64,000 nt of DNA from Variovorax paradoxus. Its GTDB lineage: Bacteria; Pseudomonadota; Gammaproteobacteria; Burkholderiales; Burkholderiaceae_C. The notes under the pieces were generated by a model that was given only the letters and a program-made list of their open reading frames with translations, was not told the DNA's origin and made no database searches. The stretch lies in contig NZ_CP091716.1 in NCBI RefSeq assembly GCF_022009635.1, positions 883,001-947,000 of the forward strand, written 5' to 3'. The translations under genes were made by a program, and so were the position numbers. This document shows, one piece after another, positions 1-64,000 of this stretch (positions are counted from its first letter, which is position 1; every line of letters starts with the position of its first letter).

Positions 1-843
1 CCGCAAGCCGGAGCCGGCGTGACCGTCGGGGTGATCGACAGCGGCGTCGGGCCGCATGCGGACATCGCCGTGGCGGACGGCGCCTGTTTCGTCACCGGCG
101 AGAACGCCGCGGATTTTCTCGACAACGGCATCGGGCACGGGACGCACGTGGCCGGGATCATCGCGGGCAAGAAGGCGGCGGACACCGGCATCTACGGCCT
201 GGCGCCGGCCTGCCGCCTGCTGGCCTACCGCGTCTGCGCGAAGACTGGCGAGCGTGGACGCGCCAAATCGACCGACATTGCCAGCGCGCTCGAACGCGCG
301 ATCAGCGACGGCTGCCACATCGTCAACATCAGCATGGGCAGCCTGGAGCCGATGCCCGAGATGCCGGACCTGCTGCAGAAGGCGCGCGATGCCGGTGTCG
401 TGGTGTTCGCGGCCACCGGCAACGACGGCCAGCCCCTGCTGCGCTATCCGGCCCGATACAGCCATACCCTGGCTGTCGGCGCACTGGGGCATGACGGCAC
501 GTTTCCGGCGGATTGCCCCGAGAGCTTCCAGGAGAGCGAGATCCGCCACAAGAAGGAGTTCGTCGCCGAGTTCTCGAACTATGGCCTCTCGACCGATTTC
601 ATCGGCCCCGGCGTGGCCGTACTGTCGACCTTTCCGGGCGAAAAGTACGCAATGATGTCCGGCACGTCGATGGCCACGCCGTACTCGTCGGGCATGGCAG
701 CCCGTCTGTTGTCAGGGAACTCGAAGCTGCTTAACATGCCCAAAGGCCCTGAAAGGGCCGACGCCATCATCGAAATGCTGTCGCAGGCAGCGCAAAAGGT
801 GGGTTGGCCAGCCGAGTACGAAGGTTTTGGAGTTCTGAAGTGA
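1..843 (+). CDS. S8 family (subtilisin-like) serine peptidase, 5' end outside window
   Basis: The reading frame is open to the first base and already reads into the first catalytic block, so the N-terminus lies upstream; the GTG at 19 is probably an internal valine. The full subtilase triad is visible: Asp in VIDSGV (nt 37-39), His in GHGTHVAG (nt 145-147) and Ser in GTSMATP (nt 667-669), plus the oxyanion Asn in AATGND (nt 421-423). It should therefore be an active endopeptidase. Location cannot be judged because any signal peptide or propeptide is missing from view. Its stop overlaps the GTG start of the next small gene, and a nuclease follows, suggesting one functional unit. Substrate unknown. 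Confidence 0.93.
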   Translation, partial: PQAGAGVTVGVIDSGVGPHADIAVADGACFVTGENAADFLDNGIGHGTHVAGIIAGKKAADTGIYGLAPACRLLAYRVCAKTGERGRAKSTDIASALERAISDGCHIVNISMGSLEPMPEMPDLLQKARDAGVVVFAATGNDGQPLLRYPARYSHTLAVGALGHDGTFPADCPESFQESEIRHKKEFVAEFSNYGLSTDFIGPGVAVLSTFPGEKYAMMSGTSMATPYSSGMAARLLSGNSKLLNMPKGPERADAIIEMLSQAAQKVGWPAEYEGFGVLK

Positions 844-1091
844 CAAGCGTGGTGTTGACCTACACAGGCAGTCCCGGCAAGAAATTGCTGGCGGAAGCGC
901 GGCTGCGCCGCTGCGTGCCGGGTGTGGTGCTGACACCGAAGACCAGCACGCTGCTAGAAGCCCAGCTCGACGATGAGCAGCTCGCGGCACTCGCAAAGAA
1001 CCCTGAGTGGGCCGTCTCCCAGCCCACCTTCGCGGAAATCCGCAAGCCTGTCTTCAACCTGAAAAACGCTCGCGCCAAGCTCGCGAAGTAG
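840..1091 (+). CDS. Small protein resembling a free-standing subtilase propeptide (I9-like)
   Basis: An 83-residue protein starting at a GTG that overlaps the protease stop (GTGA), a sign of translational coupling. I chose this start over an in-frame one at 804, which would run far into the protease gene. There is no signal peptide. The second half (LDDEQLAALAKNPEWAVSQP, then F-A-E-I) resembles the end of peptidase inhibitor I9 domains, where a 'L..E.L..L..NP.V..V.P' pattern precedes the protease. I infer an inhibitor or folding chaperone acting in trans on the adjacent S8 peptidase. The similarity is judged by eye; it could be an unrelated small protein. Confidence 0.6.
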   Translation: MTSVVLTYTGSPGKKLLAEARLRRCVPGVVLTPKTSTLLEAQLDDEQLAALAKNPEWAVSQPTFAEIRKPVFNLKNARAKLAK

Positions 1092-1103
1092 CCGCAAGGC
1101 ACC

Positions 1104-1132
1104 CCCCGGCCGCTGGTGGCCGGGGCGTTTTT
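1104..1132 (+). terminator. Intercistronic hairpin with T-run before the nuclease gene
   Basis: CCCCGGCC (1104-1111) and GGCCGGGG (1118-1125) form a perfect 8-bp stem with a 6-nt loop, followed by CG and five T. This is a textbook intrinsic terminator shape, 13 nt after the I9-like stop. The nuclease Shine-Dalgarno (AGGAGGGAG, about 1134-1142) follows at once, leaving no room for a promoter, so nuclease expression probably depends on read-through. Confidence 0.75.
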
Positions 1133-1149
1133 CAGGAGGGAGATTCTTC

Positions 1150-2064
1150 ATGTCCGATGCAGACATCCAGGTCGTGAGCGATTCCTGGGCTGGAATCCAG
1201 CGCGTCGCCACAACGCCCAAACCCGCGGAATTCTTCAGAGGCCGGGAGGGCTACCTACCGGGCTTCTTCGGGGAAGCCAACCACGTGGACCTGCCGCTCA
1301 TCAGCGATGCGATCTCCATGGACGACATCGCCAGGCTCGAGGACGGCTCCTTCGAGCTCAAGTACCAGCACTTCAGCACGGTGCAATGCATTTCCCGGCG
1401 CGTGCCGCTTTATTCCGCGTGCAACGTCGACGGCTCGAAGTCGAAGAACGTGCCGCGTCACGACACCTGGAACTACGACGGCCGCATCAAGAAGGAATAC
1501 CAGATGCTGCGGGAGGCCTACGGCCCCGGGCAGGACAGGAAGTTTTCACGCGGCCACATGACGCGCAGGCAGGACCCGAACTGGGGCTCGCTGGCAACGG
1601 CGCAGAAGGCGAACGTCGACACCTTCTTCGCCACCAACGCCTGCCCCCAGTGGCAGCCGTTCAACGACGGGCTCTGGGGCGACCTCGAGGACTACATCCT
1701 CGGCAACGCCCAGGGCGACGACAAGCGCATCAGCGTCTTCACCGGCCCCATCCTCCGCTCGGACGATCCGGAGCGGTTCGGCATACGGATACCCAGGGAT
1801 TTCTGGAAGGTCGTCGCCTTCATCAGCGAGACCACGGGCGAACTGAGCGCCATCGCCTACCTGATGAGCCAGGGCACCTATCTCGATTCCGGCGTGGCGC
1901 AGGACCTGGAAGACTTCGGCACTTCGCAGCGTCCGCTGGCGTTCATCGAGTCGGAGACCGGCCTTCGGTTCGAAAGCCTCGAAGGACGCGACGTGCTGGA
2001 CGGCGCGGACCTCGCGTTCGTCCAGCCCATCCGGCGCTTCACCGACACGAAGCTGCCGGCTTGA
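1150..2064 (+). CDS. DNA/RNA non-specific endonuclease (NucA/NUC1 family)
   Basis: 304 residues. The family signature appears as RGHM inside FSRGHMTRRQDPNWG (about residues 136-150), where the His is the general base; the downstream TNACPQ stretch holds the Asn expected to bind the metal ion. Such enzymes cut DNA and RNA without sequence preference. There is no N-terminal signal peptide, unlike secreted nucleases of this family, so it is probably made in the cytoplasm, where an active form would be toxic. A region of roughly 130 residues precedes the active site and could be a regulatory or pro-region. A strong ribosome binding site precedes the ATG. With the upstream S8 peptidase and I9-like protein it suggests a protease-controlled effector nuclease; that role is inference. 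Confidence 0.88.
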   Translation: MSDADIQVVSDSWAGIQRVATTPKPAEFFRGREGYLPGFFGEANHVDLPLISDAISMDDIARLEDGSFELKYQHFSTVQCISRRVPLYSACNVDGSKSKNVPRHDTWNYDGRIKKEYQMLREAYGPGQDRKFSRGHMTRRQDPNWGSLATAQKANVDTFFATNACPQWQPFNDGLWGDLEDYILGNAQGDDKRISVFTGPILRSDDPERFGIRIPRDFWKVVAFISETTGELSAIAYLMSQGTYLDSGVAQDLEDFGTSQRPLAFIESETGLRFESLEGRDVLDGADLAFVQPIRRFTDTKLPA

Positions 2065-2075
2065 ACCGAGGGCGA

Positions 2076-2333
2076 TCAGCCGCGCAGCGACTCGATCAGG
2101 TCGATGTACTTCTGCTTGGCTTCATCGGCGCTCGCGCCTTTCTGGGCGGTCCAGGCGTCCCACTTGGCGCGCGCGACGATGTCGCTGAAGCTCGGCTTCT
2201 TGGCGGTGTTGTCGCCTTCGGTGGCCTGCTTGAACAGGCCGTAGATCTTCAGCAGCGTCGGGTTGTCGGGGCGCTCGGCGAGCAGCTTGGAGTTGGCCTG
2301 GGCGGCTTCGAATTGGGCGTTGAGATCGGACAT
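2076..2333 (-). CDS. Acyl-CoA-binding protein
   Basis: 85 residues, the usual size of a four-helix ACBP. Family landmarks are clear: F-x-x-A, the YGLFKQATEGD segment, RAKWDAW, and the C-terminal YIDLIESL helix. It binds medium and long-chain acyl-CoA in the cytosol and buffers the acyl-CoA pool. It is convergent with the nuclease gene, ending 11 nt from it. A perfect 16-bp palindrome lies 48-63 nt upstream of its start. Nearby TPR, TetR, phasin and thioesterase genes fit an acyl-CoA/PHA context. Confidence 0.95.
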   Translation of the reverse strand: MSDLNAQFEAAQANSKLLAERPDNPTLLKIYGLFKQATEGDNTAKKPSFSDIVARAKWDAWTAQKGASADEAKQKYIDLIESLRG

Positions 2334-2380
2334 GGGCGTGGTCTGGTCGAAAAGCTGAAAACGCGCATCTTAAATCGCGT

Positions 2381-2396
2381 GGTACTTGCAAGTACC
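2381..2396. promoter_or_regulatory. Perfect 16-bp palindrome upstream of the ACBP gene
   Basis: GGTACTTGCAAGTACC is a perfect inverted repeat in the 80-nt gap between the TPR gene and the ACBP start. Size and position suit a TetR-type operator; the TetR-family gene at 3263-3988 is a candidate binder. No second copy was noticed near the TetR or phasin starts. Confidence 0.5.
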
Positions 2397-2413
2397 TTGG
2401 CAGGCAGGGGAAA

Positions 2414-3256
2414 TCAGTCCCGCAGCCCCGCGCGCGCCAGTTCCACGTCCAGCCGCTCGCGGGCATCGGCCGGCTTCAACGCAGCCGCTTTCTCGAACCA
2501 CTGCGTCGCCTCGCGCATGCGCGACTCGCCGTGCAGCATCAGCAGCGCGCGGGCGTATTCCATCATTCCGGCGGCCGAGTCGGGGTGAAGCTCCAGGCCG
2601 CGTTCGAACAGCTCGATCGAGGTTTCGGCCCGCACGCCGTAGGTCATGCGTCCGACCAGGGCACCCACCTTGTCGATCACCTCGGCGTGGAATGCCGCCA
2701 GCGCGACGTGCGCGTCGGCGTGCTTCGGCTGAAGCTCGATCACGTTCTCTAGCGCGCCCTTGAGCTTGCTGCCCAGCCCTTGCGCCAGCGCGCGCGCCAC
2801 GCTGATGCCCTGGCTGTAGCGGCCAAGCGCATAGGCCTGCCAGTAAAGGGCCTGGCAGTTGCCGGGATCGGCCAGCGCCTGCGCGCCGGCGCGCTCGATC
2901 ACCTGGCGGAACATGGTGAGCCGCACGGCCTCGCGCGGCTCCAGGTAGTTGGCATAGATGGCGGTGGCCTGGTTGGCCAGCACCATGCCCTCGGCGCCGT
3001 GCAGAAGGCCGACCGTTGCGGCGCGTTCGAATTCGCCGCTGTGGTACAGCGCCCAGCCCTCGGCCAGCGGCGTGCCCTCGGCGGGCGGCGGCATGTGGTC
3101 GTGGCCGGCGTGCAGGCGCGGCCAGTGCGACAGCACGCTGCGCGCGTCGTAGCGGGGCGTGTCGGCGTAGGGCAGGGGCGTCCACGGTTCCGCGGTGGCG
3201 GCGGCCGTGGTGCCGGCGGACATCAGCGAGAGCGGTTTGAAATCGGAGTGGGGCAT
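2414..3256 (-). CDS. Tetratricopeptide-repeat protein
   Basis: 280 residues with no signal peptide or membrane segment. The sequence contains TPR-like helical pairs: LAEGWALYHSGEFERAATV (about residue 65), the LENVIELQPKHADAHVALAAFH region, the IELFERGLELHPDSAAGMMEYARALL region, and ATQWFEKAAALKPAD near the end. TPRs mediate protein contacts; no catalytic motif is seen. It lies 6 nt downstream of the TetR gene on the same strand, so the two are probably co-transcribed. The specific role is unknown. Confidence 0.7.
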   Translation of the reverse strand: MPHSDFKPLSLMSAGTTAAATAEPWTPLPYADTPRYDARSVLSHWPRLHAGHDHMPPPAEGTPLAEGWALYHSGEFERAATVGLLHGAEGMVLANQATAIYANYLEPREAVRLTMFRQVIERAGAQALADPGNCQALYWQAYALGRYSQGISVARALAQGLGSKLKGALENVIELQPKHADAHVALAAFHAEVIDKVGALVGRMTYGVRAETSIELFERGLELHPDSAAGMMEYARALLMLHGESRMREATQWFEKAAALKPADARERLDVELARAGLRD

Positions 3257-3262
3257 GGTTGT

Positions 3263-3988
3263 CTAGGCCGCCATATCGACTGGGGACGTCACGTTGCCGG
3301 GTTTGCCTGGGGCGTTGCCGCCGGTGGCGGCATCTTCCGCGCCGTAGGCGTTGCTCAATGTCAGCAGATGCCGTCTTTGCTCGGCGCCGAGGTACGGCGC
3401 CAGCAGGTGCAGCGTGTGCTGGCCGCCGCGCATCAGCGCGCCCTGGGCATGCGCCGGCTCCAGCGCTTCGCGCGGGTTGCGCACGTACTCGTAGCTGAGC
3501 CAGTAGGTCAGCACCACCACCATGCTGTGCGCGAGGGTGCCGACCTCGCGCGCATCGATCTCCAGGTGGCCGGCGCGGCTCAGGCCGGCGATCAGCTGGC
3601 GGATGGCGCGGGCCTTGTTCTCCAGCACCAGCTGGAACTGGGTTTCCAGGTGGCGGTTCTTGCTCAGCAGGTCGTTGAGGTCGCGGTACAGGAAGCGGTA
3701 GCGCCAGATCAGCTCGAACAGGCTGTGCATGAAGAACCAGGCGTCCTCCACGTCGTGCACGCCTTCGCTCGCGTGCAGCAGCTCGTTGAGCTCGGCTTCG
3801 TAGCCTTCGTAGAGCTTGTTGATCAGCTCTTCCTTGGCCGGGTAGTGGTAGTACAGGTTGCCCGGACTGATGTTGAGCTCGCCCGCCACCAATGTGGTCG
3901 AGACGTTCGGCTCCCCGAAGCGGTTGAACAGGTCCAATGCGGCTTCGAGGATGCGTTGCGCTGTGCGGCGTGGCGCCTTCTTTGCCAT
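3263..3988 (-). CDS. TetR/AcrR family transcriptional regulator
   Basis: 241 residues starting at MAKKAPRR; a longer in-frame extension is ignored because the helix-turn-helix needs only this start. The N-terminal HTH is typical: RILEAALDLFNRFGEPNVST, then LVAGELNISPGNLYYHYPAK with the family Y-Y-H-Y-x-x-K recognition segment (about residues 10-55). The larger C-terminal domain should bind a ligand and dimerise. It sits between a phasin gene and a TPR/ACBP pair, so acyl-CoA or PHA-related control is plausible but unproven. Confidence 0.92.
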   Translation of the reverse strand: MAKKAPRRTAQRILEAALDLFNRFGEPNVSTTLVAGELNISPGNLYYHYPAKEELINKLYEGYEAELNELLHASEGVHDVEDAWFFMHSLFELIWRYRFLYRDLNDLLSKNRHLETQFQLVLENKARAIRQLIAGLSRAGHLEIDAREVGTLAHSMVVVLTYWLSYEYVRNPREALEPAHAQGALMRGGQHTLHLLAPYLGAEQRRHLLTLSNAYGAEDAATGGNAPGKPGNVTSPVDMAA

Positions 3989-4128
3989 GTCTCGGTGCCC
4001 CCGGTTGTCTCTTGAAGGCACTCTAGCGCATGTGCACCGCACCATGAATGGCGCGGGCCATGATTTGCGGGGCTGTTTTCTTGTGCGGTGCCGCAATATC
4101 GGCCGGCAGGTCGAGGCCCGCGCGAGGG

Positions 4129-4596
4129 TCAGCCGGCCTTGCTGCGGCGCAAGGTGGTCTTCTTGGCGGCGGGCGCCGCCGTCTTGCGGGCCGCAGCCTT
4201 GCGCGGAGCCGCGGCCGACTGCTTCTTCAGCTGGGCCTCGAGCGCATCGACGCGCGCCTGCAGCGCGGCCATGTCGGCGGCCGATGGAGCGCCGAGCTTC
4301 TCGAGCGCGCGCGCCACGCGCTCTTCGAAGATGTTCTCCAGCTTGCCCCACTGGCCGGCGGCCTTGGTGCCGAACTCGCTCGCGAAGCCGGCCATGCGCT
4401 GCTGGGCCTGGGCCAGCGTTTCCTCTGCGGCCTGCTGGGTCTTCTTCTGCATGCCGGCGCCGTCCTTGACCAGCGCCTCGAAGGCCTTGCTGCCTTCCTG
4501 CTGCATCTTGGCGAAGGCACCGAGCCCGGCCAGCCAGATCTGCTGGGCGGAGTCCTTGATGCGGTCGGCGGCTTTGTTGTCGTCCTGGGAGGCCAT
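4129..4596 (-). CDS. Phasin-family (PHA granule-associated) protein
   Basis: 155 residues. The first part is an amphipathic helix with the phasin-type segment QQIWLAGLGAFAKMQQEGSK, followed by coiled-coil heptads (ALQARVDALEAQLKKQ, about residues 112-127). The tail is Ala/Lys/Arg-rich (AARKTAAPAAKKTTLRRSK), as in PhaF/PhaI-type phasins, whose basic tails can touch nucleic acid. Such proteins coat polyhydroxyalkanoate granules and influence their size and segregation. The divergently placed region toward the thioesterase gene is short (91 nt). Confidence 0.9.
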   Translation of the reverse strand: MASQDDNKAADRIKDSAQQIWLAGLGAFAKMQQEGSKAFEALVKDGAGMQKKTQQAAEETLAQAQQRMAGFASEFGTKAAGQWGKLENIFEERVARALEKLGAPSAADMAALQARVDALEAQLKKQSAAAPRKAAARKTAAPAAKKTTLRRSKAG

Positions 4597-4687
4597 GCGA
4601 GGTGTTCCTTGAAAGGGGTCGAATCGATCGCAGGACTCTAGCCGCCCGCGGCCCCCGCAATTAGAGCTTTCCGTCTAGAGCGCGGCT

Positions 4688-5137
4688 TCAGGCTGTCGTG
4701 CCGGCGGCGCGGCTGGCGTCCAGGTGGGCCTTGGCGCGCTCGGCCAGCGCCATCTCGCCAGGGGTGCCGGGCACGAAGCTCTCGACCGGCAGCGGCCGCC
4801 CGTGCGAGTCGACCGACACGAAGACGATCAGGCATTCGGTGGTCTTCTCCATCACGCCGCCCTTCATGTCGCCGCTGCGCACCTCGACCGCGATGTTCAT
4901 GCTTGTGTTGCCGGTGTAGGCAAGGCGGGCCTCCACCTCGACCAGGTCGCCGATCATGATCGGCCGGTGGAAGCGGATGCTGCCGATGAAGGCGGTGACG
5001 CAGTAGCGCTTGGCCCAGCTGGTCGCGCAGGCGTAGCCGGCCTCGTCGATCCACTTCATGACCGTGCCGCCGTGGACCTTGCCGCCGAAGTTGACGGTGT
5101 TCGGCTCGGCAAGAAAACGCAGGGTGATCGAAGACAT
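4688..5137 (-). CDS. Acyl-CoA thioesterase, YciA-like hotdog fold
   Basis: 149 residues, one hotdog domain. N-F-G-G-K-V-H-G-G-T-V-M-K-W-I-D-E-A-G (about residues 16-34) is the active-site helix region of acyl-CoA hydrolases, with the Asp nucleophile/base position preserved. It hydrolyses acyl-CoA to free acid and CoA in the cytosol. The last 25 residues are a loose Ala-rich tail. It lies upstream of the phasin on the same strand but separated by 91 nt. Confidence 0.9.
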   Translation of the reverse strand: MSSITLRFLAEPNTVNFGGKVHGGTVMKWIDEAGYACATSWAKRYCVTAFIGSIRFHRPIMIGDLVEVEARLAYTGNTSMNIAVEVRSGDMKGGVMEKTTECLIVFVSVDSHGRPLPVESFVPGTPGEMALAERAKAHLDASRAAGTTA

Positions 5138-5197
5138 GATTCGCCTTTTCTGAAGTGGCTGGGGTGGGGTTGTTCGATTATGCGAGCGCGTTTCGGT

Positions 5198-6094
5198 TCA
5201 GGCGCCGCTGAACAGCTGGGCCAGCGTGCGCCGCAGCCAGGCGTTGCCGGGGTCGGCGTGGAAGCGCTCGTGCCAGTGCTGCTTCACCGCGTAGTCGGGC
5301 AGGGCGAAGGGCGGCTCCAGCAGCTTCACCGGCTCCTGCGTGGCCAGCACCCTGCCCAGGATGCGCGGCACCACCACCAGCAGTTCGGTGTGCGCCACGA
5401 TGCGCGCCACGCTCAGGAAGCTCGACAGCCGCACCACCACGTTGCGCTTGAGCCCCAGCCGCGCGAGCGTGGTGTCGACGATGGCATGCCCCGTACCGGA
5501 CGTGGACACCACCGCGTGCGCCTCCGCCTCGAAACGCTTGCGCGTGAGCCGCGCGCCGATGCGCGGATGGTTCTGCGCCGCCAGGCACACGAAGTTCTGC
5601 ATGAACAGCGTCTGCTGGTAGAAGCCCGCGTCCAGCTGCGGCATGAAGCCCACGGCCAGGTCGACCTCGCCGTCCTGCAGGCGGCGGCCGCTGAGGGTGG
5701 AGATGATCTCGGTCTCGATGTGCACCCCCGGCGCCGCGTGTCGCAGGTGGTCGAGCAGGCCGGGCAGCAGCACCACCTCGCTGATGTCGGTCATGCAGAT
5801 GCGAAAGCGCCGCTGCGCCTGCGCGGGGTCGAAGCTGCTGCGGTTGCCCTGTGCCTGCGCCAGCTGCGCCAGCGCCTCGCGCAGGTTCGGGTAGATGCGC
5901 TCGGCATGCGGCGTGGGCTGCATGCCCTGGGCGGTGCGGGTGAACAGGCGGTCGTCGAAGTGCGCGCGCAGCTTGTTCAGCGCGGTGCTGGCGGCGGCCT
6001 GCGCCATGCCCAGCCGCTCGGCGGCCTTGGAGACGTTGCCGGTCTTGTAGACCTCGTCGAACACGGCGAGCCATTCGAGATCGAGCTTGGACAT
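5198..6094 (-). CDS. LysR-type regulator, probably of the gentisate operon
   Basis: 298 residues, the normal LTTR length. The N-terminal winged HTH is clear (WLAVFDEVYKTGNVSKAAER, then LGMAQAAASTALNKLRAHF, residues 8-48), followed by a two-lobed inducer-binding domain. It resembles NahR/NagR-type regulators in the FxxVYxxGNVSKAAExLG start. It is transcribed divergently from the gentisate genes with a 120-nt spacer that holds a 12-bp palindrome, the classic layout for an LTTR controlling its neighbour. The inducer is probably an aromatic acid; this is inference. Confidence 0.93.
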   Translation of the reverse strand: MSKLDLEWLAVFDEVYKTGNVSKAAERLGMAQAAASTALNKLRAHFDDRLFTRTAQGMQPTPHAERIYPNLREALAQLAQAQGNRSSFDPAQAQRRFRICMTDISEVVLLPGLLDHLRHAAPGVHIETEIISTLSGRRLQDGEVDLAVGFMPQLDAGFYQQTLFMQNFVCLAAQNHPRIGARLTRKRFEAEAHAVVSTSGTGHAIVDTTLARLGLKRNVVVRLSSFLSVARIVAHTELLVVVPRILGRVLATQEPVKLLEPPFALPDYAVKQHWHERFHADPGNAWLRRTLAQLFSGA

Positions 6095-6125
6095 GGGTGT
6101 TTCTCTGGAGCGAAAGGCGCCATTA

Positions 6126-6138
6126 TCGAAATTTCGAA
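6126..6138. promoter_or_regulatory. Candidate LysR operator (T-N11-A palindrome)
   Basis: TCGAAATTTCGA (6126-6137) is a perfect 12-bp palindrome, and with the next base it forms T-N11-A, the LTTR box. It lies in the gap between the divergent LysR gene and the gentisate dioxygenase, 31 nt from the LysR start. Confidence 0.55.
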
Positions 6139-6214
6139 TTCCGTGTATTGGCTACCGGGCTTGAGGAAATAGTGGTGCGGCTCAACAATGCCCGGCCACG
6201 GAGACACCCACGCC

Positions 6215-7276
6215 ATGAAACCCGTTCCCACCAACGCGGCCGAGCGCCGCGACTACTACGCCCGCATCGGCCCGCTGCACCTCACGCCGCTGTGGGAATC
6301 GCTGCACGCCCTCGTGCCGCGCGAACCGCAGACGCCCTGCGTGCCCGCGCTCTGGCGCTACGACGAGATCCGCCCGCTGCTGATGGAGTCGGCCGACCTC
6401 ATCACCGCCGAAGAAGCCGTGCGCCGCGTGCTGGTGCTCGAGAACCCGGCGCTGCCCGGCAATTCGTCGATCACGCAGTCGCTCTATGCCGGCCTGCAGC
6501 TCATCATGCCGGGCGAGGTGGCGCCTTCGCACCGCCACGTGCAGTCGGCGCTGCGCTTCATCGTCGACGGCAAGGGCGCCTACACCACGGTGGGCGGCGA
6601 GCGCACCACCATGTACCCCGGCGACTTCATCATCACGCCATCTTGGGCCTGGCACGACCACGGCAACGAGGGCATCGGCGGCACGGTGGAGCCGGTGGTC
6701 TGGCTCGACGGCCTCGACATCCCGATGCTGCGCTTCTTCGACGCCGGCTTCGCCGAGAACGACGATTCCAAGGTCCAGCATGTGTCGCGCCCCGAGGGCA
6801 ACAGCCTCGCGCGCTTCGGCCACAACATGGTGCCGGTGCGGCACGACCATGCATCGGCCACCTCGCCGATCTTCAACTACCCCTATGCGCGCAGCCGCGA
6901 AGCACTGGCCCTGTTGCAGAAGCAGGAAGCGCCCGACGCCTGGCTGGGCCACAAGCTGCGCTACGTCAACCCGCTGACAGGCGGCTCGCCGATGCCGACC
7001 ATCTCGACCAACCTGCAGCTGCTGCCCAAGGGCTTCGCGGGCAAGACCCACCGCGCCACGGACGGCGCCGTCTACAGCGTGGTCGAAGGCCGCGGCACGG
7101 CCGAGATCGCCGGCCAGCGCTTCGCGTTCGGTCCGCGCGACACCTTCGTGGTGCCTTCGTGGGCGCCGTTGAAGCTGTCGTCGCCGAACGAAGACGCCGT
7201 GCTCTTCAGCTTCTCGGACCGCCCCGTGCAGCAGGCCATGGGCATCCTGCGCGAAGCCTTCCTTCAAGACGCCTGA
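6215..7276 (+). CDS. Gentisate 1,2-dioxygenase
   Basis: 353 residues from the ATG at 6215, chosen because GGAGA (6200-6204) precedes it at normal spacing; an ATG at 6188 would add nine residues without a good ribosome site. It is a bicupin: the first cupin carries [20 protein letters not shown] with two metal-binding His and the later [11 protein letters not shown]is. The C-terminal cupin ([20 protein letters not shown]) matches gentisate dioxygenases. It opens the gentisate ring with Fe(II) and O2 to maleylpyruvate. The next genes supply hydrolysis of the ring-opened product and formation of gentisate. Confidence 0.95.
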
Positions 7277-7339
7277 AGCCCGGCGTCCGTTCCTTTTTTC
7301 TCTTTGATCGTGTGCCGCCCCGCGCGGCAGGAGCCCCCC

Positions 7340-8044
7340 ATGTCTTTCGTTTTCACGCCTCCTTCCATCGTCGGCCTGCCCATCGCGGATTCCGACAAGC
7401 TGTTCCCGGTGCGCCGCGTCTACTGCGTCGGCCGCAACTACGCGGCCCATGCGCGCGAGATGGGCTTCGACCCCGACCGCGAACCGCCGTTCTTCTTCTG
7501 CAAGCCCAATGACGACGCCTCGGTGGTGCCCGTGGCCGAAGGCCAAACGGTCGGCATTCCGTACCCGCCGCTCACGAGCAACTATCACTACGAAGCCGAG
7601 CTGGTCGTGGCCATCGGCAAGGGCGGCAAGGACATCAAGGTCGAAGACGCCGCCAGCCACATCCACAGCTATGCCGTGGGCCTGGACATGACCCGCCGCG
7701 ACCTGCAGATGAAGATGCGCGAGCAGGGCCGCCCGTGGGAAATCGGCAAGGCCTTCGACTTCTCCGCGCCCATCGCGCCGCTGCGCACGCTGGCCGACGT
7801 GGGCGAAATCAACGGCGGCGCCATCACGCTCGAAGTCGACGGCCAGGTGCGCCAGAGCAGCGACATCACGCACCTGATCTGGTCGGTGAACGAGGTCATC
7901 GCCAACCTGTCGACGCTCTTCGCGCTGCAGCCCGGCGACCTGATCTTCACCGGCACGCCCGAAGGCGTGGGCGCGGTGAAGGCCGGCCAGACCATCAAGG
8001 TGAGCATCGAGCGCCTGCCCTCGCTCACGGTCCGCATCGACTGA
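7340..8044 (+). CDS. Fumarylpyruvate hydrolase (FAH family)
   Basis: 234 residues from an ATG preceded by AGGAG (7329-7333). FAH-fold landmarks are visible: RRVYCVGRNYAAHAREMG near the N-terminus, the metal-binding EAELVVAIGKGG segment with acidic ligands (about residues 80-90), DMTRRDLQ, and FTGTPEGVGAV. It hydrolyses fumarylpyruvate to fumarate and pyruvate, the last gentisate-pathway step. It lies 63 nt after the dioxygenase in the same operon. The isomerase normally acting between the two is not present in the window. Confidence 0.93.
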   Translation: MSFVFTPPSIVGLPIADSDKLFPVRRVYCVGRNYAAHAREMGFDPDREPPFFFCKPNDDASVVPVAEGQTVGIPYPPLTSNYHYEAELVVAIGKGGKDIKVEDAASHIHSYAVGLDMTRRDLQMKMREQGRPWEIGKAFDFSAPIAPLRTLADVGEINGGAITLEVDGQVRQSSDITHLIWSVNEVIANLSTLFALQPGDLIFTGTPEGVGAVKAGQTIKVSIERLPSLTVRID

Positions 8045-8074
8045 GCCTTTTTCCCGATCGCACAGGCCCGCGCC

Positions 8075-9298
8075 ATGACCCTTTCGAAGAATCCCCCCTC
8101 CGTGCTGCTGGTCGGCGGCGGCATCGGCGGCATGGCCGCGGCGCTGGCACTGGCGCGCCTTGGCGTGTCCATCGACCTGCTGGAGCAGAGCGCCACCATC
8201 GGCGAGATCGGCGCCGGCCTGCAGCTCGGGCCCAATGCCTTCGCGGCGCTCGACGCGCTGGGCGTGGGCGAGGCGGTGCGCCGGGGCTCGGTGTTCACCG
8301 ACCGGCTGGTGATGATGGACGCCGTCGACTGCGGCGAAGTGGCCTCGGTGCCGGTGGGCGAAGCCTTCCGCGCGCGCTTTCGCAATCCGTATGCGGTGAG
8401 CCATCGCGCCGACCTGCACGGCGCCATCCATGAAGCGGTGAAGCAGCATCCGCTGATCCGCTTCCACACCTCCGCGCAGGTCGAGTCGATCGACACCGGC
8501 GCCCAGAGCGTGACGGCCGTCACCACCGACGGCCGCCGCTTCAAGGCCGATGCCATCGTCGGCTGCGACGGCGTGAAGTCGGTGGTGCGCGCCAGGCTCA
8601 TCGGCGACGCGCCGCGCGTGTCGGGCCACGTGGTCTACCGCGCGGTAGTGCCCGCCGCCGACATGCCGGCCGACCTGTGCTGGAACGCGCCGGTGGTCTG
8701 GGCCGGCCCCAACTGCCACCTGGTGCACTACCCGCTGCGCCACGGCGAGCAATACAACCTGGTCGTCACCTTCCACAGCCGCGAGCGGGAAGAGTGGGGC
8801 GTGACCGACGGCAGCAAGGAAGAAGTGCTGTCGTACTTCGAGGGCGTGCATGCGCGCCCGCGCCAGCTGCTCGACCGCCCGACCTCGTGGCGCCGCTGGA
8901 GCACCGCCGACCGCGACCCCGTGGAACGCTGGAGCGACGGCCCTGCCACGCTGCTGGGCGACGCGGCGCATCCCATGATGCAGTACCTCGCGCAGGGCGC
9001 CTGCATGGCGCTCGAAGACGCGGTGACGCTGGGCGAAGCCGTGAAGGCCTGCGATTTCGACATGGTCGCCGCGTTCAAGTTGTACGAAGCAGCGCGCGTT
9101 GCCCGCACGGCGCGCGTGGTGCTGTCGGTGCGCGAGATGGGCCGCATCTATCACGCCAAGGGCGTGGAGCGGCTGGTGCGCAACAGCCTCTGGACCGGCC
9201 GCACGCCCGAACGCTTCTACGATGCGGTCGAGTGGCTGTACGCATGGCGGCCCGAGCATTGCCTGGACGATGCGCCCCCGGCGCTTTCGCCGCGCTGA
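8075..9298 (+). CDS. FAD monooxygenase, likely 3-hydroxybenzoate 6-hydroxylase
   Basis: 407 residues. Flavoprotein aromatic hydroxylase motifs are complete: N-terminal Rossmann GGGIGGMAAALALARLG, the middle DG motif (GCDGVKS, about residue 170) and the second FAD motif GDAAHPMMQYLAQGACMALEDA (about residues 292-313). Salicylate hydroxylases look similar, but linkage to gentisate dioxygenase and fumarylpyruvate hydrolase argues for an enzyme making gentisate, i.e. para-hydroxylation of 3-hydroxybenzoate with NADH. It has no Rieske partner, so it is not a multicomponent salicylate 5-hydroxylase. Confidence 0.88.
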   Translation: MTLSKNPPSVLLVGGGIGGMAAALALARLGVSIDLLEQSATIGEIGAGLQLGPNAFAALDALGVGEAVRRGSVFTDRLVMMDAVDCGEVASVPVGEAFRARFRNPYAVSHRADLHGAIHEAVKQHPLIRFHTSAQVESIDTGAQSVTAVTTDGRRFKADAIVGCDGVKSVVRARLIGDAPRVSGHVVYRAVVPAADMPADLCWNAPVVWAGPNCHLVHYPLRHGEQYNLVVTFHSREREEWGVTDGSKEEVLSYFEGVHARPRQLLDRPTSWRRWSTADRDPVERWSDGPATLLGDAAHPMMQYLAQGACMALEDAVTLGEAVKACDFDMVAAFKLYEAARVARTARVVLSVREMGRIYHAKGVERLVRNSLWTGRTPERFYDAVEWLYAWRPEHCLDDAPPALSPR

Positions 9299-9351
9299 AA
9301 CCTGTTCCCTTCATCATCACTATTCGAGGCCAAAGGCCCAGGAGACAAAGC

Positions 9352-10338
9352 ATGAATTTCTCGCGCGCACTGCTGACCGGCGCCCTTGCCGTGACCGTCG
9401 CCACAGCCGCCACCGGCGCGCTGGCACAGGCCGGCGATTTTCCGAACAAGCCCGTGACGCTGGTCACGCCCTTCGCGGCCGGCAGCGGCCCCGACGCGGT
9501 GCTGCGCCTGGTGTCCGACAAGCTCGCGCGCCTGTGGGGCCAGCGCGTGCTGATCGACAACAAGCCTGGCGGCGGCGGCTTCATCGCCATCGACCAGGCA
9601 CGCCGCGCCGCGCCCGACGGCTACACGCTGCTGCAGCTGGACAGCGAGCACATCGCCGCGCTGCCGCACCTGTACAAGTCGAAGAACTTCGTGACGCTGC
9701 AGCACTTCGACCCGGTGGCTTCGCTGTTTCGCACGCCCTTCTTCGTGGCCGTGGGCACCGACTCGAAGTGGAAGAACATGGGCGACCTGATCGCCGCCGC
9801 CAAGGCCGACCCGGATGCCATCGTCTATGGCTCGTGGGGCGTCGGCAGCCCGGGCCACCTGGGCGCGCAGCAGCTCGAAGCGCTCTCCGGCATCCGCATG
9901 CGCCACGCGCCGTACCGCGAGGTGTCGCAGCTTTATTCCAACGTGGGAACCGGCGAGGTGCCGTGGGCCTTCGCCAGCATTCCGTCGAGCCAGGGCATCT
10001 ACAAGGCCGGCAAGCTGCGCTACCTGGCCGTGGCCGCGCCCCGCCGCATTCCGCAGATGCCCGACGTGCCGACCATGGCCGAGGCCGGCGGCCCGGCCTC
10101 GCTGGAAGTCAATTCCTTCGTGTCGCTGCTCGCGCCCAAGGGCGTGTCGGCGGCCGTGAAGGCGAAGATCAACGCCGACGTGGCCAAGGTCATCGCCGAT
10201 CCAGAAATCCGTGCCCGCTTCGACACCTTCGCCTTCGAGCCGCTGGCCTGGTCGCCCGAGGAAATCGAGCGCAATGCCGAGGCCAAGTCGAAGGTGTACG
10301 GCGAGCTGGTGCGCAGGGGCAACATCAGCCTCGATTAG
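9352..10338 (+). CDS. Bug-family periplasmic solute receptor (TTT type)
   Basis: 328 residues with a signal peptide cleaved after GALAQA (about residue 26). Bug/TctC marks are clear: FPNKPVTLVTPFAAGSGPD at the mature start, the RVLIDNKPGGGGFIA loop, and the YGSWGVGSPGHLGAQQLEALSG segment. These proteins bind carboxylates in a pincer cleft. AGGAGA precedes the start. It follows the 3-hydroxybenzoate hydroxylase by 53 nt, so an aromatic acid is a likely ligand. No TctA/TctB membrane genes are nearby; orphan Bug receptors are common in Comamonadaceae and Bordetella. Confidence 0.93.
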   Translation: MNFSRALLTGALAVTVATAATGALAQAGDFPNKPVTLVTPFAAGSGPDAVLRLVSDKLARLWGQRVLIDNKPGGGGFIAIDQARRAAPDGYTLLQLDSEHIAALPHLYKSKNFVTLQHFDPVASLFRTPFFVAVGTDSKWKNMGDLIAAAKADPDAIVYGSWGVGSPGHLGAQQLEALSGIRMRHAPYREVSQLYSNVGTGEVPWAFASIPSSQGIYKAGKLRYLAVAAPRRIPQMPDVPTMAEAGGPASLEVNSFVSLLAPKGVSAAVKAKINADVAKVIADPEIRARFDTFAFEPLAWSPEEIERNAEAKSKVYGELVRRGNISLD

Positions 10339-10421
10339 CAAGCCCGCGTCTTGCCCGGTGTTCCCCCAGGCAGTTAAGCTGGCCCTCTTTGCCTTTTGAT
10401 AACTTTTTCACACTTTTCTCC

Positions 10422-11399
10422 ATGTCCGTCACCAAGAGAGCCCTCCTGATCGCCTGCGGCCTGGCCGCCGCCTCCGTGCTGCCGATGACCGCCAGCGCAC
10501 AGAACGCCGCCTGGCCGAACAAGCCGATCCGCCTGCTCGTGGGCTTCCCCGGCGGCTCCACGCCCGACATCGCCGCGCGCACCATCGCCGAGCCGCTGTC
10601 GAAGGCGCTGGGCCAGCCGATCGTGGTGGACAACAAGGCCGGCGCGTCGGGCAACATCGCCGCCGACCAGGTCGCCAAGGCCACCGACGACCACACGCTG
10701 GGCATCGTCATCAACGGCAACCTCACGTCGTCGAAGATGCTGTACGCCAAGCTGCCGTACGACCCGGTCAAGGACTTCACCTACCTGTCGCTGATCGCGA
10801 CCGCGCCGCTGGTGCTGGTGGCGCAGAACAACCTGCCCTCGGGCGCCGCCTTCTTCGAGGAAGGCCGCAAAGCCGGCGACAAGTGGAACTACGGCTCGGT
10901 GGGCATCGGCTCGGTCGGCCACCTGGGCATGGAACTGCTCAAGACCCGCGTGCCCGGCTTCAAGCCAGAGCACGTGCCCTACCAGGGCAATCCGCAGGTC
11001 ATCACCGCCATGCTGGGCGACCAGGTGCAGATGGGCCTGATCCCGCCGGGCGTGGCCATGCCGCAGATCAAGGCCGGCAAGCTCAAGGCCATCGGCCTGA
11101 CCGGCGGCCGCAGCGCGCTGGTGCCCGAGATCCCGCCGCTGTCGGACGCCGGCGTGAAGGACTTCAACCTCGAAGTGTGGGTGGCGCTGCTCGGCCCGGC
11201 CAACCTGTCGAAGACCGCGCAGGCGCGCATCAGCCGCGAGCTCGAAGTGGTCATGAAGGACCCGGACGTGCGCCGCAAGCTCTTCGAGCAAGGCTGGCAG
11301 GCCGTGGGCACCTCGCCGGACGGCATGCGCACGCGCGTGAACGAAGAGGCGGCCATCATGACCAAGATCATCAGCGCCCGCGGCATCAAGCTCCAGTAA
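10422..11399 (+). CDS. Second Bug-family periplasmic solute receptor
   Basis: 325 residues with a signal peptide ending near TASAQN (about residue 24). Mature start WPNKPIRLLVGFPGGSTPDI, followed by IVVDNKAGASGNIAADQVAK and WNYGSVGIGSVGHLGMELLK, all typical of Bug proteins. It differs clearly from the preceding Bug receptor, so the two probably bind different ligands. The 83-nt gap before it is T-rich and lacks an evident Shine-Dalgarno. Its stop overlaps the next start (TAATG), tying it to the flavoprotein. Confidence 0.93.
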   Translation: MSVTKRALLIACGLAAASVLPMTASAQNAAWPNKPIRLLVGFPGGSTPDIAARTIAEPLSKALGQPIVVDNKAGASGNIAADQVAKATDDHTLGIVINGNLTSSKMLYAKLPYDPVKDFTYLSLIATAPLVLVAQNNLPSGAAFFEEGRKAGDKWNYGSVGIGSVGHLGMELLKTRVPGFKPEHVPYQGNPQVITAMLGDQVQMGLIPPGVAMPQIKAGKLKAIGLTGGRSALVPEIPPLSDAGVKDFNLEVWVALLGPANLSKTAQARISRELEVVMKDPDVRRKLFEQGWQAVGTSPDGMRTRVNEEAAIMTKIISARGIKLQ

Positions 11400-12748
11400 T
11401 GCCAGTCCAGACCCTGCACGAACCGGCGCGCGAGCTGCCGGTGTTCGGCACATACGACGTGGTGGTGGTCGGCGGCGGCCCCGCCGGCATCGCCGCTGCC
11501 GTGAGCGCCGCGCGCCACGGCGCGAATACGCTGCTGGTCGAGCGCTACGGCTTCCTCGGCGGCATGGGCACCGCGGGCGGCGTCACCAACTTCGCGGGCC
11601 TGTACGGCAAGCGCAAGGGCGAGATGACGCAGCTGGTGCACGGCGTGGTCGACGAACTCATCGACCGCATCGCCGGGCTCAACGGCATGAACCAGCCGCA
11701 GAACGGCATGGGCGGGCGCATCTGCGTGCGCTCGTACGACACCTCGGCGTACAAGCTCGCGGCCGACCAACTGCTCGAAGCGGCGGGCGTGAAGCTGCTG
11801 TTCCATGCATACGCTGCCGCGGTGGTTCGCGACGGCAGCCGCATCGCGGCGCTGGTGGTCGAGACCAAGTCGGGCCGCCAGGCCATCCGCGCCAACGCCT
11901 TCATCGATGCCAGCGGCGACGCCGACGTGGCCGCCTTCGCGGGCGTTCCCTTCGAGGTGGGCGACGGCCACGGCAGCGGGCTCTTTCCGACCACCATGTT
12001 CCGCATCGGCCAGGTCGACGCGCCGGCCGCGCTGGAAGCGGTGGGCGAGTTCAAGGCCATCAACGACTTCATGGCCCGCGCCGAGCAGCAGAAGCCTGGC
12101 GTCTACAAGTTCCCGCGCGAAGGCGCCATCCTGCGGCCCAACAAGGACCCGCGCGAATGGCGCGCCAACGTCACGCAGATCCGCAACGCCCAGGGCCGCG
12201 CGATGAACGGCGTCGACGCACGCGAACTCACCGAAGGCGAACTCGAAGGCCGCCGCCAGATCAGCGAATACTTCAAGTTCCTGAAGGCCGAGGTGCCGGG
12301 CTTCGCGCAATCGGCCATCGTGGAGATCGCGCCGCAGGTCGGCATCCGCGAGACGCGGCGCATCCGGGGCCTGTACGCGCTCGAGCGCGAGGACATCCTG
12401 TCCTCGGCCAAGTTCGACGACAACATCGGCCTCAATGCCTGGCCGATGGAAATGCACGCCGACGGGCGCATCGAGTGGGCCTTCCCGCGCGACGAAGACA
12501 ACGCCTACAACCACCTGCCTTGGCGCATGCTGGTGCCGCAGACGGTCGACAACCTGCTGGTGGCCGGCCGCTGCGCGTCGATGACGCACGAAGGCCAGTC
12601 GGCCGCGCGCGCCAGCGGCGGCTGCTTCGTCATGGGGCAGGCGGCGGGCACGGCGGCGGCGTCGCTGGGCGGAGATGCGTTCGCCGGCGTGGACGTGCCG
12701 GCGCTGCAGCGCAAGCTGGCGGCCGACGGCGCGGACCTCGACCGCTGA
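11399..12748 (+). CDS. FAD-dependent oxidoreductase (FAD_oxidored family)
   Basis: 449 residues, soluble. The N-terminal dinucleotide fold reads TYDVVVVGGGPAGIAAAVSA, followed by LLVERYGFLGGMGTAGGV, the signature of the FAD_oxidored (pfam12831-like) family. An ASGDADVAAFAG stretch and the C-terminal LLVAGRCASMTHEGQSAAR FAD site complete the fold. The family is poorly characterised and oxidises varied small molecules. Translational coupling to the second Bug receptor suggests it acts on whatever that receptor captures. It is the last plus-strand gene before the convergent sulfur genes. Confidence 0.85.
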   Translation: MPVQTLHEPARELPVFGTYDVVVVGGGPAGIAAAVSAARHGANTLLVERYGFLGGMGTAGGVTNFAGLYGKRKGEMTQLVHGVVDELIDRIAGLNGMNQPQNGMGGRICVRSYDTSAYKLAADQLLEAAGVKLLFHAYAAAVVRDGSRIAALVVETKSGRQAIRANAFIDASGDADVAAFAGVPFEVGDGHGSGLFPTTMFRIGQVDAPAALEAVGEFKAINDFMARAEQQKPGVYKFPREGAILRPNKDPREWRANVTQIRNAQGRAMNGVDARELTEGELEGRRQISEYFKFLKAEVPGFAQSAIVEIAPQVGIRETRRIRGLYALEREDILSSAKFDDNIGLNAWPMEMHADGRIEWAFPRDEDNAYNHLPWRMLVPQTVDNLLVAGRCASMTHEGQSAARASGGCFVMGQAAGTAAASLGGDAFAGVDVPALQRKLAADGADLDR

Positions 12749-12776
12749 GCGTTGTCGCTGCTCGGCAGCAGGGCGT

Positions 12777-13337
12777 TTATCGCCGCTCGGCAGCGGCGAG
12801 CAGCGTCTCGATCCATGCGGCGGGAATCGCGCCCGGCACGAAGGTGCCGTCGCTGAAGATCAGCGCCGGCGTTCCGTTGATCTTCAGCTTCCGGCCCAGC
12901 GCGGCGTTGCGTTGCAGTGCCGCCGCATCGCAGGCGCCCATGGCTTGCGTGGGAGCCACGCCGGCCTGCATCCAGTCTTCCCAGCGTTTCGCGCTGTCCT
13001 TGCCGCACCAGATGTCGCGCGCCTTGCGCGCCGAATCGTCGCCGAGTACCGGGTAGGGAAAGATGTAGACGGTGACGTTGCCGATGGCCTTCAGGTCGCG
13101 GTCGACGCGCTTGCAGTGGCCGCAATTCGGATCGGAGAACACCGCGATGCGGCGCTGGCCGGCGCCGTGCACGATCCGGATCGCGTCCTGCAAGGGCAGC
13201 TTGTCGACGGTGAAGTCGCGGAGTTTCTCGAAGCGTCCTTCGACGGGGTCCTTGCGGTTTTCGGCCACCGCGGCGGCTGCGGCGCTCAGCACGCCGAGCG
13301 AGCAACCGGCCAGGAGAAGTGTGCGTCGCGGATTCAT
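12777..13337 (-). CDS. Exported thioredoxin-fold protein with CGHC motif (DsbC/DsbG-like)
   Basis: 186 residues from the ATG at 13337, which overlaps the stop of the upstream fusion gene (ATGA). The N-terminus is a signal sequence (NPRRTLLLAGCSLGVLSAAA), with a possible lipobox at AGC. The thioredoxin-fold active site is C72-G-H-C75 in FSDPNCGHCKRVDRDL, and the cis-Pro loop is INGTPALIFSDGTFVPG. The CGHC pair and the 'DPNCGHC' context match disulfide isomerases of the DsbC/G group, but the dimerisation domain is short. Coupled to a cysteine desulfurase fusion, it may handle periplasmic thiols or persulfides; this is inference. Confidence 0.87.
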   Translation of the reverse strand: MNPRRTLLLAGCSLGVLSAAAAAVAENRKDPVEGRFEKLRDFTVDKLPLQDAIRIVHGAGQRRIAVFSDPNCGHCKRVDRDLKAIGNVTVYIFPYPVLGDDSARKARDIWCGKDSAKRWEDWMQAGVAPTQAMGACDAAALQRNAALGRKLKINGTPALIFSDGTFVPGAIPAAWIETLLAAAERR

Positions 13338-15601
13338 GGACGGATCGCCTTTTCCGATTGCGCGGCGTGTGGCCACAGCGCCAGGCCGCCGGCAAGGCTC
13401 CAGGCCTGCGCGCGGCCAAGGCGGCGCAGCGCCCTGGCTGCCTGTGCGCTGCGGTTGCCGCTGCGGCAGAAGAACAGCACCGGTGTTTCCTCCGGCAGTG
13501 CCAGCCAGCCGGGCAGTGCGTTGAGCAACCCCGACAGCGGCACGGCCCGCAGGCGAGCGTCGGGTGCCGATCCGGGTGGCTGCCCGAGCCGTTGCTCATA
13601 GGGTTCGCGCACGTCGACCAGCAGCATGTCGGGTTGCTGCAAGCGCAGGGCCGCGAAGGCCTCCTGCGTCAGCTCCGGCGTCGTCTCGGCGGTGCTGCGA
13701 TCCACCCGGGCGCCGCAGGCCATGGTCCGGTATTCGGTGAGGCCCAGGTCGCGTTCCAGCGTTTCCTTGGCACTGGCGAAGCCGGCCGCGTCCAGGCTGC
13801 CGCGCAGAACGCCGTCCAGCAGCGGCTGGGCCGCGCTCTCGATGTCCAGCGTGGTGGCGAAACGGTCGTCGTAGTCGTGGCCGGGCAGCATCAGCGTGCT
13901 CGGCGCGAGCGCCTGCGCCAGCACGCGGAGCGAGGGGCCGAATGCCGACGGCGCGCTTTGCGCGAAGTCGCTGCGCCCCAAGGCGCCCGGCATGACCGTG
14001 TCGCCGACGAAGGCCAGGCACAAGCCGTCGGTGTCGTGCAGCAGGTAGGCGGTGGAGTCCGCGGTGTGGCCGGGCGCGGCCAATCGGGTGAGGCGCAGCG
14101 CCCCCAGCACGATCTGCTGCGTGCCCAGAGGCCAGCCGAGCGCGTCCACGGCGCCCGGCTCGACCTGCTGCGCGGGCACGGCCGCGCGGAGCTCGGGGCC
14201 CGAGGATGCATGGTCGCCGTGGCTGTGGGTGTCGAGCACCGCGGCCAGCGTGTAGCCGTGGCAGCGCAGCCATTGCGTCAGTTGCCCTGTCAGCTCGGGC
14301 AGCGGATCGATGACGACGCAGCGCCTGCTGGCCGCATCGGCCAGCAGGTAGCAGCAGGCACCGTCCACCACGAAGCGGGTCAGCCGATCGGGCGGCAACG
14401 CTGAAACTTGCGGCACGGAGCCCAGGCAGCTTGCGCGCAACGATTCGCCGCAGGCCCGGATGCGGGCGCAGGCCTCGTCGATGAAGTCGCTGTCGGCGGC
14501 CGGGCCGAAAGACAGGCGCACCGCCGAGGCCGCCTGCCATCCGGGCAGCCCCATGGCTTCCAGCACATGGCTCGGCTGCGCCTTGGCGGCGCTGCAGGCG
14601 GAGCCGCCGCTCACGCGCATGTCGGCGGCATCGAACAGGTCCAGCAGCAGCTTAGAACTCAAGCCCGGCACCGAGAAATTGAGCGTCGTCGGCAGCGACA
14701 GCGCCGGCGGTGCGTTGAACACCAGGCCCGCAAAGGCGTCCCGCAGCGCCGCCGAAAGGCGCTCGCGGTAGCCGTGCAGCGTGTCGTGGTCCCTGAAGGT
14801 CCGGCCTTCTTCCAGCGCCGCCAGCACGGCGCCGAGGGCGGCGATGCCCGACATGTTCTCGGTGCCGGAGCGCAGGGCGTCTTCCTGGCCGCCGCCGGCC
14901 ATCAGCGGCGTGAAGGGCGCGCCCTGCCGCACATAGAGCAGGCCGATGCCCTTGGGGGCGTAGAGCTTGTGGCCCGAGAACGGGGCGTAGTCGATCGGCA
15001 GTTCGCCCAGCCGCAAGGGCAGCTTGCCGAGCGCCTGCACGCTGTCCACCATCCACAGCGCGGGGCTGTGCGCGAGCGCCGCGGCGATGCCGTCGAGGTC
15101 GCTCACGACGCCGGTCTCGTTGTTCGCCGCCATCGTGCAGACCAGTCCGGCGCGCGGCGCATGGACACGCAGCCAGTCCAGGTCATGGCGGCCATCGCGA
15201 CCGACGGGGATGGCCAGCACCCGCAGGTCCAGCCCCAGCAGCGCATTCCAGTGCTTCAGCGCCTCGGGCACGGCCTTGTGTTCGGTCGCGCCGTAGAGCA
15301 GGAGGTCCGGCCCCGCGTCGCCGGCCCGGCGCCGGGCGCGCAGCGCGCTCAAGGCGGAAAGCACGGCGGTCTGGATTCCCTCGGTCGCGCCGCTGAGGAA
15401 CAGCAATTGCCCGGTGGGCGCACCCGTCACCCGCCGGGCGCGCACGCGCACGGCGTCCATCAGCGCGCGGGCTTTCAGGCCGGTGCTGTGGATGCTGCTG
15501 GGGTTGCCGAAGTCGCCTGCCATGGCCTCCAGCGCAGCGGTGCGCGCCTGGGCGAGAACGGGGGTGGTGGCGTTGGCGTCTAGATAGATTTCCATGCGCA
15601 A
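13334..15601 (-). CDS. Three-domain fusion: cysteine desulfurase, persulfide-dioxygenase-like MBL, rhodanese
   Basis: 755 residues without a signal peptide. Residues 1-385 are a NifS/IscS-like class V aminotransferase: DANATTP start, SGHK with PLP Lys212, and the loop SGGSACSAAK with catalytic Cys336. Residues about 400-630 are a metallo-beta-lactamase fold: H459-x-H-x-D463-H464, then APGHT, VGDTVMPGALGRSDF and LPGHDY, the ETHE1-type persulfide dioxygenase pattern. Residues about 655-755 are a rhodanese with Cys712 in FFCRSGNRS. All three active sites look intact. Predicted flow: cysteine sulfur to persulfide, then oxidation toward sulfite and rhodanese transfer, possibly to thiosulfate. No clear Shine-Dalgarno; a Met two codons in is an alternative start. 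Divergent from a DecR-like regulator. Confidence 0.93.
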   Translation of the reverse strand: MRMEIYLDANATTPVLAQARTAALEAMAGDFGNPSSIHSTGLKARALMDAVRVRARRVTGAPTGQLLFLSGATEGIQTAVLSALSALRARRRAGDAGPDLLLYGATEHKAVPEALKHWNALLGLDLRVLAIPVGRDGRHDLDWLRVHAPRAGLVCTMAANNETGVVSDLDGIAAALAHSPALWMVDSVQALGKLPLRLGELPIDYAPFSGHKLYAPKGIGLLYVRQGAPFTPLMAGGGQEDALRSGTENMSGIAALGAVLAALEEGRTFRDHDTLHGYRERLSAALRDAFAGLVFNAPPALSLPTTLNFSVPGLSSKLLLDLFDAADMRVSGGSACSAAKAQPSHVLEAMGLPGWQAASAVRLSFGPAADSDFIDEACARIRACGESLRASCLGSVPQVSALPPDRLTRFVVDGACCYLLADAASRRCVVIDPLPELTGQLTQWLRCHGYTLAAVLDTHSHGDHASSGPELRAAVPAQQVEPGAVDALGWPLGTQQIVLGALRLTRLAAPGHTADSTAYLLHDTDGLCLAFVGDTVMPGALGRSDFAQSAPSAFGPSLRVLAQALAPSTLMLPGHDYDDRFATTLDIESAAQPLLDGVLRGSLDAAGFASAKETLERDLGLTEYRTMACGARVDRSTAETTPELTQEAFAALRLQQPDMLLVDVREPYEQRLGQPPGSAPDARLRAVPLSGLLNALPGWLALPEETPVLFFCRSGNRSAQAARALRRLGRAQAWSLAGGLALWPHAAQSEKAIRP

Positions 15602-15657
15602 ATTCTGCGCAGTCGCATGTAGAAGGAGCTTGCGTACTAGACTCGGAATCAGTAAAT

Positions 15658-15678
15658 AAATAGAACGAAATTCTATTT
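15658..15678. promoter_or_regulatory. Inverted repeat in the fusion/Lrp divergent promoter
   Basis: AAATAGAA and TTCTATTT form perfect 8-bp arms around CGAAA, in an AT-rich island immediately before the Lrp-type ATG at 15682. Position and symmetry suit an Lrp/DecR-type autoregulatory operator that could also control the divergent desulfurase fusion. Confidence 0.6.
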
Positions 15679-15681
15679 TTC

Positions 15682-16158
15682 ATGAAGAAGATAAAAATTG
15701 ATTCCATAGACCGAAAGCTCCTGGAACTGCTGCAAACGAATGCCGAACGGCAGGTCGCCGATCTCGCCGCGCAGGTCGGGCTGTCGCAAACGCCTTGCTG
15801 GCGGCGCATCCAGCGCCTGAAGGAGGCCGGGGTGATCACCAGGAGCGTGACGCTGCTGGACCCGCAGAAGGTGAACGTGGGCGTGACGGTGTTCGTCGCC
15901 GTGCGCACCAGCACGCACACGCAGGCCTGGTTCGACCGGTTCAAGGCCGCGGTGGACGTCATTCCCGAGGTCGTCGAGTTCTACCGCATGAGCGGAGAGA
16001 TCGACTACCTGCTGCGCGTGGTCGTCCCGGACATCGGCGCCTACGACAAGGTCTACAAGCGCCTGATCGCCGACACGCACCTGTCGGACGTCAGTTCCAG
16101 CTTTGCGATGGAGGAGATCAAGTTCACCACCGCATTGCCGCTTTCCTATGCGGAGTAG
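15682..16158 (+). CDS. Lrp/AsnC-family regulator, DecR-like
   Basis: 158 residues, standard for the family. An N-terminal HTH (residues 5-50: IDRKLLELLQ, then LSQTPCWRRIQRLKEAGVI) is followed by a RAM/AsnC effector domain (VGVTVFVAVRT to the C-terminus). The stretch LLDPQKVNVG, the FYRMSGEIDYLLRV motif and the SDVSSSFAMEEIKFTTALP tail closely follow E. coli DecR (YbaO) as I remember it, which senses cysteine and induces cysteine detoxification. Divergence from a cysteine desulfurase fusion supports the same role here. Confidence 0.92.
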   Translation: MKKIKIDSIDRKLLELLQTNAERQVADLAAQVGLSQTPCWRRIQRLKEAGVITRSVTLLDPQKVNVGVTVFVAVRTSTHTQAWFDRFKAAVDVIPEVVEFYRMSGEIDYLLRVVVPDIGAYDKVYKRLIADTHLSDVSSSFAMEEIKFTTALPLSYAE

Positions 16159-16187
16159 GCCAGTGGCGCGCTAGAGTCCGGGGCTTG

Positions 16188-16901
16188 ATGAACTCGAACC
16201 CCGGACGAACCGTGCACTTCCCTTCGCTGTCGACACCCGCGCGCCGCACCCTCCTGGCGCTGTCTTGCGCCGCCATCGGCCTCTCGCTGGCCGGCTGCGC
16301 CAGTACCCCCGAAGGCGAGCCCGTGCACGGCAAGGACCGGCTGCTGAGCTTCTTCGCGGCCAAGGACGGCCGCAAGGTGGCCATCGCGGGCGAGAACTAC
16401 CACTACGTGTTCGACGGCGACCCTTCCGTGGCGGCGCTGCTGCGCTGGGACGGGCGCACCAAGGTCACGCCCGCGCTGCTGGGCGAGTTCAAGGTGGCGC
16501 GCAACCAGAGCTTCGAGGGCCAGTACGTGCTGATGGCTTTCGACGCCGACCTGACGCCCGAAGACCGCGCCTTCCTGATCCAGACCGGCTTCGCCAAGGC
16601 CGACGCAAAGTACGGCGACCGCACCGGGCCGGCGCTGCGCTACTTCGGCACCGTCTACGGCAAGCGCTATGCGGCGGTGCCGCTGAAGTCGGCCGACACG
16701 GTCGACTTCTCCAGGCGCCAGTACCTGAGCTACGTCGAGCAGGAAACGCTCAGCGCCCCCTTCAGCAAGGCCGCGCCTTCGCCGCTGGTGTATGCCGACG
16801 ACGGCTCGCTGCTCTTGGCCGGCGTGCCGGTGCGCGTGGTGCAGGGCGGCACGGACTACGGCTGCCGCGCCCGGCTCATGGGCATGTGCTTCTACAAGTA
16901 A
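16188..16901 (+). CDS. Predicted lipoprotein of unknown function
   Basis: 237 residues. A long basic N-region is followed by LLALSCAAIGLSLAGC, a lipobox with Cys near residue 37, so it should be lipidated and periplasm-facing. The mature part has no domain I can name; it shows alternating aromatic segments (NYHYVFDGDPSVAALLRW) and a C-terminal YGCRARLMGMCFYK with two Cys that could pair. It starts 29 nt after the Lrp-type gene but is not obviously linked in function. The start could lie further in. Confidence 0.75.
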   Translation: MNSNPGRTVHFPSLSTPARRTLLALSCAAIGLSLAGCASTPEGEPVHGKDRLLSFFAAKDGRKVAIAGENYHYVFDGDPSVAALLRWDGRTKVTPALLGEFKVARNQSFEGQYVLMAFDADLTPEDRAFLIQTGFAKADAKYGDRTGPALRYFGTVYGKRYAAVPLKSADTVDFSRRQYLSYVEQETLSAPFSKAAPSPLVYADDGSLLLAGVPVRVVQGGTDYGCRARLMGMCFYK

Positions 16902-17020
16902 GCACCAGCAGAAGCGGCGCAGGCTGCTGACCGGCCCGCGACAGCCGCCGGGCCCCGGCTTTGCTATGGTGGAGGGTTGCTTCCAGCCCGCTTCGACAGC
17001 CTCCAGCGCTTTTCCCCCCG

Positions 17021-17920
17021 ATGACCACCGATCCCGCCACCGCCTCCCGCCTCGTCGACGAACTCGTCGCGCTCATGCAGCTAGAACCCCTGGGCGGCGA
17101 CCGCTTCCGGGCCCAGAGCGAAGACATCGGCACGCCAGCCGTCTTCGGCGGCCAGGTGCTCGGCCAGTCGCTCATGGCCGCCAGCCTCACGGTCGGCGCC
17201 GAGCGCCCGGTGCATTCGATGCACGCCTACTTCCTGCTGCCCGGCGAGCATGCGCCCATCGAATACAGCGTCGACCGCGTGCGCGACGGCCGCAGCTTCA
17301 CCACCCGCCATGTGGTGGCGCGCCAGCAGGAGCGCATCATTTTCGAGATGTCGGCCTCGTTCCAGACCGTGGACGAGGGCGTCGAGCACCAGTTCGACAT
17401 GCCCGCCGTGGCCGGCCCCGAAGGCCTGATCAGCGAGCTCGACCAGCGCATCGCCCTCGGCGACCGCCTGCCCGAGCCCTGGCGCACCAAGGCGATCCAG
17501 CCGCACGGCATTGAATACCGCCGCGTCGACCCCGAGGACCTGATGGCGCCGCTGCCGCGCCCGACCTCGGCGCAGAGCGCCATCTGGATGCGCGCCATCG
17601 CGCCGCTGCCCGACGACCCGATGGTGCACCGCGCGCTGCTGGCCTATGCCTCCGACCACGGCCTGCTGCGCGCCGCGATGCTGCCGCACGGCCTGAGCTT
17701 CATGAGCGGCCAGGTGCGCCCCGCCAGCCTGGACCACGCGATGTGGTTCCACCGCGATTTCCGCATGGACGACTGGCTGCTGTACGTGCTCGACTCGCCC
17801 AGCGCCGGCGGCGCGCGCGGCCTGTGCCGCGGCAGCCTCTATGCGCGCGACGGCCGGCTCGTGGCCTCGGCCGCGCAGGAAGGCATGCTGCGCATCAGGA
17901 AGCAGCCGGCTCGTTCATGA
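17021..17920 (+). CDS. tesB: Acyl-CoA thioesterase II (TesB family)
   Basis: 299 residues from the ATG at 17021; an upstream in-frame start would add 20 residues unlike the family. TesB double-hotdog layout: PAVFGGQVLGQSLMAASLTV and MHAYFLLPGEH in the first half, and SFTTRHVVARQQ leading into the catalytic region. The second half keeps LLAYASDHGLLRAAMLPHG with the Asp of the catalytic triad, and LDHAMWFHRDFRMDDWLLY. It hydrolyses a broad range of acyl-CoAs. Its 3' end overlaps the convergent GntR gene by 26 nt. Confidence 0.94.
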   Translation: MTTDPATASRLVDELVALMQLEPLGGDRFRAQSEDIGTPAVFGGQVLGQSLMAASLTVGAERPVHSMHAYFLLPGEHAPIEYSVDRVRDGRSFTTRHVVARQQERIIFEMSASFQTVDEGVEHQFDMPAVAGPEGLISELDQRIALGDRLPEPWRTKAIQPHGIEYRRVDPEDLMAPLPRPTSAQSAIWMRAIAPLPDDPMVHRALLAYASDHGLLRAAMLPHGLSFMSGQVRPASLDHAMWFHRDFRMDDWLLYVLDSPSAGGARGLCRGSLYARDGRLVASAAQEGMLRIRKQPARS

Positions 17921-18614
17921 GCGTGGGCGGCAGCCCGTCGCGGCTGCGCTCGTCCAGCAGCCGCTGGTAGTTGTCGCGCAGCAGGATGCCGGCGTAGTAC
18001 ACATGCTCGCGCATCAACTGCTCCGCGCGCGCCGCGTCGCCTGAAATCACCGCCTGCACGATGCGGTGGTGGTCGTCGTGCGAACGCAGGATCACGCCGT
18101 GGTCGTGCCACAGCATGATGCGGTCCGACGCGAACGGCACCGCCTGCGCCTGCGCGCCGAAGCGCACGATCCACTGGTTGCCCGCGCCGTGCATCAGCGC
18201 GTTGTGCAGCCGCACGTTCATCTGCTGGTAGGGCGCGAGGTCTTCGACCAGCAGCTGCCCCTTCGCAAGTATTTCGTCGCCTTCGCGCAGGCACTCCTGC
18301 AACAGCGCGGCGGTCGGCTTGTCCACGCCCAGCGCGGCGAAGCGCCGGCAGGCCAGCCCTTCCAGCACCGAGCGCACCTCGTAGGCCGCCAGGATGTCCT
18401 CGAGCGCGAACGAGCGCACCAGGTAACCCTTCTTCGGCTGGTGGTCGATCAGCCCCTCCATCGCCAGCGCGGCCAGCGCGGCGCGCACCGGCGTGCGCGA
18501 CACCTTGAGGGTTTCGGCGATCGGCACTTCTTCCACGCGCATGCCCGGCTGCAGCCGGCCGTGAAGGATCCAGGTGCGCAGCGTCTCTGTGACTTGTTGG
18601 GAGAGTGTGTCCAT
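17895..18614 (-). CDS. GntR-family regulator, FCD (FadR) subfamily
   Basis: 239 residues. The N-terminal winged HTH spans about residues 5-65 (LRTWILHGRLQPGMRVEEVP, then ETLKVSRTPVRAALAALAMEGL). The all-helical FCD domain follows, with metal-binding candidates in DLAPYQQMNVRLHNALMHGA and the HDDHHRIVQAVISGDAARAE segment. FCD regulators usually respond to small carboxylates. It is divergent from the SDR/ABC operon, and two GTATAC-centred sites lie between, so it probably represses that operon. Confidence 0.93.
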   Translation of the reverse strand: MDTLSQQVTETLRTWILHGRLQPGMRVEEVPIAETLKVSRTPVRAALAALAMEGLIDHQPKKGYLVRSFALEDILAAYEVRSVLEGLACRRFAALGVDKPTAALLQECLREGDEILAKGQLLVEDLAPYQQMNVRLHNALMHGAGNQWIVRFGAQAQAVPFASDRIMLWHDHGVILRSHDDHHRIVQAVISGDAARAEQLMREHVYYAGILLRDNYQRLLDERSRDGLPPTLMNEPAAS

Positions 18615-18615
18615 G

Positions 18616-18700
18616 TCAGGTATACATGATGCCAGTGAAAGTCAGAAATAAGGCGTGATATCAGGGAAAACGAGGACTGCAAAAAGTGTTCATGTATACA
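18616..18700. promoter_or_regulatory. Paired GTATAC operators between GntR gene and SDR/ABC operon
   Basis: GTATACATGA (18620-18629) and its exact reverse complement TCATGTATAC (18690-18699) lie 60 nt apart. Each is itself centred on GTATAC; the first reads TCAGGTATACATGA, nearly a perfect palindrome, the second includes TGTATACA. GTATAC-centred sites are typical for FCD-type GntR repressors. Confidence 0.65.
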
Positions 18701-18760
18701 CAATGCGGCCCTCGATCAACTTTCATGCCGCCTCGGCGCGGCCCGGAGACCTTGCAGCCC

Positions 18761-19540
18761 ATGGCGGAACATCATGCACAACCTCACGGCCGGCTGGCCC
18801 TCGTGACCGGCGGCGGCCGTGGCATCGGCGAGGCCGTGTGCCGCCGTCTCGCGGCCAGCGGCTTTCGCGTCGTGGTGGCCGATATCGACGGCGACAACGC
18901 GCGCAACGTGGCGCAATCGATGGGCGAGGGCCATCACTTCCGCCAGTTCGACGTGAGCCAGGAAGCCGCCGTCGAAGCGGCGTTCGACGACATCGAGAAC
19001 AGCATCGGCCCGGTCGCCGCGATGGTCTGCGTGGCCGGCATCCTGCTGATGCCGGGCGGCGAGCGCTCGCCCATCAAGGACACCACGCTCGAGGACTGGG
19101 AACGCACCTTCGCCGTCAACGCGCGCAGCGTGTTCCTCTGCGGCCGCGCCTACCTGCGCCGGCGCGAGGCACTGCCGGTGGCGCACGGCCGCATCGTCAC
19201 TTTCGGCTCGGTGGCGGCGCAACTGGGCGGCTACCGCTCCAGCGCGACCTACATCGGCGCCAAGTCGGCAGTGCTGGGCCTGACGAAGGCGATGGCGCGC
19301 GAATCGGCGCACCTGGGCGTCACGGTCAATTCGGTGGCGCCGGGCCTCATCGACACCGACATGCTGCGCGGCACCGTGCGCAGCAGCGGCGCGCTCGACG
19401 CGGCGGCCGCCAACATCCCGCTCGGTCGCATCGGCACGGTGGACGACGTGGCCGGCGCGGTCGACTACCTGGTCTCGGAGCAGGCGGCGTACATCACGGG
19501 CAACGTGATCGACGTCAACGGCGGCTACCGCATGCAGTAA
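18761..19540 (+). CDS. Short-chain dehydrogenase/reductase
   Basis: 259 residues from the ATG at 18761, preceded by GGAGA (18745-18749). SDR landmarks: cofactor site TGGGRGIG near residue 15, an Asp-rich VVADIDGD segment favouring NAD(H), and the catalytic Ser in VTFGSVAAQ with Y-x-x-x-K in TYIGAKSAV (about residues 164-168). The NAG motif is replaced by CVAG. First gene of a long operon with a branched-chain-type ABC transporter and more oxidoreductases, so it likely oxidises an imported alcohol or its intermediate. Confidence 0.9.
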   Translation: MAEHHAQPHGRLALVTGGGRGIGEAVCRRLAASGFRVVVADIDGDNARNVAQSMGEGHHFRQFDVSQEAAVEAAFDDIENSIGPVAAMVCVAGILLMPGGERSPIKDTTLEDWERTFAVNARSVFLCGRAYLRRREALPVAHGRIVTFGSVAAQLGGYRSSATYIGAKSAVLGLTKAMARESAHLGVTVNSVAPGLIDTDMLRGTVRSSGALDAAAANIPLGRIGTVDDVAGAVDYLVSEQAAYITGNVIDVNGGYRMQ

Positions 19541-19583
19541 GCGGGCAGCGCCTTTCACTCACTCACACCAACGGAGACAGCTC

Positions 19584-20801
19584 ATGAAAAAGAACTTCCT
19601 GATTTCGGCACTGGCCCTGGGCGTGGCGCTCTGCGCAACGGCGCCCGCCGCGCTCGCGCAGGCCGAACCCGGCCTGACCGACAAGACCATCAAGATCGGC
19701 ATGTTCTCGCCGATGTCGGGCGCGTCGATGAACTACGGCTTCGACGTCATCAACGCCGCGAAGATGTACTACGACAAGATCAACAAGGAAGGCGGCGTGA
19801 ACGGCCGCAAGATCGAGCTCGTGGTGGAAGACGACCGCTGCAACGCCAACGACCTGCTGGCCGCGGTGAAGAAGCTCACCGAGCAGGACCAGGTGTTCCT
19901 GCTCAACGGCGGCTCCTGCTCGGCCGCCGTGGTGGGCGCGCGCGAATACGTCGAGCGCGCGAAGATCCCGCTGGTCATGCTCAACGCCTCGGGCGACGGC
20001 GCGCTGTATCCGCCGTCCAAGTACATCTACGGCGCGTTCTCCATCTCTCAGCACGCGGTGGGCGGCTCGATGGTGCAGTTCGCGAGCGAGCACCTCAAGG
20101 CGAAGAAGATCGGCTACATCAACCACGACGACGCCTACGGCGGCTGGAACCTGGAGTCGGCCCAGGCGCAGGCCAAGGCGCTCGGCGGCATCGACCTGCA
20201 GGTGCAGTCGGTCAACCCGAACATCACCGACGTCACGGCGCCCATGCTCAAGATCAAGGCCGCCAACCCCGACGTGCTGCTGCTCACCACCTATGCGCGG
20301 CCGGTGAGCCTGATCGTCAAGCGCGCCTTCGAGCTGGGCTTCAACAAGCCCATCGTGCTGGCCGTGAACTCCACCGCCGACCTCAAGCAGTTGGTGGAGA
20401 ACGTCGGCAACAAGGATGCGTTCAAGAACGTGTACATCCAGGAAGTGCTGGCCGACGTGCCCGGCGGCCCCAAGCTGAAGTGGGTGTACGACATGTACAA
20501 GGCCGCCTACCCCGACCTGGCTTCCAAGCCCGGCCACCCGCAGGCCTACATGCCCTACGGCATTCCGCCCGCGATGGCCGTGGTCAATGCGCTGAAGGCC
20601 GCCGGCCCCAACCCGACGCGCGAGAAGGTGCTCGCGGCGCTGTCGACCATGAAGTTCGACTCCGGCGTGATGGCCGGCCCGATCGAATTCGGCCCCGACG
20701 ACCGCGCGGCGCAGGAGTCGGCCATCTACATCAAGTTCGACGGCAGCAACATGGCCCTGGTGCCCGGCAGCTACAAGAGCGTGTGGAAGTACAAGCCCTG
20801 A
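19584..20801 (+). CDS. Branched-chain-type ABC transporter substrate-binding protein
   Basis: 405 residues with a signal peptide ending at AALAQA (about residue 27). The type I periplasmic binding fold begins KTIKIGMFSPMSGASMNYGF and contains the GGVNGRKIELVVEDDRCN block typical of Leu/Ile/Val-family receptors. It delivers the ligand to the LivH/LivM-type permeases encoded next. Despite the family name, the ligand in this oxidoreductase-rich operon is more likely an aromatic or alicyclic compound than an amino acid. Confidence 0.93.
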   Translation: MKKNFLISALALGVALCATAPAALAQAEPGLTDKTIKIGMFSPMSGASMNYGFDVINAAKMYYDKINKEGGVNGRKIELVVEDDRCNANDLLAAVKKLTEQDQVFLLNGGSCSAAVVGAREYVERAKIPLVMLNASGDGALYPPSKYIYGAFSISQHAVGGSMVQFASEHLKAKKIGYINHDDAYGGWNLESAQAQAKALGGIDLQVQSVNPNITDVTAPMLKIKAANPDVLLLTTYARPVSLIVKRAFELGFNKPIVLAVNSTADLKQLVENVGNKDAFKNVYIQEVLADVPGGPKLKWVYDMYKAAYPDLASKPGHPQAYMPYGIPPAMAVVNALKAAGPNPTREKVLAALSTMKFDSGVMAGPIEFGPDDRAAQESAIYIKFDGSNMALVPGSYKSVWKYKP

Positions 20802-20814
20802 GGGCCGACGCGAC

Positions 20815-21717
20815 ATGAGCCTTTCCGACATCTGGCTGTTCGTCCAGCAAGGCGTGCTGTCCGGCATCGTCACCGGCAGCGTCTATGCGCTGCTGGCGGT
20901 GGCGATCGTCATGGTCTTCAAGACCACCGACGTGCCGAACTTCTCGCAGGGCGAGATCTTCATGGCCGGCGGCTACGCCGCGCTCTTCCCGCTGGTGGTG
21001 TGGGGCTGGCCCTATTGGGGCGCGGTGCTCGCGAGCATCGCGGTCACCGCACTGCTGGCGGCGCTGTTCCAGCGCGTGGTGATGCAGCGCGTGACCGCAT
21101 CGCGCGGCGTGGGCGTGCAGCTCGTCATTGCCACGCTCGGCTTTGCGTACCTGCTCAAAGGGCTGGTGCGCAAGACCGGCCTGGGCGACACGCCGCGCTC
21201 GCTGCCATCGCTGGTACCGCAAGACCCGATCATGATCGGCCAGGCCTCGCTCACGCTGCTCGACCTGGCCATCTTCGGCTCGGCCGTGGTGGTGATGGTG
21301 CTGCTGTACCTGATGTTCACGCGCACCCGCACCGGCCAGGCCATGCGCGCGGTGGGCATGAACCCGCGCGGCGCGCAGATCGTGGGCGTCAAGCTCGGCA
21401 GCATCCGCATGAAGATCTGGGCGCTCACGGGCGTCATCTCGGCCATCTCGGCACTGCTCATCACGCCAAAGATCCTCATCACGCCCGACATCGGCCACAT
21501 CGCGATCCTGGCCTACGCGGCCGCCATCGTGGGCGGCTTCACCAGCCTGCCGGGCGCGGTGGTCGGCGGCTTCATCATCGGCATCGTCGAGAACCTGGTG
21601 GGGCTTTTCATTTCGTCCAACGCCATCGTGGTGGCGCCCTTCGTGGCGATCATGGTGGTGCTGCTGGTGCGTCCGCAAGGGCTGCTCGGCGGCAAGCCTC
21701 AGGTGAAGAAGGTATGA
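20815..21717 (+). CDS. Branched-chain-type ABC permease (LivH-like)
   Basis: 300 residues, about eight hydrophobic segments. The start region GVLSGIVTGSVYALLAVAIV and the EAA-like loop MRAVGMNPRGAQIVGVKLGS are characteristic of LivH. It forms one half of the inner-membrane channel. It begins 13 nt after the receptor gene, and its stop overlaps the LivM start (ATGA). Confidence 0.94.
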   Translation: MSLSDIWLFVQQGVLSGIVTGSVYALLAVAIVMVFKTTDVPNFSQGEIFMAGGYAALFPLVVWGWPYWGAVLASIAVTALLAALFQRVVMQRVTASRGVGVQLVIATLGFAYLLKGLVRKTGLGDTPRSLPSLVPQDPIMIGQASLTLLDLAIFGSAVVVMVLLYLMFTRTRTGQAMRAVGMNPRGAQIVGVKLGSIRMKIWALTGVISAISALLITPKILITPDIGHIAILAYAAAIVGGFTSLPGAVVGGFIIGIVENLVGLFISSNAIVVAPFVAIMVVLLVRPQGLLGGKPQVKKV

Positions 21718-22697
21718 GCGCTTCGACAGTTTCGTCCCCGTGGTGGGACCGCGCGGTGCTGCTCGGTATGGCCGTGGTGCTCGCGGTCTTGCCCTTCACC
21801 ACCAGCGGCTACGTGCTGTACGTGGTCAACCTGCTGATGGTGTTCTCGGTGCTGGCGCTGGGCATGCACCTGGTCATCGGCGAGACGGGCCAGTTCGCGC
21901 TGTCGCACGCGGCCTTCTTCGGCATCGGCATCTACACGGCCGGGCTCATCAACAACCAGTGGCAGCCGCCGTTCTTCGTGTCGATCCTGGCGGGCGCGCT
22001 GCTCTCGGCCGCGCTGGGCTGGGTCATCGGCCTGCTGGCGCTGCGCATGCGCGACATCTACCTGGCGCTGGCCACCTTCGCCTTCGGCGAGGCCATGCAG
22101 TGGGTGTTTTTGAACTGGGAGTCGGTGACCAACGGCTCCAACGGCCTGCAGATGAAGCCGGCCTCGCTCGGCGGCTACCAGCTCATGAACGACCTGCAGG
22201 CTTATCCCTTCGTGATCGCCATCGCGGCGCTGATGCTGTGGCTCACGGTGACGCTGTCGCGCTCGCGGCTGGGCTCGTCGTTCCGCGCGGTGCGCGAGAG
22301 CGACGTGGCGGCGGTGGCGATGGGCGTGAACACGCGCACGGTGAAGGTCACGGCCTTCGTGCTGTCGGCCGCCTTCGCGGGCGTGGCGGGCGGCATGTAC
22401 ACGCTGTTCACCTCGTTCATCCATCCGGAGAGCCTGGGCTTCCAGACCACCATCCTGATCCTCACGATGGTGGTGGTGGGCGGCCTCGGCTCGGTGCGCG
22501 GCGCGGTGGCCGGCGCCATCGTGTTCGGGCTGGCGTCGGAGCTGCTGCGGCAGGCCCCGTCGTACCAGGAAATCATCTACGGCGGCATCCTCATGCTCTT
22601 CATGATGTTCCTGCCCAAGGGCATGGCGTCGCTGTTCGCGGCACGCCGCAAGTCGCAGCGGGCGGCTTCCGTCAAGGTCGTGGAGAAGCACGCATGA
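21714..22697 (+). CDS. Branched-chain-type ABC permease (LivM-like)
   Basis: 327 residues. Typical LivM features: MHLVIGETGQFALSHAAFFGIGIY near residues 50-70, the LRMRDIYLALATFAFGEAMQ helix, and the EAA loop FRAVRESDVAAVAMGVNTRTVKV. A short basic C-terminal tail faces the cytosol. The ATG sits inside the LivH stop overlap (ATGA), and its own stop overlaps the LivG start, so the two permeases and ATPase should be made in fixed ratio. Confidence 0.94.
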   Translation: MSASTVSSPWWDRAVLLGMAVVLAVLPFTTSGYVLYVVNLLMVFSVLALGMHLVIGETGQFALSHAAFFGIGIYTAGLINNQWQPPFFVSILAGALLSAALGWVIGLLALRMRDIYLALATFAFGEAMQWVFLNWESVTNGSNGLQMKPASLGGYQLMNDLQAYPFVIAIAALMLWLTVTLSRSRLGSSFRAVRESDVAAVAMGVNTRTVKVTAFVLSAAFAGVAGGMYTLFTSFIHPESLGFQTTILILTMVVVGGLGSVRGAVAGAIVFGLASELLRQAPSYQEIIYGGILMLFMMFLPKGMASLFAARRKSQRAASVKVVEKHA

Positions 22698-23458
22698 GCG
22701 CCACGGCATTCCTCGACGTGCGCGACATCAGCGTGGTGTTCGGCGGCCTCAAGGCGGTGAACGGCCTCTCGTTCGAGGTGGAGCAGGGCCGCATCCATGC
22801 GCTCATCGGGCCGAACGGCGCGGGCAAGTCGACCACCTTCAACTGCATCTCGCGCTTCTACACGCCCAGCAGCGGCAGCGTGACCTTCGAAGGCCGTGAG
22901 CTGACCAGCGTGTCGCCGCACCGCATGGCCTCGCTCGGCATTGCGCGCACCTTCCAGAACCTGGAGCTGTTCGCAGAGCTGTCGGTGCTGGAGAACGTGC
23001 TGCTCGGCACGCACTCGCGCGGCGCCGCCACGCTGGGCCGGCTGCTGCGCCGTCCCGACCGCGAAACCGAAGACTTCGCGATGCATCTGCTGGAGCGCGT
23101 CGGCCTGGCCGACGAACGCCACCAGCCGGCGCGCGACCTCGACTTCGGCCGTCAGAAGCTGCTGGAGCTGGCGCGCGCGCTGGCCATCCGCCCCAAGCTG
23201 CTGCTGCTCGACGAGCCCGCGGCCGGCCTGCGCAACCGCGAGATCGAAAGCCTCGACCGGCTGCTCAAGGAACTGGTGGCGCGCGACGGCATCACCGTGC
23301 TGCTGGTCGAGCATGTGATGCAGTTGGTGATGTCGATCTCGGACCGCATCACCGTCATGGCCTTCGGCGAAAAGATCGCGGAAGGCACGCCTTCGGAAAT
23401 CGGCAGCAATGCGCGCGTGATCGAAGCCTATCTTGGGAAGGGAGCCGCGCATGGCTGA
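22694..23458 (+). CDS. Branched-chain-type ABC ATPase (LivG-like)
   Basis: 254 residues. Walker A GPNGAGKST (about residues 38-46), Q-loop in ARTFQNLELF, Walker B KLLLLDEPAAGL and switch His in VEHVMQ are present. The signature motif is the atypical LDFGRQK instead of LSGGQ; LivG proteins commonly vary here. Residues after the D-loop read LRNREIESL, also divergent. It couples ATP hydrolysis to transport with the LivF-like partner that follows, whose start lies inside this gene (8-nt overlap). Confidence 0.93.
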   Translation: MSATAFLDVRDISVVFGGLKAVNGLSFEVEQGRIHALIGPNGAGKSTTFNCISRFYTPSSGSVTFEGRELTSVSPHRMASLGIARTFQNLELFAELSVLENVLLGTHSRGAATLGRLLRRPDRETEDFAMHLLERVGLADERHQPARDLDFGRQKLLELARALAIRPKLLLLDEPAAGLRNREIESLDRLLKELVARDGITVLLVEHVMQLVMSISDRITVMAFGEKIAEGTPSEIGSNARVIEAYLGKGAAHG

Positions 23459-24170
23459 AGCATTGTTGTCCCTGCGCGCCATCTCGGCCGCCTATGGCCG
23501 CATCCAGGCGCTGTGCGACGTGTCGGTCGACGTGCCCGAAGGCGAGATCGTCGCGCTGCTCGGCAGCAACGGCGCGGGCAAGACCACCACGCTGAACTGC
23601 ATCTCGAACCTGGTGGACTGCACCGAGGGCGAAGTGCGGCTCGACGGCGAGCGCATCGACCGGCTCGGCTCCGACGCGCTGGTCAGGCGCGGCATCGTGC
23701 AGGTGCCCGAAGGCCGCCAGGTGTTCCGCGACATGAGCGTGCGCGAGAACCTCGACCTGGGTGCCTACCTGCGGCGCGACCGCGCGGGCATTCGCAACGA
23801 CCTGGAGTCGGTCTACACGATGTTCCCGCGCCTGAAGGAGCGGCATGGCCAGATGGCGGCCACGCTCTCGGGTGGCGAGCAGCAGATGCTGGCCATCGGC
23901 CGCGCGGTGATGGCGCGCCCGCGCGTGATGCTGTTCGACGAGCCGTCGATGGGCTTGTCGCCGCTGCTGGTGGAGCAGATGTTCGAGATCATCGAGCGGC
24001 TGCACCGCGAACAGAAGATCACGATCTTGCTGGTGGAGCAGAACGTGCAGCTCGCGCTGGCGGTGTCGAGCTACGGCTACATCCTGGAGAACGGCGAGAT
24101 CTCATTGCACGGCCCGGCCGCGCAGCTTGCGAACGATGAAGCGGTGCGCCGCGCCTACCTCGGCGTCTGA
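23451..24170 (+). CDS. Branched-chain-type ABC ATPase (LivF-like)
   Basis: 239 residues from ATG 23451; an upstream in-frame start would extend into LivG. Walker A GSNGAGKTT, signature LSGGEQQMLAIGRAVMARP, Walker B VMLFDEPSMGLSP and switch His-position in LLVEQNVQ (Gln, usual for LivF) are all visible. It pairs with the LivG-like ATPase. It closes the transporter block of the operon, followed 24 nt later by an SDR. Confidence 0.94.
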   Translation: MAEALLSLRAISAAYGRIQALCDVSVDVPEGEIVALLGSNGAGKTTTLNCISNLVDCTEGEVRLDGERIDRLGSDALVRRGIVQVPEGRQVFRDMSVRENLDLGAYLRRDRAGIRNDLESVYTMFPRLKERHGQMAATLSGGEQQMLAIGRAVMARPRVMLFDEPSMGLSPLLVEQMFEIIERLHREQKITILLVEQNVQLALAVSSYGYILENGEISLHGPAAQLANDEAVRRAYLGV

Positions 24171-24194
24171 CGCCGCTTCCCCGAAAGAAAGTTC

Positions 24195-24944
24195 ATGCTC
24201 CTCAAAGACAAACTCTCGCTCGTCACCGGTGCCGCGCGCGGCCTGGGCGAAGCCATCGCGCACCGCATGGCGGCCGAAGGCGCGCACGTGCTGGTGGTGG
24301 ACCGCGACCTCGACGTCGCGCAAAAGGTGGCCGCGTCGATCCGCGAAGCCGGTGGCCGCGCCGATGCCGAAAGCGTCGACGTGAGCGACGCGGCGGCGGT
24401 CGACGCGCTTGCGGTGCGCGTCGCGGCGTCGCATGGCGACATCGATGTGCTGGTCAACAACGCGGGCATCTCGGCGCGCTCGAAGTTCGACGAGCCCGGC
24501 GCGCGCGAAGCCTGGGACCGCGTGATGTCGGTCAACCTGCAGGGCGTGTTCAACGTCACGCAGGCCTTTGTGCCGGCGCTCAAGCGCACGCAGGGGAACA
24601 TCGTCAACCTGTCGTCCATCGTGGCTTTCGGCGCGGGCATCTCGTCGGCCGGCTACGTGGTGGCCAAGGGCGGCGTGCGTTCGCTCACGCAGGTGCTGGC
24701 GCGCGACCTGGCGCCTTTCAACGTGCGCGTGAATGCGGTGGCGCCGGGCCTGATGGTCACCGACATGACGGCCGGCCAGCGCGAGACCGAACACGGCACC
24801 GACTGGTATATGAGCCGCGTGCCCATCAAGCGGCACGGCGAGGCCGACGAGATCGCGGGGCCGGTGGTCTTTCTTGCGTCCCCGATGGCTAGCTATGTCA
24901 ACGGCGTGGTGCTGCCGGTCGACGGCGGCTACCTGGCGGTCTGA
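24195..24944 (+). CDS. Short-chain dehydrogenase/reductase
   Basis: 249 residues, classical SDR. Cofactor motif TGAARGLGEAIA, VDRDLD acid after beta-2 (NAD preference), structural NNAG in VLVNNAGISA, catalytic Ser in VNLSSIVAFG and YVVAKGG with the Tyr-x-x-x-Lys pair. The C-terminal GGYLAV end is typical. It is co-transcribed with the ABC genes and a second SDR; the two may act on successive alcohol groups of one substrate. Confidence 0.93.
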   Translation: MLLKDKLSLVTGAARGLGEAIAHRMAAEGAHVLVVDRDLDVAQKVAASIREAGGRADAESVDVSDAAAVDALAVRVAASHGDIDVLVNNAGISARSKFDEPGAREAWDRVMSVNLQGVFNVTQAFVPALKRTQGNIVNLSSIVAFGAGISSAGYVVAKGGVRSLTQVLARDLAPFNVRVNAVAPGLMVTDMTAGQRETEHGTDWYMSRVPIKRHGEADEIAGPVVFLASPMASYVNGVVLPVDGGYLAV

Positions 24945-24968
24945 CAACCGATCTTCAACGGAACAAAC

Positions 24969-25712
24969 ATGAACAACAGCAGTGAAGAGAAGCGGCTCGT
25001 CCTCGTGACGGGCGGCGCCAGCGGCATGGGCCGCGCCATCGTCGAGCGCATGGCGCAGGGCGGCTGGCGCGTGGTCATGGCCGACTACAACGGCGAGCTT
25101 GCCGAGCGCGAGACGCAGGTGCTGCGCTCCGCCGGCCTCGATGTGGAGTGCCGCGCCATCGACCTGACCGACGAGGCCGCCGTGCGCGCGATGGTGCAGC
25201 AGCTGCCGCCGCTCACCGCGCTGGTCAACAACGCAGGCATCTTCGACGAGCGTGCTTTCCTCGACGTGACTTCGGCGGACTTTCGCCGCATGTACGAAGT
25301 GAACCTGCTGGCCGTGGCCACGCTCACGCAGGAGGCCGCGCGCAAGATGGCGAGCGGCGCGCGCATCGTCAACATCGCATCGCGCGCCTACCTGGGTGCG
25401 AAGAACCATGCGCACTACGTGGCCTCGAAGGCCGCGCTGGTGGGCTACACCCGCGCCAGCGCGATGGAGCTGGCGGCGCGCGGCATCATGGTCAACGCCA
25501 TCGCGCCGGGGTTGATCGACACGCCGTTGCTGCGCGCGCTCTCGCCCGAACGCCTGGCTGCGCAGCTCGCGCTGCAGCCCACGGGCGCCGCCGGCAAGCC
25601 CGAGGACATCGCGAATGCGGTGGCCTTCTTCGCATCGCCATCGACCTGCTTCGTGACCGGCCAGGTGTTGTTCGTGGACGGCGGCAAGTCGCTCGGCGGC
25701 TCGGGGTCCTGA
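24969..25712 (+). CDS. Short-chain dehydrogenase/reductase
   Basis: 247 residues, classical SDR. TGGASGMGRAIVERM cofactor site, VMADYNGE (NAD-type acid), LVNNAGIFDE, catalytic Ser in IVNIASRAYLG and YVASKAAL for Tyr/Lys. The stop overlaps the start of the KstD-like dehydrogenase by one base, so the two are probably translated together. Substrate not evident. Confidence 0.93.
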   Translation: MNNSSEEKRLVLVTGGASGMGRAIVERMAQGGWRVVMADYNGELAERETQVLRSAGLDVECRAIDLTDEAAVRAMVQQLPPLTALVNNAGIFDERAFLDVTSADFRRMYEVNLLAVATLTQEAARKMASGARIVNIASRAYLGAKNHAHYVASKAALVGYTRASAMELAARGIMVNAIAPGLIDTPLLRALSPERLAAQLALQPTGAAGKPEDIANAVAFFASPSTCFVTGQVLFVDGGKSLGGSGS

Positions 25713-27436
25713 TGGCACAGCAGCAACAACAGGAAAAAACCGAGTACGACGTCGTCGTCATCGGCAGCGGCGCGGGCGGCCTTTCCGCCGCGCTCACCGC
25801 CAGGCTCGAAGGCCTCGATGTGCTGGTGGTCGAGAAGACCGACCGCATCGGCGGATCGACCGCCATCTCGGGCGGCGCCGTGTGGGTGCCGCTCAACGAC
25901 CAGGCCGAGGCGGCGGGCCACCCCGACACGCGCGGCAAGGCCTGGACCTACCTGCAGAACACCGTGGGCGCGGCCGGCGACGAAGAACTGCGCCACGCAT
26001 TCCTCGATGCCGGCCCGCTCGCGCTGCGCTACCTGCGCGAGCGCACCGACGTGCAACTGGCCGCGCGCACCTATTCGCCCGACTACTACCCCGACCGCGA
26101 AGGCGCCGCGATGGGCGGGCGCTCGCTCGATCCCATCGAATTCGACGGCCGGCTGCTCGGGCCGCACTTCAAGACGCTGCGCGACCCGCTGCCCGAGTTC
26201 TGCGTGCTCGGCGGCATGATGGTCAACATGACCGACGTGAAGCACCTGCTCGGGGTCTGGCGTTCGTTCGCGTCGTGGAAGCATGGTGTGAAGCTGGTGC
26301 TGCGCTACTTCGGCGACCGTCTCGGCGGCCACCACCGCGGCACGCGGCTGCTGCTGGGCAATGCGCTCGCGGCGCGGCTCTTTCACAGTGTGCTGAAGAC
26401 GGGCATTCCGTTCTGGCTGAATACCCCGGCACTGGGGTTGGAGAAGGATGCGACAGGCGCGGTCACCGGCGTGCGCCTGCGCCGCGACGGCAAGGAACTG
26501 ACCGTGCGCGCGCGGCGCGGCGTGGTCATCGCCACCGGCGGCTTTCCGTGGAATGCCGCCATGCGCGGCCAGCACTATCCGGCGCCCACCGGGCCGTATT
26601 CGATGTCGCCTCAAGACAATGCCGGCGAAGGCATCGCGATGGCGCAGCAGGCCGGCGGTGTGCTCGGCACGGGACACACGGGGCCGGCGCTGTGGGCGCC
26701 TGTCTCGTTGCTCACGCGGCCCGACGGCAGCGTGCTGCGCTATCCGCACCTGGTGTGGGACCGCGCGAAGCCCGGCCTCATTGCGGTCGATGCGCGCGGC
26801 GAGCGCTTCGTCAACGAATCGACCTCGTACCACGAGTTCGTGCGCGGCATGTACCGCGCGAACGCCAAGGCCGCGAGCATTCCCGCTCTGCTGGTGTGCG
26901 ACAGCGCCTTCATGGAGAAGTGGGGCCTGGGCCTTGCGTTGCCCGGCGGCCGTCCGCGCGAGCATCTGGTGCGCGCCGGTTATCTCTATCGTGCAGACAC
27001 GCTCGAAGCGCTCGCGCAGCAGGCGGGCGTGGACCCGGCCGGGCTGGCGCGCAGCGTCGCGAAGTTCAACCCGCTGGCGGCGCAAGGGCAGGACCCGGTG
27101 TTCGGCAAGGGCGGCGATGCCTACAACCGCTACCTGGGCGACCCGGACCATCAACCCAACGCCTGCCTGGCGCCGGTGAAGCAGGCGCCGTTCTATGCGG
27201 TGAAGGTGTACCCCGGCGACATCGGCACCGCGCTGGGCATTCGTGCCGACGGCAACGCCCGTGCGCTGGATGCGCAGGGCGAGCCCATCGCCGGCCTGTA
27301 CGTGGCCGGCAACGACATGCACTCCGTGATGGGCGGCGAGTACCCTGCGCCGGGCATCACGCTCGGACCCGCGCTAACCTTCGGCTGGGTGGCTGGCATG
27401 CACCTGGCACGCGGCGCCGCCGCCGAACACCATTGA
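25712..27436 (+). CDS. KstD-like FAD-dependent dehydrogenase (FAD_binding_2)
   Basis: 574 residues. An N-terminal FAD motif YDVVVIGSGAGGLSAAL is followed by VVEKTDRIGGSTAISGGAVW. The end of the protein, MHSVMGGEYPAPGITLGP then ALTFGWVAG, follows 3-ketosteroid delta-1-dehydrogenases, which desaturate a ring next to a ketone. The family also covers fumarate reductase-like enzymes, but the C-terminus favours the KstD branch. In this operon it could dehydrogenate a cyclic ketone made by the SDRs. A run of five Gln follows the first Met-Ala, harmless for the fold. Confidence 0.88.
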   Translation: MAQQQQQEKTEYDVVVIGSGAGGLSAALTARLEGLDVLVVEKTDRIGGSTAISGGAVWVPLNDQAEAAGHPDTRGKAWTYLQNTVGAAGDEELRHAFLDAGPLALRYLRERTDVQLAARTYSPDYYPDREGAAMGGRSLDPIEFDGRLLGPHFKTLRDPLPEFCVLGGMMVNMTDVKHLLGVWRSFASWKHGVKLVLRYFGDRLGGHHRGTRLLLGNALAARLFHSVLKTGIPFWLNTPALGLEKDATGAVTGVRLRRDGKELTVRARRGVVIATGGFPWNAAMRGQHYPAPTGPYSMSPQDNAGEGIAMAQQAGGVLGTGHTGPALWAPVSLLTRPDGSVLRYPHLVWDRAKPGLIAVDARGERFVNESTSYHEFVRGMYRANAKAASIPALLVCDSAFMEKWGLGLALPGGRPREHLVRAGYLYRADTLEALAQQAGVDPAGLARSVAKFNPLAAQGQDPVFGKGGDAYNRYLGDPDHQPNACLAPVKQAPFYAVKVYPGDIGTALGIRADGNARALDAQGEPIAGLYVAGNDMHSVMGGEYPAPGITLGPALTFGWVAGMHLARGAAAEHH

Positions 27437-27455
27437 AAGACAACCGCACCTCGTC

Positions 27456-28064
27456 ATGAAAATCTTCTTTTCTCCCGCATCCCCGTTCGTTCGCAAGTGC
27501 ATGGTCGTGGCGCACGAGCTCGGCATTGCCGATCGCATCGAGAAGCTGCCGAGCGCGGCCGGCCCGGTGAAGCGCGACGCCACCATCATCCCGAAGAACC
27601 CGCTCGGCCAGGTGCCGACTTTCCTCACCGACGACGGCCAGGTGCTGTTCGACAGCCGCGTGATCTGCGAATACCTGAACGCCGTGCAGTCGGGCAAGCT
27701 GTTCCCGGCGGAAGGCGCGGACCGCTGGGCGCGCCTGACGGAGTTGTCGCTGGCCGATGGCATGACGGGGGCGGCGCTGCTCGCGCGCTATGAAAACGTG
27801 CTGCGTCCCGAGGCCTTGCGCTGGGCAGACTGGACCGACGGCCAGTTGTCGAAGGTGCGCACCGGCCTCGAATGGCTCGAGACGGCCGCGCCTTCCTTCG
27901 GCGATCGCGTCGACATCGGCACCATCGCCTTCGGCTGCGCGCTGGGGTACATGGACTTCCGCTTCCCGGATGTGAACTGGCGCGCGGAGGCGCCGAACAG
28001 CGCGAAGTGGTTCGAGGTGTTCAACCAGCGTGCTTCGATGCAGGCTACTTTGCCGACTGCCTGA
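27456..28064 (+). CDS. Glutathione S-transferase family protein
   Basis: 202 residues. The thioredoxin-like N-domain starts KIFFSPASPFVRKCMVVAHE with a Ser at the GSH-activating position, carries the cis-Pro loop GQVPTFLTDDGQVLFDSRVI, and the helical C-domain follows. It begins 19 nt after the KstD-like gene. It could conjugate or isomerise a reactive unsaturated product of the operon. It lacks the SSCS motif of zeta-class maleylpyruvate isomerases, so I do not assign it to the gentisate pathway. Confidence 0.9.
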   Translation: MKIFFSPASPFVRKCMVVAHELGIADRIEKLPSAAGPVKRDATIIPKNPLGQVPTFLTDDGQVLFDSRVICEYLNAVQSGKLFPAEGADRWARLTELSLADGMTGAALLARYENVLRPEALRWADWTDGQLSKVRTGLEWLETAAPSFGDRVDIGTIAFGCALGYMDFRFPDVNWRAEAPNSAKWFEVFNQRASMQATLPTA

Positions 28065-28407
28065 GCTGTTATTTGAGGCGCGGCTGTTCGGGGCTCGCTC
28101 ACGCCGACGGGGTACCTTGCTCCGCGAATGTCCTCCGGCCTTCGGGCTATCGCACCTCCCCCTTTGTTTCGCTGCGCAAGGCACCCCGCCAGCGTGAGCG
28201 TTCAGCGCACTTGTTGATCGACCCGCGCAAGAGCAGTGCTCGTTGTGCTTGGTCACTGGATGCCACGTCATGAGGCGCTGGTAGAACGCGGACCTTCAAG
28301 GCACAACAAGGGGTTTGAGTGGCCATAACGGAAGCGCAGCCGGACGCTCAGTTGGTGGATCGCCTTCACATGCCTGCGCGACCAGCGGCGCAGGGGCGGC
28401 CCGCACG
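28065..28407. repeat. Gene-free stretch with a 105-bp imperfect inverted repeat
   Basis: No credible gene is present in these 343 nt. Arms at 28096-28120 and 28176-28200 are 25 bp each and pair with three mismatches; they enclose a 55-nt spacer. The arms include CGGGGT and CCTTGC blocks. The whole could fold as one long stem-loop and resembles a MITE or REP-like element. The rest of the interval shows nothing I can name. Confidence 0.6.
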
Positions 28408-28860
28408 ATGAAGCACATATTCGTTTCCCTGCTGGCAGCGTTCGCGGTCTCGGGTGCATTCGCAGCTTCTCCTGCGAAATATGAACCCGATCCCCAGGAG
28501 GTAATCACCGCCTTGGCGCAACGCTCCGGGATCTCCGAGGACGAATTGCGCGGTCTTCTGTCTCGCTGCGAGGCGAGTCAATCCGCGATGAATATCTGCG
28601 CATATCGCGATGCCGTTGCGGCCGACTTGAAACTGAAGCACGCGCTAGCCAGCAAGGTGCAGCAGTTGCCGGCCTGCAAGGAGAGCCTCGAAGCCAGGAT
28701 CGCCCGGTGGGAAAAAAAGCGCGACCAAGGCTGCGAGCGCAGCGCGGCGAAGGACTATGGCGGAGGATCAATGGCGCAGATGGCACGGTCCATGTGCGTC
28801 GAGCACGAGATCGTCCAGATGACAAAACAGGTCGAGCGTCAGCGCACCTGCGAGAAGTGA
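28408..28860 (+). CDS. Small exported protein, LprI/DUF1311-like
   Basis: 150 residues from the ATG at 28408; an in-frame start 31 codons earlier would bury the signal peptide. Signal sequence MKHIFVSLLAAFAVSGAFA with cleavage near residue 19-20. The mature part has six Cys, arranged as RCEASQSAMNICAYRD, LPACKE, RDQGCER, GGSMAQMARSMCVE and a C-terminal TCEK. This follows the lysozyme-inhibitor LprI N-terminal (DUF1311) pattern, including the GGS before a Cys. Likely periplasmic and disulfide-bonded; role unproven. Confidence 0.7.
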   Translation: MKHIFVSLLAAFAVSGAFAASPAKYEPDPQEVITALAQRSGISEDELRGLLSRCEASQSAMNICAYRDAVAADLKLKHALASKVQQLPACKESLEARIARWEKKRDQGCERSAAKDYGGGSMAQMARSMCVEHEIVQMTKQVERQRTCEK

Positions 28861-28934
28861 TCCGGGCCCGTGCTTGGCAGGGGAACCCGATCCTTGGCTA
28901 AATGCAGGCTTCGCATGACCCAAGGAACCTTCGC

Positions 28935-29648
28935 ATGTCTTCTGAAGCACAGAAAAAAGTAGCCATCGTCACCGCCGGTGGCAGCGGCATGGGCGCTGCC
29001 GCGGCCCGCAAGCTCGCGGACGATGGTTTTCGCGTCGCCATTCTTTCGTCGTCGGGCAAGGGCGAAGCGCTGGCTGCCGAGCTGGGCGGCATCGGCGTGA
29101 CGGGCTCGAACCAGTCGAACGACGACATCAAGCGCCTGGTGGACAAGGTCACCGACCAGTGGGGCCGCGTCGATGTGCTGGTCAACAGCGCCGGCCACGG
29201 TCCGCGCGCGCCCATCCTGGACATCACCGACGAAGACTGGCATCGCGGCATGGACGTCTACCTGCTGAGCGCGGTGCGGCCCGCCCGCCTTGTCGCACCG
29301 CTGATGGTGGCGCAGGGCGGCGGCAGCATCATCAACATCTCGACCTTCGCCGCATTCGAGCCCGACCCGGTGTTTCCGACCTCGGGCGTGTTCCGCGCGG
29401 GCCTCGCGGCCTTCACCAAGCTCTTCGCCGACAAGTACGCCGCGCAGAACGTGCGCATGAACAACGTGCTGCCGGGCTTCATCGACAGCCTGCCCGAGAA
29501 GGCCGAGTTCCGCTCGCGCATTCCGATGGGCCGCTACGGCAAGAGCAGCGAGATCGCGGCCGTCATCGGCTTCCTGGCGTCTGAAGGCGGCGGCTACATC
29601 ACGGGGCAGAACCTGCGGGTGGACGGCGGCATCACGCGCTCGGTGTAA
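28935..29648 (+). CDS. Short-chain dehydrogenase/reductase
   Basis: 237 residues from ATG 28935 with AAGGAA seven bases upstream. Cofactor site TAGGSGMGAAAAR, SSSGKG after beta-2 (lacks the NAD Asp, so NADP is possible), LVNSAGHG in place of NNAG. The catalytic block is altered: Ser in IINISTFAAFE, but the Tyr position reads FPTSGVFRAGLAAF, with Phe and Arg where Tyr-x-x-x-Lys is expected. It may be catalytically changed or non-classical. It stands alone, 74 nt after the LprI-like gene. Confidence 0.85.
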   Translation: MSSEAQKKVAIVTAGGSGMGAAAARKLADDGFRVAILSSSGKGEALAAELGGIGVTGSNQSNDDIKRLVDKVTDQWGRVDVLVNSAGHGPRAPILDITDEDWHRGMDVYLLSAVRPARLVAPLMVAQGGGSIINISTFAAFEPDPVFPTSGVFRAGLAAFTKLFADKYAAQNVRMNNVLPGFIDSLPEKAEFRSRIPMGRYGKSSEIAAVIGFLASEGGGYITGQNLRVDGGITRSV

Positions 29649-29775
29649 CGGCCGCCGAGGGTGGGCTGCCTACAATCGCAACCCATGTGTCCAAGGATGC
29701 CCCGCTTTCCCATCCGCCGCCGGCAGTCAGGCTGCTCGCGGCCGACGCCTCCTTGAAGGCTGCGCAGTGACGCGC

Positions 29776-29878
29776 GGCGGCCTCTGCGGCCGCCACGAAA
29801 CCCCGGGGAGCCGCAAGCAAGCCGGCTTCCTTTTCGCCTCCTGCCCGTGGCCCGCATCGCCCCCTCGGCCGATGCGGG
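29776..29878 (+). promoter_or_regulatory. Two stem-loops in the SulP leader region
   Basis: GGCGGCC (29776-29782) pairs with GGCCGCC (29788-29794). CCCGCATCG (29851-29859) pairs perfectly with CGATGCGGG (29870-29878), followed by a pyrimidine-rich tract (29883-29900) and the SulP ATG at 29901. The second looks like a terminator or attenuator in the leader. No Shine-Dalgarno is visible before the ATG. Confidence 0.45.
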
Positions 29879-29900
29879 CAGCCTTCTATTTCTTCTTCTC

Positions 29901-31364
29901 ATGTCTTCTTCCCCGCACAGCCGCCTGCGCGCCGAATGGTGCCCGAGCATTCCCCGCGAACTGATGGCGGGCGCCGTCGCCACCTTCGCGCTCATTCCCG
30001 AGGTCATCGCTTTCTCTTTCGTGGCCGGCGTCGATCCGGCCGTGGGTCTGTTCGCCTCTTTCGTCATCGGCATCGTCATCGCCTTCACGGGTGGACGCCC
30101 GGCGATGGTGTCGGCCGCCGCCGGTTCGGTGGCGCTGGTGGCCGCGCCGCTGGTGCATGCGCACGGCCTGCCGTACCTGCTGGCGGCGGGCGTGCTCGCG
30201 GGCCTGATGCAGATCGTGTTCGGGCTGCTGCGGCTCGGGGTGCTGATGCGCTTCGTGTCGTCGTCGGTGCGCACGGGGTTCGTCAATGCGCTGGCGATCC
30301 TGATCTTCGCGGCGCAGATGCCGCACTTCATCGGCGCCAACATGGCGACCTGGGCCATGGTGGGCCTCGGGCTGGCCGTCATCTACCTGCTGCCGCGCAT
30401 CACCACCGCCGTGCCGTCGCCGCTGGTGTGCATCGTGGTCGTGACGCTGGTGGGCCACTGGCTGGACCTGCCGCTCAAGACGGTGGCCGACCTGGGGCAA
30501 CTGCCCGGCGCGCTGCCGGCCTTCGCGCTGCCCGATGTGCCGCTGACGCTGGAGACGCTGCGCATCATCGCGCTGCCTGCCTTCGCCATTGCGATGGTCG
30601 GCCTGCTCGAATCGATGATGACCGCCAGCGTGGTCGACGAACTGACCGACACGCCGAGTTCGAAGAACCGCGAATGCAGCGGCCTGGGCGTGGCCAACGT
30701 GGCGGCCAGCTTCTTCGGCGGCATCGCCGGCTGCGGAATGATCGGCCAGACGGTGAGCAACGTGCGCTACGGTGGGCGCGGACGCCTGTCGACGCTGTTC
30801 GCGGGTGCCTTCCTGCTGATCCTCATGGTGGCGCTCAAGCCCTGGGTGTCGCAGGTGCCGGTGGCGGCGCTGGTGGCGATCATGGTGATGGTCTCGGCCT
30901 CCACCTTCGACTGGGGCTCGCTGCGCGCGCTGGTGCGCCACCCGCGCATGTCCAGCGCGGTGATGCTCGCGACGGTGGCCGTCACCGTCGCCACCGACAA
31001 CCTGGCCGCGGGCGTGGCCACCGGCGTGATGCTCAGCGGTGTGTTCTTCACCTTCAAGGTCGCGCGCCTGCTGCATGTGGATGCGCAGCCGGGCGAGGAG
31101 GGCGCGGCGCGGGTCTATCGCGTGCGGGGCCAGGTGTTCTTCGCGTCGGCCGACATGCTGGTCGATGCCTTCGACGTGCGCGAGATCGACGGCGCGCCGG
31201 TACGCATCGATGTGTCGGCAGCGCATTTCTGGGACGTGACGGCGGTGGCCGCGCTCAGGAAGGTGGTCGAGCGGCTGCGCAAGCATGGCAGCACGGTGGA
31301 GGTCACCGGCATGAACCAGGCCAGCCGGGATCTGGTGCTGCAGCTCGACGCGGCACCCGAATAA
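29901..31364 (+). CDS. SulP-family anion transporter with STAS domain
   Basis: 487 residues from the ATG at 29901. About eleven hydrophobic segments from residue 15 to 385, starting with RELMAGAVATFALIPEVIAF, the SulP entry helix. The mid-region carries GLLESMMTASVVDELTDTPS and NRECSGLGVANVAASFFGGI, both family landmarks. The C-terminal 90 residues (YRVRGQVFFASADMLVDAF onward) form a STAS domain with the IDVSAAHFWDVTAVAAL core. SulP proteins move sulfate, bicarbonate, dicarboxylates or other anions; the ligand cannot be told. A GTG at 29847 would extend the frame but runs through a stem-loop. Confidence 0.92.
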   Translation: MSSSPHSRLRAEWCPSIPRELMAGAVATFALIPEVIAFSFVAGVDPAVGLFASFVIGIVIAFTGGRPAMVSAAAGSVALVAAPLVHAHGLPYLLAAGVLAGLMQIVFGLLRLGVLMRFVSSSVRTGFVNALAILIFAAQMPHFIGANMATWAMVGLGLAVIYLLPRITTAVPSPLVCIVVVTLVGHWLDLPLKTVADLGQLPGALPAFALPDVPLTLETLRIIALPAFAIAMVGLLESMMTASVVDELTDTPSSKNRECSGLGVANVAASFFGGIAGCGMIGQTVSNVRYGGRGRLSTLFAGAFLLILMVALKPWVSQVPVAALVAIMVMVSASTFDWGSLRALVRHPRMSSAVMLATVAVTVATDNLAAGVATGVMLSGVFFTFKVARLLHVDAQPGEEGAARVYRVRGQVFFASADMLVDAFDVREIDGAPVRIDVSAAHFWDVTAVAALRKVVERLRKHGSTVEVTGMNQASRDLVLQLDAAPE

Positions 31365-31427
31365 GGGTGCATGTTCGCCTTCTGACTTCGGCGCGCCGGC
31401 CATGGCCGTGCCGGCGGCAGGAACACC

Positions 31428-32378
31428 CTAGAGCCCGGCCGAGCGCTCGCTGCGGCTGAGCGTACGAAAGCGCCCCGGGCTTTCGCCCACCATGCGCCGG
31501 AAGGCCGCGCTGAAGGCGGTCTCCGACTGGTAGCCGATGCGCTCCGCGATGCGTGCGATCGCCTCGTCGCTGTGCCGCAGCGCATTGCGCGCGACCGTCA
31601 TGCGCCAGCCGCCCAGGTAGTCCAGCGGCGTGGTTCCCGTCAGTGTCTTGAAGCGCACGGCGAAGGCCGTGCGCGACATGCCCGCCGATTGCGCGAGCCG
31701 CTCCACGGTCCATGGTTGCGCGATGTCGCCGTGCATGCGCGACAGTGCTTCGCCGATGCGCGCATCCGTCATTGCGCCGAGCCAGCCTTCGGGCTGCGGC
31801 GCGTTCGCCAGGTGCACGCGCAATGCCTGCACGAGAACCAGCGCGGCAAGGTGCGTCTGCGCGATCGAAGCGCCCGGCCGCGGCTCGGCCGTTTCCCAAC
31901 CCAGCAGGTCGAGCAGGCCCCGCAGCGGCGTGGCGCCGGGGTCGCTCGCGCGCAGGTGAATCAGCGGCGGCAGATGGCGCAGCAGCAGTTCGCCCGCCTC
32001 GCCGGTGAGCGCGAACCGGCCGCTGGCCAGCACCACGAGCGGGCCGTCTTGCGCGCCCTGGCCGTCGTAGCGCAGCACGCCGTCGGGTCCGCGATGGTCG
32101 CGGTTGAGTTGCGTGCCGTCCCGCAGCGGCCCGGGCGGGTCGCTCGACGCCGAGAAGGGCAAGCCGTTGGTCAGCAGAAAGAAGTCGCCGGCCTCCAGCA
32201 CGACGGGCACGGCCGCGCCGTCGACATGCAACTGGAAGCGGCCGGTGAGCACGCAGCCCAGCTTGATGTGCGAGGCGTACTGCGAATAGCGGAAAGCCCA
32301 GCGCCCGCGCGCCTCGAAGCGCGACGAGAGCGTGCTGCTCACTGTGAGCATCGACAGCACATCGGACAGCGGGTCCAT
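31428..32378 (-). CDS. AraC-family regulator with cupin N-domain
   Basis: 316 residues. An N-terminal cupin-like ligand domain (LGCVLTGRFQLHVDGAAVPV, then LEAGDFFLLTNG) is followed by the paired AraC HTHs at the C-terminus. The first HTH reads WTVERLAQSAGMSRTAFAVR, the second DEAIARIAERIGYQSETAFS, then AFRRMVGESPGRFR, the family signature. It is divergent from a Bcr/CflA efflux gene with a 76-nt spacer and probably controls it. Confidence 0.93.
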   Translation of the reverse strand: MDPLSDVLSMLTVSSTLSSRFEARGRWAFRYSQYASHIKLGCVLTGRFQLHVDGAAVPVVLEAGDFFLLTNGLPFSASSDPPGPLRDGTQLNRDHRGPDGVLRYDGQGAQDGPLVVLASGRFALTGEAGELLLRHLPPLIHLRASDPGATPLRGLLDLLGWETAEPRPGASIAQTHLAALVLVQALRVHLANAPQPEGWLGAMTDARIGEALSRMHGDIAQPWTVERLAQSAGMSRTAFAVRFKTLTGTTPLDYLGGWRMTVARNALRHSDEAIARIAERIGYQSETAFSAAFRRMVGESPGRFRTLSRSERSAGL

Positions 32379-32389
32379 GATTTCCGTAC

Positions 32390-32430
32390 GAATGAATAAG
32401 AAAAGCGGCCTCTCGATTATTCAATCATTC
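32390..32430. promoter_or_regulatory. A/T-rich imperfect inverted repeat between AraC and MFS genes
   Basis: GAATGAATAA (32390-32399) faces TTATTCAATCATTC (32417-32430), whose reverse complement is GAATGATTGAATAA, so the arms match with a 4-base insertion. In this GC-rich setting it probably marks the divergent promoter and AraC-type binding. Confidence 0.4.
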
Positions 32431-32454
32431 AGGCCGAAGCGCGACCATTGGCGC

Positions 32455-33663
32455 ATGTCCTCTTCGAACGCTCAAGTTTCCCGCTACGCCATCGTGCTGG
32501 GCCTGCTCACCACGATCGGTCCTTTCGCCATCGACATGTACCTGCCGGCGCTGCCCGCCATCGGCCACGCTCTGGGGGCAGATCCGCATGCGATGCAGGC
32601 CAGCCTGATGGCCTTCTTCATCGCGGTCGGTGCCGGCCAGTTGGTGGCGGGGCCGCTGTCGGACATGTTCGGGCGCCGCAGGCCGATGGTCGCGGGCCTC
32701 GTGCTGTTCATGCTCGCGAGCATCGGCTGCGCGCTGGCGCCGGACGTCGGCGTGCTGATCGCGCTGCGCTTCCTCCAGGGGCTCGGCGCCTGTGCCTGCA
32801 TGGTGACGCCGCGCGCCGTGGTGCGCGACCTGTACACCGGCCCCGAAGCGGCACGCATGATGTCGCTGCTGCTCATGGTCTATAGCGTGTCGCCGATCCT
32901 CGCGCCGCTGGTCGGCAGCTTCGTGGCCGAGTCGGTGGGCTGGCGCGCGGTGTTCGGCGTGGTCGCGGCGCTGGGGCTCGCGGGCCTGGCGATGCTGATG
33001 GCCTTCCTGCCCGAGACGCGGCCCGCCGCCGCACGCCTGTCGAGCAACTTCCGCAGTGCGATGGCCGGCTACGGCTTGCTGCTGCGCGACCGCCGCTTCA
33101 TGGCGCTGGCTTTCATGGCCTCTTTCACCGTATCGGCCTTTTTCGTCTATGTGGCCAATTCGCCCTTCGTGATGAGCGCGCATTACGGCGTGTCGCCGAG
33201 GCAGTACGCGCTGCTGTTCGCGCTCAATGCGGTGTCGCTGCTCGCGCTGTCCCAGGCCAACGGCTGGCTGGTTACCCGATTCGGCATCCGGCGCGTGCTG
33301 CGCACCGCGGTGATGGTGCAGGCCGGCTCCATAGGCTTGCTGCTGGTGCTGACGCTCGCGGGCATCGACCGGCTTGCGGTGATGGTGGTGCTGCTGATGA
33401 TCGGCTATGGCGTCAACGGCCTGATCGTGCCCGCGACCTTCGTGCTGGCGATGGAGGGGCATGCATCGCTCGCGGGCACCGCGTCGGCGCTGATCGGCAC
33501 GATGAACTTCGCCGGCGGCGCGTTGATGGTGGCGTTGGTCGCGCCCTTCGCCAATGGGAAGCCATTGCCGATGGTGGCTGGCATCGCGGCCTGCGCGGCG
33601 GTGGTGTTCGTGCTGGCGATGCGTTCGCCGGGTGTACGGCACCCGGCCGCGGTGGCGGCGTGA
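32455..33663 (+). CDS. MFS multidrug efflux transporter, Bcr/CflA family
   Basis: 402 residues from the ATG at 32455. Twelve hydrophobic segments. TIGPFAIDMYLPALPAIGHAL in helix 1 is the Bcr/CflA hallmark, and loop 2-3 has the MFS motif A (GPLSDMFGRRRPMV). Motif B/C-like CMVTPRAVVRDLY follows. It is a proton-driven drug exporter of the inner membrane. It is divergent from the AraC regulator, a common arrangement for inducible efflux. Confidence 0.94.
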   Translation: MSSSNAQVSRYAIVLGLLTTIGPFAIDMYLPALPAIGHALGADPHAMQASLMAFFIAVGAGQLVAGPLSDMFGRRRPMVAGLVLFMLASIGCALAPDVGVLIALRFLQGLGACACMVTPRAVVRDLYTGPEAARMMSLLLMVYSVSPILAPLVGSFVAESVGWRAVFGVVAALGLAGLAMLMAFLPETRPAAARLSSNFRSAMAGYGLLLRDRRFMALAFMASFTVSAFFVYVANSPFVMSAHYGVSPRQYALLFALNAVSLLALSQANGWLVTRFGIRRVLRTAVMVQAGSIGLLLVLTLAGIDRLAVMVVLLMIGYGVNGLIVPATFVLAMEGHASLAGTASALIGTMNFAGGALMVALVAPFANGKPLPMVAGIAACAAVVFVLAMRSPGVRHPAAVAA

Positions 33664-33670
33664 GCCTCCT

Positions 33671-34390
33671 CTAGACGCCCAGGTAGCGCGTCCAGAGCGA
33701 CCGGTCGGCATCCAGCGCCGCCGAGTCGCCCTGCCACACCACGCGCCCGCGTTCCAGGATCACATGGCGGTTGGCCAGCGGCAGCAGGCGCTGCACGTAC
33801 TTGTCGACCACCAGGATCGCTTCGCCCTCGGCCTTGAGCGTGGCGATGCAATGCCAGATTTCCTCGCGGATCACCGGTGCGAGGCCTTCGGTGGCTTCGT
33901 CGAGGATCAGCAGGCGCGGGTGCGTTGAGAGAGCCCGCGCGATGGCCAGCATCTGCTGCTCGCCGCCGGAGAGCTGGTTGCCCGCGTTGGCCTTGCGCTC
34001 CGACAGGCGCGGAAAGAGGCCGTAGAGCGCCTGCACCGTCCAGCGTGGCGCGCTGCCGGGGCGCGGCCGCGCGAAGGCTCGCAGGTGCTCGTCGACGCTG
34101 AGGTTCGGGAACACATGCCGCCCCTCGGGCACGATGGCCACGCCGCGCCGTGCGATGGCGTCGGGCTTGTGGCCGCCGATGGCCGCGCCGTCGAAGCGCA
34201 CGTCGCCGCGCATCGGCGCCAGCGTGCCGGTCAGCACCTTCAGCAGCGTGCTCTTGCCCATGCCGTTGCGGCCGAGCAGCGCGAGCACTTCGCCGGGGCG
34301 GATCTCGATGTCGATGCCGAACAGCACCTGGCTCGCGCCGTAGCCGGCCTCGATGGCCTTCGCTTCGAGCAATGTCGTGGCCGTGTTCAT
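33671..34390 (-). CDS. Branched-chain-type ABC ATPase (LivF-like), second liv operon
   Basis: 239 residues. Walker A GRNGMGKST, signature LSGGEQQMLAIARALS, Walker B LLILDEATEGLAP and VVDKYVQ at the switch position. Walker B reads D-E-A rather than D-E-P, a variant seen in urea/branched-chain LivF proteins. Its start overlaps the LivG stop by 4 nt. It ends the second minus-strand operon, convergent with the MFS gene 7 nt away. Confidence 0.93.
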   Translation of the reverse strand: MNTATTLLEAKAIEAGYGASQVLFGIDIEIRPGEVLALLGRNGMGKSTLLKVLTGTLAPMRGDVRFDGAAIGGHKPDAIARRGVAIVPEGRHVFPNLSVDEHLRAFARPRPGSAPRWTVQALYGLFPRLSERKANAGNQLSGGEQQMLAIARALSTHPRLLILDEATEGLAPVIREEIWHCIATLKAEGEAILVVDKYVQRLLPLANRHVILERGRVVWQGDSAALDADRSLWTRYLGV

Positions 34391-35142
34391 GAGTGGCCTT
34401 CCGCTTCGGTGCCGAGGTAGACGGCCTGCACATCGGGGTGGCCCCGCACTTCGTCGGCCGTGCCGCTCATCAGCACCTTGCCCTGCACCAGCACCGTGAG
34501 CCGGTTGGCCAGGCGGAACACGGCGTCCATGTCGTGCTCGATCAGCAGGATGGCCATCGACGCGCGCAGCGATTCGATCAGCTCGACCATGCGCGCGGAT
34601 TCGTCGGGGCCCATGCCGGCCATCGGCTCGTCGAGCAGCAGCAGCTTGGGTTCGGCCGCGAGCGCGAGCGCCACGTCGAGCGCGCGCTGAGCGCCGTGCG
34701 GCAGCGTGCCCGCGATGCGGTCGCGTTCGCCGCCCAGCCCCACGCGGTCGGCCAGTGCCACTGCGCGGTCGATCAGGTCATGCTCCTTCGCGCGCGGCGC
34801 CATGAAGCGCAGGCTGCTGCCCGCATGGGCCTGCGCGGCGAGCATGAGGTTGTCGTGCACCGTTTCCTTGGCGAACACGCGCGTCACCTGGAAGCAGCGC
34901 GACATGCCGGCGGCCACGCGCTGGTGGTCTTTCAGCGAGGTGATGTCTTTCTCGTCGAGCAGCAGGCGGCCGGCGTCGGCCTTCAGCAGCCCGGTGATGA
35001 GGTTCACCAGCGTGGTCTTGCCCGCGCCGTTCGGCCCGATGAGCGCATGCACTTCGCCGCGCTCCACCGTGAGGTTCACATGGTCGGTCGCCAGCAGGCC
35101 GCCGAAGCGCTTGACCAACCCTTCGATTCTGAAAAGGCTCAT
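34387..35142 (-). CDS. Branched-chain-type ABC ATPase (LivG-like), second liv operon
   Basis: 251 residues. Walker A GPNGAGKTT, Q-loop in SRCFQVTRVF, Walker B KLLLLDEPMAGMGP and switch His in LLIEHDMDAVF. The signature is LPHGAQRALDVALALA, the usual LivG departure from LSGGQ. Overlaps both neighbours by 4 nt (ATGA), so all four membrane/ATPase subunits are tightly coupled. Confidence 0.94.
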   Translation of the reverse strand: MSLFRIEGLVKRFGGLLATDHVNLTVERGEVHALIGPNGAGKTTLVNLITGLLKADAGRLLLDEKDITSLKDHQRVAAGMSRCFQVTRVFAKETVHDNLMLAAQAHAGSSLRFMAPRAKEHDLIDRAVALADRVGLGGERDRIAGTLPHGAQRALDVALALAAEPKLLLLDEPMAGMGPDESARMVELIESLRASMAILLIEHDMDAVFRLANRLTVLVQGKVLMSGTADEVRGHPDVQAVYLGTEAEGHS

Positions 35143-36128
35143 GGTGTCGTCTTGCTCCCTTGCCCCTCAGGGGAGAGGGTCGGGGTGAGAGGCAAGCGGC
35201 GCCTGTACAACGCGGCCAAACCTTTGGGCGCCCACAACGCAACGGCGATCAGCAGCAACCCGAGCGGCATGTGCCAATGCTCCGTGTGCTGCTTGAGCAC
35301 TTCCTCGAGCACCAGCCACACGACAGCCCCCACGGGCCCGCCCCAGCTGCGCCCCAGCCCGCCGATGACCACCATCACCAGCAGCGTGGCCGACTGCGTC
35401 CAGTGCATCGTCGCCGGGCTCACGAAACCGTTGCCGCCGGCCAGCAGCGCGCCCGCCAGCCCCGCGATGGCACCGGCAATCGCGAACGCCACCAGCTGCA
35501 GCCGGAACACCGGATAGCCCAGCGCCCGCATGCGCGTCTCGTTGTCGCGGATGCCCATCAGCGCATGGCCGAAGCGCGATCGGGTCGCGCGGTGCAGCCA
35601 CCACAGCGCGAGCGCGACGATCGCCAGCACCACCCAGTAGAAGTTCGATTCGTTGCCCAAGTCGAGGCCGGGCAGCAGCGTGGGGCGCGACATCAGCGTG
35701 TAGCCGTCGTCGCCGCCATAGCGGCGCAGCGACACCACCACGAAGTACAGCATCTGCGCGAAGGCCAGCGTGGTCATGATGAAGTACACGCCGCGCGTGC
35801 GCAGCGCCACCGTGCCGATCAGCGCCGCGACCAGGCCGGCCACGAGCGCGGCCGCCGGCCACATGATCCAGCCCGACATCACGCCCGCGTCGCTGAGCGC
35901 CACCACCGTGTACGCGCCCATGCCGATGAAGCCCGCATGCCCGAGCGCGACCATGCCGCCGAAGCCGAGGATGAAATTGAGGCTCGCGGCAGCCAGCGCC
36001 ACGATGAGCACGCGCCGCACGAAGCCGATGTAGAACTCGAGCCCGAATAGAGGCGCGATCAGTGGGAACGCCGCGAGCAGCACAAGGAGCAGCCCGAGGC
36101 CGATGTAGCGTGAGGGTGAGGTCTTCAT
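35139..36128 (-). CDS. Branched-chain-type ABC permease (LivM-like) with REP-derived tail
   Basis: 329 residues. LivM core: LNFILGFGGMVALGHAGFIGMGAY (about residues 50-73), LRTRGVYFIMTTLAFAQMLY and the EAA loop RDNETRMRALGYPVFRLQL. The last residues, RRLPLTPTLSPEGQGSKTTP, are not family sequence: PLTPTLSPEG is the translation of a widespread intergenic palindromic repeat, so the natural C-terminus has been extended by that element. Confidence 0.93.
   Translation of the reverse strand: MKTSPSRYIGLGLLLVLLAAFPLIAPLFGLEFYIGFVRRVLIVALAAASLNFILGFGGMVALGHAGFIGMGAYTVVALSDAGVMSGWIMWPAAALVAGLVAALIGTVALRTRGVYFIMTTLAFAQMLYFVVVSLRRYGGDDGYTLMSRPTLLPGLDLGNESNFYWVVLAIVALALWWLHRATRSRFGHALMGIRDNETRMRALGYPVFRLQLVAFAIAGAIAGLAGALLAGGNGFVSPATMHWTQSATLLVMVVIGGLGRSWGGPVGAVVWLVLEEVLKQHTEHWHMPLGLLLIAVALWAPKGLAALYRRRLPLTPTLSPEGQGSKTTP
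35155..35195. repeat. REP-like palindromic element at the LivM/LivG junction
   Basis: The segment CCCCTCAGGGGAGAGGG (35164-35180) and GTCGGGGTGAGAGG after it form the familiar CTCACCCC-type repeat found between genes in many proteobacteria. Here it sits inside the coding end of LivM, upstream of the LivG start at 35142, and is translated as PLTPTLSPEG. Confidence 0.65.
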
Positions 36129-37045
36129 GCGCGTGCCGAGAAGAGCCCGGAGGGCCGGAAGATGAGCACCACCACCATCAGCGCGTACATCGCGACCTCG
36201 GCGAACAGCGGCCCCAGGTCGGCCGCCGTGGCCGGCGGCAAGGTGGCGCGCAGCAGCATCGGCACGAAGGCCCGCCCCACGGTATCGACCACGCCCACCA
36301 GCAGTGCGGCCACGAAGGCGCCGCGCACCGAACCGATGCCGCCGATCACCAGCACCACCAGCGCCGGGATCAATATGGCTTCGCCCATGCCGACCTGCAC
36401 CGCGACGATGGGGCCCATCAGCGCGCCGGCCAGCGCCGCCAGCGCGGCACCCAGCAGGAACACGCCGTTGAAGATGCGGCCCACGCGCACGCCCATCAGC
36501 TCGGCCATCGGCCGGTCGGACGCGCCCGCGCGCACCCGCATGCCGATGCGCGTGTGGTTCACCAGCAGGTACAGCGCCAGCGCCACCAGCAGGCCGCCCG
36601 CCAGGATCACCAGGCGGTAGGCCGGGTAGGGCAGCCCGTCCATGAGCTGCACCGGACCCGAGAGCGCGGCCGGCGTCGGCGCCATCACCGGCGACGGGCC
36701 CCAGGCCATCGTCACGATGTCGTCGGCCACCAGGATCACGCCGAAGGTGGCGAGCACCTGCGCCAGATGGTCGCGCGTGTAGAGGCGACGCATCAGCAGC
36801 ACCTCGAGCAGCAGCGCCACCACCACCGTGACCGCCACCGCGATGACGATGGCGGCGGCGAACGAGCCGGTGCGCGTGTGCGCCTCGGCCGCCACGTAGG
36901 CGCCCGCCATGAACAGCGAGCCGTGCGCCAGGTTCAGCACGTCCATGATGCCGAACACCAGCGTGAGCCCGGCCGCCAGCAGGAACAGCATCAGCCCGTA
37001 GCCGAGGCCGTTGAGCAGCTGCTCGAGAACAAGAATTCCACTCAT
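36125..37045 (-). CDS. Branched-chain-type ABC permease (LivH-like), second liv operon
   Basis: 306 residues, about eight hydrophobic helices. N-terminal QLLNGLGYGLMLFLLAAGLTLVFGIMDVLNLAHGSLFM is the LivH start, and the EAA loop is VRAGASDRPMAELMGVRVGR. First of the four overlapping permease/ATPase genes; it lies 130 nt downstream of its receptor gene, with a repeat-like segment between them that might reduce downstream expression. Confidence 0.93.
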   Translation of the reverse strand: MSGILVLEQLLNGLGYGLMLFLLAAGLTLVFGIMDVLNLAHGSLFMAGAYVAAEAHTRTGSFAAAIVIAVAVTVVVALLLEVLLMRRLYTRDHLAQVLATFGVILVADDIVTMAWGPSPVMAPTPAALSGPVQLMDGLPYPAYRLVILAGGLLVALALYLLVNHTRIGMRVRAGASDRPMAELMGVRVGRIFNGVFLLGAALAALAGALMGPIVAVQVGMGEAILIPALVVLVIGGIGSVRGAFVAALLVGVVDTVGRAFVPMLLRATLPPATAADLGPLFAEVAMYALMVVVLIFRPSGLFSARA

Positions 37046-37175
37046 AGGATCAACAGGGTTGCCCGCATTTCATTCGGTGAACACCGAGGAACCGGCTTCG
37101 CCGGGCCTCAGGTGTTGCCCCCGGCAGGGGGAAGGCGAAGCGGACACGAAGTGCCGCGCAGCCTGGGGGCGAGCC
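37046..37175. repeat. Intergenic repeat-like segment with several short hairpins
   Basis: Between the receptor and LivH genes are TCGGTG-AA-CACCGA, CCGGC-TTC-GCCGG and CCCC/GGGG arms, then a GGCGAAGCGGACACGAAGTG block. I recall this type of sequence recurring between genes in Comamonadaceae. On the operon strand the hairpins follow the receptor stop and could stabilise its mRNA. Confidence 0.4.
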
Positions 37176-38381
37176 TTATTTCAGCGGGCACTTGTCGGCG
37201 TAGCTGTCGCCGTAGTTGGTCAAGACCGTGTTGATCAGCTTGTTCGTGACCTTGCCCTGCGCATCCTTGCCGATCACGCGCAGGTAGAAGTTCTCGATGG
37301 GGTAGTGGTTGTTGGCGTACTTGAAGCTGCCGCGCGTCGAGGCGTAGTTGGCTTTCTTCAGTGCGGCGATGACGGCTTCGCGGTTCTGCGCGTTGCCGCC
37401 GGATTGCTTCACGGCCGCGTCCATCGCGAGGATGGCGTCATAGGCCTGCGCCGCGTACACCGACGGATAGCGGCCGTTGTATTCCTTGCGGAACGCGGCC
37501 ACGAAGGCCTTGTTGGCGGGGTTGTCGAGGTCGTGCGCCCAGTGCGATGTGTTGAACAGGCCGAGCATCGGCTCGCCCACGGCGCCGATCACGTCTTCGT
37601 CGGCAGAGAAGCCGCTGGTCACCAGCGTGATGTCCTTCGACAGGCCCGCGCCCACGAACTGCTTGATGAAGTTGATGCCCATCGCGCCGGGCAGGAAGAA
37701 GTAGATGGAGTCGGGCTTGGCCGCGCGCAGCTGCGCGAGCTCGGCGGCGTAGTCGATCTGGCCGAGCTTGGTGTAGAGCTCGTCGGCCACCTGGCCCTTG
37801 AACTGGCGCTTGAAGCCGCCCAGCGCGTCCTTGCCGGCCGGGTAGTTGGGCGCGATCAGCACGATCTTCTTGAACGCGCGGTCTTGCGCGAACTTGCCCG
37901 CGGCTTCGTGGAACTGGTCGTTCTGGTAGGCGGTGCCGAAGAAGTAGGCGTTGCACTGCGCACCCGCGAACTGGCTGGGGCCCGCGTTGGCCGACAGGTA
38001 CGGCACCTTGGCGTTGAACAGCGTCGGGCCCACGGCCAGCGCCACGTTGGAGCCGATGGGACCGCTGAAGAGGTCGATCTTGTCGCGCTGGATCATGCGG
38101 TCGACCAGCTGCTTGGCCTGGTCGGGGCTGCCGGCCATGTCGGCCTGCACGAACTCCACGTCCTGTCCGCCGAGCTTTCCGCCCAGCTGCTTGATGCCCA
38201 GCGCGAAGCCGTCGCGCGCTTCGGCGCCCAGCGCCGCGAACGGCCCCGAGATGTCGAGGGCCAGGCCCACCTTGACGGGCGCGGCCACGGCCTGCACGGC
38301 GGTGCCAAGGGCGGCGCCGCAGAGCAGCAGCGACAGCAGGGTGCGCGGCAGCGCGGGCGACTTCGGGGACAGATGGCTCAT
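37176..38381 (-). CDS. Branched-chain-type ABC substrate-binding protein, second liv operon
   Basis: 401 residues from the ATG at 38381, preceded by GGAGAA. Signal peptide about 34 residues (LLSLLLCGAALGTAVQAVAA). Mature start APVKVGLALDISGPFAALG is the type I binding-protein fold; GGQDVEFVQADMAGSPDQAK, GSNVALAVGPTLF and FNTSHWAHDLDN follow. Two Cys (in AQCNAYF and the C-terminal DKCPLK) could form a disulfide. Ligand unknown; relatives bind aromatic acids as often as amino acids. Confidence 0.92.
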   Translation of the reverse strand: MSHLSPKSPALPRTLLSLLLCGAALGTAVQAVAAPVKVGLALDISGPFAALGAEARDGFALGIKQLGGKLGGQDVEFVQADMAGSPDQAKQLVDRMIQRDKIDLFSGPIGSNVALAVGPTLFNAKVPYLSANAGPSQFAGAQCNAYFFGTAYQNDQFHEAAGKFAQDRAFKKIVLIAPNYPAGKDALGGFKRQFKGQVADELYTKLGQIDYAAELAQLRAAKPDSIYFFLPGAMGINFIKQFVGAGLSKDITLVTSGFSADEDVIGAVGEPMLGLFNTSHWAHDLDNPANKAFVAAFRKEYNGRYPSVYAAQAYDAILAMDAAVKQSGGNAQNREAVIAALKKANYASTRGSFKYANNHYPIENFYLRVIGKDAQGKVTNKLINTVLTNYGDSYADKCPLK

Positions 38382-38457
38382 GGGTTCTCCGGCGTGGAAG
38401 GATGAAACGACGCACCGGCGCCGCGTTGGCGGCAGCGGAGGCATCGAACCGTTGATA

Positions 38458-38492
38458 GCTAAATACTTTAGCCATAAACAATTCGGTGTCAA
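38458..38492 (-). promoter_or_regulatory. Sigma70-like promoter and overlapping palindrome of the second liv operon
   Basis: On the minus strand TTGACA (plus 38487-38492) is followed 16 nt later by TAAAGT (plus 38465-38470), a 4/6 match to TATAAT. The -10 lies within GCTAAA-TAC-TTTAGC (38458-38472), a perfect inverted repeat that could be an operator. The receptor start is about 75 nt downstream. Confidence 0.6.
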
Positions 38493-38545
38493 CGGTACTA
38501 GCACGAATGGTGCCAGTGCGCCGTGTCCCTTCGCCTTGCTTCCCT

Positions 38546-38872
<327 letters not shown>

Positions 38873-38992
38873 TCATGGTCCCGGTGTGAGAATCGCCGGC
38901 TTGTCGTTCATGCCGGAGGCAGAGCCATTCCCCCGATCGATCCCGCCCGCTTTGCCGACTGGCTGCGCCGCCTGCCGCTCGCGTCGTGGCTG

Positions 38993-41020
38993 TTGTTGTT
39001 GCTGCTGCTCGGCATGTGGGCTGCGCCCGCCTTTCCCGCGCATGCCGCGCGCGTGGACGACGGCGACGGCCTCGCGCAGCCGTTCAGCCTCGCGTCTTCG
39101 CTCGAGGTGCTGCGCGGTCCGCGCGACGCGCTGCCCGAGCAGGAGGTGCTGTCGGGTCGACGCGATGCCGACTTCACCCCGGCCGACCCGGACGCCGGCC
39201 CGCTGGCATGCGCGCAGGGCACCGTGTGCTGGGTCCGCTTCTCGCTGGCCCGCACCGACCTGGCGCCCGACGACTGGCTGCTGCGCGTGCGCACGGTGCG
39301 CCCGGGCTCGGTGGAGCTGTACGAACCGAAGGAAGCCGGCGCTTACGAACAAAGCCTCACCGGCCGGCAGTTCCCGCTGAACTGGCGCTTCGCGACCACC
39401 GATCTGTTCTTTCCGCTGAACCTGCCGACATCGCCGACCACCTACTACCTGCGGCTGGACGACACGCCCAGCGCCGACGGCTTTTCGCTGTTCCAGAGCG
39501 GCGGCTTCGAGCGCCAGCAGCGCCAGTACGGCGCCTACCTCAACATCAGCATGGGCGTGGCCTTCGCGCTGCTGGTGATCAACCTGGTGTTCTGGCGCTG
39601 GCTGCGCGACACACTGTTCCTGCACTTCGCGTTCGTCATGTGCGCGGCCGTGCTGCTGCATGCGTGGCAGACCGTTCCGTCGACCTGGGAGCCGCAGCGG
39701 CTTGGCGACCTCGGCCTGCGCGCGGCGCTGCAGGGGCTGATGCAGGCGGCCATCGTGCTGTTCGTCGCGCGCCTGTTCGAGCTGAGAAGGCACATGCCGG
39801 GTGCATGGTGCACCGCGCAGGCCTTTGCGGTGCTCAACCTGCTGATAGGCGCCACCGCATGGGCCGGGCATCACGAGCCGCTGGAATTCTGGGTGGCCGT
39901 CATCGATCTTGCGGGGCTGGGCGGATCGGTGCTGGTGGCGGGCTGGTTGCTGTTCGTGCGGCGGCAGTGGCAGTTCGCGTGGCCGGCGGTGCTCACGCTG
40001 TTCCTGGCCTTTTCCAGCGGGCTCGGCCGGCTGCAGTGGCTGGGGTGGGTCGATGTCGGGCCCGACGAAGGGCTGGGCGTGACCTGGGCCGCGGTGCGTC
40101 TGGCCTACATGCTGCTGCTCGCCATCGTGGTGGCCGACCGCACCCGCCAGGCCGAGATGCTGTTGCGCGCCGCGCGCGGCCGCGCGCTCGAAGACGCCCT
40201 GCGCGCCGAGCGCCAGCTCGAAGACAAGGTGCATGAGCGCACCCAGGCGCTGGGCCGCAGCAATGCGCAGCTCGCGGCCGAGATCGAGGGCCGCCGGCTC
40301 GCCGAGGCCAGCCTGCAGCGCGCGCTGGCCTCGGAGCGCGAGGCCATGCAGCAGCAGCGCCAGTTCGTGTCGCTGGTGTCGCATGAATTCCGCACGCCGC
40401 TCGCGGTGATCGACGCCACCGCGCAGTCGATCGCGTTGCCGGGCGTGGAGATCCAGCCCCGCCTGGCCAAGATCCGGCGCGCGGTGCAGCGGCTCACGCT
40501 GCTGGTGGTCAACTGCCTGGCCGACGACCGCTTTCATGCCGAGGGCGCGGCGCTGAAGGTGGAGCGCGTCGACCTGCGCGCGCTGGTCGAGCGGCTCGTG
40601 CAGGCCTTCGGGCCGACCGACCGCGCGCGCATCCGCTTCTCGCTGCCCGCGTGCGAGGCCTGGACCGACGGCGACGCCGCGCTGCTGGAGATCGCGCTGC
40701 ACAACCTTGTGCAAAATGCCGTGCACTATTCACCCGCCGAGTGCGACGTGCGCGTCAGCCTCGCACTGGTCGAAGGCGGCATGGCCCGCGTGGATGTCGA
40801 GGACTTCGGCAGCGGCATTCCGCCGGATGAGCAAGCCAGGATTTTCGAGAGATTTTTCCGTGGAACGAGTTCGAGAAAAGCGAGCGGCACCGGCCTGGGG
40901 CTGTTCCTGTGCAGCGAGATCGCGCGCGCGCACGGCGGTTCTGCCGTGCTGCTGCGCTCGGGGCCGCAAGGCAGCGTCTTCCGTGTCGAGGTGCCCATGA
41001 GCGGGGCGCGTTCCACATGA
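38993..41020 (+). CDS. 7TMR-DISM-type sensor histidine kinase
   Basis: About 675 residues from a TTG at 38993. An extracellular beta-sandwich (7TMR-DISMED2-like, residues about 40-175), seven hydrophobic segments (about 180-385), a coiled coil and a HisKA/HATPase core follow. H-box LVSHEFRTPLAV, N-box LHNLVQNAVHYSP, G1 DFGSGIPPDE and G2 GTGLGLFLC are intact. The true start is uncertain: a GGAGG at 38915-38919 precedes an in-frame ATT at 38927 that would add 22 residues and complete the signal peptide. Its stop overlaps the response regulator start (ATGA). Confidence 0.92.
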   Translation: MLLLLLGMWAAPAFPAHAARVDDGDGLAQPFSLASSLEVLRGPRDALPEQEVLSGRRDADFTPADPDAGPLACAQGTVCWVRFSLARTDLAPDDWLLRVRTVRPGSVELYEPKEAGAYEQSLTGRQFPLNWRFATTDLFFPLNLPTSPTTYYLRLDDTPSADGFSLFQSGGFERQQRQYGAYLNISMGVAFALLVINLVFWRWLRDTLFLHFAFVMCAAVLLHAWQTVPSTWEPQRLGDLGLRAALQGLMQAAIVLFVARLFELRRHMPGAWCTAQAFAVLNLLIGATAWAGHHEPLEFWVAVIDLAGLGGSVLVAGWLLFVRRQWQFAWPAVLTLFLAFSSGLGRLQWLGWVDVGPDEGLGVTWAAVRLAYMLLLAIVVADRTRQAEMLLRAARGRALEDALRAERQLEDKVHERTQALGRSNAQLAAEIEGRRLAEASLQRALASEREAMQQQRQFVSLVSHEFRTPLAVIDATAQSIALPGVEIQPRLAKIRRAVQRLTLLVVNCLADDRFHAEGAALKVERVDLRALVERLVQAFGPTDRARIRFSLPACEAWTDGDAALLEIALHNLVQNAVHYSPAECDVRVSLALVEGGMARVDVEDFGSGIPPDEQARIFERFFRGTSSRKASGTGLGLFLCSEIARAHGGSAVLLRSGPQGSVFRVEVPMSGARST

Positions 41021-41730
41021 AGCCGCTGCGCGTCTACCTGGTCGAGGACGACGAAGACCTGCGCGAAGAGATGGTGCTGCTGCTCAGCCGAACCGGCCTC
41101 GAAGTGCAGGGCGTGGCCGACGCCCCGGCCTTCTACAAGGCCCATGCGCTCGCGCCCTGCGACGTGGCGGTGCTCGACATCGCGCTGAACGGCGAGGACG
41201 GCCTGTCCATCGCGTCGAACCTGCGTGCCACCGGGCCCATCGGCATCGTGATGGCGTCCGCCCGCGGCGCGGTGCATGACCGACTCGAGGCCCTGCACGA
41301 AGGCGCCGACGCCTACATGGTCAAGCCGATCCACATCGAGGAGCTGGTCGCGACCGTCCGCACGCTGGGCAGCCGCGTGCGCGCGATGATGCCGGCGCAT
41401 GCCGAGCGGCCCGCGGCGGTGAGCGCGCCGCCGCCTCCCGCGCCGCCGCGCTGGCAGCTGACCGAAGGCGACTGGGTGCTGTGCGACCCGGCCGGGCGTG
41501 CGCTGAAGCTCACCACCACCGAGCGCGCCTTCCTCGCCTGCCTGCTGCGCGAAGACGGCAAGGTCGTGAGCCGCGAAGAACTGTTCATCGGCATGGACGT
41601 CGCACCGCACGACACCGACCCGAAGCGGCTGGACGTCATCGTCAGCCGCCTTCGCCGCAAGGCCATGCAGGCCGGCCTGCGGCTGCCGCTGCACGCGGTG
41701 CGCGGCGCCGGCTTCCAGTTCATCCGGTAG
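41017..41730 (+). CDS. OmpR-family response regulator, partner of the 7TMR kinase
   Basis: 237 residues. Receiver domain with acidic pocket EDDED (10-14), phosphoacceptor Asp54 in VAVLDIALNGEDG and Lys in YMVKPIH. A Pro-rich linker (SAPPPPAPPRW) joins a winged-helix DNA-binding domain: LTTTERAFLACLLREDGKVVS, and KRLDVIVSRLRRKAMQAG as recognition region. The 4-nt overlap with the kinase gene identifies them as a pair. Targets unknown; the giant secreted protein gene lies convergent 28 nt away. Confidence 0.94.
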   Translation: MKPLRVYLVEDDEDLREEMVLLLSRTGLEVQGVADAPAFYKAHALAPCDVAVLDIALNGEDGLSIASNLRATGPIGIVMASARGAVHDRLEALHEGADAYMVKPIHIEELVATVRTLGSRVRAMMPAHAERPAAVSAPPPPAPPRWQLTEGDWVLCDPAGRALKLTTTERAFLACLLREDGKVVSREELFIGMDVAPHDTDPKRLDVIVSRLRRKAMQAGLRLPLHAVRGAGFQFIR

Positions 41731-41758
41731 CCGGCGCGCGCCGCGCGGCCGCGGCCCG

Positions 41759-44700
41759 TCAGGGCATCTGAGTCCAGTTCTGGTTGTTGCCGCCGTTGCA
41801 GGTCCAGGTGATCAGCGCCGTGTCCTGCGCCGTCGCGCTGTTCGGGATGTCCAGGCACGAGCCCGATGCACGGTTGCGGATGGTCGAGCCGATCACGTTC
41901 CACTGCGTCGTGTTGCCGGCCGAGCAGGCCAGTTGCACCACGGGCGCGTTGGTCGTCGCCGTGCCGTTCTGCGCCAGGCACAGGCCGCTGTGCTCGGCCA
42001 CGAACTGTACGTAGCCGCCCGTGAGGGTGGTGATGGTGAACTTCTCGTTGTTGGCGTTGCCGCAGGGCCATTGCACCGCGGTCGTACCGCTGGTGTTGAG
42101 CGCGCCCTTGATGTTCACGCACATCGTCGGGTTCAGGTCCGAGCGGATGCGCGTGACGACGGCCGGGGCCGTGTCGAGCGAACGCACGTACTCGCGCAGC
42201 GCCACCACGTCGTTCGGCGGCAGGCTCGACGCGTTGCCGTGCCCGCTGGCCAGCACGTCCTGCAGCGTCGCGGCCTGGCCGTTGTGGAAGAACGCGGTGG
42301 TGTTCCAGGTGCCCGACAGCGTCGGCGTGTCGAAGCCCACGCCCGCCAGCGGCTGGTTGCTGCCCTTGCCCGACGAGGCCTGGATGGTGCCCACGTCGTG
42401 CCGCAGTCCGTCGCGGAAGGTGCCGCCGCTGTGGCAGGTCGCGCACTGGGCCGTGGTGTTGAACAGCGTCTGTCCGCGCACCGCGTCCGCGCTCAGGCTG
42501 CCGTCCGCGTTGCGCGCGGGGCTGCGCATGAACTTGCTCAGCGAGTTCAGGTAGGCCGCCATGTCGTCGAGCTGCGCGTTCTTGCCGGCCTTGGGCGCGC
42601 CCAGCGGGTCGGAGGTGGCCGCGAAGTCGGCGTTGCTCAGGAAGCCGGTGCCGCCGAACTCGTTGCGGATGTCGTTCTCGAAGTCCTGCACCTCGTCGAA
42701 GTTGGCCGTCCAGTGCAGCTTGCCGTGGCCGGTGCCGCGCCGGCCCTGCAGGCTGATGGTGCGGCGCAGGCCCTCGCCGCGCTGGGTGAAGTCCCACACC
42801 ATGCCGTCGTCGCCGCCGTCCGCGTGGCAGCTCGCGCAGGACAGGTAGTTGTCCTTGCTCATGCGGCGGTCCGACGCGTTGTAGAACACCTGCTTGCCGC
42901 GAAGCGCCGCGGCCGCCAGCGGCTCCACCGCCACCGTCTGCACGTTCTGCAGGAAGCTCGGGGCATTGGTCTCCGACGACAGCACGGAGGCCACGTCGTG
43001 CACCGACACCGAGCGCGCCAGGAAGTTGTTGACGAACAGCCGCTTGCGCGCCGCGTCCAGGTACAGGCCGTGCGGCGCGCTGCTGGCGTTGATCTCGCCG
43101 CGGATCGAGCGGCTGTAGGTGTCGACGATGGCCACGCGGTTGCCTTCCATCTGCGCGACGAAGATGTAGTCGCCGGCCGGAGAGAACAGCGCGGCGCGCG
43201 CCGGTGCCCGGTCGTCGAAGTCGATCTGCTCGTCGAACTTGTGCGCCGCCGCCTGCAGGTCGACCTGCGACAGGATGGAGCGCACCGTCTGGTCGTGCAC
43301 GAGGTTCGTGCCGTCGCGGAATTTGCCGCGCACGATGTTGTCCTTCTTCGAAGGCAGCACGGCGCGCGTGCCGTCGGGCGAGATCACCACCTGCGCGGTG
43401 TAGTTGGCCACGCCGCGCGCGCGGCTCTCGGTGTCGACCGTGGTGGTGTCCACCGGCAGCGCGATGGCGCCCATGCCGCTCATGCTCTGCAGGTTCACCT
43501 TGTGCAGCTGGTTCCCCGTCATCTTCGACTTGAAGCGCGTGACGTAGGCCACCTGCGAATCGGCCGCGACCGCGATGCCACGCAGGTCGCCCTCCAACGC
43601 CACCGCGCCCGTGGTGTTGCCGTTGGCCGGGTCGAAGCTCATCAGCACCGACCTGCTCTCCAGCGTCAGCAGGCCCCGGCCGCCGTCGGGCGTGAAGACC
43701 ACGCCGTAGGGGCCGCTGCCGTAGGCCAGCGCCACGGTGGCGGAGACGGTGCCGTCGGCCGGGTTGAGCGCCACCAGCTTGTCTTCGCCGTGCACCGGCA
43801 CCCAGATGCGGCCGTCGGGGCCCACGGCCAGCGTCTTCGGCTCGTCGCCCACGCGCGTCTCCCAGCGCTTGGCCAGGGTCTGCGCGTCGATGGCGGCCAC
43901 CGTGCCGCTGTCGGGGTTCACCGAGTACACCGAGTTGGCGTCGCCCGCGATGTTGGTGGTGTGCGTGGGCGCGCGCGCGGTGACCGGCGCGATCACCGTC
44001 AGGTTGTAGGTGTAGTAGGTCTCGCGGCCCTGGGCGTCGCGCACCGTCAGCGTCACGGTGTAGTGGCCGGGCGTCGTGTAGGTGTAGGTGTAGTTCGGCT
44101 GGTTCGAGAAGCTCGTCTGCGTGCCGTTGCCGAAGTTCCAGCGGTACTGCGCGCCGCTCGCGCCCAGCGTGGCGGGGTTGAACACCAGCTGGCCGTTGAC
44201 CAGCTTCGGTCCGCCGCCGATGCCGGGGTCGCCGATGACGGCCTGGCCGCGCAGCGTGGCCACGTCGGCGTCGCTCAGCACGCGGCCGTACACCCGCACT
44301 TCCGCCAGCGTGCCCTTGAAGAGCGCGGCGTTGCCCTGGATCTGCCCCAGCAGCTGGAACTTGTTCGCGAGGCCCTTGGTGCCGGTGAGCCCGGCGGAGG
44401 TGGTCTTCACGCCGTCGACGTACACGGCCTGCGCGCCGGAGGCGGCGTCGCGCGTCAACACCACGTGGTGCCAGTTGCCGTCGTTCACCGCGGCCGAGGA
44501 GGCGGTGCCCGCGTCGTTGCCGACCGACAGCTTGATGCGCCCGCTGCCGTCGAGCCAACCCCAGAACACGTCGTCCGCGCCGCCCGACTGGTCGCGCCCG
44601 AAGATGCCGGGCGCGGTCCACGAGTTGGCCGCGCCGGCCTGCGTGGTCTTCATGTAGAAGCTCAGCGAGGCGGTGCCGCCGAGCACGGTGGCCACGCTGT

Positions 44701-46471
44701 CGTTCTTCAGCGGCACGCCGGCCGTGCGGTTCGCGAAGTTCAGGCCGATGCTCTCGAAGGCGTCGCCGGTGGCCGGCGTGCCGTTGTTGGCGCCGATCTG
44801 GTCCGACAGGCTGCCCGCCAGCGTCCAGTGGTGCATGAGGCTGATGTCGCTTGCGTTGCCGGTGTGGAACACCGACTTGTAGTCCGCCGCGATGGCGTTG
44901 CCCGCATAGTCCTTCACGCCGTTGGCGGGCAGGAACACTTCATAGCTGGTGCCCGGCTGCAGCGGCTGGTCGGGCGAGAAGTTGATGATGCCCAGCTGCA
45001 CGCTGTAGGTGCCCGCCAGCGTGTTGCCGCCCACCGGCCGCACGATGAAGGTGTTGGCGTTCACGCTCTCGGGCCGGATGTTGTCGGTCATGCCCAGGCC
45101 GATGCGCGAGGTCAGCGCCTGCTGCTTCGCGCCGCTGGCGGGCGAGACCTGCTTCACCTCGGGCTTGGTGGTGTCGGGGTCCACCGAATGCACGATGAAG
45201 CCGCTGCCCGAGCCGTGGTCGTTGCCCACGAAGACGAGGTTGCCGAACATCGCGACCTGCCCGTTGTCGGAGTGCGAGAAGTTCGGGTCGTCCTCGCGCA
45301 GGATGCTGCCGCGGCCCACTTCCACGTGGTTGAGCGGGTTGCTCACGTCGACCTTGTGGATGCGGGTCTGCGCGCCCTGGATGACGTAGTTGTCCTGCGT
45401 GGCGCAGTACAGCTGCTCGTCGATGACCAGCCGGTTGTCTTCCGCCACGAAGCGCGAGCGGTCGCTCAGGTCGTAGCTGTACATCTTGGCGCCGCTGTTG
45501 CGCGTGGAGACGTGCAGGTTCCTGCCGTCGAAGCAGGTCGCGTAATAGAAGGGCGTGGTGCCCACGATCGAATCGAGCACCTTGGGGTTGAGCGGGTCCG
45601 AGATGTCCAGGCTCGCGAAGCCGCCGTTGCTTTCCATCGCGGTCAGCACCATGTGGTTGCCCATGGTGAAGATCGGGCCGATGCGAAAGCCGCCGAGTTC
45701 GCCGGTCGGCACCGGGTTGGGCTTGCCCGCGCCGCGGTTCGCGATGACGGCGTTCGCGGGATCCGTGGCGTCGACGATGAACACGCCGCGGCCCGCCGAG
45801 GCCACGTACAGGTAGGGCGCCTGCCACCACAGCTGCCAGGCGACGTTCTCGTAGTCGCCGCCGCTGACGCCGGGCAGCGCCAGCTTCTTGATCTGCTTGA
45901 CGTCGTTGATGTCGGTGAAGTCCCAGAACTCGACGCCGTTGATGCTGGGCAGCACCACGTAGGTCTTGCCGGCGATCTTCGCGGTGCCGAAGGAATGGGT
46001 CTCGCGGAACTCCTTGGTGCGCCCCTCGGGCTCGTAGATCTTCTTCACGAGCTGGATCTGGCGCGGGTTCGACACGTCGTACAGCAGGAAACCGCCCGGG
46101 CCCAGGCCGCTGTCCGGCGCGAAGGAGGTGAGGAAGTAGCCGTTGATCATGATGCCTGCGTTCATGCCGTAGTCCTTGCGGCCCGGGTAGGTGGCGGGCA
46201 CCTCGCGCGATTCGTAGGCATTGCTGTGCGCCGGATCGAGCGGATGCGCGGCGCTGGTGATCATCGACACCGGCTTGAACAGCTCCGCCGAGGTGTAGGT
46301 GAGGTTGCCCAGGCCCGGCCCCTGCAGCGGGAGCGGGTCGGCCACGGCCGCGGAAACCGCCGCCGCCATGTTGTTCAGGGTCGTCACCGGACTGACCCCG
46401 GTGAGTGCGGCGTGCGTCAGCAGCGTGACGAACGGCAGCAGGAACGCCATCAAGTAATACCGGATTCTCAT
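41759..46471 (-). CDS. Giant secreted mosaic protein: propellers, LamG, PKD, two haem-c motifs, ricin lectin
   Basis: 1570 residues with a hydrophobic leader (YYLMAFLLPFVTLLTHAAL). Residues about 90-420 are LVIVD-type propeller repeats (FLLYDVSNPRQIQLVKKI, GVFIVDATDPANAV, GFASLDISDPLNPKVLDS). Then a Big_5/SbsA-like Ig domain (430-540), a LamG/concanavalin fold (545-735), a PKD domain (770-830), a YVTN-type propeller (840-1160), a cytochrome region with CASCH (1212-1216) and CATCH (1343-1347), and a C-terminal ricin-B lectin (from about 1447; CVNIKG, CLAQNGTAT, CLDIPNS). Secreted, probably carbohydrate-binding and redox-active. The di-haem part resembles MauG/peroxidase-like cytochromes. It lies 126 nt after the aldolase gene; function unknown. 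Confidence 0.88.
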   Translation of the reverse strand: MRIRYYLMAFLLPFVTLLTHAALTGVSPVTTLNNMAAAVSAAVADPLPLQGPGLGNLTYTSAELFKPVSMITSAAHPLDPAHSNAYESREVPATYPGRKDYGMNAGIMINGYFLTSFAPDSGLGPGGFLLYDVSNPRQIQLVKKIYEPEGRTKEFRETHSFGTAKIAGKTYVVLPSINGVEFWDFTDINDVKQIKKLALPGVSGGDYENVAWQLWWQAPYLYVASAGRGVFIVDATDPANAVIANRGAGKPNPVPTGELGGFRIGPIFTMGNHMVLTAMESNGGFASLDISDPLNPKVLDSIVGTTPFYYATCFDGRNLHVSTRNSGAKMYSYDLSDRSRFVAEDNRLVIDEQLYCATQDNYVIQGAQTRIHKVDVSNPLNHVEVGRGSILREDDPNFSHSDNGQVAMFGNLVFVGNDHGSGSGFIVHSVDPDTTKPEVKQVSPASGAKQQALTSRIGLGMTDNIRPESVNANTFIVRPVGGNTLAGTYSVQLGIINFSPDQPLQPGTSYEVFLPANGVKDYAGNAIAADYKSVFHTGNASDISLMHHWTLAGSLSDQIGANNGTPATGDAFESIGLNFANRTAGVPLKNDSVATVLGGTASLSFYMKTTQAGAANSWTAPGIFGRDQSGGADDVFWGWLDGSGRIKLSVGNDAGTASSAAVNDGNWHHVVLTRDAASGAQAVYVDGVKTTSAGLTGTKGLANKFQLLGQIQGNAALFKGTLAEVRVYGRVLSDADVATLRGQAVIGDPGIGGGPKLVNGQLVFNPATLGASGAQYRWNFGNGTQTSFSNQPNYTYTYTTPGHYTVTLTVRDAQGRETYYTYNLTVIAPVTARAPTHTTNIAGDANSVYSVNPDSGTVAAIDAQTLAKRWETRVGDEPKTLAVGPDGRIWVPVHGEDKLVALNPADGTVSATVALAYGSGPYGVVFTPDGGRGLLTLESRSVLMSFDPANGNTTGAVALEGDLRGIAVAADSQVAYVTRFKSKMTGNQLHKVNLQSMSGMGAIALPVDTTTVDTESRARGVANYTAQVVISPDGTRAVLPSKKDNIVRGKFRDGTNLVHDQTVRSILSQVDLQAAAHKFDEQIDFDDRAPARAALFSPAGDYIFVAQMEGNRVAIVDTYSRSIRGEINASSAPHGLYLDAARKRLFVNNFLARSVSVHDVASVLSSETNAPSFLQNVQTVAVEPLAAAALRGKQVFYNASDRRMSKDNYLSCASCHADGGDDGMVWDFTQRGEGLRRTISLQGRRGTGHGKLHWTANFDEVQDFENDIRNEFGGTGFLSNADFAATSDPLGAPKAGKNAQLDDMAAYLNSLSKFMRSPARNADGSLSADAVRGQTLFNTTAQCATCHSGGTFRDGLRHDVGTIQASSGKGSNQPLAGVGFDTPTLSGTWNTTAFFHNGQAATLQDVLASGHGNASSLPPNDVVALREYVRSLDTAPAVVTRIRSDLNPTMCVNIKGALNTSGTTAVQWPCGNANNEKFTITTLTGGYVQFVAEHSGLCLAQNGTATTNAPVVQLACSAGNTTQWNVIGSTIRNRASGSCLDIPNSATAQDTALITWTCNGGNNQNWTQMP

Positions 46472-46530
46472 CGTCGCCTCCAGGTTGTTGTGTCGGTCAC
46501 TTGCAAAAATGCGCGCGCAGGCGCACCCCC

Positions 46531-46554
46531 GGCCGGCGACTCGCGCCGCCGGCC
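46531..46554 (-). terminator. Stem-loop between aldolase and giant-protein genes
   Basis: GGCCGGCG and CGCCGGCC form a perfect 8-bp stem around an 8-nt loop. On the minus strand a further GC-rich stretch and then ATTTTTG follow about 20-30 nt later, so termination is possible but imperfect. It may separate the aldolase operon from the giant gene. Confidence 0.4.
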
Positions 46555-46597
46555 GTACAGCCTCTCCCTCTCTTTTTTTCTCGGGGCGTCGCCGTCG

Positions 46598-47452
46598 CTA
46601 CTTCTTCGCGCCGCCCGATTCGTAGATGTCCCATGCCTCCTTGGCGCTGGCGCCGCGGTGGATCATGGCCATCAGCGCATCCACCACCGCCGACGGGTTG
46701 GCATGCTGGTACACGTTGCGTCCGTACACCATGCCGACCGCGCCCTGGTCCATCAGCACGCGCGAGCGCTCGAACACCTGCTGCAGGTCTTCGCGCCCGC
46801 CGCCGCGCACGAGCACGGGGCAGCGCGCGGCCTGCACCACGCGGTGGAAGTCGGCGGGGTCGGCGGTGGGGTCGGCCTTGACGATGTCGGCGCCCATGTC
46901 GCGCGCCAGGCGCACCAGCGTGACGATCTTCTCGGCGTCGCCGTCCACCGCGTAGCGGCTGCCGGCCGAAGGCGCCTGCATCACCAGCGGCTCGATCATC
47001 AGCGGCATGCCGTAGCGGTCGCAGTCGGCGCGCACGCGGGCGATGTTCTGCACGCACTGGCGGAACAGGTCGGGTTCGTCCGGCAGCATGAAGAGATTGA
47101 CCACCACGCAGGCCGCGTCGCGCTGCACCGCCGGCAGCACCGGGTCGTGCTCGTTCTGCAGCACGGCCCACATCACGCGGTGGCGCGTGGCGTTGTAGGG
47201 GTTGCCCATGTCGATGCGCATCACGAGGGCCGGCTTGTCGCGGCCCGGGCGGTCCTGCAGCAGGTCGGACTGGCCGTAGTTGAGCTGGATCGCGTCGGGG
47301 CGCGCGGCCAGCAGGCGGTCCATCACCGAGGGCATGTCTTCCAGGCCTTCGAGGAAGCTGGGCTCGTTGCACACGCCGTGGTCCAGCGCGATGTCCAGGC
47401 AGCGCCCGTTGTTCAGCAGCCGGTTCAGGCGTGCGGTCTTGTCCTTCGACAT
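46598..47452 (-). CDS. Class I (DhnA/LsrF-type) aldolase
   Basis: 284 residues, TIM-barrel. DIALDHGVCNEPSFLEGLED at the N-terminus, LVMRIDMGNPY and the Schiff-base strand GADIVKADPT (Lys near residue 191), then CPVLVRGGGRED phosphate-binding loop and GAVGMVYGRNVYQH match the DhnA/FbaB/LsrF family. These cleave or thiolyse phosphorylated ketoses through a lysine imine. It is the last enzyme of the sugar ABC operon, 40 nt after the aldo/keto reductase, so it probably cleaves a ketose phosphate produced by the kinase and GlpD-like dehydrogenase across the divergent promoter. Confidence 0.88.
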   Translation of the reverse strand: MSKDKTARLNRLLNNGRCLDIALDHGVCNEPSFLEGLEDMPSVMDRLLAARPDAIQLNYGQSDLLQDRPGRDKPALVMRIDMGNPYNATRHRVMWAVLQNEHDPVLPAVQRDAACVVVNLFMLPDEPDLFRQCVQNIARVRADCDRYGMPLMIEPLVMQAPSAGSRYAVDGDAEKIVTLVRLARDMGADIVKADPTADPADFHRVVQAARCPVLVRGGGREDLQQVFERSRVLMDQGAVGMVYGRNVYQHANPSAVVDALMAMIHRGASAKEAWDIYESGGAKK

Positions 47453-47492
47453 ACGAAAGAGATCCTTGTGTTGAGATGGGATGGAAGGGGCC

Positions 47493-48497
47493 TCAGGCCA
47501 GTGCGGCCAGGTGCCGGGCCGCGGCGGCGTCGATGAGTGCCAGCGCGTCGCCTCCGAGGTGCACGGAGCCAGCGGCCGCGTTCTCGACGGCCTGCTTGCT
47601 CACGCGGGCGCCGCATAGCGCCACGGAAACGCTGCCGCGCGCCAGCGTCCACGCGATCATCATCTGGCCGAAGGAGCATTCGAGTTGCCCGCGCAGCGGC
47701 TCCAGCTCTTCGAAGAAGGCCTTGAGCTTCGCGCGGTTCTGCGCGCTGAAGCGCGGGTTGCTCGCGCGCTGGTCGTCGCCGGTGAACTGGCGTTCGGGGT
47801 CGATGGGGCCGGCCAGCAGGCCGAGCGCCAGCGACGAATAGCCCAGCACCGCCACGCCGTGCTCGGTGCACAGCGGCACCAGCGTCTCTTCGATCTCGCG
47901 GTCGAGCAGGCTGTAGCGCTCCTGCGCCGCATCGACCGGGCCATGCCGCAGGTACTCCGCCAGCGTCTCGGGGCTCACGTTGCTCACGCCGATGGCGCGG
48001 ATCTTTCCCTGCTTCTTCAGTTCGAGGAGCGCGTCCATGGTCTCGGCCACGGGCGTGGTGGCGTCCTGCCAGTGCGTGATGTACAGGTCGATGTAGTCTG
48101 TCTGCAGGCGCTTCAGGCTCTCTTCGCATTCATGGAAGATCGATTCGCGCCCGAGGTAGCGGTACACCGGGTGGCCGTCTTCTTCGAAGAAGTGCGTTCC
48201 CTTCTGGGTGTGCCACACCAGCCCGCACTTGGTGGCGATCACGGCCTCCTGGCGGCGGCCTTTCAGCGCGGCGCCGACGATGCTCTCGGAGCGCCCCAGG
48301 CCGTAGGCCGGCGCGGTGTCGATCAGGTTCACGCCCGCGTCCAGCGAGGCCTGGATGGCCAGCACGGCGGCCGCGTTGTCCCCGCCGCCCCACATCCAGC
48401 CGCCCATGGCCCAGGTGCCCAGGCCGATGGCCGAGCACTCGATGCCCGAGGGGCCGAGCTTTGTCTTCTTCATCGATGCGTTCTTGTTGCTGCTCAT
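47493..48497 (-). CDS. Aldo/keto reductase
   Basis: 334 residues. AKR barrel with IGLGTWAMGGWMWGG at strand 1, catalytic Asp/Tyr in LIDTAPAYGLGRSE, Lys in VIATKCGLVW, and His in YIDLYITHWQD, the complete Asp-Tyr-Lys-His tetrad. The NADPH site is SVSVALCGARVSKQ. A second Met eight codons in is an alternative start, but the first overlaps the permease stop in the operon's usual 4-nt way. It could reduce an aldehyde released by the aldolase or process the sugar before phosphorylation. Confidence 0.92.
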   Translation of the reverse strand: MSSNKNASMKKTKLGPSGIECSAIGLGTWAMGGWMWGGGDNAAAVLAIQASLDAGVNLIDTAPAYGLGRSESIVGAALKGRRQEAVIATKCGLVWHTQKGTHFFEEDGHPVYRYLGRESIFHECEESLKRLQTDYIDLYITHWQDATTPVAETMDALLELKKQGKIRAIGVSNVSPETLAEYLRHGPVDAAQERYSLLDREIEETLVPLCTEHGVAVLGYSSLALGLLAGPIDPERQFTGDDQRASNPRFSAQNRAKLKAFFEELEPLRGQLECSFGQMMIAWTLARGSVSVALCGARVSKQAVENAAAGSVHLGGDALALIDAAAARHLAALA

Positions 48498-49522
48498 CGC
48501 TTGGTCTTCCTCGTGTTCATGATGTGGTCGATGGTCACGGCCGCGAGCAGGATCAGGCCCTTGATCACGTCCTGCCAGTAGGGCGACACGTCGAGCAGGA
48601 TCAGCGAGCTGGTCACCACCGACAGCAGCGCCAGGCCCAGCACCGCGCCAAGCACCGTGCCCGATCCGCCCTTGAGGCTGGCCCCGCCGATCACCGCCGC
48701 GGCTATCACGTTGAGCTCCATGCCCATGCCGAAGGTGGGCGTGGCCGCGCCGAAGCGCGCGGTGTAGATCACGCCGGCCAGGCCCGCCGATGCCGAGCAC
48801 AGCACCGTGACCCAGAACTTCACGTGCCCCACGCGAATGCCCGAGTACAGCGCGGCCTTCTCGTTGCTGCCGGTGTAGAACACGCGGCGCAGCAGGGTGG
48901 AGCGGCGCAGCACGAAGTCGCTCACCACCACGATCAGCAGGAAGATCAGGATGACCGCCGGAATGCCGAACAGCGTGCCCTGGCCGATGAACTTGAACTC
49001 CGCCGGCAGCGAGAACAGCGACTGCGGCGTGCCCTGCGTGAGCGCCAGGCACAGCCCGCGCACGATCACCATGAAAGCCAGCGAGGCAATGAAGTGATTG
49101 AGCCCGATGCGCGTGACGCAGCCGCCGATCATGGCGCCGATCAGCGCGCTCGCGCCGATGGCCACCAAACCCGCCGTCCACGGATCGAAGCCCATGAGAA
49201 AGAGCTTGCCCGTGACCACCATCGCGAAGCAAACCACCGAGCCCACCGACAGGTCGATGCCGCCGACGATCAGCAGGATGGTCATGCCCACCACCACGAT
49301 GCCTTCGATGGAGAACGACAGCAGCATCGCGCGCACGTTGTCCCACGTGAGGAAGTAGGGCGACGCGAAGCTCATGCCCACGCACAGCGCGGCGATGATG
49401 AGCAGCAAGCCCATCTCGCGCATGCTGCCGAGCTTGCTGGCGGGTTTGACGGGGCCTCCCCCCGACTGGTGTGGCTGGAGGCCCGGTGCGGCCCCCGCGT
49501 CGAGTTGTGCCGGGTAGTTCAT
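48494..49522 (-). CDS. Sugar ABC permease (RbsC-like)
   Basis: 342 residues. After a soluble N-terminal tail of about 35 residues rich in Gly/Pro, about nine hydrophobic helices follow. The RbsC/XylH signature GIDLSVGSVVCFAMVV is present, as is NHFIASLAFMVIVRGLCLAL and the C-terminal NVIAAAVIGGASLKGGSGTV. It forms a homodimeric inner-membrane channel for a monosaccharide or polyol. Overlaps ATPase and reductase genes by 4 nt each. Confidence 0.93.
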   Translation of the reverse strand: MNYPAQLDAGAAPGLQPHQSGGGPVKPASKLGSMREMGLLLIIAALCVGMSFASPYFLTWDNVRAMLLSFSIEGIVVVGMTILLIVGGIDLSVGSVVCFAMVVTGKLFLMGFDPWTAGLVAIGASALIGAMIGGCVTRIGLNHFIASLAFMVIVRGLCLALTQGTPQSLFSLPAEFKFIGQGTLFGIPAVILIFLLIVVVSDFVLRRSTLLRRVFYTGSNEKAALYSGIRVGHVKFWVTVLCSASAGLAGVIYTARFGAATPTFGMGMELNVIAAAVIGGASLKGGSGTVLGAVLGLALLSVVTSSLILLDVSPYWQDVIKGLILLAAVTIDHIMNTRKTKR

Positions 49523-51042
49523 GCTGTCGCTTCCTCTTCGCAAAGTCCGGAGGCCAGCCGCAGCAGCGCCTCTTCCGTCATTTCGTTGTCTTGCACTTCG
49601 CCGGCCAGCCGGCCGTCGCGTATCACCAGCGCGCGGTCGCACAGCCCGATGATCTCGGGCAGCTCCGAGGAGATCACCACCACGCCCACGCCCTGGCTGG
49701 CCAGCTCGCGCAGGATGTGGTGGATCTCCGACTTGGCGCCCACGTCCACGCCGCGCGTGGGTTCGTCCATCAGCAGCACCGAGGGGTTGGTGGCCAGCAG
49801 CTTGGCGATGGCCACCTTCTGCTGGTTGCCGCCCGACAGGCTTGCCACATCGATGTCGACCCCGTCGGACTTGAGCTTGAGCTTGCCGCCCAGGTCGAGC
49901 GCCAGCTTGCGTTCGGCCGCGCGCTGCAGCAGGCCGAAGCGCGAGCTCACGCGCCTGAGCGCCATCGACGCGATGTTCTGCGCGATGGGCAGGTCGAGGT
50001 ACACGCCCGCCGCCTTGCGGTCTTCGCTGAGGTAGGCGATGCCTTCGCGCAGCGCGTCGCTGTACTTGCGGATCGCCAGCGTCCTGCCGCGCAGGCGCAC
50101 CGCGCCGCGCGTGGCGGTGCGCAGGCCGCACACGGTCTCGGCGAGTTCGCTGCGCCCGGCGCCCATGAGGCCCGCGATTCCGAGGATCTCGCCGCGCCTG
50201 AGCGTGAAAGAGACGCCGTGCACGCGCTCGCCGTCTGCGATGTCGCTCACTTCGAGCACCGGCTCGCCGTGCGCCGCGTCGCCGTGCTTCGGCGGGTAGT
50301 AGTTGCCCAGGTCGCGCCCGACCATGCGGCGCACCAGCGCGTCGGCGTCGAGTTCGGCCAGCGGCCCGCAGTGCACGTTGCGCCCGTCGCGCAGCACCGT
50401 CACGCGCGAGCAGTGCGCGAATATCTCGGCCATGCGGTGGCTGATGTAGATGATGCCGATGCCCTGCGCCTTCAGGTCGTGCAGCACCTTGAAGAGCGCG
50501 GCCGATTCGTTGTCGGTCAGCGCGGCGGTGGGCTCGTCGAGGATCAGCACCTTGCAGTCCAGCGTGAGCGCCTTGGCGATCTCGATGAGCTGCTGCGTGG
50601 AAATGCTCAGGTCCTTCACCAGCGCGGCGGGGTCCACGTCCTGCCCCAGCCGCTGCAGCACGCGGGCCGCGCGTTCGTTGAGGCTCGCGTAGTTCATCCA
50701 CGCATGCTTGCCGGCGTTGATCTCCGGCATGAAGATGTTCTCGGCCACCGTGGCGTCGCCGCACAGGGCGATCTCCTGGTGAACCAGGCCGATGCCCAGG
50801 CGCATGGCATGCGCCGGGCCGTCGATGACCACCTTGCGGCCGTCGAGCGAGGTCTCGCCCTCGTCCGGCTGGTGAATGCCATCGATGATGTTCATCAGCG
50901 TGGACTTGCCCGCGCCGTTCTCGCCGCACAGGGCGTGGATCTCGCCGGCGTGCAGCGTGAAGTCCACGCCCGTGAGCGCGCGCGAAGCGCCGAAGCGCTT
51001 GCTGATTCCCTTCAGTTCGAGCAACGCGCTCACTGCGTTCAC
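49519..51042 (-). CDS. Sugar ABC ATPase with two nucleotide-binding domains (RbsA/MglA-like)
   Basis: 507 residues starting at a GTG that overlaps the receptor stop (GTGA). NBD1: Walker A GENGAGKST, a degenerate signature LSISTQQLIEIAKAL and Walker B VLILDEPTAALT. NBD2: GLMGAGRSE in place of a full Walker A, signature LSGGNQQKVAIAKLLA and Walker B VLLMDEPTRGVD. This asymmetry is normal for ribose-type importers. It powers the RbsC-like permease encoded next. Confidence 0.94.
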   Translation of the reverse strand: MNAVSALLELKGISKRFGASRALTGVDFTLHAGEIHALCGENGAGKSTLMNIIDGIHQPDEGETSLDGRKVVIDGPAHAMRLGIGLVHQEIALCGDATVAENIFMPEINAGKHAWMNYASLNERAARVLQRLGQDVDPAALVKDLSISTQQLIEIAKALTLDCKVLILDEPTAALTDNESAALFKVLHDLKAQGIGIIYISHRMAEIFAHCSRVTVLRDGRNVHCGPLAELDADALVRRMVGRDLGNYYPPKHGDAAHGEPVLEVSDIADGERVHGVSFTLRRGEILGIAGLMGAGRSELAETVCGLRTATRGAVRLRGRTLAIRKYSDALREGIAYLSEDRKAAGVYLDLPIAQNIASMALRRVSSRFGLLQRAAERKLALDLGGKLKLKSDGVDIDVASLSGGNQQKVAIAKLLATNPSVLLMDEPTRGVDVGAKSEIHHILRELASQGVGVVVISSELPEIIGLCDRALVIRDGRLAGEVQDNEMTEEALLRLASGLCEEEATA

Positions 51043-52085
51043 TCGCCGATTCCCTTGGTGCCGCGGCGGGCGAGGTACTTGTCCCAGTAGAAGTCGTCGG
51101 CGTTGGCCTTGCTGACCACCGCCAGGCCGTTGTCCAGGAAGGGCACTGCCATCGGGTTGGCGCCGTTGCGCTTGGCGTCGTTCATCGGGTCGATGAGCGT
51201 CGGGTTCTTGGCCAGGAACAGCATCATCATGCCCATGTAGCCCTGCATGCCCTGGTTCGGGTTGATGGAGCCGAACACGTCGCCCGACTTGATCATGTCC
51301 AGGATCTTGGCGTTCACGTCGCAGCACATCACCTTGATGTTCTTCTTGGTCTCGACCTTGGCCTGCGCCGCGCCCAGCGCCGAGTTGGCCTCGGGCATGA
51401 ACAGGGCGCCCAGGTTCGGGTTGGCCTGCGCCAGGCTCAGCACCGCCTGGTAGGCCTTGTTCGGGTCCTGGTTGCTGGCGGCGCGGCCGACCAGCTTCAT
51501 GCCCGGGTGCTTGGTCTTCATGCGGTTGATGAAGGCGGCGATGCGGCGGTCGTGGTTGTCCTGGCCGGGGTTCTCCAGCACCGCGTATTCGCCCTTGCCG
51601 CCCATCGAAGCCGCGATGGCGTCGGCCGCCTGCGTGCCTTCGCGGTCGTTGTCCGAGGTGATGAACGAGGTGCGCTTGGAGTTGGGCGAGTCGGCCGCGA
51701 AGGTGACGACCGGGATGCCCATCGCCGCCGCGCGGTTGATGGGTTCGATGAACGGGTCGGGGTTCATCGGATGCAGCAGGATGCCCGCCGGCTTGCGCGC
51801 CAGCTCCTGCTCGAAGGACGCGAGCTGCTTGTTCACGTCGTACTCCGGCGTGCCGGTGTAGCGCGTCTTCACGCCCAGCGTGCGGCCGAGCTGCTTCATC
51901 ATTTCGTAGACCGGAAACCAGTACTCCACGCCCGACACCATCACGTTCATCACGTAGACGTCGCTGGCGTTGCCGCGCAGGCCGGCGCCCGCCGCCGGTG
52001 CCGCTTGCTGCTGTTGCGCGAATGCGCTCGCGCCCGCCAGGCCGATACCGGCGGCCGCGGCGGACTTCAGGAAATTACGCCTCAT
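51039..52085 (-). CDS. Sugar ABC substrate-binding protein (RbsB/XylF type)
   Basis: 348 residues. The leader MRRNFLKSAAAAGIGLAGASAFA carries R-R-N-F-L-K, a twin-arginine motif, so export may be via Tat. The mature type I binding fold has GTPEYDVNKQLASFEQELAR, GILLHPMNPDPFIEPINRA, MGIPVVTFAADSPNS and ENPGQDNHDRRIAAF. The ligand is a sugar or polyol. First gene of the minus-strand operon, divergent from the FGGY kinase. Confidence 0.93.
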   Translation of the reverse strand: MRRNFLKSAAAAGIGLAGASAFAQQQQAAPAAGAGLRGNASDVYVMNVMVSGVEYWFPVYEMMKQLGRTLGVKTRYTGTPEYDVNKQLASFEQELARKPAGILLHPMNPDPFIEPINRAAAMGIPVVTFAADSPNSKRTSFITSDNDREGTQAADAIAASMGGKGEYAVLENPGQDNHDRRIAAFINRMKTKHPGMKLVGRAASNQDPNKAYQAVLSLAQANPNLGALFMPEANSALGAAQAKVETKKNIKVMCCDVNAKILDMIKSGDVFGSINPNQGMQGYMGMMMLFLAKNPTLIDPMNDAKRNGANPMAVPFLDNGLAVVSKANADDFYWDKYLARRGTKGIGE

Positions 52086-52154
52086 TTTTGTCTCCTCACG
52101 TTGTGTGGCACAGCTTGCCGATGCTGCTTTTCAAGGCAGCCCTCTGATCCTCGT

Positions 52155-52266
52155 TGTCACGACAGTTGTTATGACAGGCTAGAATGTACGCGCTGGCCGT
52201 TTGACGGGATAACTAGGGGAAACGCTACTGGCAACGGGCTTTTGTTCCGCCGAAGCTGTTATGACA
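52155..52266. promoter_or_regulatory. Three TGT-N4-ACA operator-like sites in the sugar/polyol divergent promoter
   Basis: TGTCACGACA (52155-52164), TGTTATGACA (52167-52176) and an identical TGTTATGACA (52257-52266) share TGTyAyGACA. The first two are 12 bp apart, the third touches the kinase start codon. A TAGAAT -10-like hexamer lies at 52180-52185. They are good candidates for binding by the HutC-type regulator encoded at the end of the kinase operon. Confidence 0.6.
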
Positions 52267-53753
52267 TGAAGCCAAAAATACTGATCGGCATCGACATGGG
52301 GTCGAGCAGCCTGAAAGCCCTGGCCCTCGAAGCCGGGAGCGGCCGCTGCGTCGCCCTGTCCCGCATGCCACTGCCGCACGACCGGCTGCCCGGAGGGGGA
52401 TGCGAAGTGGGGGCGGCCGCCATCCGCTCGGCCTTGACCCACGTGCTGCGCGACGTCGCCCACCAGCTCGGAGATCGCGCGGCCGAGGTCCGCGCCATCG
52501 GTTGCACCGGCCACGGCGCTGGGCTCTATGCGCTCGACGCGCGCAACGAACTCGTCGGCGGCAGGGCCGTCGCCTCGACCGACCAGCGGGCCGACGCGCG
52601 TGCGCGTTCGCTGTCGCTGAGCCACGGCGATGCGCTGTTCGCCGACGTCGGCTGCAGGCCCTGGCCGGGCCAGCCCACGGTGATCGCGGCCGAGTTGCTG
52701 GGCACTGACGCCGTGCAGCGCGGCGCGGTGCGCCGTCTGCTGTTCGCCAAGGACTACCTCGGCTTCCTGCTGACCGGCGAGATCGCGACCGATGCGAGCG
52801 ACGCCAGCACCGCCGGGCTGGTGTCGATTGCCACCGGCACGTGGTCGCAGGCGGCCTTCGACGCCTCGGGCATCGCGGACCTCGGCCCACGCGCCTTCGG
52901 TCCGCTGGTGCCGAGCGGCGAGGCGGTCGGCCGGCTGCTGCCTTCCGAAGCCGCGCTGTGCGGCCTGCCCGCCGGCATTCCGGTGGCGATGGGCGCCATC
53001 GACCTGCTCGCATCGATGACGGCGATCTGCGCCGAAGGCCGCGAGCGGGCGGTGTCGGTGTTCGGCACCTGGTGCGTGAACGCGGTCATCGGTCCGGTGA
53101 TCGAGCCCAAGCCCGGCGTGGCGGCGGTCGTCAACTTCGGGCGCGGGGACAGGCGGCTCTACATGGAGAACAGCCCCTCGTCGATGGCCAACATCGCATG
53201 GCTGGCCGGCGTGCTGGGCCTGGCCGATTCGCGCGCCGTGGTCGACCTGGCAATGTCTGTGCCGCTGGGCGCGGGCGGACTGCGCTTCCTGCCGTTCGTG
53301 AACGGCGGCGGCGGCGTGACGGCGGGCTTCGTCGGCCTGAAGAGCCACCACACGCGCGGCGACATGGCGCGTGCCGTGGTTGACGCGGTGGCCGCGCTGC
53401 ATGCGCGGCACACGGCGCGGCTCGCGGCCTGCGGGCTGCCGGTGTCTGCATCGACCGTGCTCGGCGGCGGCGCGAGCGACACGCGACTCGTGCGCCTGCT
53501 CGCGGGCTTTCTCGGCCACCCGGTGGAGCGCTGCGCCGACGATGAAACGGGCGCGCGCGGCGCCGCCATCTACGCCGCCATGTCGCAGGGCATCGACCGC
53601 GCGGAGCAGGGCAGCGCCTTGCTCGCGCCCTGCGACACCGTCGAACCCGATGCCGCGCAGGCGCGCGCCCATGCCGGCTTCATGGCCGGCTTCAACGAAC
53701 TGATCGACACCATGTCTCCTGTGTTTTCCCATCTGGCGGGAGGCGAGAAATGA
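52266..53753 (+). CDS. FGGY-family carbohydrate kinase
   Basis: 495 residues. N-terminal ATPase fold IGIDMGSSSLKALALE, IGCTGHGAGLYALD, then AKDYLGFLLTGEIATDASDAS (xylulokinase/glycerol-kinase type) with the catalytic Asp in TDASDAS. The second half has PVAMGAIDLLASMTA and LGGGASDTRLVRLLAGFLG, the adenine-site region. It phosphorylates a sugar or polyol imported by the divergent ABC system. It overlaps the GlpD-like dehydrogenase by 4 nt, so a polyol phosphate is the likely product. Confidence 0.9.
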   Translation: MKPKILIGIDMGSSSLKALALEAGSGRCVALSRMPLPHDRLPGGGCEVGAAAIRSALTHVLRDVAHQLGDRAAEVRAIGCTGHGAGLYALDARNELVGGRAVASTDQRADARARSLSLSHGDALFADVGCRPWPGQPTVIAAELLGTDAVQRGAVRRLLFAKDYLGFLLTGEIATDASDASTAGLVSIATGTWSQAAFDASGIADLGPRAFGPLVPSGEAVGRLLPSEAALCGLPAGIPVAMGAIDLLASMTAICAEGRERAVSVFGTWCVNAVIGPVIEPKPGVAAVVNFGRGDRRLYMENSPSSMANIAWLAGVLGLADSRAVVDLAMSVPLGAGGLRFLPFVNGGGGVTAGFVGLKSHHTRGDMARAVVDAVAALHARHTARLAACGLPVSASTVLGGGASDTRLVRLLAGFLGHPVERCADDETGARGAAIYAAMSQGIDRAEQGSALLAPCDTVEPDAAQARAHAGFMAGFNELIDTMSPVFSHLAGGEK

Positions 53754-55519
53754 GCGCCTGGCAACTGCCTTTCGTGCGTCCGGCCTCGCTGGCGGACCGT
53801 CATTTCTCGACCGTGATCGTCGGCGCCGGCATCAACGGCGTGGGCGTGTTCCGCGACCTGTGCCTGCAGCGCGTCGACTGCCTCATCGTCGACAAGGGCG
53901 ACTTCAGCGCCGGCGCCAGCAGCGCGCCTTCGCGCATGATCCACGGCGGCCTGCGCTACCTGGAGAACGGCAGCTTCTCGCTGGTGGCGGAGGCCACGCG
54001 CGAGCGCAACCTGCTGCTGCGCAACGCGCCGCACCTGGTGCAGCCGCTGAAGACGGTGGTGCCGCTGTCGAGCTTCTTCGGCGGCCTCATGAGCAGCGCG
54101 CTCAAGTTCTTCGGCCGCACGCCGCCGCAGCGCACGCGCGGCCTGCTGGCCGTGGCGGCGGGCCTGCGCCTGTACGACCTGCTGGGCCGCCGCCAGCGCG
54201 TGATGCCCAACCACCGCATCAGCCGCGTGCCGCAGAACGACCGCAACCTGTTCCGCGCCGCGGTGCGCTGGACCGCCACTTTCTTCGACGCATGGATCAG
54301 CCATCCCGAATGGCTGGTGCTCGAGCTCATCGGCGACGCCTGCCGCGACCAGCCGCGCTCGGCCGCCGCCAACTACTGCCGCGTGATGGGCTGCGCGGGC
54401 AATATCCTCACGCTGCGCGACGAGATCACCGGCGCACTGGTGCGCGTGACGGCCGACACCGTGGTGAACGCCAGCGGCGCATGGCTGGACCGCAGCACCG
54501 CCGTGCTCGGCGGCGCGGGCTCGCGCGTGATGGGCACCAAGGGCTCGCATCTGGTGCTCGACCACCCCGCGCTGCGCGATGCGCTCGAAGGCCGCATGGC
54601 CTACTTCGAGGCGGTGGACGGGCGCGTGTGCATCGTCTATCCCTTCCTCGACCGCGTGCTGGTGGGCTCGACCGACATCCCGGTGGAAGACCCCGACCAG
54701 ATCGCCACCGAGCCGGCCGAGGTCGACTACCTGCTCGAGGTGCTGACCGAGGTGTTCCCGAACCTCGCGTTCGGCCGCGGCGACGTGGTGTACACGTACG
54801 TCGGCGTGCGTCCGCTGGCGCGCTCCGACGCCGACAAGCCGGGCCAGATCTCGCGCGACCATTCGGTGGTGGTCGACCTGCCGAGCGCGACGCGCGACAT
54901 TCCCATCGTCGGCCTGGTCGGCGGCAAATGGACCACCTTCCGCGCGCTGGCCGAAGAGGCAACCAACGAAGTGCTGAAGCAGCTGGGCCGCCCGCGCACC
55001 GCGTCGACCGAGCTGATGGCCATCGGCGGCGGCGCGGAACTGCCGGCCGATGCGCAGGCCACGGAACGCTTTGTCGACCGCATGGTGACGGCGTCGGGCA
55101 TGGACCGGGTGCGTGCGCGTGCATTGCTGCGCCGCTACGGCTCCAAGGCGCTGCCGTTGGCACAGCGGCTCGGTGCTTCCGGCGACGTGCCGCTGCGGCA
55201 TGCGCCCGATTACTCCGTGGCCGAAATCTCGTATCTCTGCCTCGAGACCGGCGTGGCGCACCTCGACGACCTGGTGATCCGCCGCACGCTGCTGGCGATT
55301 CGCGGCCTCGTCACCGACGCCGCGCTGGCCGAAATGGCGGGCATCGCCGCCGAGGCGTTGGGCTGGGACGCGGCCCAGGAACGCAGGGAACTGCAGGCCT
55401 GCGCGCGGGCGCTGCGCGAGCGCCACGGTGTGCGGCTTTCGCCCGTGGCCACCGAAGCGCCCGCATCTTTCGATGCATCATTGACGACTCCTCAGGCCCT
55501 GGGCCAACCCTCGACGTGA
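53750..55519 (+). CDS. GlpD-like FAD-dependent polyol-phosphate dehydrogenase
   Basis: 589 residues. FAD motif TVIVGAGINGVGVFRDLCLQ, then GDFSAGASSAPSRMIHGGLR with YLENGSF, the signature of glycerol-3-phosphate dehydrogenases; GTKGSHLVLDHPAL, DGRVCIVYPFLDRVLVGSTD and VGGKWTTFRALAEEA follow. It likely feeds electrons to quinone at the inner membrane face. True GlpD sits near glpK/glpF; here it is linked to a ribose-type importer and an FGGY kinase. The arrangement recalls erythritol eryA/eryB, so the substrate may be a C4-C6 polyol phosphate. Not settled by sequence alone. Confidence 0.87.
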   Translation: MSAWQLPFVRPASLADRHFSTVIVGAGINGVGVFRDLCLQRVDCLIVDKGDFSAGASSAPSRMIHGGLRYLENGSFSLVAEATRERNLLLRNAPHLVQPLKTVVPLSSFFGGLMSSALKFFGRTPPQRTRGLLAVAAGLRLYDLLGRRQRVMPNHRISRVPQNDRNLFRAAVRWTATFFDAWISHPEWLVLELIGDACRDQPRSAAANYCRVMGCAGNILTLRDEITGALVRVTADTVVNASGAWLDRSTAVLGGAGSRVMGTKGSHLVLDHPALRDALEGRMAYFEAVDGRVCIVYPFLDRVLVGSTDIPVEDPDQIATEPAEVDYLLEVLTEVFPNLAFGRGDVVYTYVGVRPLARSDADKPGQISRDHSVVVDLPSATRDIPIVGLVGGKWTTFRALAEEATNEVLKQLGRPRTASTELMAIGGGAELPADAQATERFVDRMVTASGMDRVRARALLRRYGSKALPLAQRLGASGDVPLRHAPDYSVAEISYLCLETGVAHLDDLVIRRTLLAIRGLVTDAALAEMAGIAAEALGWDAAQERRELQACARALRERHGVRLSPVATEAPASFDASLTTPQALGQPST

Positions 55520-56271
55520 ACTCTCCGACCGAAATCTCGACCGTGCTCGACCGTGGCTCCGAATCGCCCCTGTGGGCCCAGTTCCGCGACGCGCTGCGCC
55601 TGCAGATCCTGCAGGGCGTGCTGCCCATCGGCGCCAAGCTGCCGTCCGAAGCCGAGTTGGGCGAGCAGTTCGGCATCTCGCGCATCGTGGTGCGCGAGGC
55701 GCTGGCCGACCTGGTGCGCAACAACCTCATCTACAAGATCAAGGGCCGCGGGGCCTTCGTGTCGGCGCGCGAGCGGGATGAAGATTTCGTCTCCACCGTG
55801 CTCGGCTTTTCCGACGAGATGGAGCGCAAGGGCCGCTCGGTGCGCACGCAGATCCTCACGCAGGAGCTGCGCGCGCCCACCGAGCAGGAGGCCGCCTCGC
55901 TCGGGCTGACCGACGACACGCAGGTGGTGGCGCTCAAGCGCCTGCGCAGCGTGGACGGCGAACTGCGCCTCCTGGTGGAAACCGTGGTGCCCGCCGACCT
56001 GGCGCCGGGCCTGCACCGCACGCGCCTGGACGACCGCTCGCTGTACGACGTGCTGCGCCGCCAGTACGGCCTGCGCCTGGTGCGCGCCGAACGCTGGATC
56101 GACGCGGTGCTGCCCGACGCCGACACCTGCCAGTTGCTGAACCTGCCCACGCCGGAGCCGCTGCTGCGCATCGAGTCGATCGCCTACGGCGCCAACGGCA
56201 GGCCGCTGGAGCACTACCGCGCGCTGCACCGCTGCAAGACCAGCCGCCTGCACGTGCAGACGACGACCTGA
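55516..56271 (+). CDS. GntR-family regulator, HutC (UTRA) subfamily
   Basis: 251 residues starting at a GTG overlapping the GlpD-like stop (GTGA). N-terminal winged HTH (LWAQFRDALRLQILQGVLP, then SEAELGEQFGISRIVVREAL). A UTRA ligand domain follows from about residue 100, with VVALKRLRSVDGELRLLVET and LLRIESIAYGANGRPLEHYR. HutC-type repressors usually sense a sugar phosphate or similar metabolite. As the last gene of the kinase operon it is the natural regulator of both divergent transcripts. Confidence 0.93.
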   Translation: MNSPTEISTVLDRGSESPLWAQFRDALRLQILQGVLPIGAKLPSEAELGEQFGISRIVVREALADLVRNNLIYKIKGRGAFVSARERDEDFVSTVLGFSDEMERKGRSVRTQILTQELRAPTEQEAASLGLTDDTQVVALKRLRSVDGELRLLVETVVPADLAPGLHRTRLDDRSLYDVLRRQYGLRLVRAERWIDAVLPDADTCQLLNLPTPEPLLRIESIAYGANGRPLEHYRALHRCKTSRLHVQTTT

Positions 56272-56295
56272 GCGTCTTTCCGGGCCCGGAGGCGG

Positions 56296-59200
56296 CTACA
56301 GCAGCCGCTTCAGATACCGCCCCGTGTGGCTCGCCTCGTTCGCCGCGATGTCTTCCGGCGTGCCTTCGCCCACCACCGTGCCGCCGCCGGCGCCGCCTTC
56401 GGGGCCCATGTCGATCAGCCAGTCGGCCGTCTTGATGACGTCGAGGTTGTGCTCGATCACGACGATGGTGTTGCCCGCGTCGCGCAGCTGGTGCAGCACC
56501 TTCAGCAGCAGCTCGATGTCGGCGAAGTGCAGGCCGGTGGTCGGCTCGTCGAGGATGTACAGCGTGCGGCCGGTGTCGCGCTTGCTGAGTTCCAGCGCGA
56601 GCTTCACGCGCTGCGCCTCGCCGCCCGACAGCGTGGTGGCCGACTGGCCGAGCTTGATGTAGCTCAGGCCCACGTCCAGCAGGGTGCGCAGCTTGCGCTC
56701 GATGGTCGGCACGGCCTTGAGGAACTCGTGCGCGGTCTCGACCGTCATCTCCAGGATCTGCGCGATGTTCTTGCCCTTGTAGAGCACCTCGAGCGTCTCG
56801 CGGTTGTAGCGCTGGCCGTGGCAGACCTCGCAGGGCACGTACACGTCGGGCAGGAAGTGCATCTCGACCTTCACCACGCCGTCGCCCTGGCAGGCCTCGC
56901 AGCGCCCGCCGGCCACGTTGAAGCTGAAGCGGCCCGGGCCGTAGCCGCGCTCGCGCGCGGTGTTGGTCTCGGCCATCAGCTCGCGGATGGGCGTGAACAG
57001 GCCCGTGTAGGTGGCCGGGTTGCTGCGCGGCGTGCGGCCGATGGGGCTCTGGTCGACGTTGATGACCTTGTCGAAATACTCGATGCCTTCCACCGATTCG
57101 TGCGCGGCCGGTTCTTCATGCGCGCGGTACAGCGTGCGCGCCACGGCGGTGTAGAGCGTGTCGTTCACCAGCGTCGACTTGCCCGAGCCGGAGACGCCCG
57201 TCACGCAGGTCAGGAGGCCGACCGGGAAGGCCACGCTCACGTTCTTCAGGTTGTTGCCGGTGGCGCCGACCACGCGGATCTCCTGCAGGTCGGTCTGCGT
57301 GGCCAGGTGGGCGGCCTCGCGCGCGGCGCGGCGCTCGGCGGCGGGGCTCTGCGGAAAGCGCGAGGGCTTCTTGCCTTCGTTGAAGGCGGGCTTGCTCACC
57401 ACCGGCAGCCATGCGGTGCGGTGCCTGGGCACCTCGATCTTGCGCGTGCCCGACAGGTACTGGCCGGTGAGCGAGTCGGGGTTGGCCGACACCTCGGCAT
57501 AGGTGCCCTGCGCCATCACGCGGCCGCCGTGCACGCCGGCGCCGGGGCCCATGTCGATCACGTGGTCGGCGGCGTGGATCATGTCCTCGTCGTGCTCGAC
57601 CACGATCACGCTGTTGCCGATGTCGCGCAGATGCTTCAGCGTGCCGATGAGGCGGTCGTTGTCGCGCTGGTGCAGGCCGATGCTGGGCTCGTCGAGCACG
57701 TACATCACGCCGGTGAGGCCCGAGCCGATCTGCGACGCGAGGCGGATGCGCTGCGCCTCGCCGCCCGAGAGCGTCTCGGCGCTGCGGTCCAGGCTCAGGT
57801 AGTTCAGGCCCACGTCGTTCAGGAATTTCAGGCGCAGGCCGATTTCGCGCACCACCTTGTCGGCGATGTCGGCCTTGGCGCCGCGCAGCTTGAGCGTCTG
57901 GAACCAGGCCAGGGAGTCGCGCAAGGTGAGGTGGCTGAGCTCGAAGATCGCCATGCGCGGCGGCTCGCCGCCGTCGGCGGGACGTGCCGATTCATCGACC
58001 AGGAACACGTTGCGCGCTTCGCGCCGCAGCCGCGAGCCGCCGCAGTCGGGGCAGGGCTGCAGGTTGCGAAAGCGCGCGAGGTCTTCGCGCACCATCACCG
58101 AATCGGTCTCGCGGTAGCGCCGCGCCATGTTCGGGATGATCCCTTCGAAGGGATGCTTCTTCGTGAGCTTCTTGCCCGCGAAGTTGCCCGACTCCATGGT
58201 GTAGTTGAACTTGATCTCTTCGGCCGCCGAGCCGTGCAGCAGCACCTGCTGCACCGATGCGGGCAGCGACTCGAAGGGCGCGTCGACGTCGAACTTGTAG
58301 TGCTTGGCGACGCTCTCGATCATGCTGAAGTAGTAGCCGTTGCGGCGGTCCCAGCCCTTGATGGCGCCGCTGGCCAGCGACAGCGACGGGAAGGCCACCA
58401 CGCGCGCCGGGTCGAACACCTCGCGGTGGCCCAGGCCGTCGCAGCTGGGGCAGGCGCCCACCGGCGAGTTGAACGAGAACAGGCGCGGCTCCAGCTCCGA
58501 CAGCGAGTAGTGGCAGATCGGGCAGGCGAACTTGGCGTTGAACAGGTGTTCCTTGTCGGGCGCGCCCTCGGCGCCCAGCTCGAGCGCGATGGCGCGGCCC
58601 TCGGCCATCCGCAGCGCCGCCTCGAAGCTCTCGGCCAGGCGCTGCTGCATGTCGGGGCGCGCGCGCAGGCGGTCGATGACGATGTCGATGTCGTGCTTCT
58701 CGGTCTTCTTGAGCTTGGGCAGGTCGTTGTATTCGTAGGTCTGCCCATCGACGCGAAAGCGCACGTAGCCTGCGGCCTGCATCTCGGCGAACAGCTCGAC
58801 GAACTCGCCCTTCTTCTCGCGGGCCACGGGCGCCAGGATCATCAGGCGCGGCTCGTCGGGGATGGCGAGCACGGCGTCCACCATCTGCGACACCGTCTGC
58901 GCCTGCAGCGGCAGGTGATGGTCGGGGCAGTAGGGCGTGCCGGCGCGCGCGTACAGCAGGCGCAGGTAGTCGTGGATCTCGGTCACCGTGCCCACGGTGG
59001 AGCGCGGGTTGTGGCTGGTGGCCTTCTGCTCGATGCTGATGGCGGGCGACAGGCCCTCGATCACGTCGACATCGGGCTTGTCCATGAGCTGCAGGAATTG
59101 CCGCGCATAGGCCGAGAGGCTCTCGACGTAGCGCCGCTGCCCTTCGGCATACAGCGTGTCGAAGGCCAGGCTCGACTTGCCCGAGCCCGACAGGCCGGTG

Positions 59201-59394
59201 ATGACCACCAGCTTGTTGCGCGGAATGTCGAGGTCGACGTTCTTCAGGTTGTGGGTGCGCGCGCCGCGGATGCTGATGCGCTGCTGCGCCAGCACCGCGC
59301 CGAGGTAGGCGTCGCGTTCGCGTTCCGCGTCGCGGGCGCGTTCTGCTGCTTCAGCGGCTTCTGCCGCGGCTAGTTCAGTGGCTTTGGAATTCAA
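56296..59394 (-). CDS. uvrA: Excinuclease ABC subunit A
   Basis: 1032 residues, about 60-90 longer than usual. Two ABC modules: [20 protein letters not shown] and [16 protein letters not shown] as Walker A sites, [14 protein letters not shown] and [14 protein letters not shown] as signatures. Zinc fingers CPICHYS/CPSCDG and [15 protein letters not shown] are present. It detects bulky DNA damage and loads UvrB. The start is a TTG with no clear ribosome site; the first 36 residues ([19 protein letters not shown]) are a charged helix outside the family core, so the real start may be about 36 codons in. No LexA box seen upstream. Confidence 0.96.
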
Positions 59395-59443
59395 AGGGGG
59401 CGATCGTCCGAGGGCAACCGGACATGATAGACCGCCGGAGAAT

Positions 59444-60835
59444 TCATGGCGAGCGGGCGGGTTCCGGCGGCCTGGGCGCGGGGGCTTCCGGCGGCGGGTG
59501 CACCGGTTCGGCGGCTCCGATGGCCCGCCCGACCATGTATTCGGCCAGGGTGTCGTACAGCGGGCGGCTGATCATGCGGGAGACCAGGCTGGCCAGCATG
59601 GCCGCGGCCATCAGGCTCAGAACCATCGAATGGCCGTCGACCATTTCCATCACGATGATGAAGGCGGTGAGCGGCGCCTGCGTCACCGCCGCCAGGAAGG
59701 CGGCCATGCCCAGGGCGATGAGCGCCGGGCCGAGTTCGCTGCTGCCCAGTTGCGACACCGCGTCTCCGATGCCCGCGCCGATGGACAGCGCCGGCGCGAA
59801 GATGCCGCCCGGCACACCGCACCAGGCCGTGAGCCAGGTGGCGACGAACTTGAGCACCGTATAGAGCGGCGTCAACTCGTCGTGGCCCTGCAGCATCTGC
59901 TTGACCGCCTCGGAGCCCGCGCCGAAGGTGACGCCGCCCGTGACCAGCCCGATGACGGCCACCGCCAGCCCGCCCGCTGCCGCGAAGCGCACCGGGAAAC
60001 GCGCCCGCCAGCGGTTGAAGCGCCCCGGCGCGCCGGTGAGCGAGGCGGTCAGCAGTCGCGCGAACAGCCCGCCGGCCGCGCCGCTGAGCAGCGTGACCAG
60101 CAGCCCGGGGCCGAGCGCGTCCCAGCCCAGCCGGGGCACGCGGATCACGCCGAAGTAGCTGGTGTTGCCGAAAGCCGAGACCGCCACCAGGCCGGCCAGC
60201 ACGATGGCCGTGATGATCAGCCCGCTGGAGCGGGCCTCGAGCCGGCCCGACAGCTCCTCGATGGCGAACACCACGCCCGCCAGCGGCGCGTTGAAGGCCG
60301 CCGCGATACCGGCCGCGCCCCCGGCCACCAAGAGCGCGCGGCCGTCGATGGTGGTGTTGGGCGAGAGCCAGCGCCGCGCATGCTGCATCACCCCGGCCGC
60401 GACCTGTACCGAAGGCCCCTCCCGCCCGATCGACAACCCGGCCGCGAAGCCCGCCGCGCCCAGGCCGATCTTGGCGACCGTGAGCCGCAGCGACGCGAAG
60501 AAGAAGCGGCGCTCTTCCGGCAGGGCGGGGTGCAGCGCCGCCTTGATCTGCGGAATGCCCGAGCCGCCCGCGCCGGGGAAGAAACGCAGCGTGAACCACA
60601 CGATGCCCGCCGTGAGCAGCGGCGTCGTCAGCAGCACGGCCCAGGGCCAGGCGCGGTAGAAGCGGTGGAACTGGCCGAAGACCCAGTCGCTGGCGAGCGT
60701 GAAGCCCACCACGAAAAGCCCGGCCGCGATGGCGTAGCCCAGCACGATCGCCCGGTCGAGCCAGACGCGGCCGCTGGAAAGTTCGGCGCGCAGGTGCTCG
60801 AGGAAGTCGGGTTCGCGGTTCATCGGAACGGCCAT
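59444..60835 (-). CDS. clcA: ClC-family chloride channel/antiporter
   Basis: 463 residues from ATG 60835; ATG 60823 is an alternative. The ClC selectivity segments are complete: [24 protein letters not shown] with the gating Glu, and [17 protein letters not shown]. An [16 protein letters not shown] helix carries the inner Glu found in antiporters. No CBS domains; a Pro-rich tail ends the protein. About sixteen membrane helices. It sits between uvrA (49 nt downstream, same strand) and divergent ssb. Confidence 0.94.
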
Positions 60836-60930
60836 TCTGGCACCGATACGGAATCCGGCCGGTCGCCTTCGGGCACAATGGAGGGTTCCTCTCAACCTTC
60901 TCCTTCATCTACTTATCAGGGGCAGTGCAT

Positions 60931-61494
60931 ATGGCATCGGTCAATAAAGTCATCGTCGTCGGCAACCTGGGGCGCGACCCCGAAATGCGGACCTTCCCGA
61001 GCGGCGATCAGGTCGCGAACGTCACAGTGGCCACCACCGATCGCTGGAAAGACAAGCAAAGCGGCGAAATGCGCGAAGCCACCGAGTGGCACCGCATCGT
61101 CTTCAACGGCCGCCTGGCCGAAATCGCCGGCCAGTACCTGCGCAAGGGCTCGCAGGTGTACGTCGAAGGCAGCCTGCGCACGCGCAAGTGGACCGACAAG
61201 GACGGCATCGAAAAGTACACCACCGAAATCCGCGCCGACCAGATGCAGATGCTCGGCAGCCGTCAGGGCCAGGGCGGCCCGTCGGGCGGTCCCGAGGACG
61301 ACGGCGGTTACTCGCAAGGCGGCGGTGGCGGCGGCTACTCGCAGGGCGGCAATGGCGGTGGCGGCGGCGGCGGCGGCGGATACGCACCCCGCGCACCCGC
61401 GGCGGCACCGCGTGCTCCGGCACCGGCTCCGCGCCAGGCACCGGCCAAGTCGTCGTCGGGCTTCGACGACATGGACGACGATATTCCCTTCTGA
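60931..61494 (+). CDS. ssb: Single-stranded DNA-binding protein
   Basis: 187 residues from ATG 60931 with AGGGG (60918-60922) eight bases upstream. OB-fold start [41 protein letters not shown] and [16 protein letters not shown] Gly-rich, then Pro/Ala-rich linker (about residues 112-175) leads to the acidic tip DMDDDIPF that binds partner proteins. Essential for replication and repair. Followed by a good intrinsic terminator. Confidence 0.97.
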
Positions 61495-61520
61495 TTCGTC
61501 CCCGACGCGGTTTCGTTGTC

Positions 61521-61560
61521 GCAAGGCCTCTGCTCTCTCCGGGCAGGGGCCTTTTTCTTT
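61521..61560 (+). terminator. Intrinsic terminator after ssb
   Basis: AAGGCCTCTGC (61523-61533) pairs with GCAGGGGCCTT (61543-61553) allowing one G-T pair, with a 9-nt loop and a following T-rich run (TTTTTCTTT). About 30 nt after the ssb stop. Confidence 0.8.
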
Positions 61561-61569
61561 GCCCGCCGG

Positions 61570-61989
61570 TCAGGTCGGGTCGCCGCGCGGCCTGGTGTCC
61601 ACGACATGGCCTTCGTACTGCGGCAGGTCGTCCGTGATGGTGAACCAGGGCGCCTTCGAGCCTACGAAGATGTGCGCGGTCGGCCGGATGGAGGGCGCGT
61701 CGACCAACGTGCCCAGCGTGACGTGCACGAACCGCCCGTCGCGCACCACCGAGCAGAGCAGCGAGCCGCACCTGACGCAGTGCATGTCGCCCGCATCTTT
61801 ATCGCCGTAGATCATCAACGCGTCTTCGCCTTGCGTGATGGCGAACTTGCCGCGCTCGATGCCCGCGAAGGGCTTGAAGGCAGAGCCGGTGGCGCGCCGG
61901 CAGTCGCTGCAGTGGCAGTTCAGCGCGTAGCCGAACTCATCGGCCACCGCATAGTGGACGGCGCCACAGAGGCATCTTCCGGCAAGCAT
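61570..61989 (-). CDS. GFA-family zinc protein
   Basis: 139 residues. Cys clusters C-L-C-G-A-V-H-Y near the N-terminus, NCHCSDCRRATGSAF and HCVRCGSLLCS match the glutathione-dependent formaldehyde-activating (Gfa, Mss4-like) fold with structural and catalytic zinc. Family members are often annotated as S-(hydroxymethyl)glutathione synthase, but most have no proven activity. It is convergent with ssb and lies just after the YebC paralogue on the same strand (22 nt). Confidence 0.9.
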   Translation of the reverse strand: MLAGRCLCGAVHYAVADEFGYALNCHCSDCRRATGSAFKPFAGIERGKFAITQGEDALMIYGDKDAGDMHCVRCGSLLCSVVRDGRFVHVTLGTLVDAPSIRPTAHIFVGSKAPWFTITDDLPQYEGHVVDTRPRGDPT

Positions 61990-62011
61990 CCGGAGCAGGA
62001 AAAAAGCGGCC

Positions 62012-62725
62012 TCAGCCCGCCAGCCCCACGAACACGTTCTGCACGTCGTCGTTCGCGTCGATGGCGGCCAGGAAAGTCTCGACCTCTTCCAGGTCTTCCG
62101 CGCTCAGGCTCGCCGGGTCGACCGGGTTCTTGGGCTTGTAGCCCAGCTTGGCCGACAGCACGGTGAAGCCCTGGGCCGGCAGCGCGCGGCTCACCAGGTC
62201 CAGGTCGGTGGGGTCGGTCAGGAAGATCGACGAATTGCCTTCGCCGGCCGGTTCGAAATCTTGCGCGCCGGCTTCGATGGCGGCCACTTCGGGGTCGGCG
62301 TCGGGCTTGGCGGGTTCGGCCTCGATCATGCCGACGTGGTCGAAGTCCCACGACACCGAGCCCGAGGTGCCCAGTTGGCCCTTGCGGAACAGCACGCGCA
62401 TTTCGGGCGCGGTGCGGTTCACGTTGTCGGTCAGGCATTCGACCATCACCGGCACGCGGTGCGGCGCGAAGCCTTCATAGATCACATGCTCGAAATGCAC
62501 CGCCTCGCCCGTGAGGCCGGCGCCTTTCTTGATGGCGCGGTCGAGCGTGTCCTTGGGCATCGAGACCTTGCGGGCCTGCTCCACCACGAGGCGAAGGCGC
62601 GAGTTGCCGGCCGGGTCGGCGCCGTTGCGCGCGGCCATCATGATTTCCTTGGCGAGTTTGCCGAACAACCGGCCCTTGGCATTGGCTGCCAGGTCCTTGT
62701 GTTTCGCTTTCCATTGGGCGCCCAT
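62012..62725 (-). CDS. YebC/PmpR-family protein (second-type paralogue)
   Basis: 237 residues from ATG 62725. N-terminal basic domain [27 protein letters not shown], then AAEARNG-like [20 protein letters not shown] and [34 protein letters not shown]. The opening [10 protein letters not shown] differs from the MAGHSKWANIKHRK of main YebC proteins, so this is probably the second paralogue many betaproteobacteria carry. The family has been described as transcriptional regulator and, more recently, as a translation factor; which applies here is unknown. Confidence 0.9.
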
Positions 62726-62894
62726 GGCTGATTCCTTCTCGAGTGTGTGTTCGCGGCCGTGTCTGGCTCTCCGCAGAAGGGCTGGATGACCGGTTGGGGC
62801 AGCTACTGTAGCCGGAGCGTGCACGGGTGGGAACCGAGGCGCCGATGACCTGGGCGCGACAGCGGCCGCAAGGGCGGGCGGAGATACTTTTCGC

Positions 62895-63518
62895 ATGCAC
62901 ACACAGCCTCTCTTCGCGATCGAGGAGCGCGCGGAACTCCTGCGGCTCATGCGCGCCTATCCGCTGGCCACCTTGTTCACCGTCTCGGACGGCACGGCGC
63001 AGGCGAACCTGCTGCCGCTCGAGGTATGCGACATCGGCCCCTTCGGCACGCTGCGGGGCCATGTCGCCAGGAGCCATTCGCTGTGGGGCAGCATGCCGGA
63101 CGGCGGCGGCGCGACCGTCGTCTTCCAGGGGCCGAACGCCTACATCTCGCCGCGCTGGTACGTGAACGGGCAGCGCAGCGGCCGGGTGGCACCGAGCTGG
63201 AACTACGTGGCCGTGCAGGCGCAGGGCACGCTGCGCTTCATCGACGATCCGGCCTGGGTGGTGTCGCACCTGGCCGCGCTCACCGCATCGCAGGAAGAAG
63301 GGCGCGACCCTGCATGGTCCCTGGGCGACGCTGCGCCCGAGTTCGTCGACGGCGCCGCGCAGCGGCTCGGCGGCTTCGAGATCGAGATACGCACGCTGGC
63401 CGGCAAGCGCTTCCTGTCGCAGCAGCGCACGGAAGCCGACCGGCGCAGCCTGATCGAGCACCTGGGGCGCGAGGCATCGCCCTCGGCGCGTGCGCTGGCG
63501 GCGTTGATCCGGCCCTGA
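62895..63518 (+). CDS. FMN-binding PaiB-like protein
   Basis: 207 residues. [20 protein letters not shown] start, [20 protein letters not shown], then [15 protein letters not shown] and [20 protein letters not shown] with [14 protein letters not shown], the split-barrel FMN-binding pattern of PaiB (negative regulator of sporulation/protease genes in Bacillus). In proteobacteria these are likely flavin- or haem-binding enzymes and not DNA-binding. Precedes the XRE regulator by about 90 nt. Confidence 0.9.
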
Positions 63519-63567
63519 AGGCCGGTCGTGCCGCGCCGCACGAATCGCTAAAAAGAGGTGCTAAAAA

Positions 63568-63584
63568 AGTAAAATAATTTTACT
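63568..63584. promoter_or_regulatory. Perfect palindrome upstream of the XRE-type gene
   Basis: AGTAAAATAATTTTACT is a perfect 17-bp inverted repeat (8-bp arms, one central base) in an AT-rich island 26 nt before the regulator ATG at 63610. Very likely its autoregulatory operator. Confidence 0.65.
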
Positions 63585-63609
63585 GAGACTGCTACACTTT
63601 TTCATAAAA

Positions 63610-64000
63610 ATGAAAAAATCGCAGCCTCCCAAAGAGCCGCCGACGGCAAGCGCCGCACCGGACGGCCGCGAAACCGGGGTTCTCGCCGACATCGGCGAGG
63701 CCCTGCGGGCGCGCCGCCGGCTGCTGCACCTGAGCCTGGCGGAAGTGGCCGAGCGCAGCGAGCTCAGCATCGGCTACATCTCGCTGCTGGAGCGCAATCT
63801 GGCCTCGCCCTCGCTCACCGCGCTGATGCGCATCGGCCAGGTGCTGGGCCTGGAGCTGGACTACTTCTTCCAGGCGCGCAACGCCGCTGGCCATCACTTT
63901 CCGCAGAGCGCGCGCTCGCCGTTCCAGCTTCAGTCGGGCGGCATGACCTTCGACCGCATCAGCGGGCAGTTTCCGGGCAGCGTCGTCAACGGCCTGGTGG
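63610..64000 (+). CDS. XRE-family regulator with predicted cupin domain, 3' end outside window
   Basis: The first 130 codons are in the window. After a disordered basic/Pro start comes an HTH_3: EALRARRRLLHLSLAEVAER, then SELSIGYISLLERNLASPSL and TALMRIGQVLGLELDYFF (about residues 31-90). The sequence then reads into a RSPFQLQSGGMTFDRISG stretch typical of the cupin half of HipB/PuuR-like regulators. Such proteins respond to amines, amino acids or similar small molecules. Truncated by the window end. Confidence 0.9.
   Translation, partial: MKKSQPPKEPPTASAAPDGRETGVLADIGEALRARRRLLHLSLAEVAERSELSIGYISLLERNLASPSLTALMRIGQVLGLELDYFFQARNAAGHHFPQSARSPFQLQSGGMTFDRISGQFPGSVVNGLV

Follow-up and report, generated by a model that had tools for sequence, protein, structure and literature searches.

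A predicted cysteine desulfurase, persulfide dioxygenase and rhodanese fusion beside a DecR/CyuR-type regulator in Variovorax paradoxus

The window, a 64,000-nucleotide stretch of the Variovorax paradoxus genome (NZ_CP091716.1, positions 883,001 to 947,000), carries a gene for a three-domain sulfur enzyme, with a divergently oriented regulator gene beyond an 86-bp intergenic region (Table 1). As first read the open frame comprised 755 codons on the minus strand, beginning with TTG at 15601. The ATG at 15595 matches the starts of homologues, the top near-identical match (P0001) being 753 residues long, and given this agreement the residues originally called Lys212, Cys336 and Cys712 were renumbered K210, C334 and C710. 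The original prediction that a single frame holds NifS-type, ETHE1-like metallo-beta-lactamase (MBL) and rhodanese domains was confirmed by Pfam, which in the 755-residue numbering placed Aminotran_5 at 5-374 (170 bits) and Lactamase_B at 417-558 (36 bits), both above cut-off, and Rhodanese (PF00581) at 653-743 (40.6 bits, cut-off 22.2). Every catalytic residue was likewise present in the motifs, which in the 753-residue numbering are SGHK210, GGSAC334, H457-S-H-G-D461-H462, H510, D532, GRSDF (540-544), H573-D-Y and C710-RSGNRS.

Table 1. Features of the fusion locus, in window coordinates
Feature	Position	Strand	Details
DsbC/DsbG-like thioredoxin-fold gene, CGHC motif	12777..13337	-	4-bp overlap (ATGA) with the fusion stop codon
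753-aa cysteine desulfurase / persulfide dioxygenase / rhodanese fusion gene (predicted)	13334..15595	-	ATG 15595, TGA 13334-13336
Rhodanese domain, residues 641-745	13361..13675	-	C710 codon 13466-13468, loop CRSGNRS; Pfam PF00581
ETHE1-like metallo-beta-lactamase (persulfide dioxygenase) domain, residues 395-600	13796..14413	-	H457 codon 14225-14227, H510 14066-14068, D532 14000-14002
Group I (NifS/IscS-type) cysteine desulfurase domain, residues 1-390	14426..15595	-	K210 codon 14966-14968, C334 codon 14594-14596
Inverted repeat AAATAGAA-TTTCG-TTCTATTT, candidate operator	15658..15678		in the divergent intergenic region
Divergent Lrp/AsnC-family regulator, DecR/CyuR (cysteine-sensing) type	15682..16158	+	50% identical to E. 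coli DecR, 34% to Lrp, 28% to AsnC

All three Pfam domains were found in each of the best 120 database matches listed (743-815 residues, 72-99% identical to the window protein), and a homologue was present at 80 named genome loci, the best 80 of 416. It had been foreseen that a sequencing or assembly error might have merged separate genes into the single frame. Such an artefact is excluded by the recurrence of intact three-domain homologues across the Burkholderiales and Shewanella-like Gammaproteobacteria, the same architecture appearing in numerous further records that are 45-99% identical; we found nothing in its favour and regard it as already refuted, with a negligible chance of being correct. 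The view that addition of a desulfurase is unusual also had to be abandoned, as a desulfurase-rhodanese fusion has already appeared in print and the three-domain form occurs widely. On the three-domain fusion itself, our literature search, from which most subscription journals lay out of reach, recognised no paper. A relative of the downstream DsbC-like gene occurred in just 6 loci among the best 80 of 416, all six titled Variovorax, and the gene was therefore rejected as a general component and is probably not essential to the system.

The N-terminal domain possesses the PLP lysine, the persulfide-forming cysteine in a catalytic loop and the class V aminotransferase fold of group I desulfurases. 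Since it scores below the curated equivalog cut-offs for NifS (255.7 of 530.75), IscS (177.5 of 643.2) and DndA (209.7 of 480), it is by these sequence models a distinct subfamily. A two-domain protein, CD-Rhd of Pseudorhodoferax sp. Leaf274 (WP_056898193.1), in which a C-terminal rhodanese follows the desulfurase without a dioxygenase, is described in the accessible text of Selles et al. (2022, PMC8931425) as a PLP homodimer with a kcat/KM of 2.2e4 M-1 s-1 (DTT) and an activity of 7600 nmol/min/mg. According to the same text it forms alanine and a persulfide from L-cysteine and gives off H2S in reductant assays, and a sulfur relay from Cys334 to Cys466 was demonstrated experimentally, the C466S variant being approximately 10-fold less efficient with GSH. 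By its authors' account no cysteine desulfurase described until then was as efficient as CD-Rhd, and they leave its physiological role open; the words dioxygenase, catabolism, detoxification, Lrp and operon are absent from the accessible text (PMC8931425). A biosensor, CyReB, has been built on CD-Rhd (PMC12319549, accessible text). Whereas in CD-Rhd the desulfurase leads directly into the rhodanese, the window protein has a persulfide dioxygenase (PDO)-like domain between the two, and by tree both belong to the same gene family. This comparison rests on two MBL-less relatives in the window's family (L097 and L098), which have exactly the C334 and C466 reported for CD-Rhd and whose desulfurase domains are 76-77% identical to that of the window protein.

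The middle domain combines an MBL fold with the 2-His-1-Asp mononuclear iron triad and GRTDF-like motif of ETHE1-type PDOs, and the C-terminal domain is a rhodanese with a CRxGxR loop (C710-RSGNRS). In fold searches with the whole protein a single domain took up the entire list, which therefore showed desulfurases and related proteins alone, and so the C-terminal half was folded separately. Both by sequence and by the fold search of this half, the MBL domain is closer to ETHE1/PDO than to glyoxalase II. The best PDB match across the MBL and rhodanese domains was BpPRF, a PDO-rhodanese fusion (PDB 5VE3-5VE5), with both domains and the linker Cys-Gly aligning; ETHE1 and bacterial PDO (4CHL, 4YSB), which are stand-alone proteins, were 27-33% identical to the window domain in structural alignments. 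The N-terminal desulfurase domain places the protein outside the definition of a PDO-rhodanese fusion (PRF). CstB of S. aureus also joins a PDO domain to a sulfurtransferase domain, without a desulfurase, and its regulator, CstR, senses sulfide/polysulfide rather than cysteine. Blh, as described in the accessible text of PMC5823870, has the same PDO-sulfurtransferase arrangement as the fusion and no desulfurase, and its regulator BigR responds to sulfide/polysulfide, not cysteine.

Alternatively, the MBL domain might be a glyoxalase II-like hydrolase, or a mere scaffold, rather than a PDO. The curated GSH_gloB model (60.3 bits, cut-off 200.8) outscores the PDO/Blh (SDO) model (39.6 bits, cut-off 625), both scores lying under their cut-offs and the former leaving the domain outside glyoxalase II, and the 23 of 338 homologues that keep a decayed domain mostly retain C390 (in 20), C414 (in 22) and C445 (in 20). 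However, sequence and structure lie nearer PDO, most decayed copies occur in genomes that also encode a separate PDO, and three homologues (L128, L134 and L072) have lost D461/H462 yet keep the mononuclear iron triad residues. On the model scores and the sequence and structure matches a glyoxalase II identity is the less likely, and we consider the hydrolase or scaffold proposal as a whole very improbable. The PDO-like structure match, together with the absence or decay of the domain mostly where a separate PDO exists, suggests instead that the dioxygenase domain probably functions as a PDO in the living cell.

Catalytic residues of the desulfurase and rhodanese domains, C710 among them, were invariant in the alignment of all 338 homologues, from which L086-L094 (the same loci being present as L126-L134) and 18 identical sequences had been dropped. 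The dioxygenase domain was intact in 298 of the 338, a figure biased to intact proteins in that P0001-P0240 are the best matches of the window protein or L086; in the window and loci alone, 71 domains were intact, 23 decayed and 17 absent. Decay or disappearance of this domain has happened repeatedly in the fusion family. L009 (frame broken near residue 135, in two pieces) and L063 (at a contig end) were left out of the residue counts, alignment and tree, and 18 near-identical rows were dropped from the tree.

Of the 35 genomes lacking an intact domain, 30 held a separate PDO, versus 7 of the 40 in which the domain was intact (Fisher 2e-9, close relatives being counted as separate genomes here and in every Fisher test). 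This 75-genome table leaves out G211 (the same as G824) and G819, with an intact and a decayed copy each, 13 repeated genomes and the genome of L009. A test of correlated evolution between dioxygenase domain and separate PDO gave a likelihood ratio of 27 (p 2e-5); an independent-pairs test had only 3 supported contrasts, with a mean of 2.5 agreeing with the prediction and none contradicting it, and was not significant. Five of the 35 genomes without an intact domain, and G056, had no separate PDO. Weaker matches (36-42% identity, 69-82 bits) were scored as absent, for example in G179, G303 and the genome of L062, all with an intact domain, and the window's own genome holds no other strong PDO match.

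The divergent regulator is the closest to DecR among 15 paralogues in its genome, and DecR in turn is its best match in E. coli, which is known to have just three Lrp/AsnC proteins. Close relatives of the regulator were present in 28 of 46 fusion-bearing genomes versus 0 of 20 fusion-less related ones (Fisher p 1e-6), the latter being three of its own genus plus 17 from the head of the genome listing and not a matched sample. At a 1e-40 cut-off it was missing from 18 of the 46 fusion genomes, and eight gammaproteobacterial fusions had no DecR/CyuR-type neighbour within the flanks read, which by eye shared no neighbour at all. ORF clustering of the 80 loci yielded no neighbour family besides the regulator in most loci. 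In E. coli, CyuR acts as a cysteine sensor that switches on cyuPA, the operon for cysteine desulfidase (PMC9040844, PMC11408624, accessible text of both). The DecR/CyuR type of the regulator, as judged from sequence, points to a role of the fusion in cysteine catabolism or detoxification.

The palindrome GAAN5TTC, seen in the candidate operator, occurred in 20 of 64 divergent regions versus a mean of 3.25 in shuffles. A cross-check in E. coli led nowhere: its 4-kb locus has one GAAN5TTC upstream of decR with 1.05 expected, the cyuP promoter has none, and the CyuR motif in the accessible published text is a different one.

The cysteine desulfidases CdsH and CyuA give similar products. Both act in cysteine catabolism under a DecR/CyuR regulator, as predicted for the fusion (PMC9040844, accessible text), but CyuA is described as releasing H2S, pyruvate and ammonium, whereas the predicted products of the fusion are alanine and oxidised sulfur. 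Given that the fusion adjoins an E. coli-like cysteine-sensing switch, it probably burns surplus cysteine without releasing toxic sulfide, and we think it likely that it is a cysteine-induced catabolic (detoxifying) enzyme passing cysteine sulfur through persulfide to sulfite or thiosulfate. The H2S given off by CD-Rhd in reductant assays speaks against this reading. The desulfurase domain would convert L-cysteine to alanine, leaving a persulfide on C334, and this sulfur would move to C710 of the rhodanese, two steps that others have demonstrated with the two-domain homologue. By analogy with the PDO and PDO-rhodanese families, the rhodanese would pass the sulfur to a thiol such as glutathione; the resulting persulfide would, as in PDO families, be oxidised with O2 to sulfite at the non-haem iron site (H457, H510, D532); and the rhodanese may, as in PDO-rhodanese families, combine sulfite with sulfane sulfur to give thiosulfate. 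The cysteine-reading regulator would control the fusion through the intergenic palindrome and, judging from co-occurrence, a separate PDO would usually take over oxidation where the dioxygenase domain is lost.

On the other hand, the desulfurase-rhodanese core might serve sulfur supply, feeding acceptors in tRNA thiolation, protein persulfidation or thiosulfate assimilation, with the dioxygenase only burning surplus sulfane sulfur. The invariance of the core residues while the dioxygenase comes and goes is consistent with this proposal, as is the finding that the next gene, in a clade that lacks an intact domain, encodes the rhodanese-fold tRNA U34 hydroxylase TrhO. The accessible text of PMC8931425 proposes target-protein persulfidation or the synthesis of H2S and/or low-molecular-weight persulfides, and the title of Motl 2017, as cited in PMC6060420, gives BpPRF a role in sulfur assimilation. 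Yet the accompanying regulator is of a cysteine-sensing catabolic type, the turnover of the two-domain relative is very high (PMC8931425, accessible text), dioxygenase absence coincides with a separate PDO, and a further desulfurase-like gene (32% identical over 3-381) is present in the genome. We therefore consider sulfur supply unlikely as the main function and favour cysteine catabolism.

A more far-reaching version of the catabolic proposal is possible, and we offer it tentatively. The fusion would be a dedicated aerobic cysteine-to-sulfite polypeptide, a further CyuR-type catabolic enzyme replacing H2S-releasing desulfidases, with sulfur staying on the protein as it travels from C334 to C710, to the acceptor thiol and to the iron site. 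C390, C414 and C445 of the decayed domains might then be a leftover sulfur-relay or assembly element, and the two-domain CD-Rhd proteins might be descendants that ceded the oxygenase step to a separate protein. For CD-Rhd, the favoured catabolic reading proposes a physiological role in aerobic cysteine breakdown that spares sulfide and is governed by a regulator of the CyuR type, and the intact, decayed and deleted dioxygenase domains form a natural series bearing on when the fusion of successive enzymes pays. Among genomes with a lost dioxygenase domain, the separate PDO was a PDO-rhodanese protein in all instances examined.

The original prediction described one frame of 755 codons joining a cysteine desulfurase, an ETHE1-like metallo-β-lactamase (MBL) domain of the persulfide dioxygenase (PDO) type and a rhodanese. 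The frame is present, on the minus strand, but its proposed TTG start at 15601 did not stand, as the N-termini of homologues fit the ATG given in the table; the residues named were all found, with numbers two lower in the shorter count. In that numbering the desulfurase carries K210 and C334, the middle domain H457-x-H459-x-D461-H462, H510, D532, GRSDF (540-544) and H573, and the rhodanese C710. The Pfam domains Aminotran_5, Lactamase_B and Rhodanese each exceed their own cut-offs, and an AlphaFold2 model (88-sequence alignment) gave a mean pLDDT of 88.0 and a pTM of 0.88. The start of a DsbC-like gene overlaps the fusion stop codon by four bases (ATGA), and 86 bp separate the fusion from a divergent Lrp/AsnC-family gene.

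Features in the window and in homologue loci
Feature	Sequence	Coordinates	Strand	Remarks
Fusion gene	window	13334-15595	minus	ATG at 15595; 753 aa
Divergent regulator gene	window	15682-16158	plus	DecR/CyuR type
Likely 3-hydroxybenzoate/gentisate degradation cluster	window	6188-9298		gentisate 1,2-dioxygenase, fumarylacetoacetate-hydrolase-family protein, 3-hydroxybenzoate 6-monooxygenase, consecutive
TrhO-like gene	locus L120	2805-3641		next gene after the fusion homologue, same strand
Broken fusion homologue	locus L009 (Variovorax sp. E3)	4001-6258		91% identical; frame broken near residue 135, two pieces in different frames

A direct relative of the fusion is already published, but a literature search found no paper on the fusion as a three-domain protein. 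Selles et al. 2022 studied the two-domain desulfurase-rhodanese CD-Rhd of Pseudorhodoferax sp. Leaf274, and the accessible text describes a PLP homodimer with catalytic Cys334 and Cys466, sulfur being relayed from the former to the latter, and a rate of 7600 nmol sulfide/min/mg, which its authors rate as the most efficient cysteine desulfurase characterised to date (PMC8931425). The roles they suggest are target persulfidation, or the production of H2S and/or low-molecular-weight persulfides. None of the words dioxygenase, catabolism, detoxification, Lrp and operon appears in that text. Two homologues without the middle domain (L097 and L098) carry cysteines at exactly these positions, 334 and 466; on this comparison by position the window protein is very probably the form of the characterised CD-Rhd family that bears an oxygenase.

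The fusion is a real, widespread and conserved enzyme. All three Pfam domains occur in each of the best 120 protein matches (72-99% identity). Scanning one genome per species located relatives at 416 loci, and the titles among the best 80 are mostly of Burkholderiales (e.g. Variovorax, Roseateles/Pelomonas, Comamonas, Acidovorax), the remainder being MAGs with broader or other names. Strong matches turned up in 47 genomes of an even sample of 299 from the family (at E up to 1e-100) and in 10 of an even sample of 398 from the phylum (at E up to 1e-75); near full-length matches occur in 2 of 150 genomes of an order sample. The 120 matches listed for a gammaproteobacterial query are 727-792 aa long and come from Shewanella, Pseudoalteromonas, Gallaecimonas, Colwellia, Psychrobium and others; among them, precomputed Pfam assignments include all three domains in 97, omit the MBL in 22 and omit the rhodanese in 1, and the seven metal-site residues are kept in all 117 that are distinct.

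The desulfurase lysine and cysteine and the rhodanese cysteine are present in 338 of 338 distinct homologues; in this set, which is biased to intact forms, the metal site is complete in 298 and incomplete in 23, and the middle domain is absent from 17, leaving proteins of 488-540 aa. The window and loci alone give 71 intact, 23 decayed and 17 absent. Mean identity to the window protein in 21 decayed rows, where aligned, is 36% in the middle core versus 77% in the desulfurase (68% and 80% in 64 intact rows). Three homologues (L128, L134 and L072) have lost D461/H462 and kept H457, H510 and D532, which align with the PDO iron triad; loss of the second-site MBL residues with retention of the triad is as expected for a mononuclear site. 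The PDO iron ligands, in the text available, are two His and one Asp (PMC6060420). In locus L009 the broken frame is either a pseudogene or a sequencing error.

A 101-row tree of the desulfurase and rhodanese columns (69 intact, 16 decayed, 16 absent), made by a quick method, with several long branches and a root that we placed on the gammaproteobacterial group, requires 10 changes between intact and not intact, of which well-supported branches force 5 or more. Because intact proteins occur on either side of this root, we read the tree as suggesting a three-domain ancestor from which the middle domain was lost repeatedly. Since the earliest branches on the Burkholderiales side hold eight domain-less rows and the decayed L133, the domain may instead have been lost and then regained. 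A single origin of the domain is favoured by a separate middle-domain tree, in which one fully supported branch splits 32 fusions (18 Burkholderiales, 14 gammaproteobacterial) from 11 separate PDO-rhodaneses, the sole outgroup, with two long rows, and by C414, C445 and C627, invariant across both groups in an 88-row alignment. C390, C414 and C445 sit outside the known active sites and persist in 20, 22 and 20, respectively, of the 23 copies with a decayed metal site; C627 is kept in only 3.

Genomes in which the domain is decayed or absent usually have a separate PDO. Searched with a 181-residue MxPDO stretch, separate PDOs form a distinct class of at least 131 bits, every other match scoring at most 93, and all 11 genes of this class that were examined encode an MBL and a C-terminal rhodanese above Pfam cut-offs. 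Among 75 genomes, each with one fusion architecture, a separate PDO is found in 30 of 35 with a decayed or absent domain versus 7 of 40 with an intact one (Fisher p 2e-9, close relatives counted separately; a few weaker matches, including those of intact G179, G303 and the genome of L062, at 36-42% identity and 69-82 bits, were scored as no PDO). The first 46 genomes gave 22 of 26 versus 5 of 20, and related genomes without any fusion 7 of 20. On the fusion gene tree a Pagel-type model with dependent traits fits better than one with independent traits (likelihood ratio 27.0, 4 df, p 2e-5; with irreversible loss, 26.6, 3 df); a stricter independent-pairs test had 3 supported contrasts only, on average 2.5 as predicted and 0 opposite (p 0.25). 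Five of the 35 non-intact genomes are exceptions; a further one is G056, whose fusion is decayed and whose only PDO match is weak. The regulator, taken as a control, showed no association with loss of the domain (15/26 versus 13/20, p 0.76). The same search of the window's own genome found no second strong PDO match. Two genomes, G211 (the same as G824) and G819, hold an intact fusion, a decayed copy and a separate PDO together.

Sequence comparison makes a good case for the role of the fusion. Cysteine would yield alanine and a C334 persulfide, then a C710 persulfide, as shown on the CD-Rhd relative. By analogy with Blh, PDO and the PDO-rhodanese fusion PRF, GSSH is probably formed next, which the iron site and O2 would oxidise to sulfite, and the rhodanese domain could form thiosulfate. 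The sulfur may be channelled within a single molecule.

The divergent regulator would render the enzyme cysteine-inducible. Its product shares 50% identity with E. coli DecR/CyuR, versus 34% for Lrp and 28% for AsnC, and among 15 own-genome paralogues it is the top match of DecR (159 bits; next 106). CyuR is described, in the text available, as cysteine-activated and governing cysteine catabolism in enterobacteria, where the desulfidases differ by species (PMC9040844, PMC11408624). Of 109 loci read, some of them from repeated genomes, 74 have a relative of the regulator next to the fusion: it is upstream and divergent in 67 (in one case 3.4 kb away), upstream with the same orientation in 5, and downstream in 2. 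In 66 whole genomes, close relatives (E up to 1e-40) occur in 28 of 46 with a fusion versus 0 of 20 fusion-less ones, the relatives not being independent nor the controls matched. By coordinates, 23 of these 28 lie within 300 bp of the fusion, one is 3.4 kb away and four are on other contigs; the one in G364 contains a stop codon. Eight fusions from gammaproteobacteria of another order had no regulator neighbour in 1.5 kb flanks, nor within 500 bp upstream in longer loci; the decayed fusion of G056 has one. The palindrome GAAN5TTC occurs in 20 of 64 thinned intergenic regions versus 3.25 expected (500 shuffles, maximum 9); spacer 5 stands out among spacers 2-9, and among 16 copies lying close to the start of the regulator gene 23 of 32 outer base pairs are symmetrical as well.

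L120 and similar loci belong to a clade that has no intact dioxygenase domain; here the TrhO-like gene follows on the same strand and overlaps the fusion homologue or lies at most 25 bp away. The L120 protein exceeds the NCBIfam cut-off for O2-dependent tRNA U34 hydroxylase, and the other genes were assigned by similarity to it. A downstream copy is found in 20 rows, three of them the same loci fetched twice: 19 have lost the domain, and one is intact with the gene 247 bp away.
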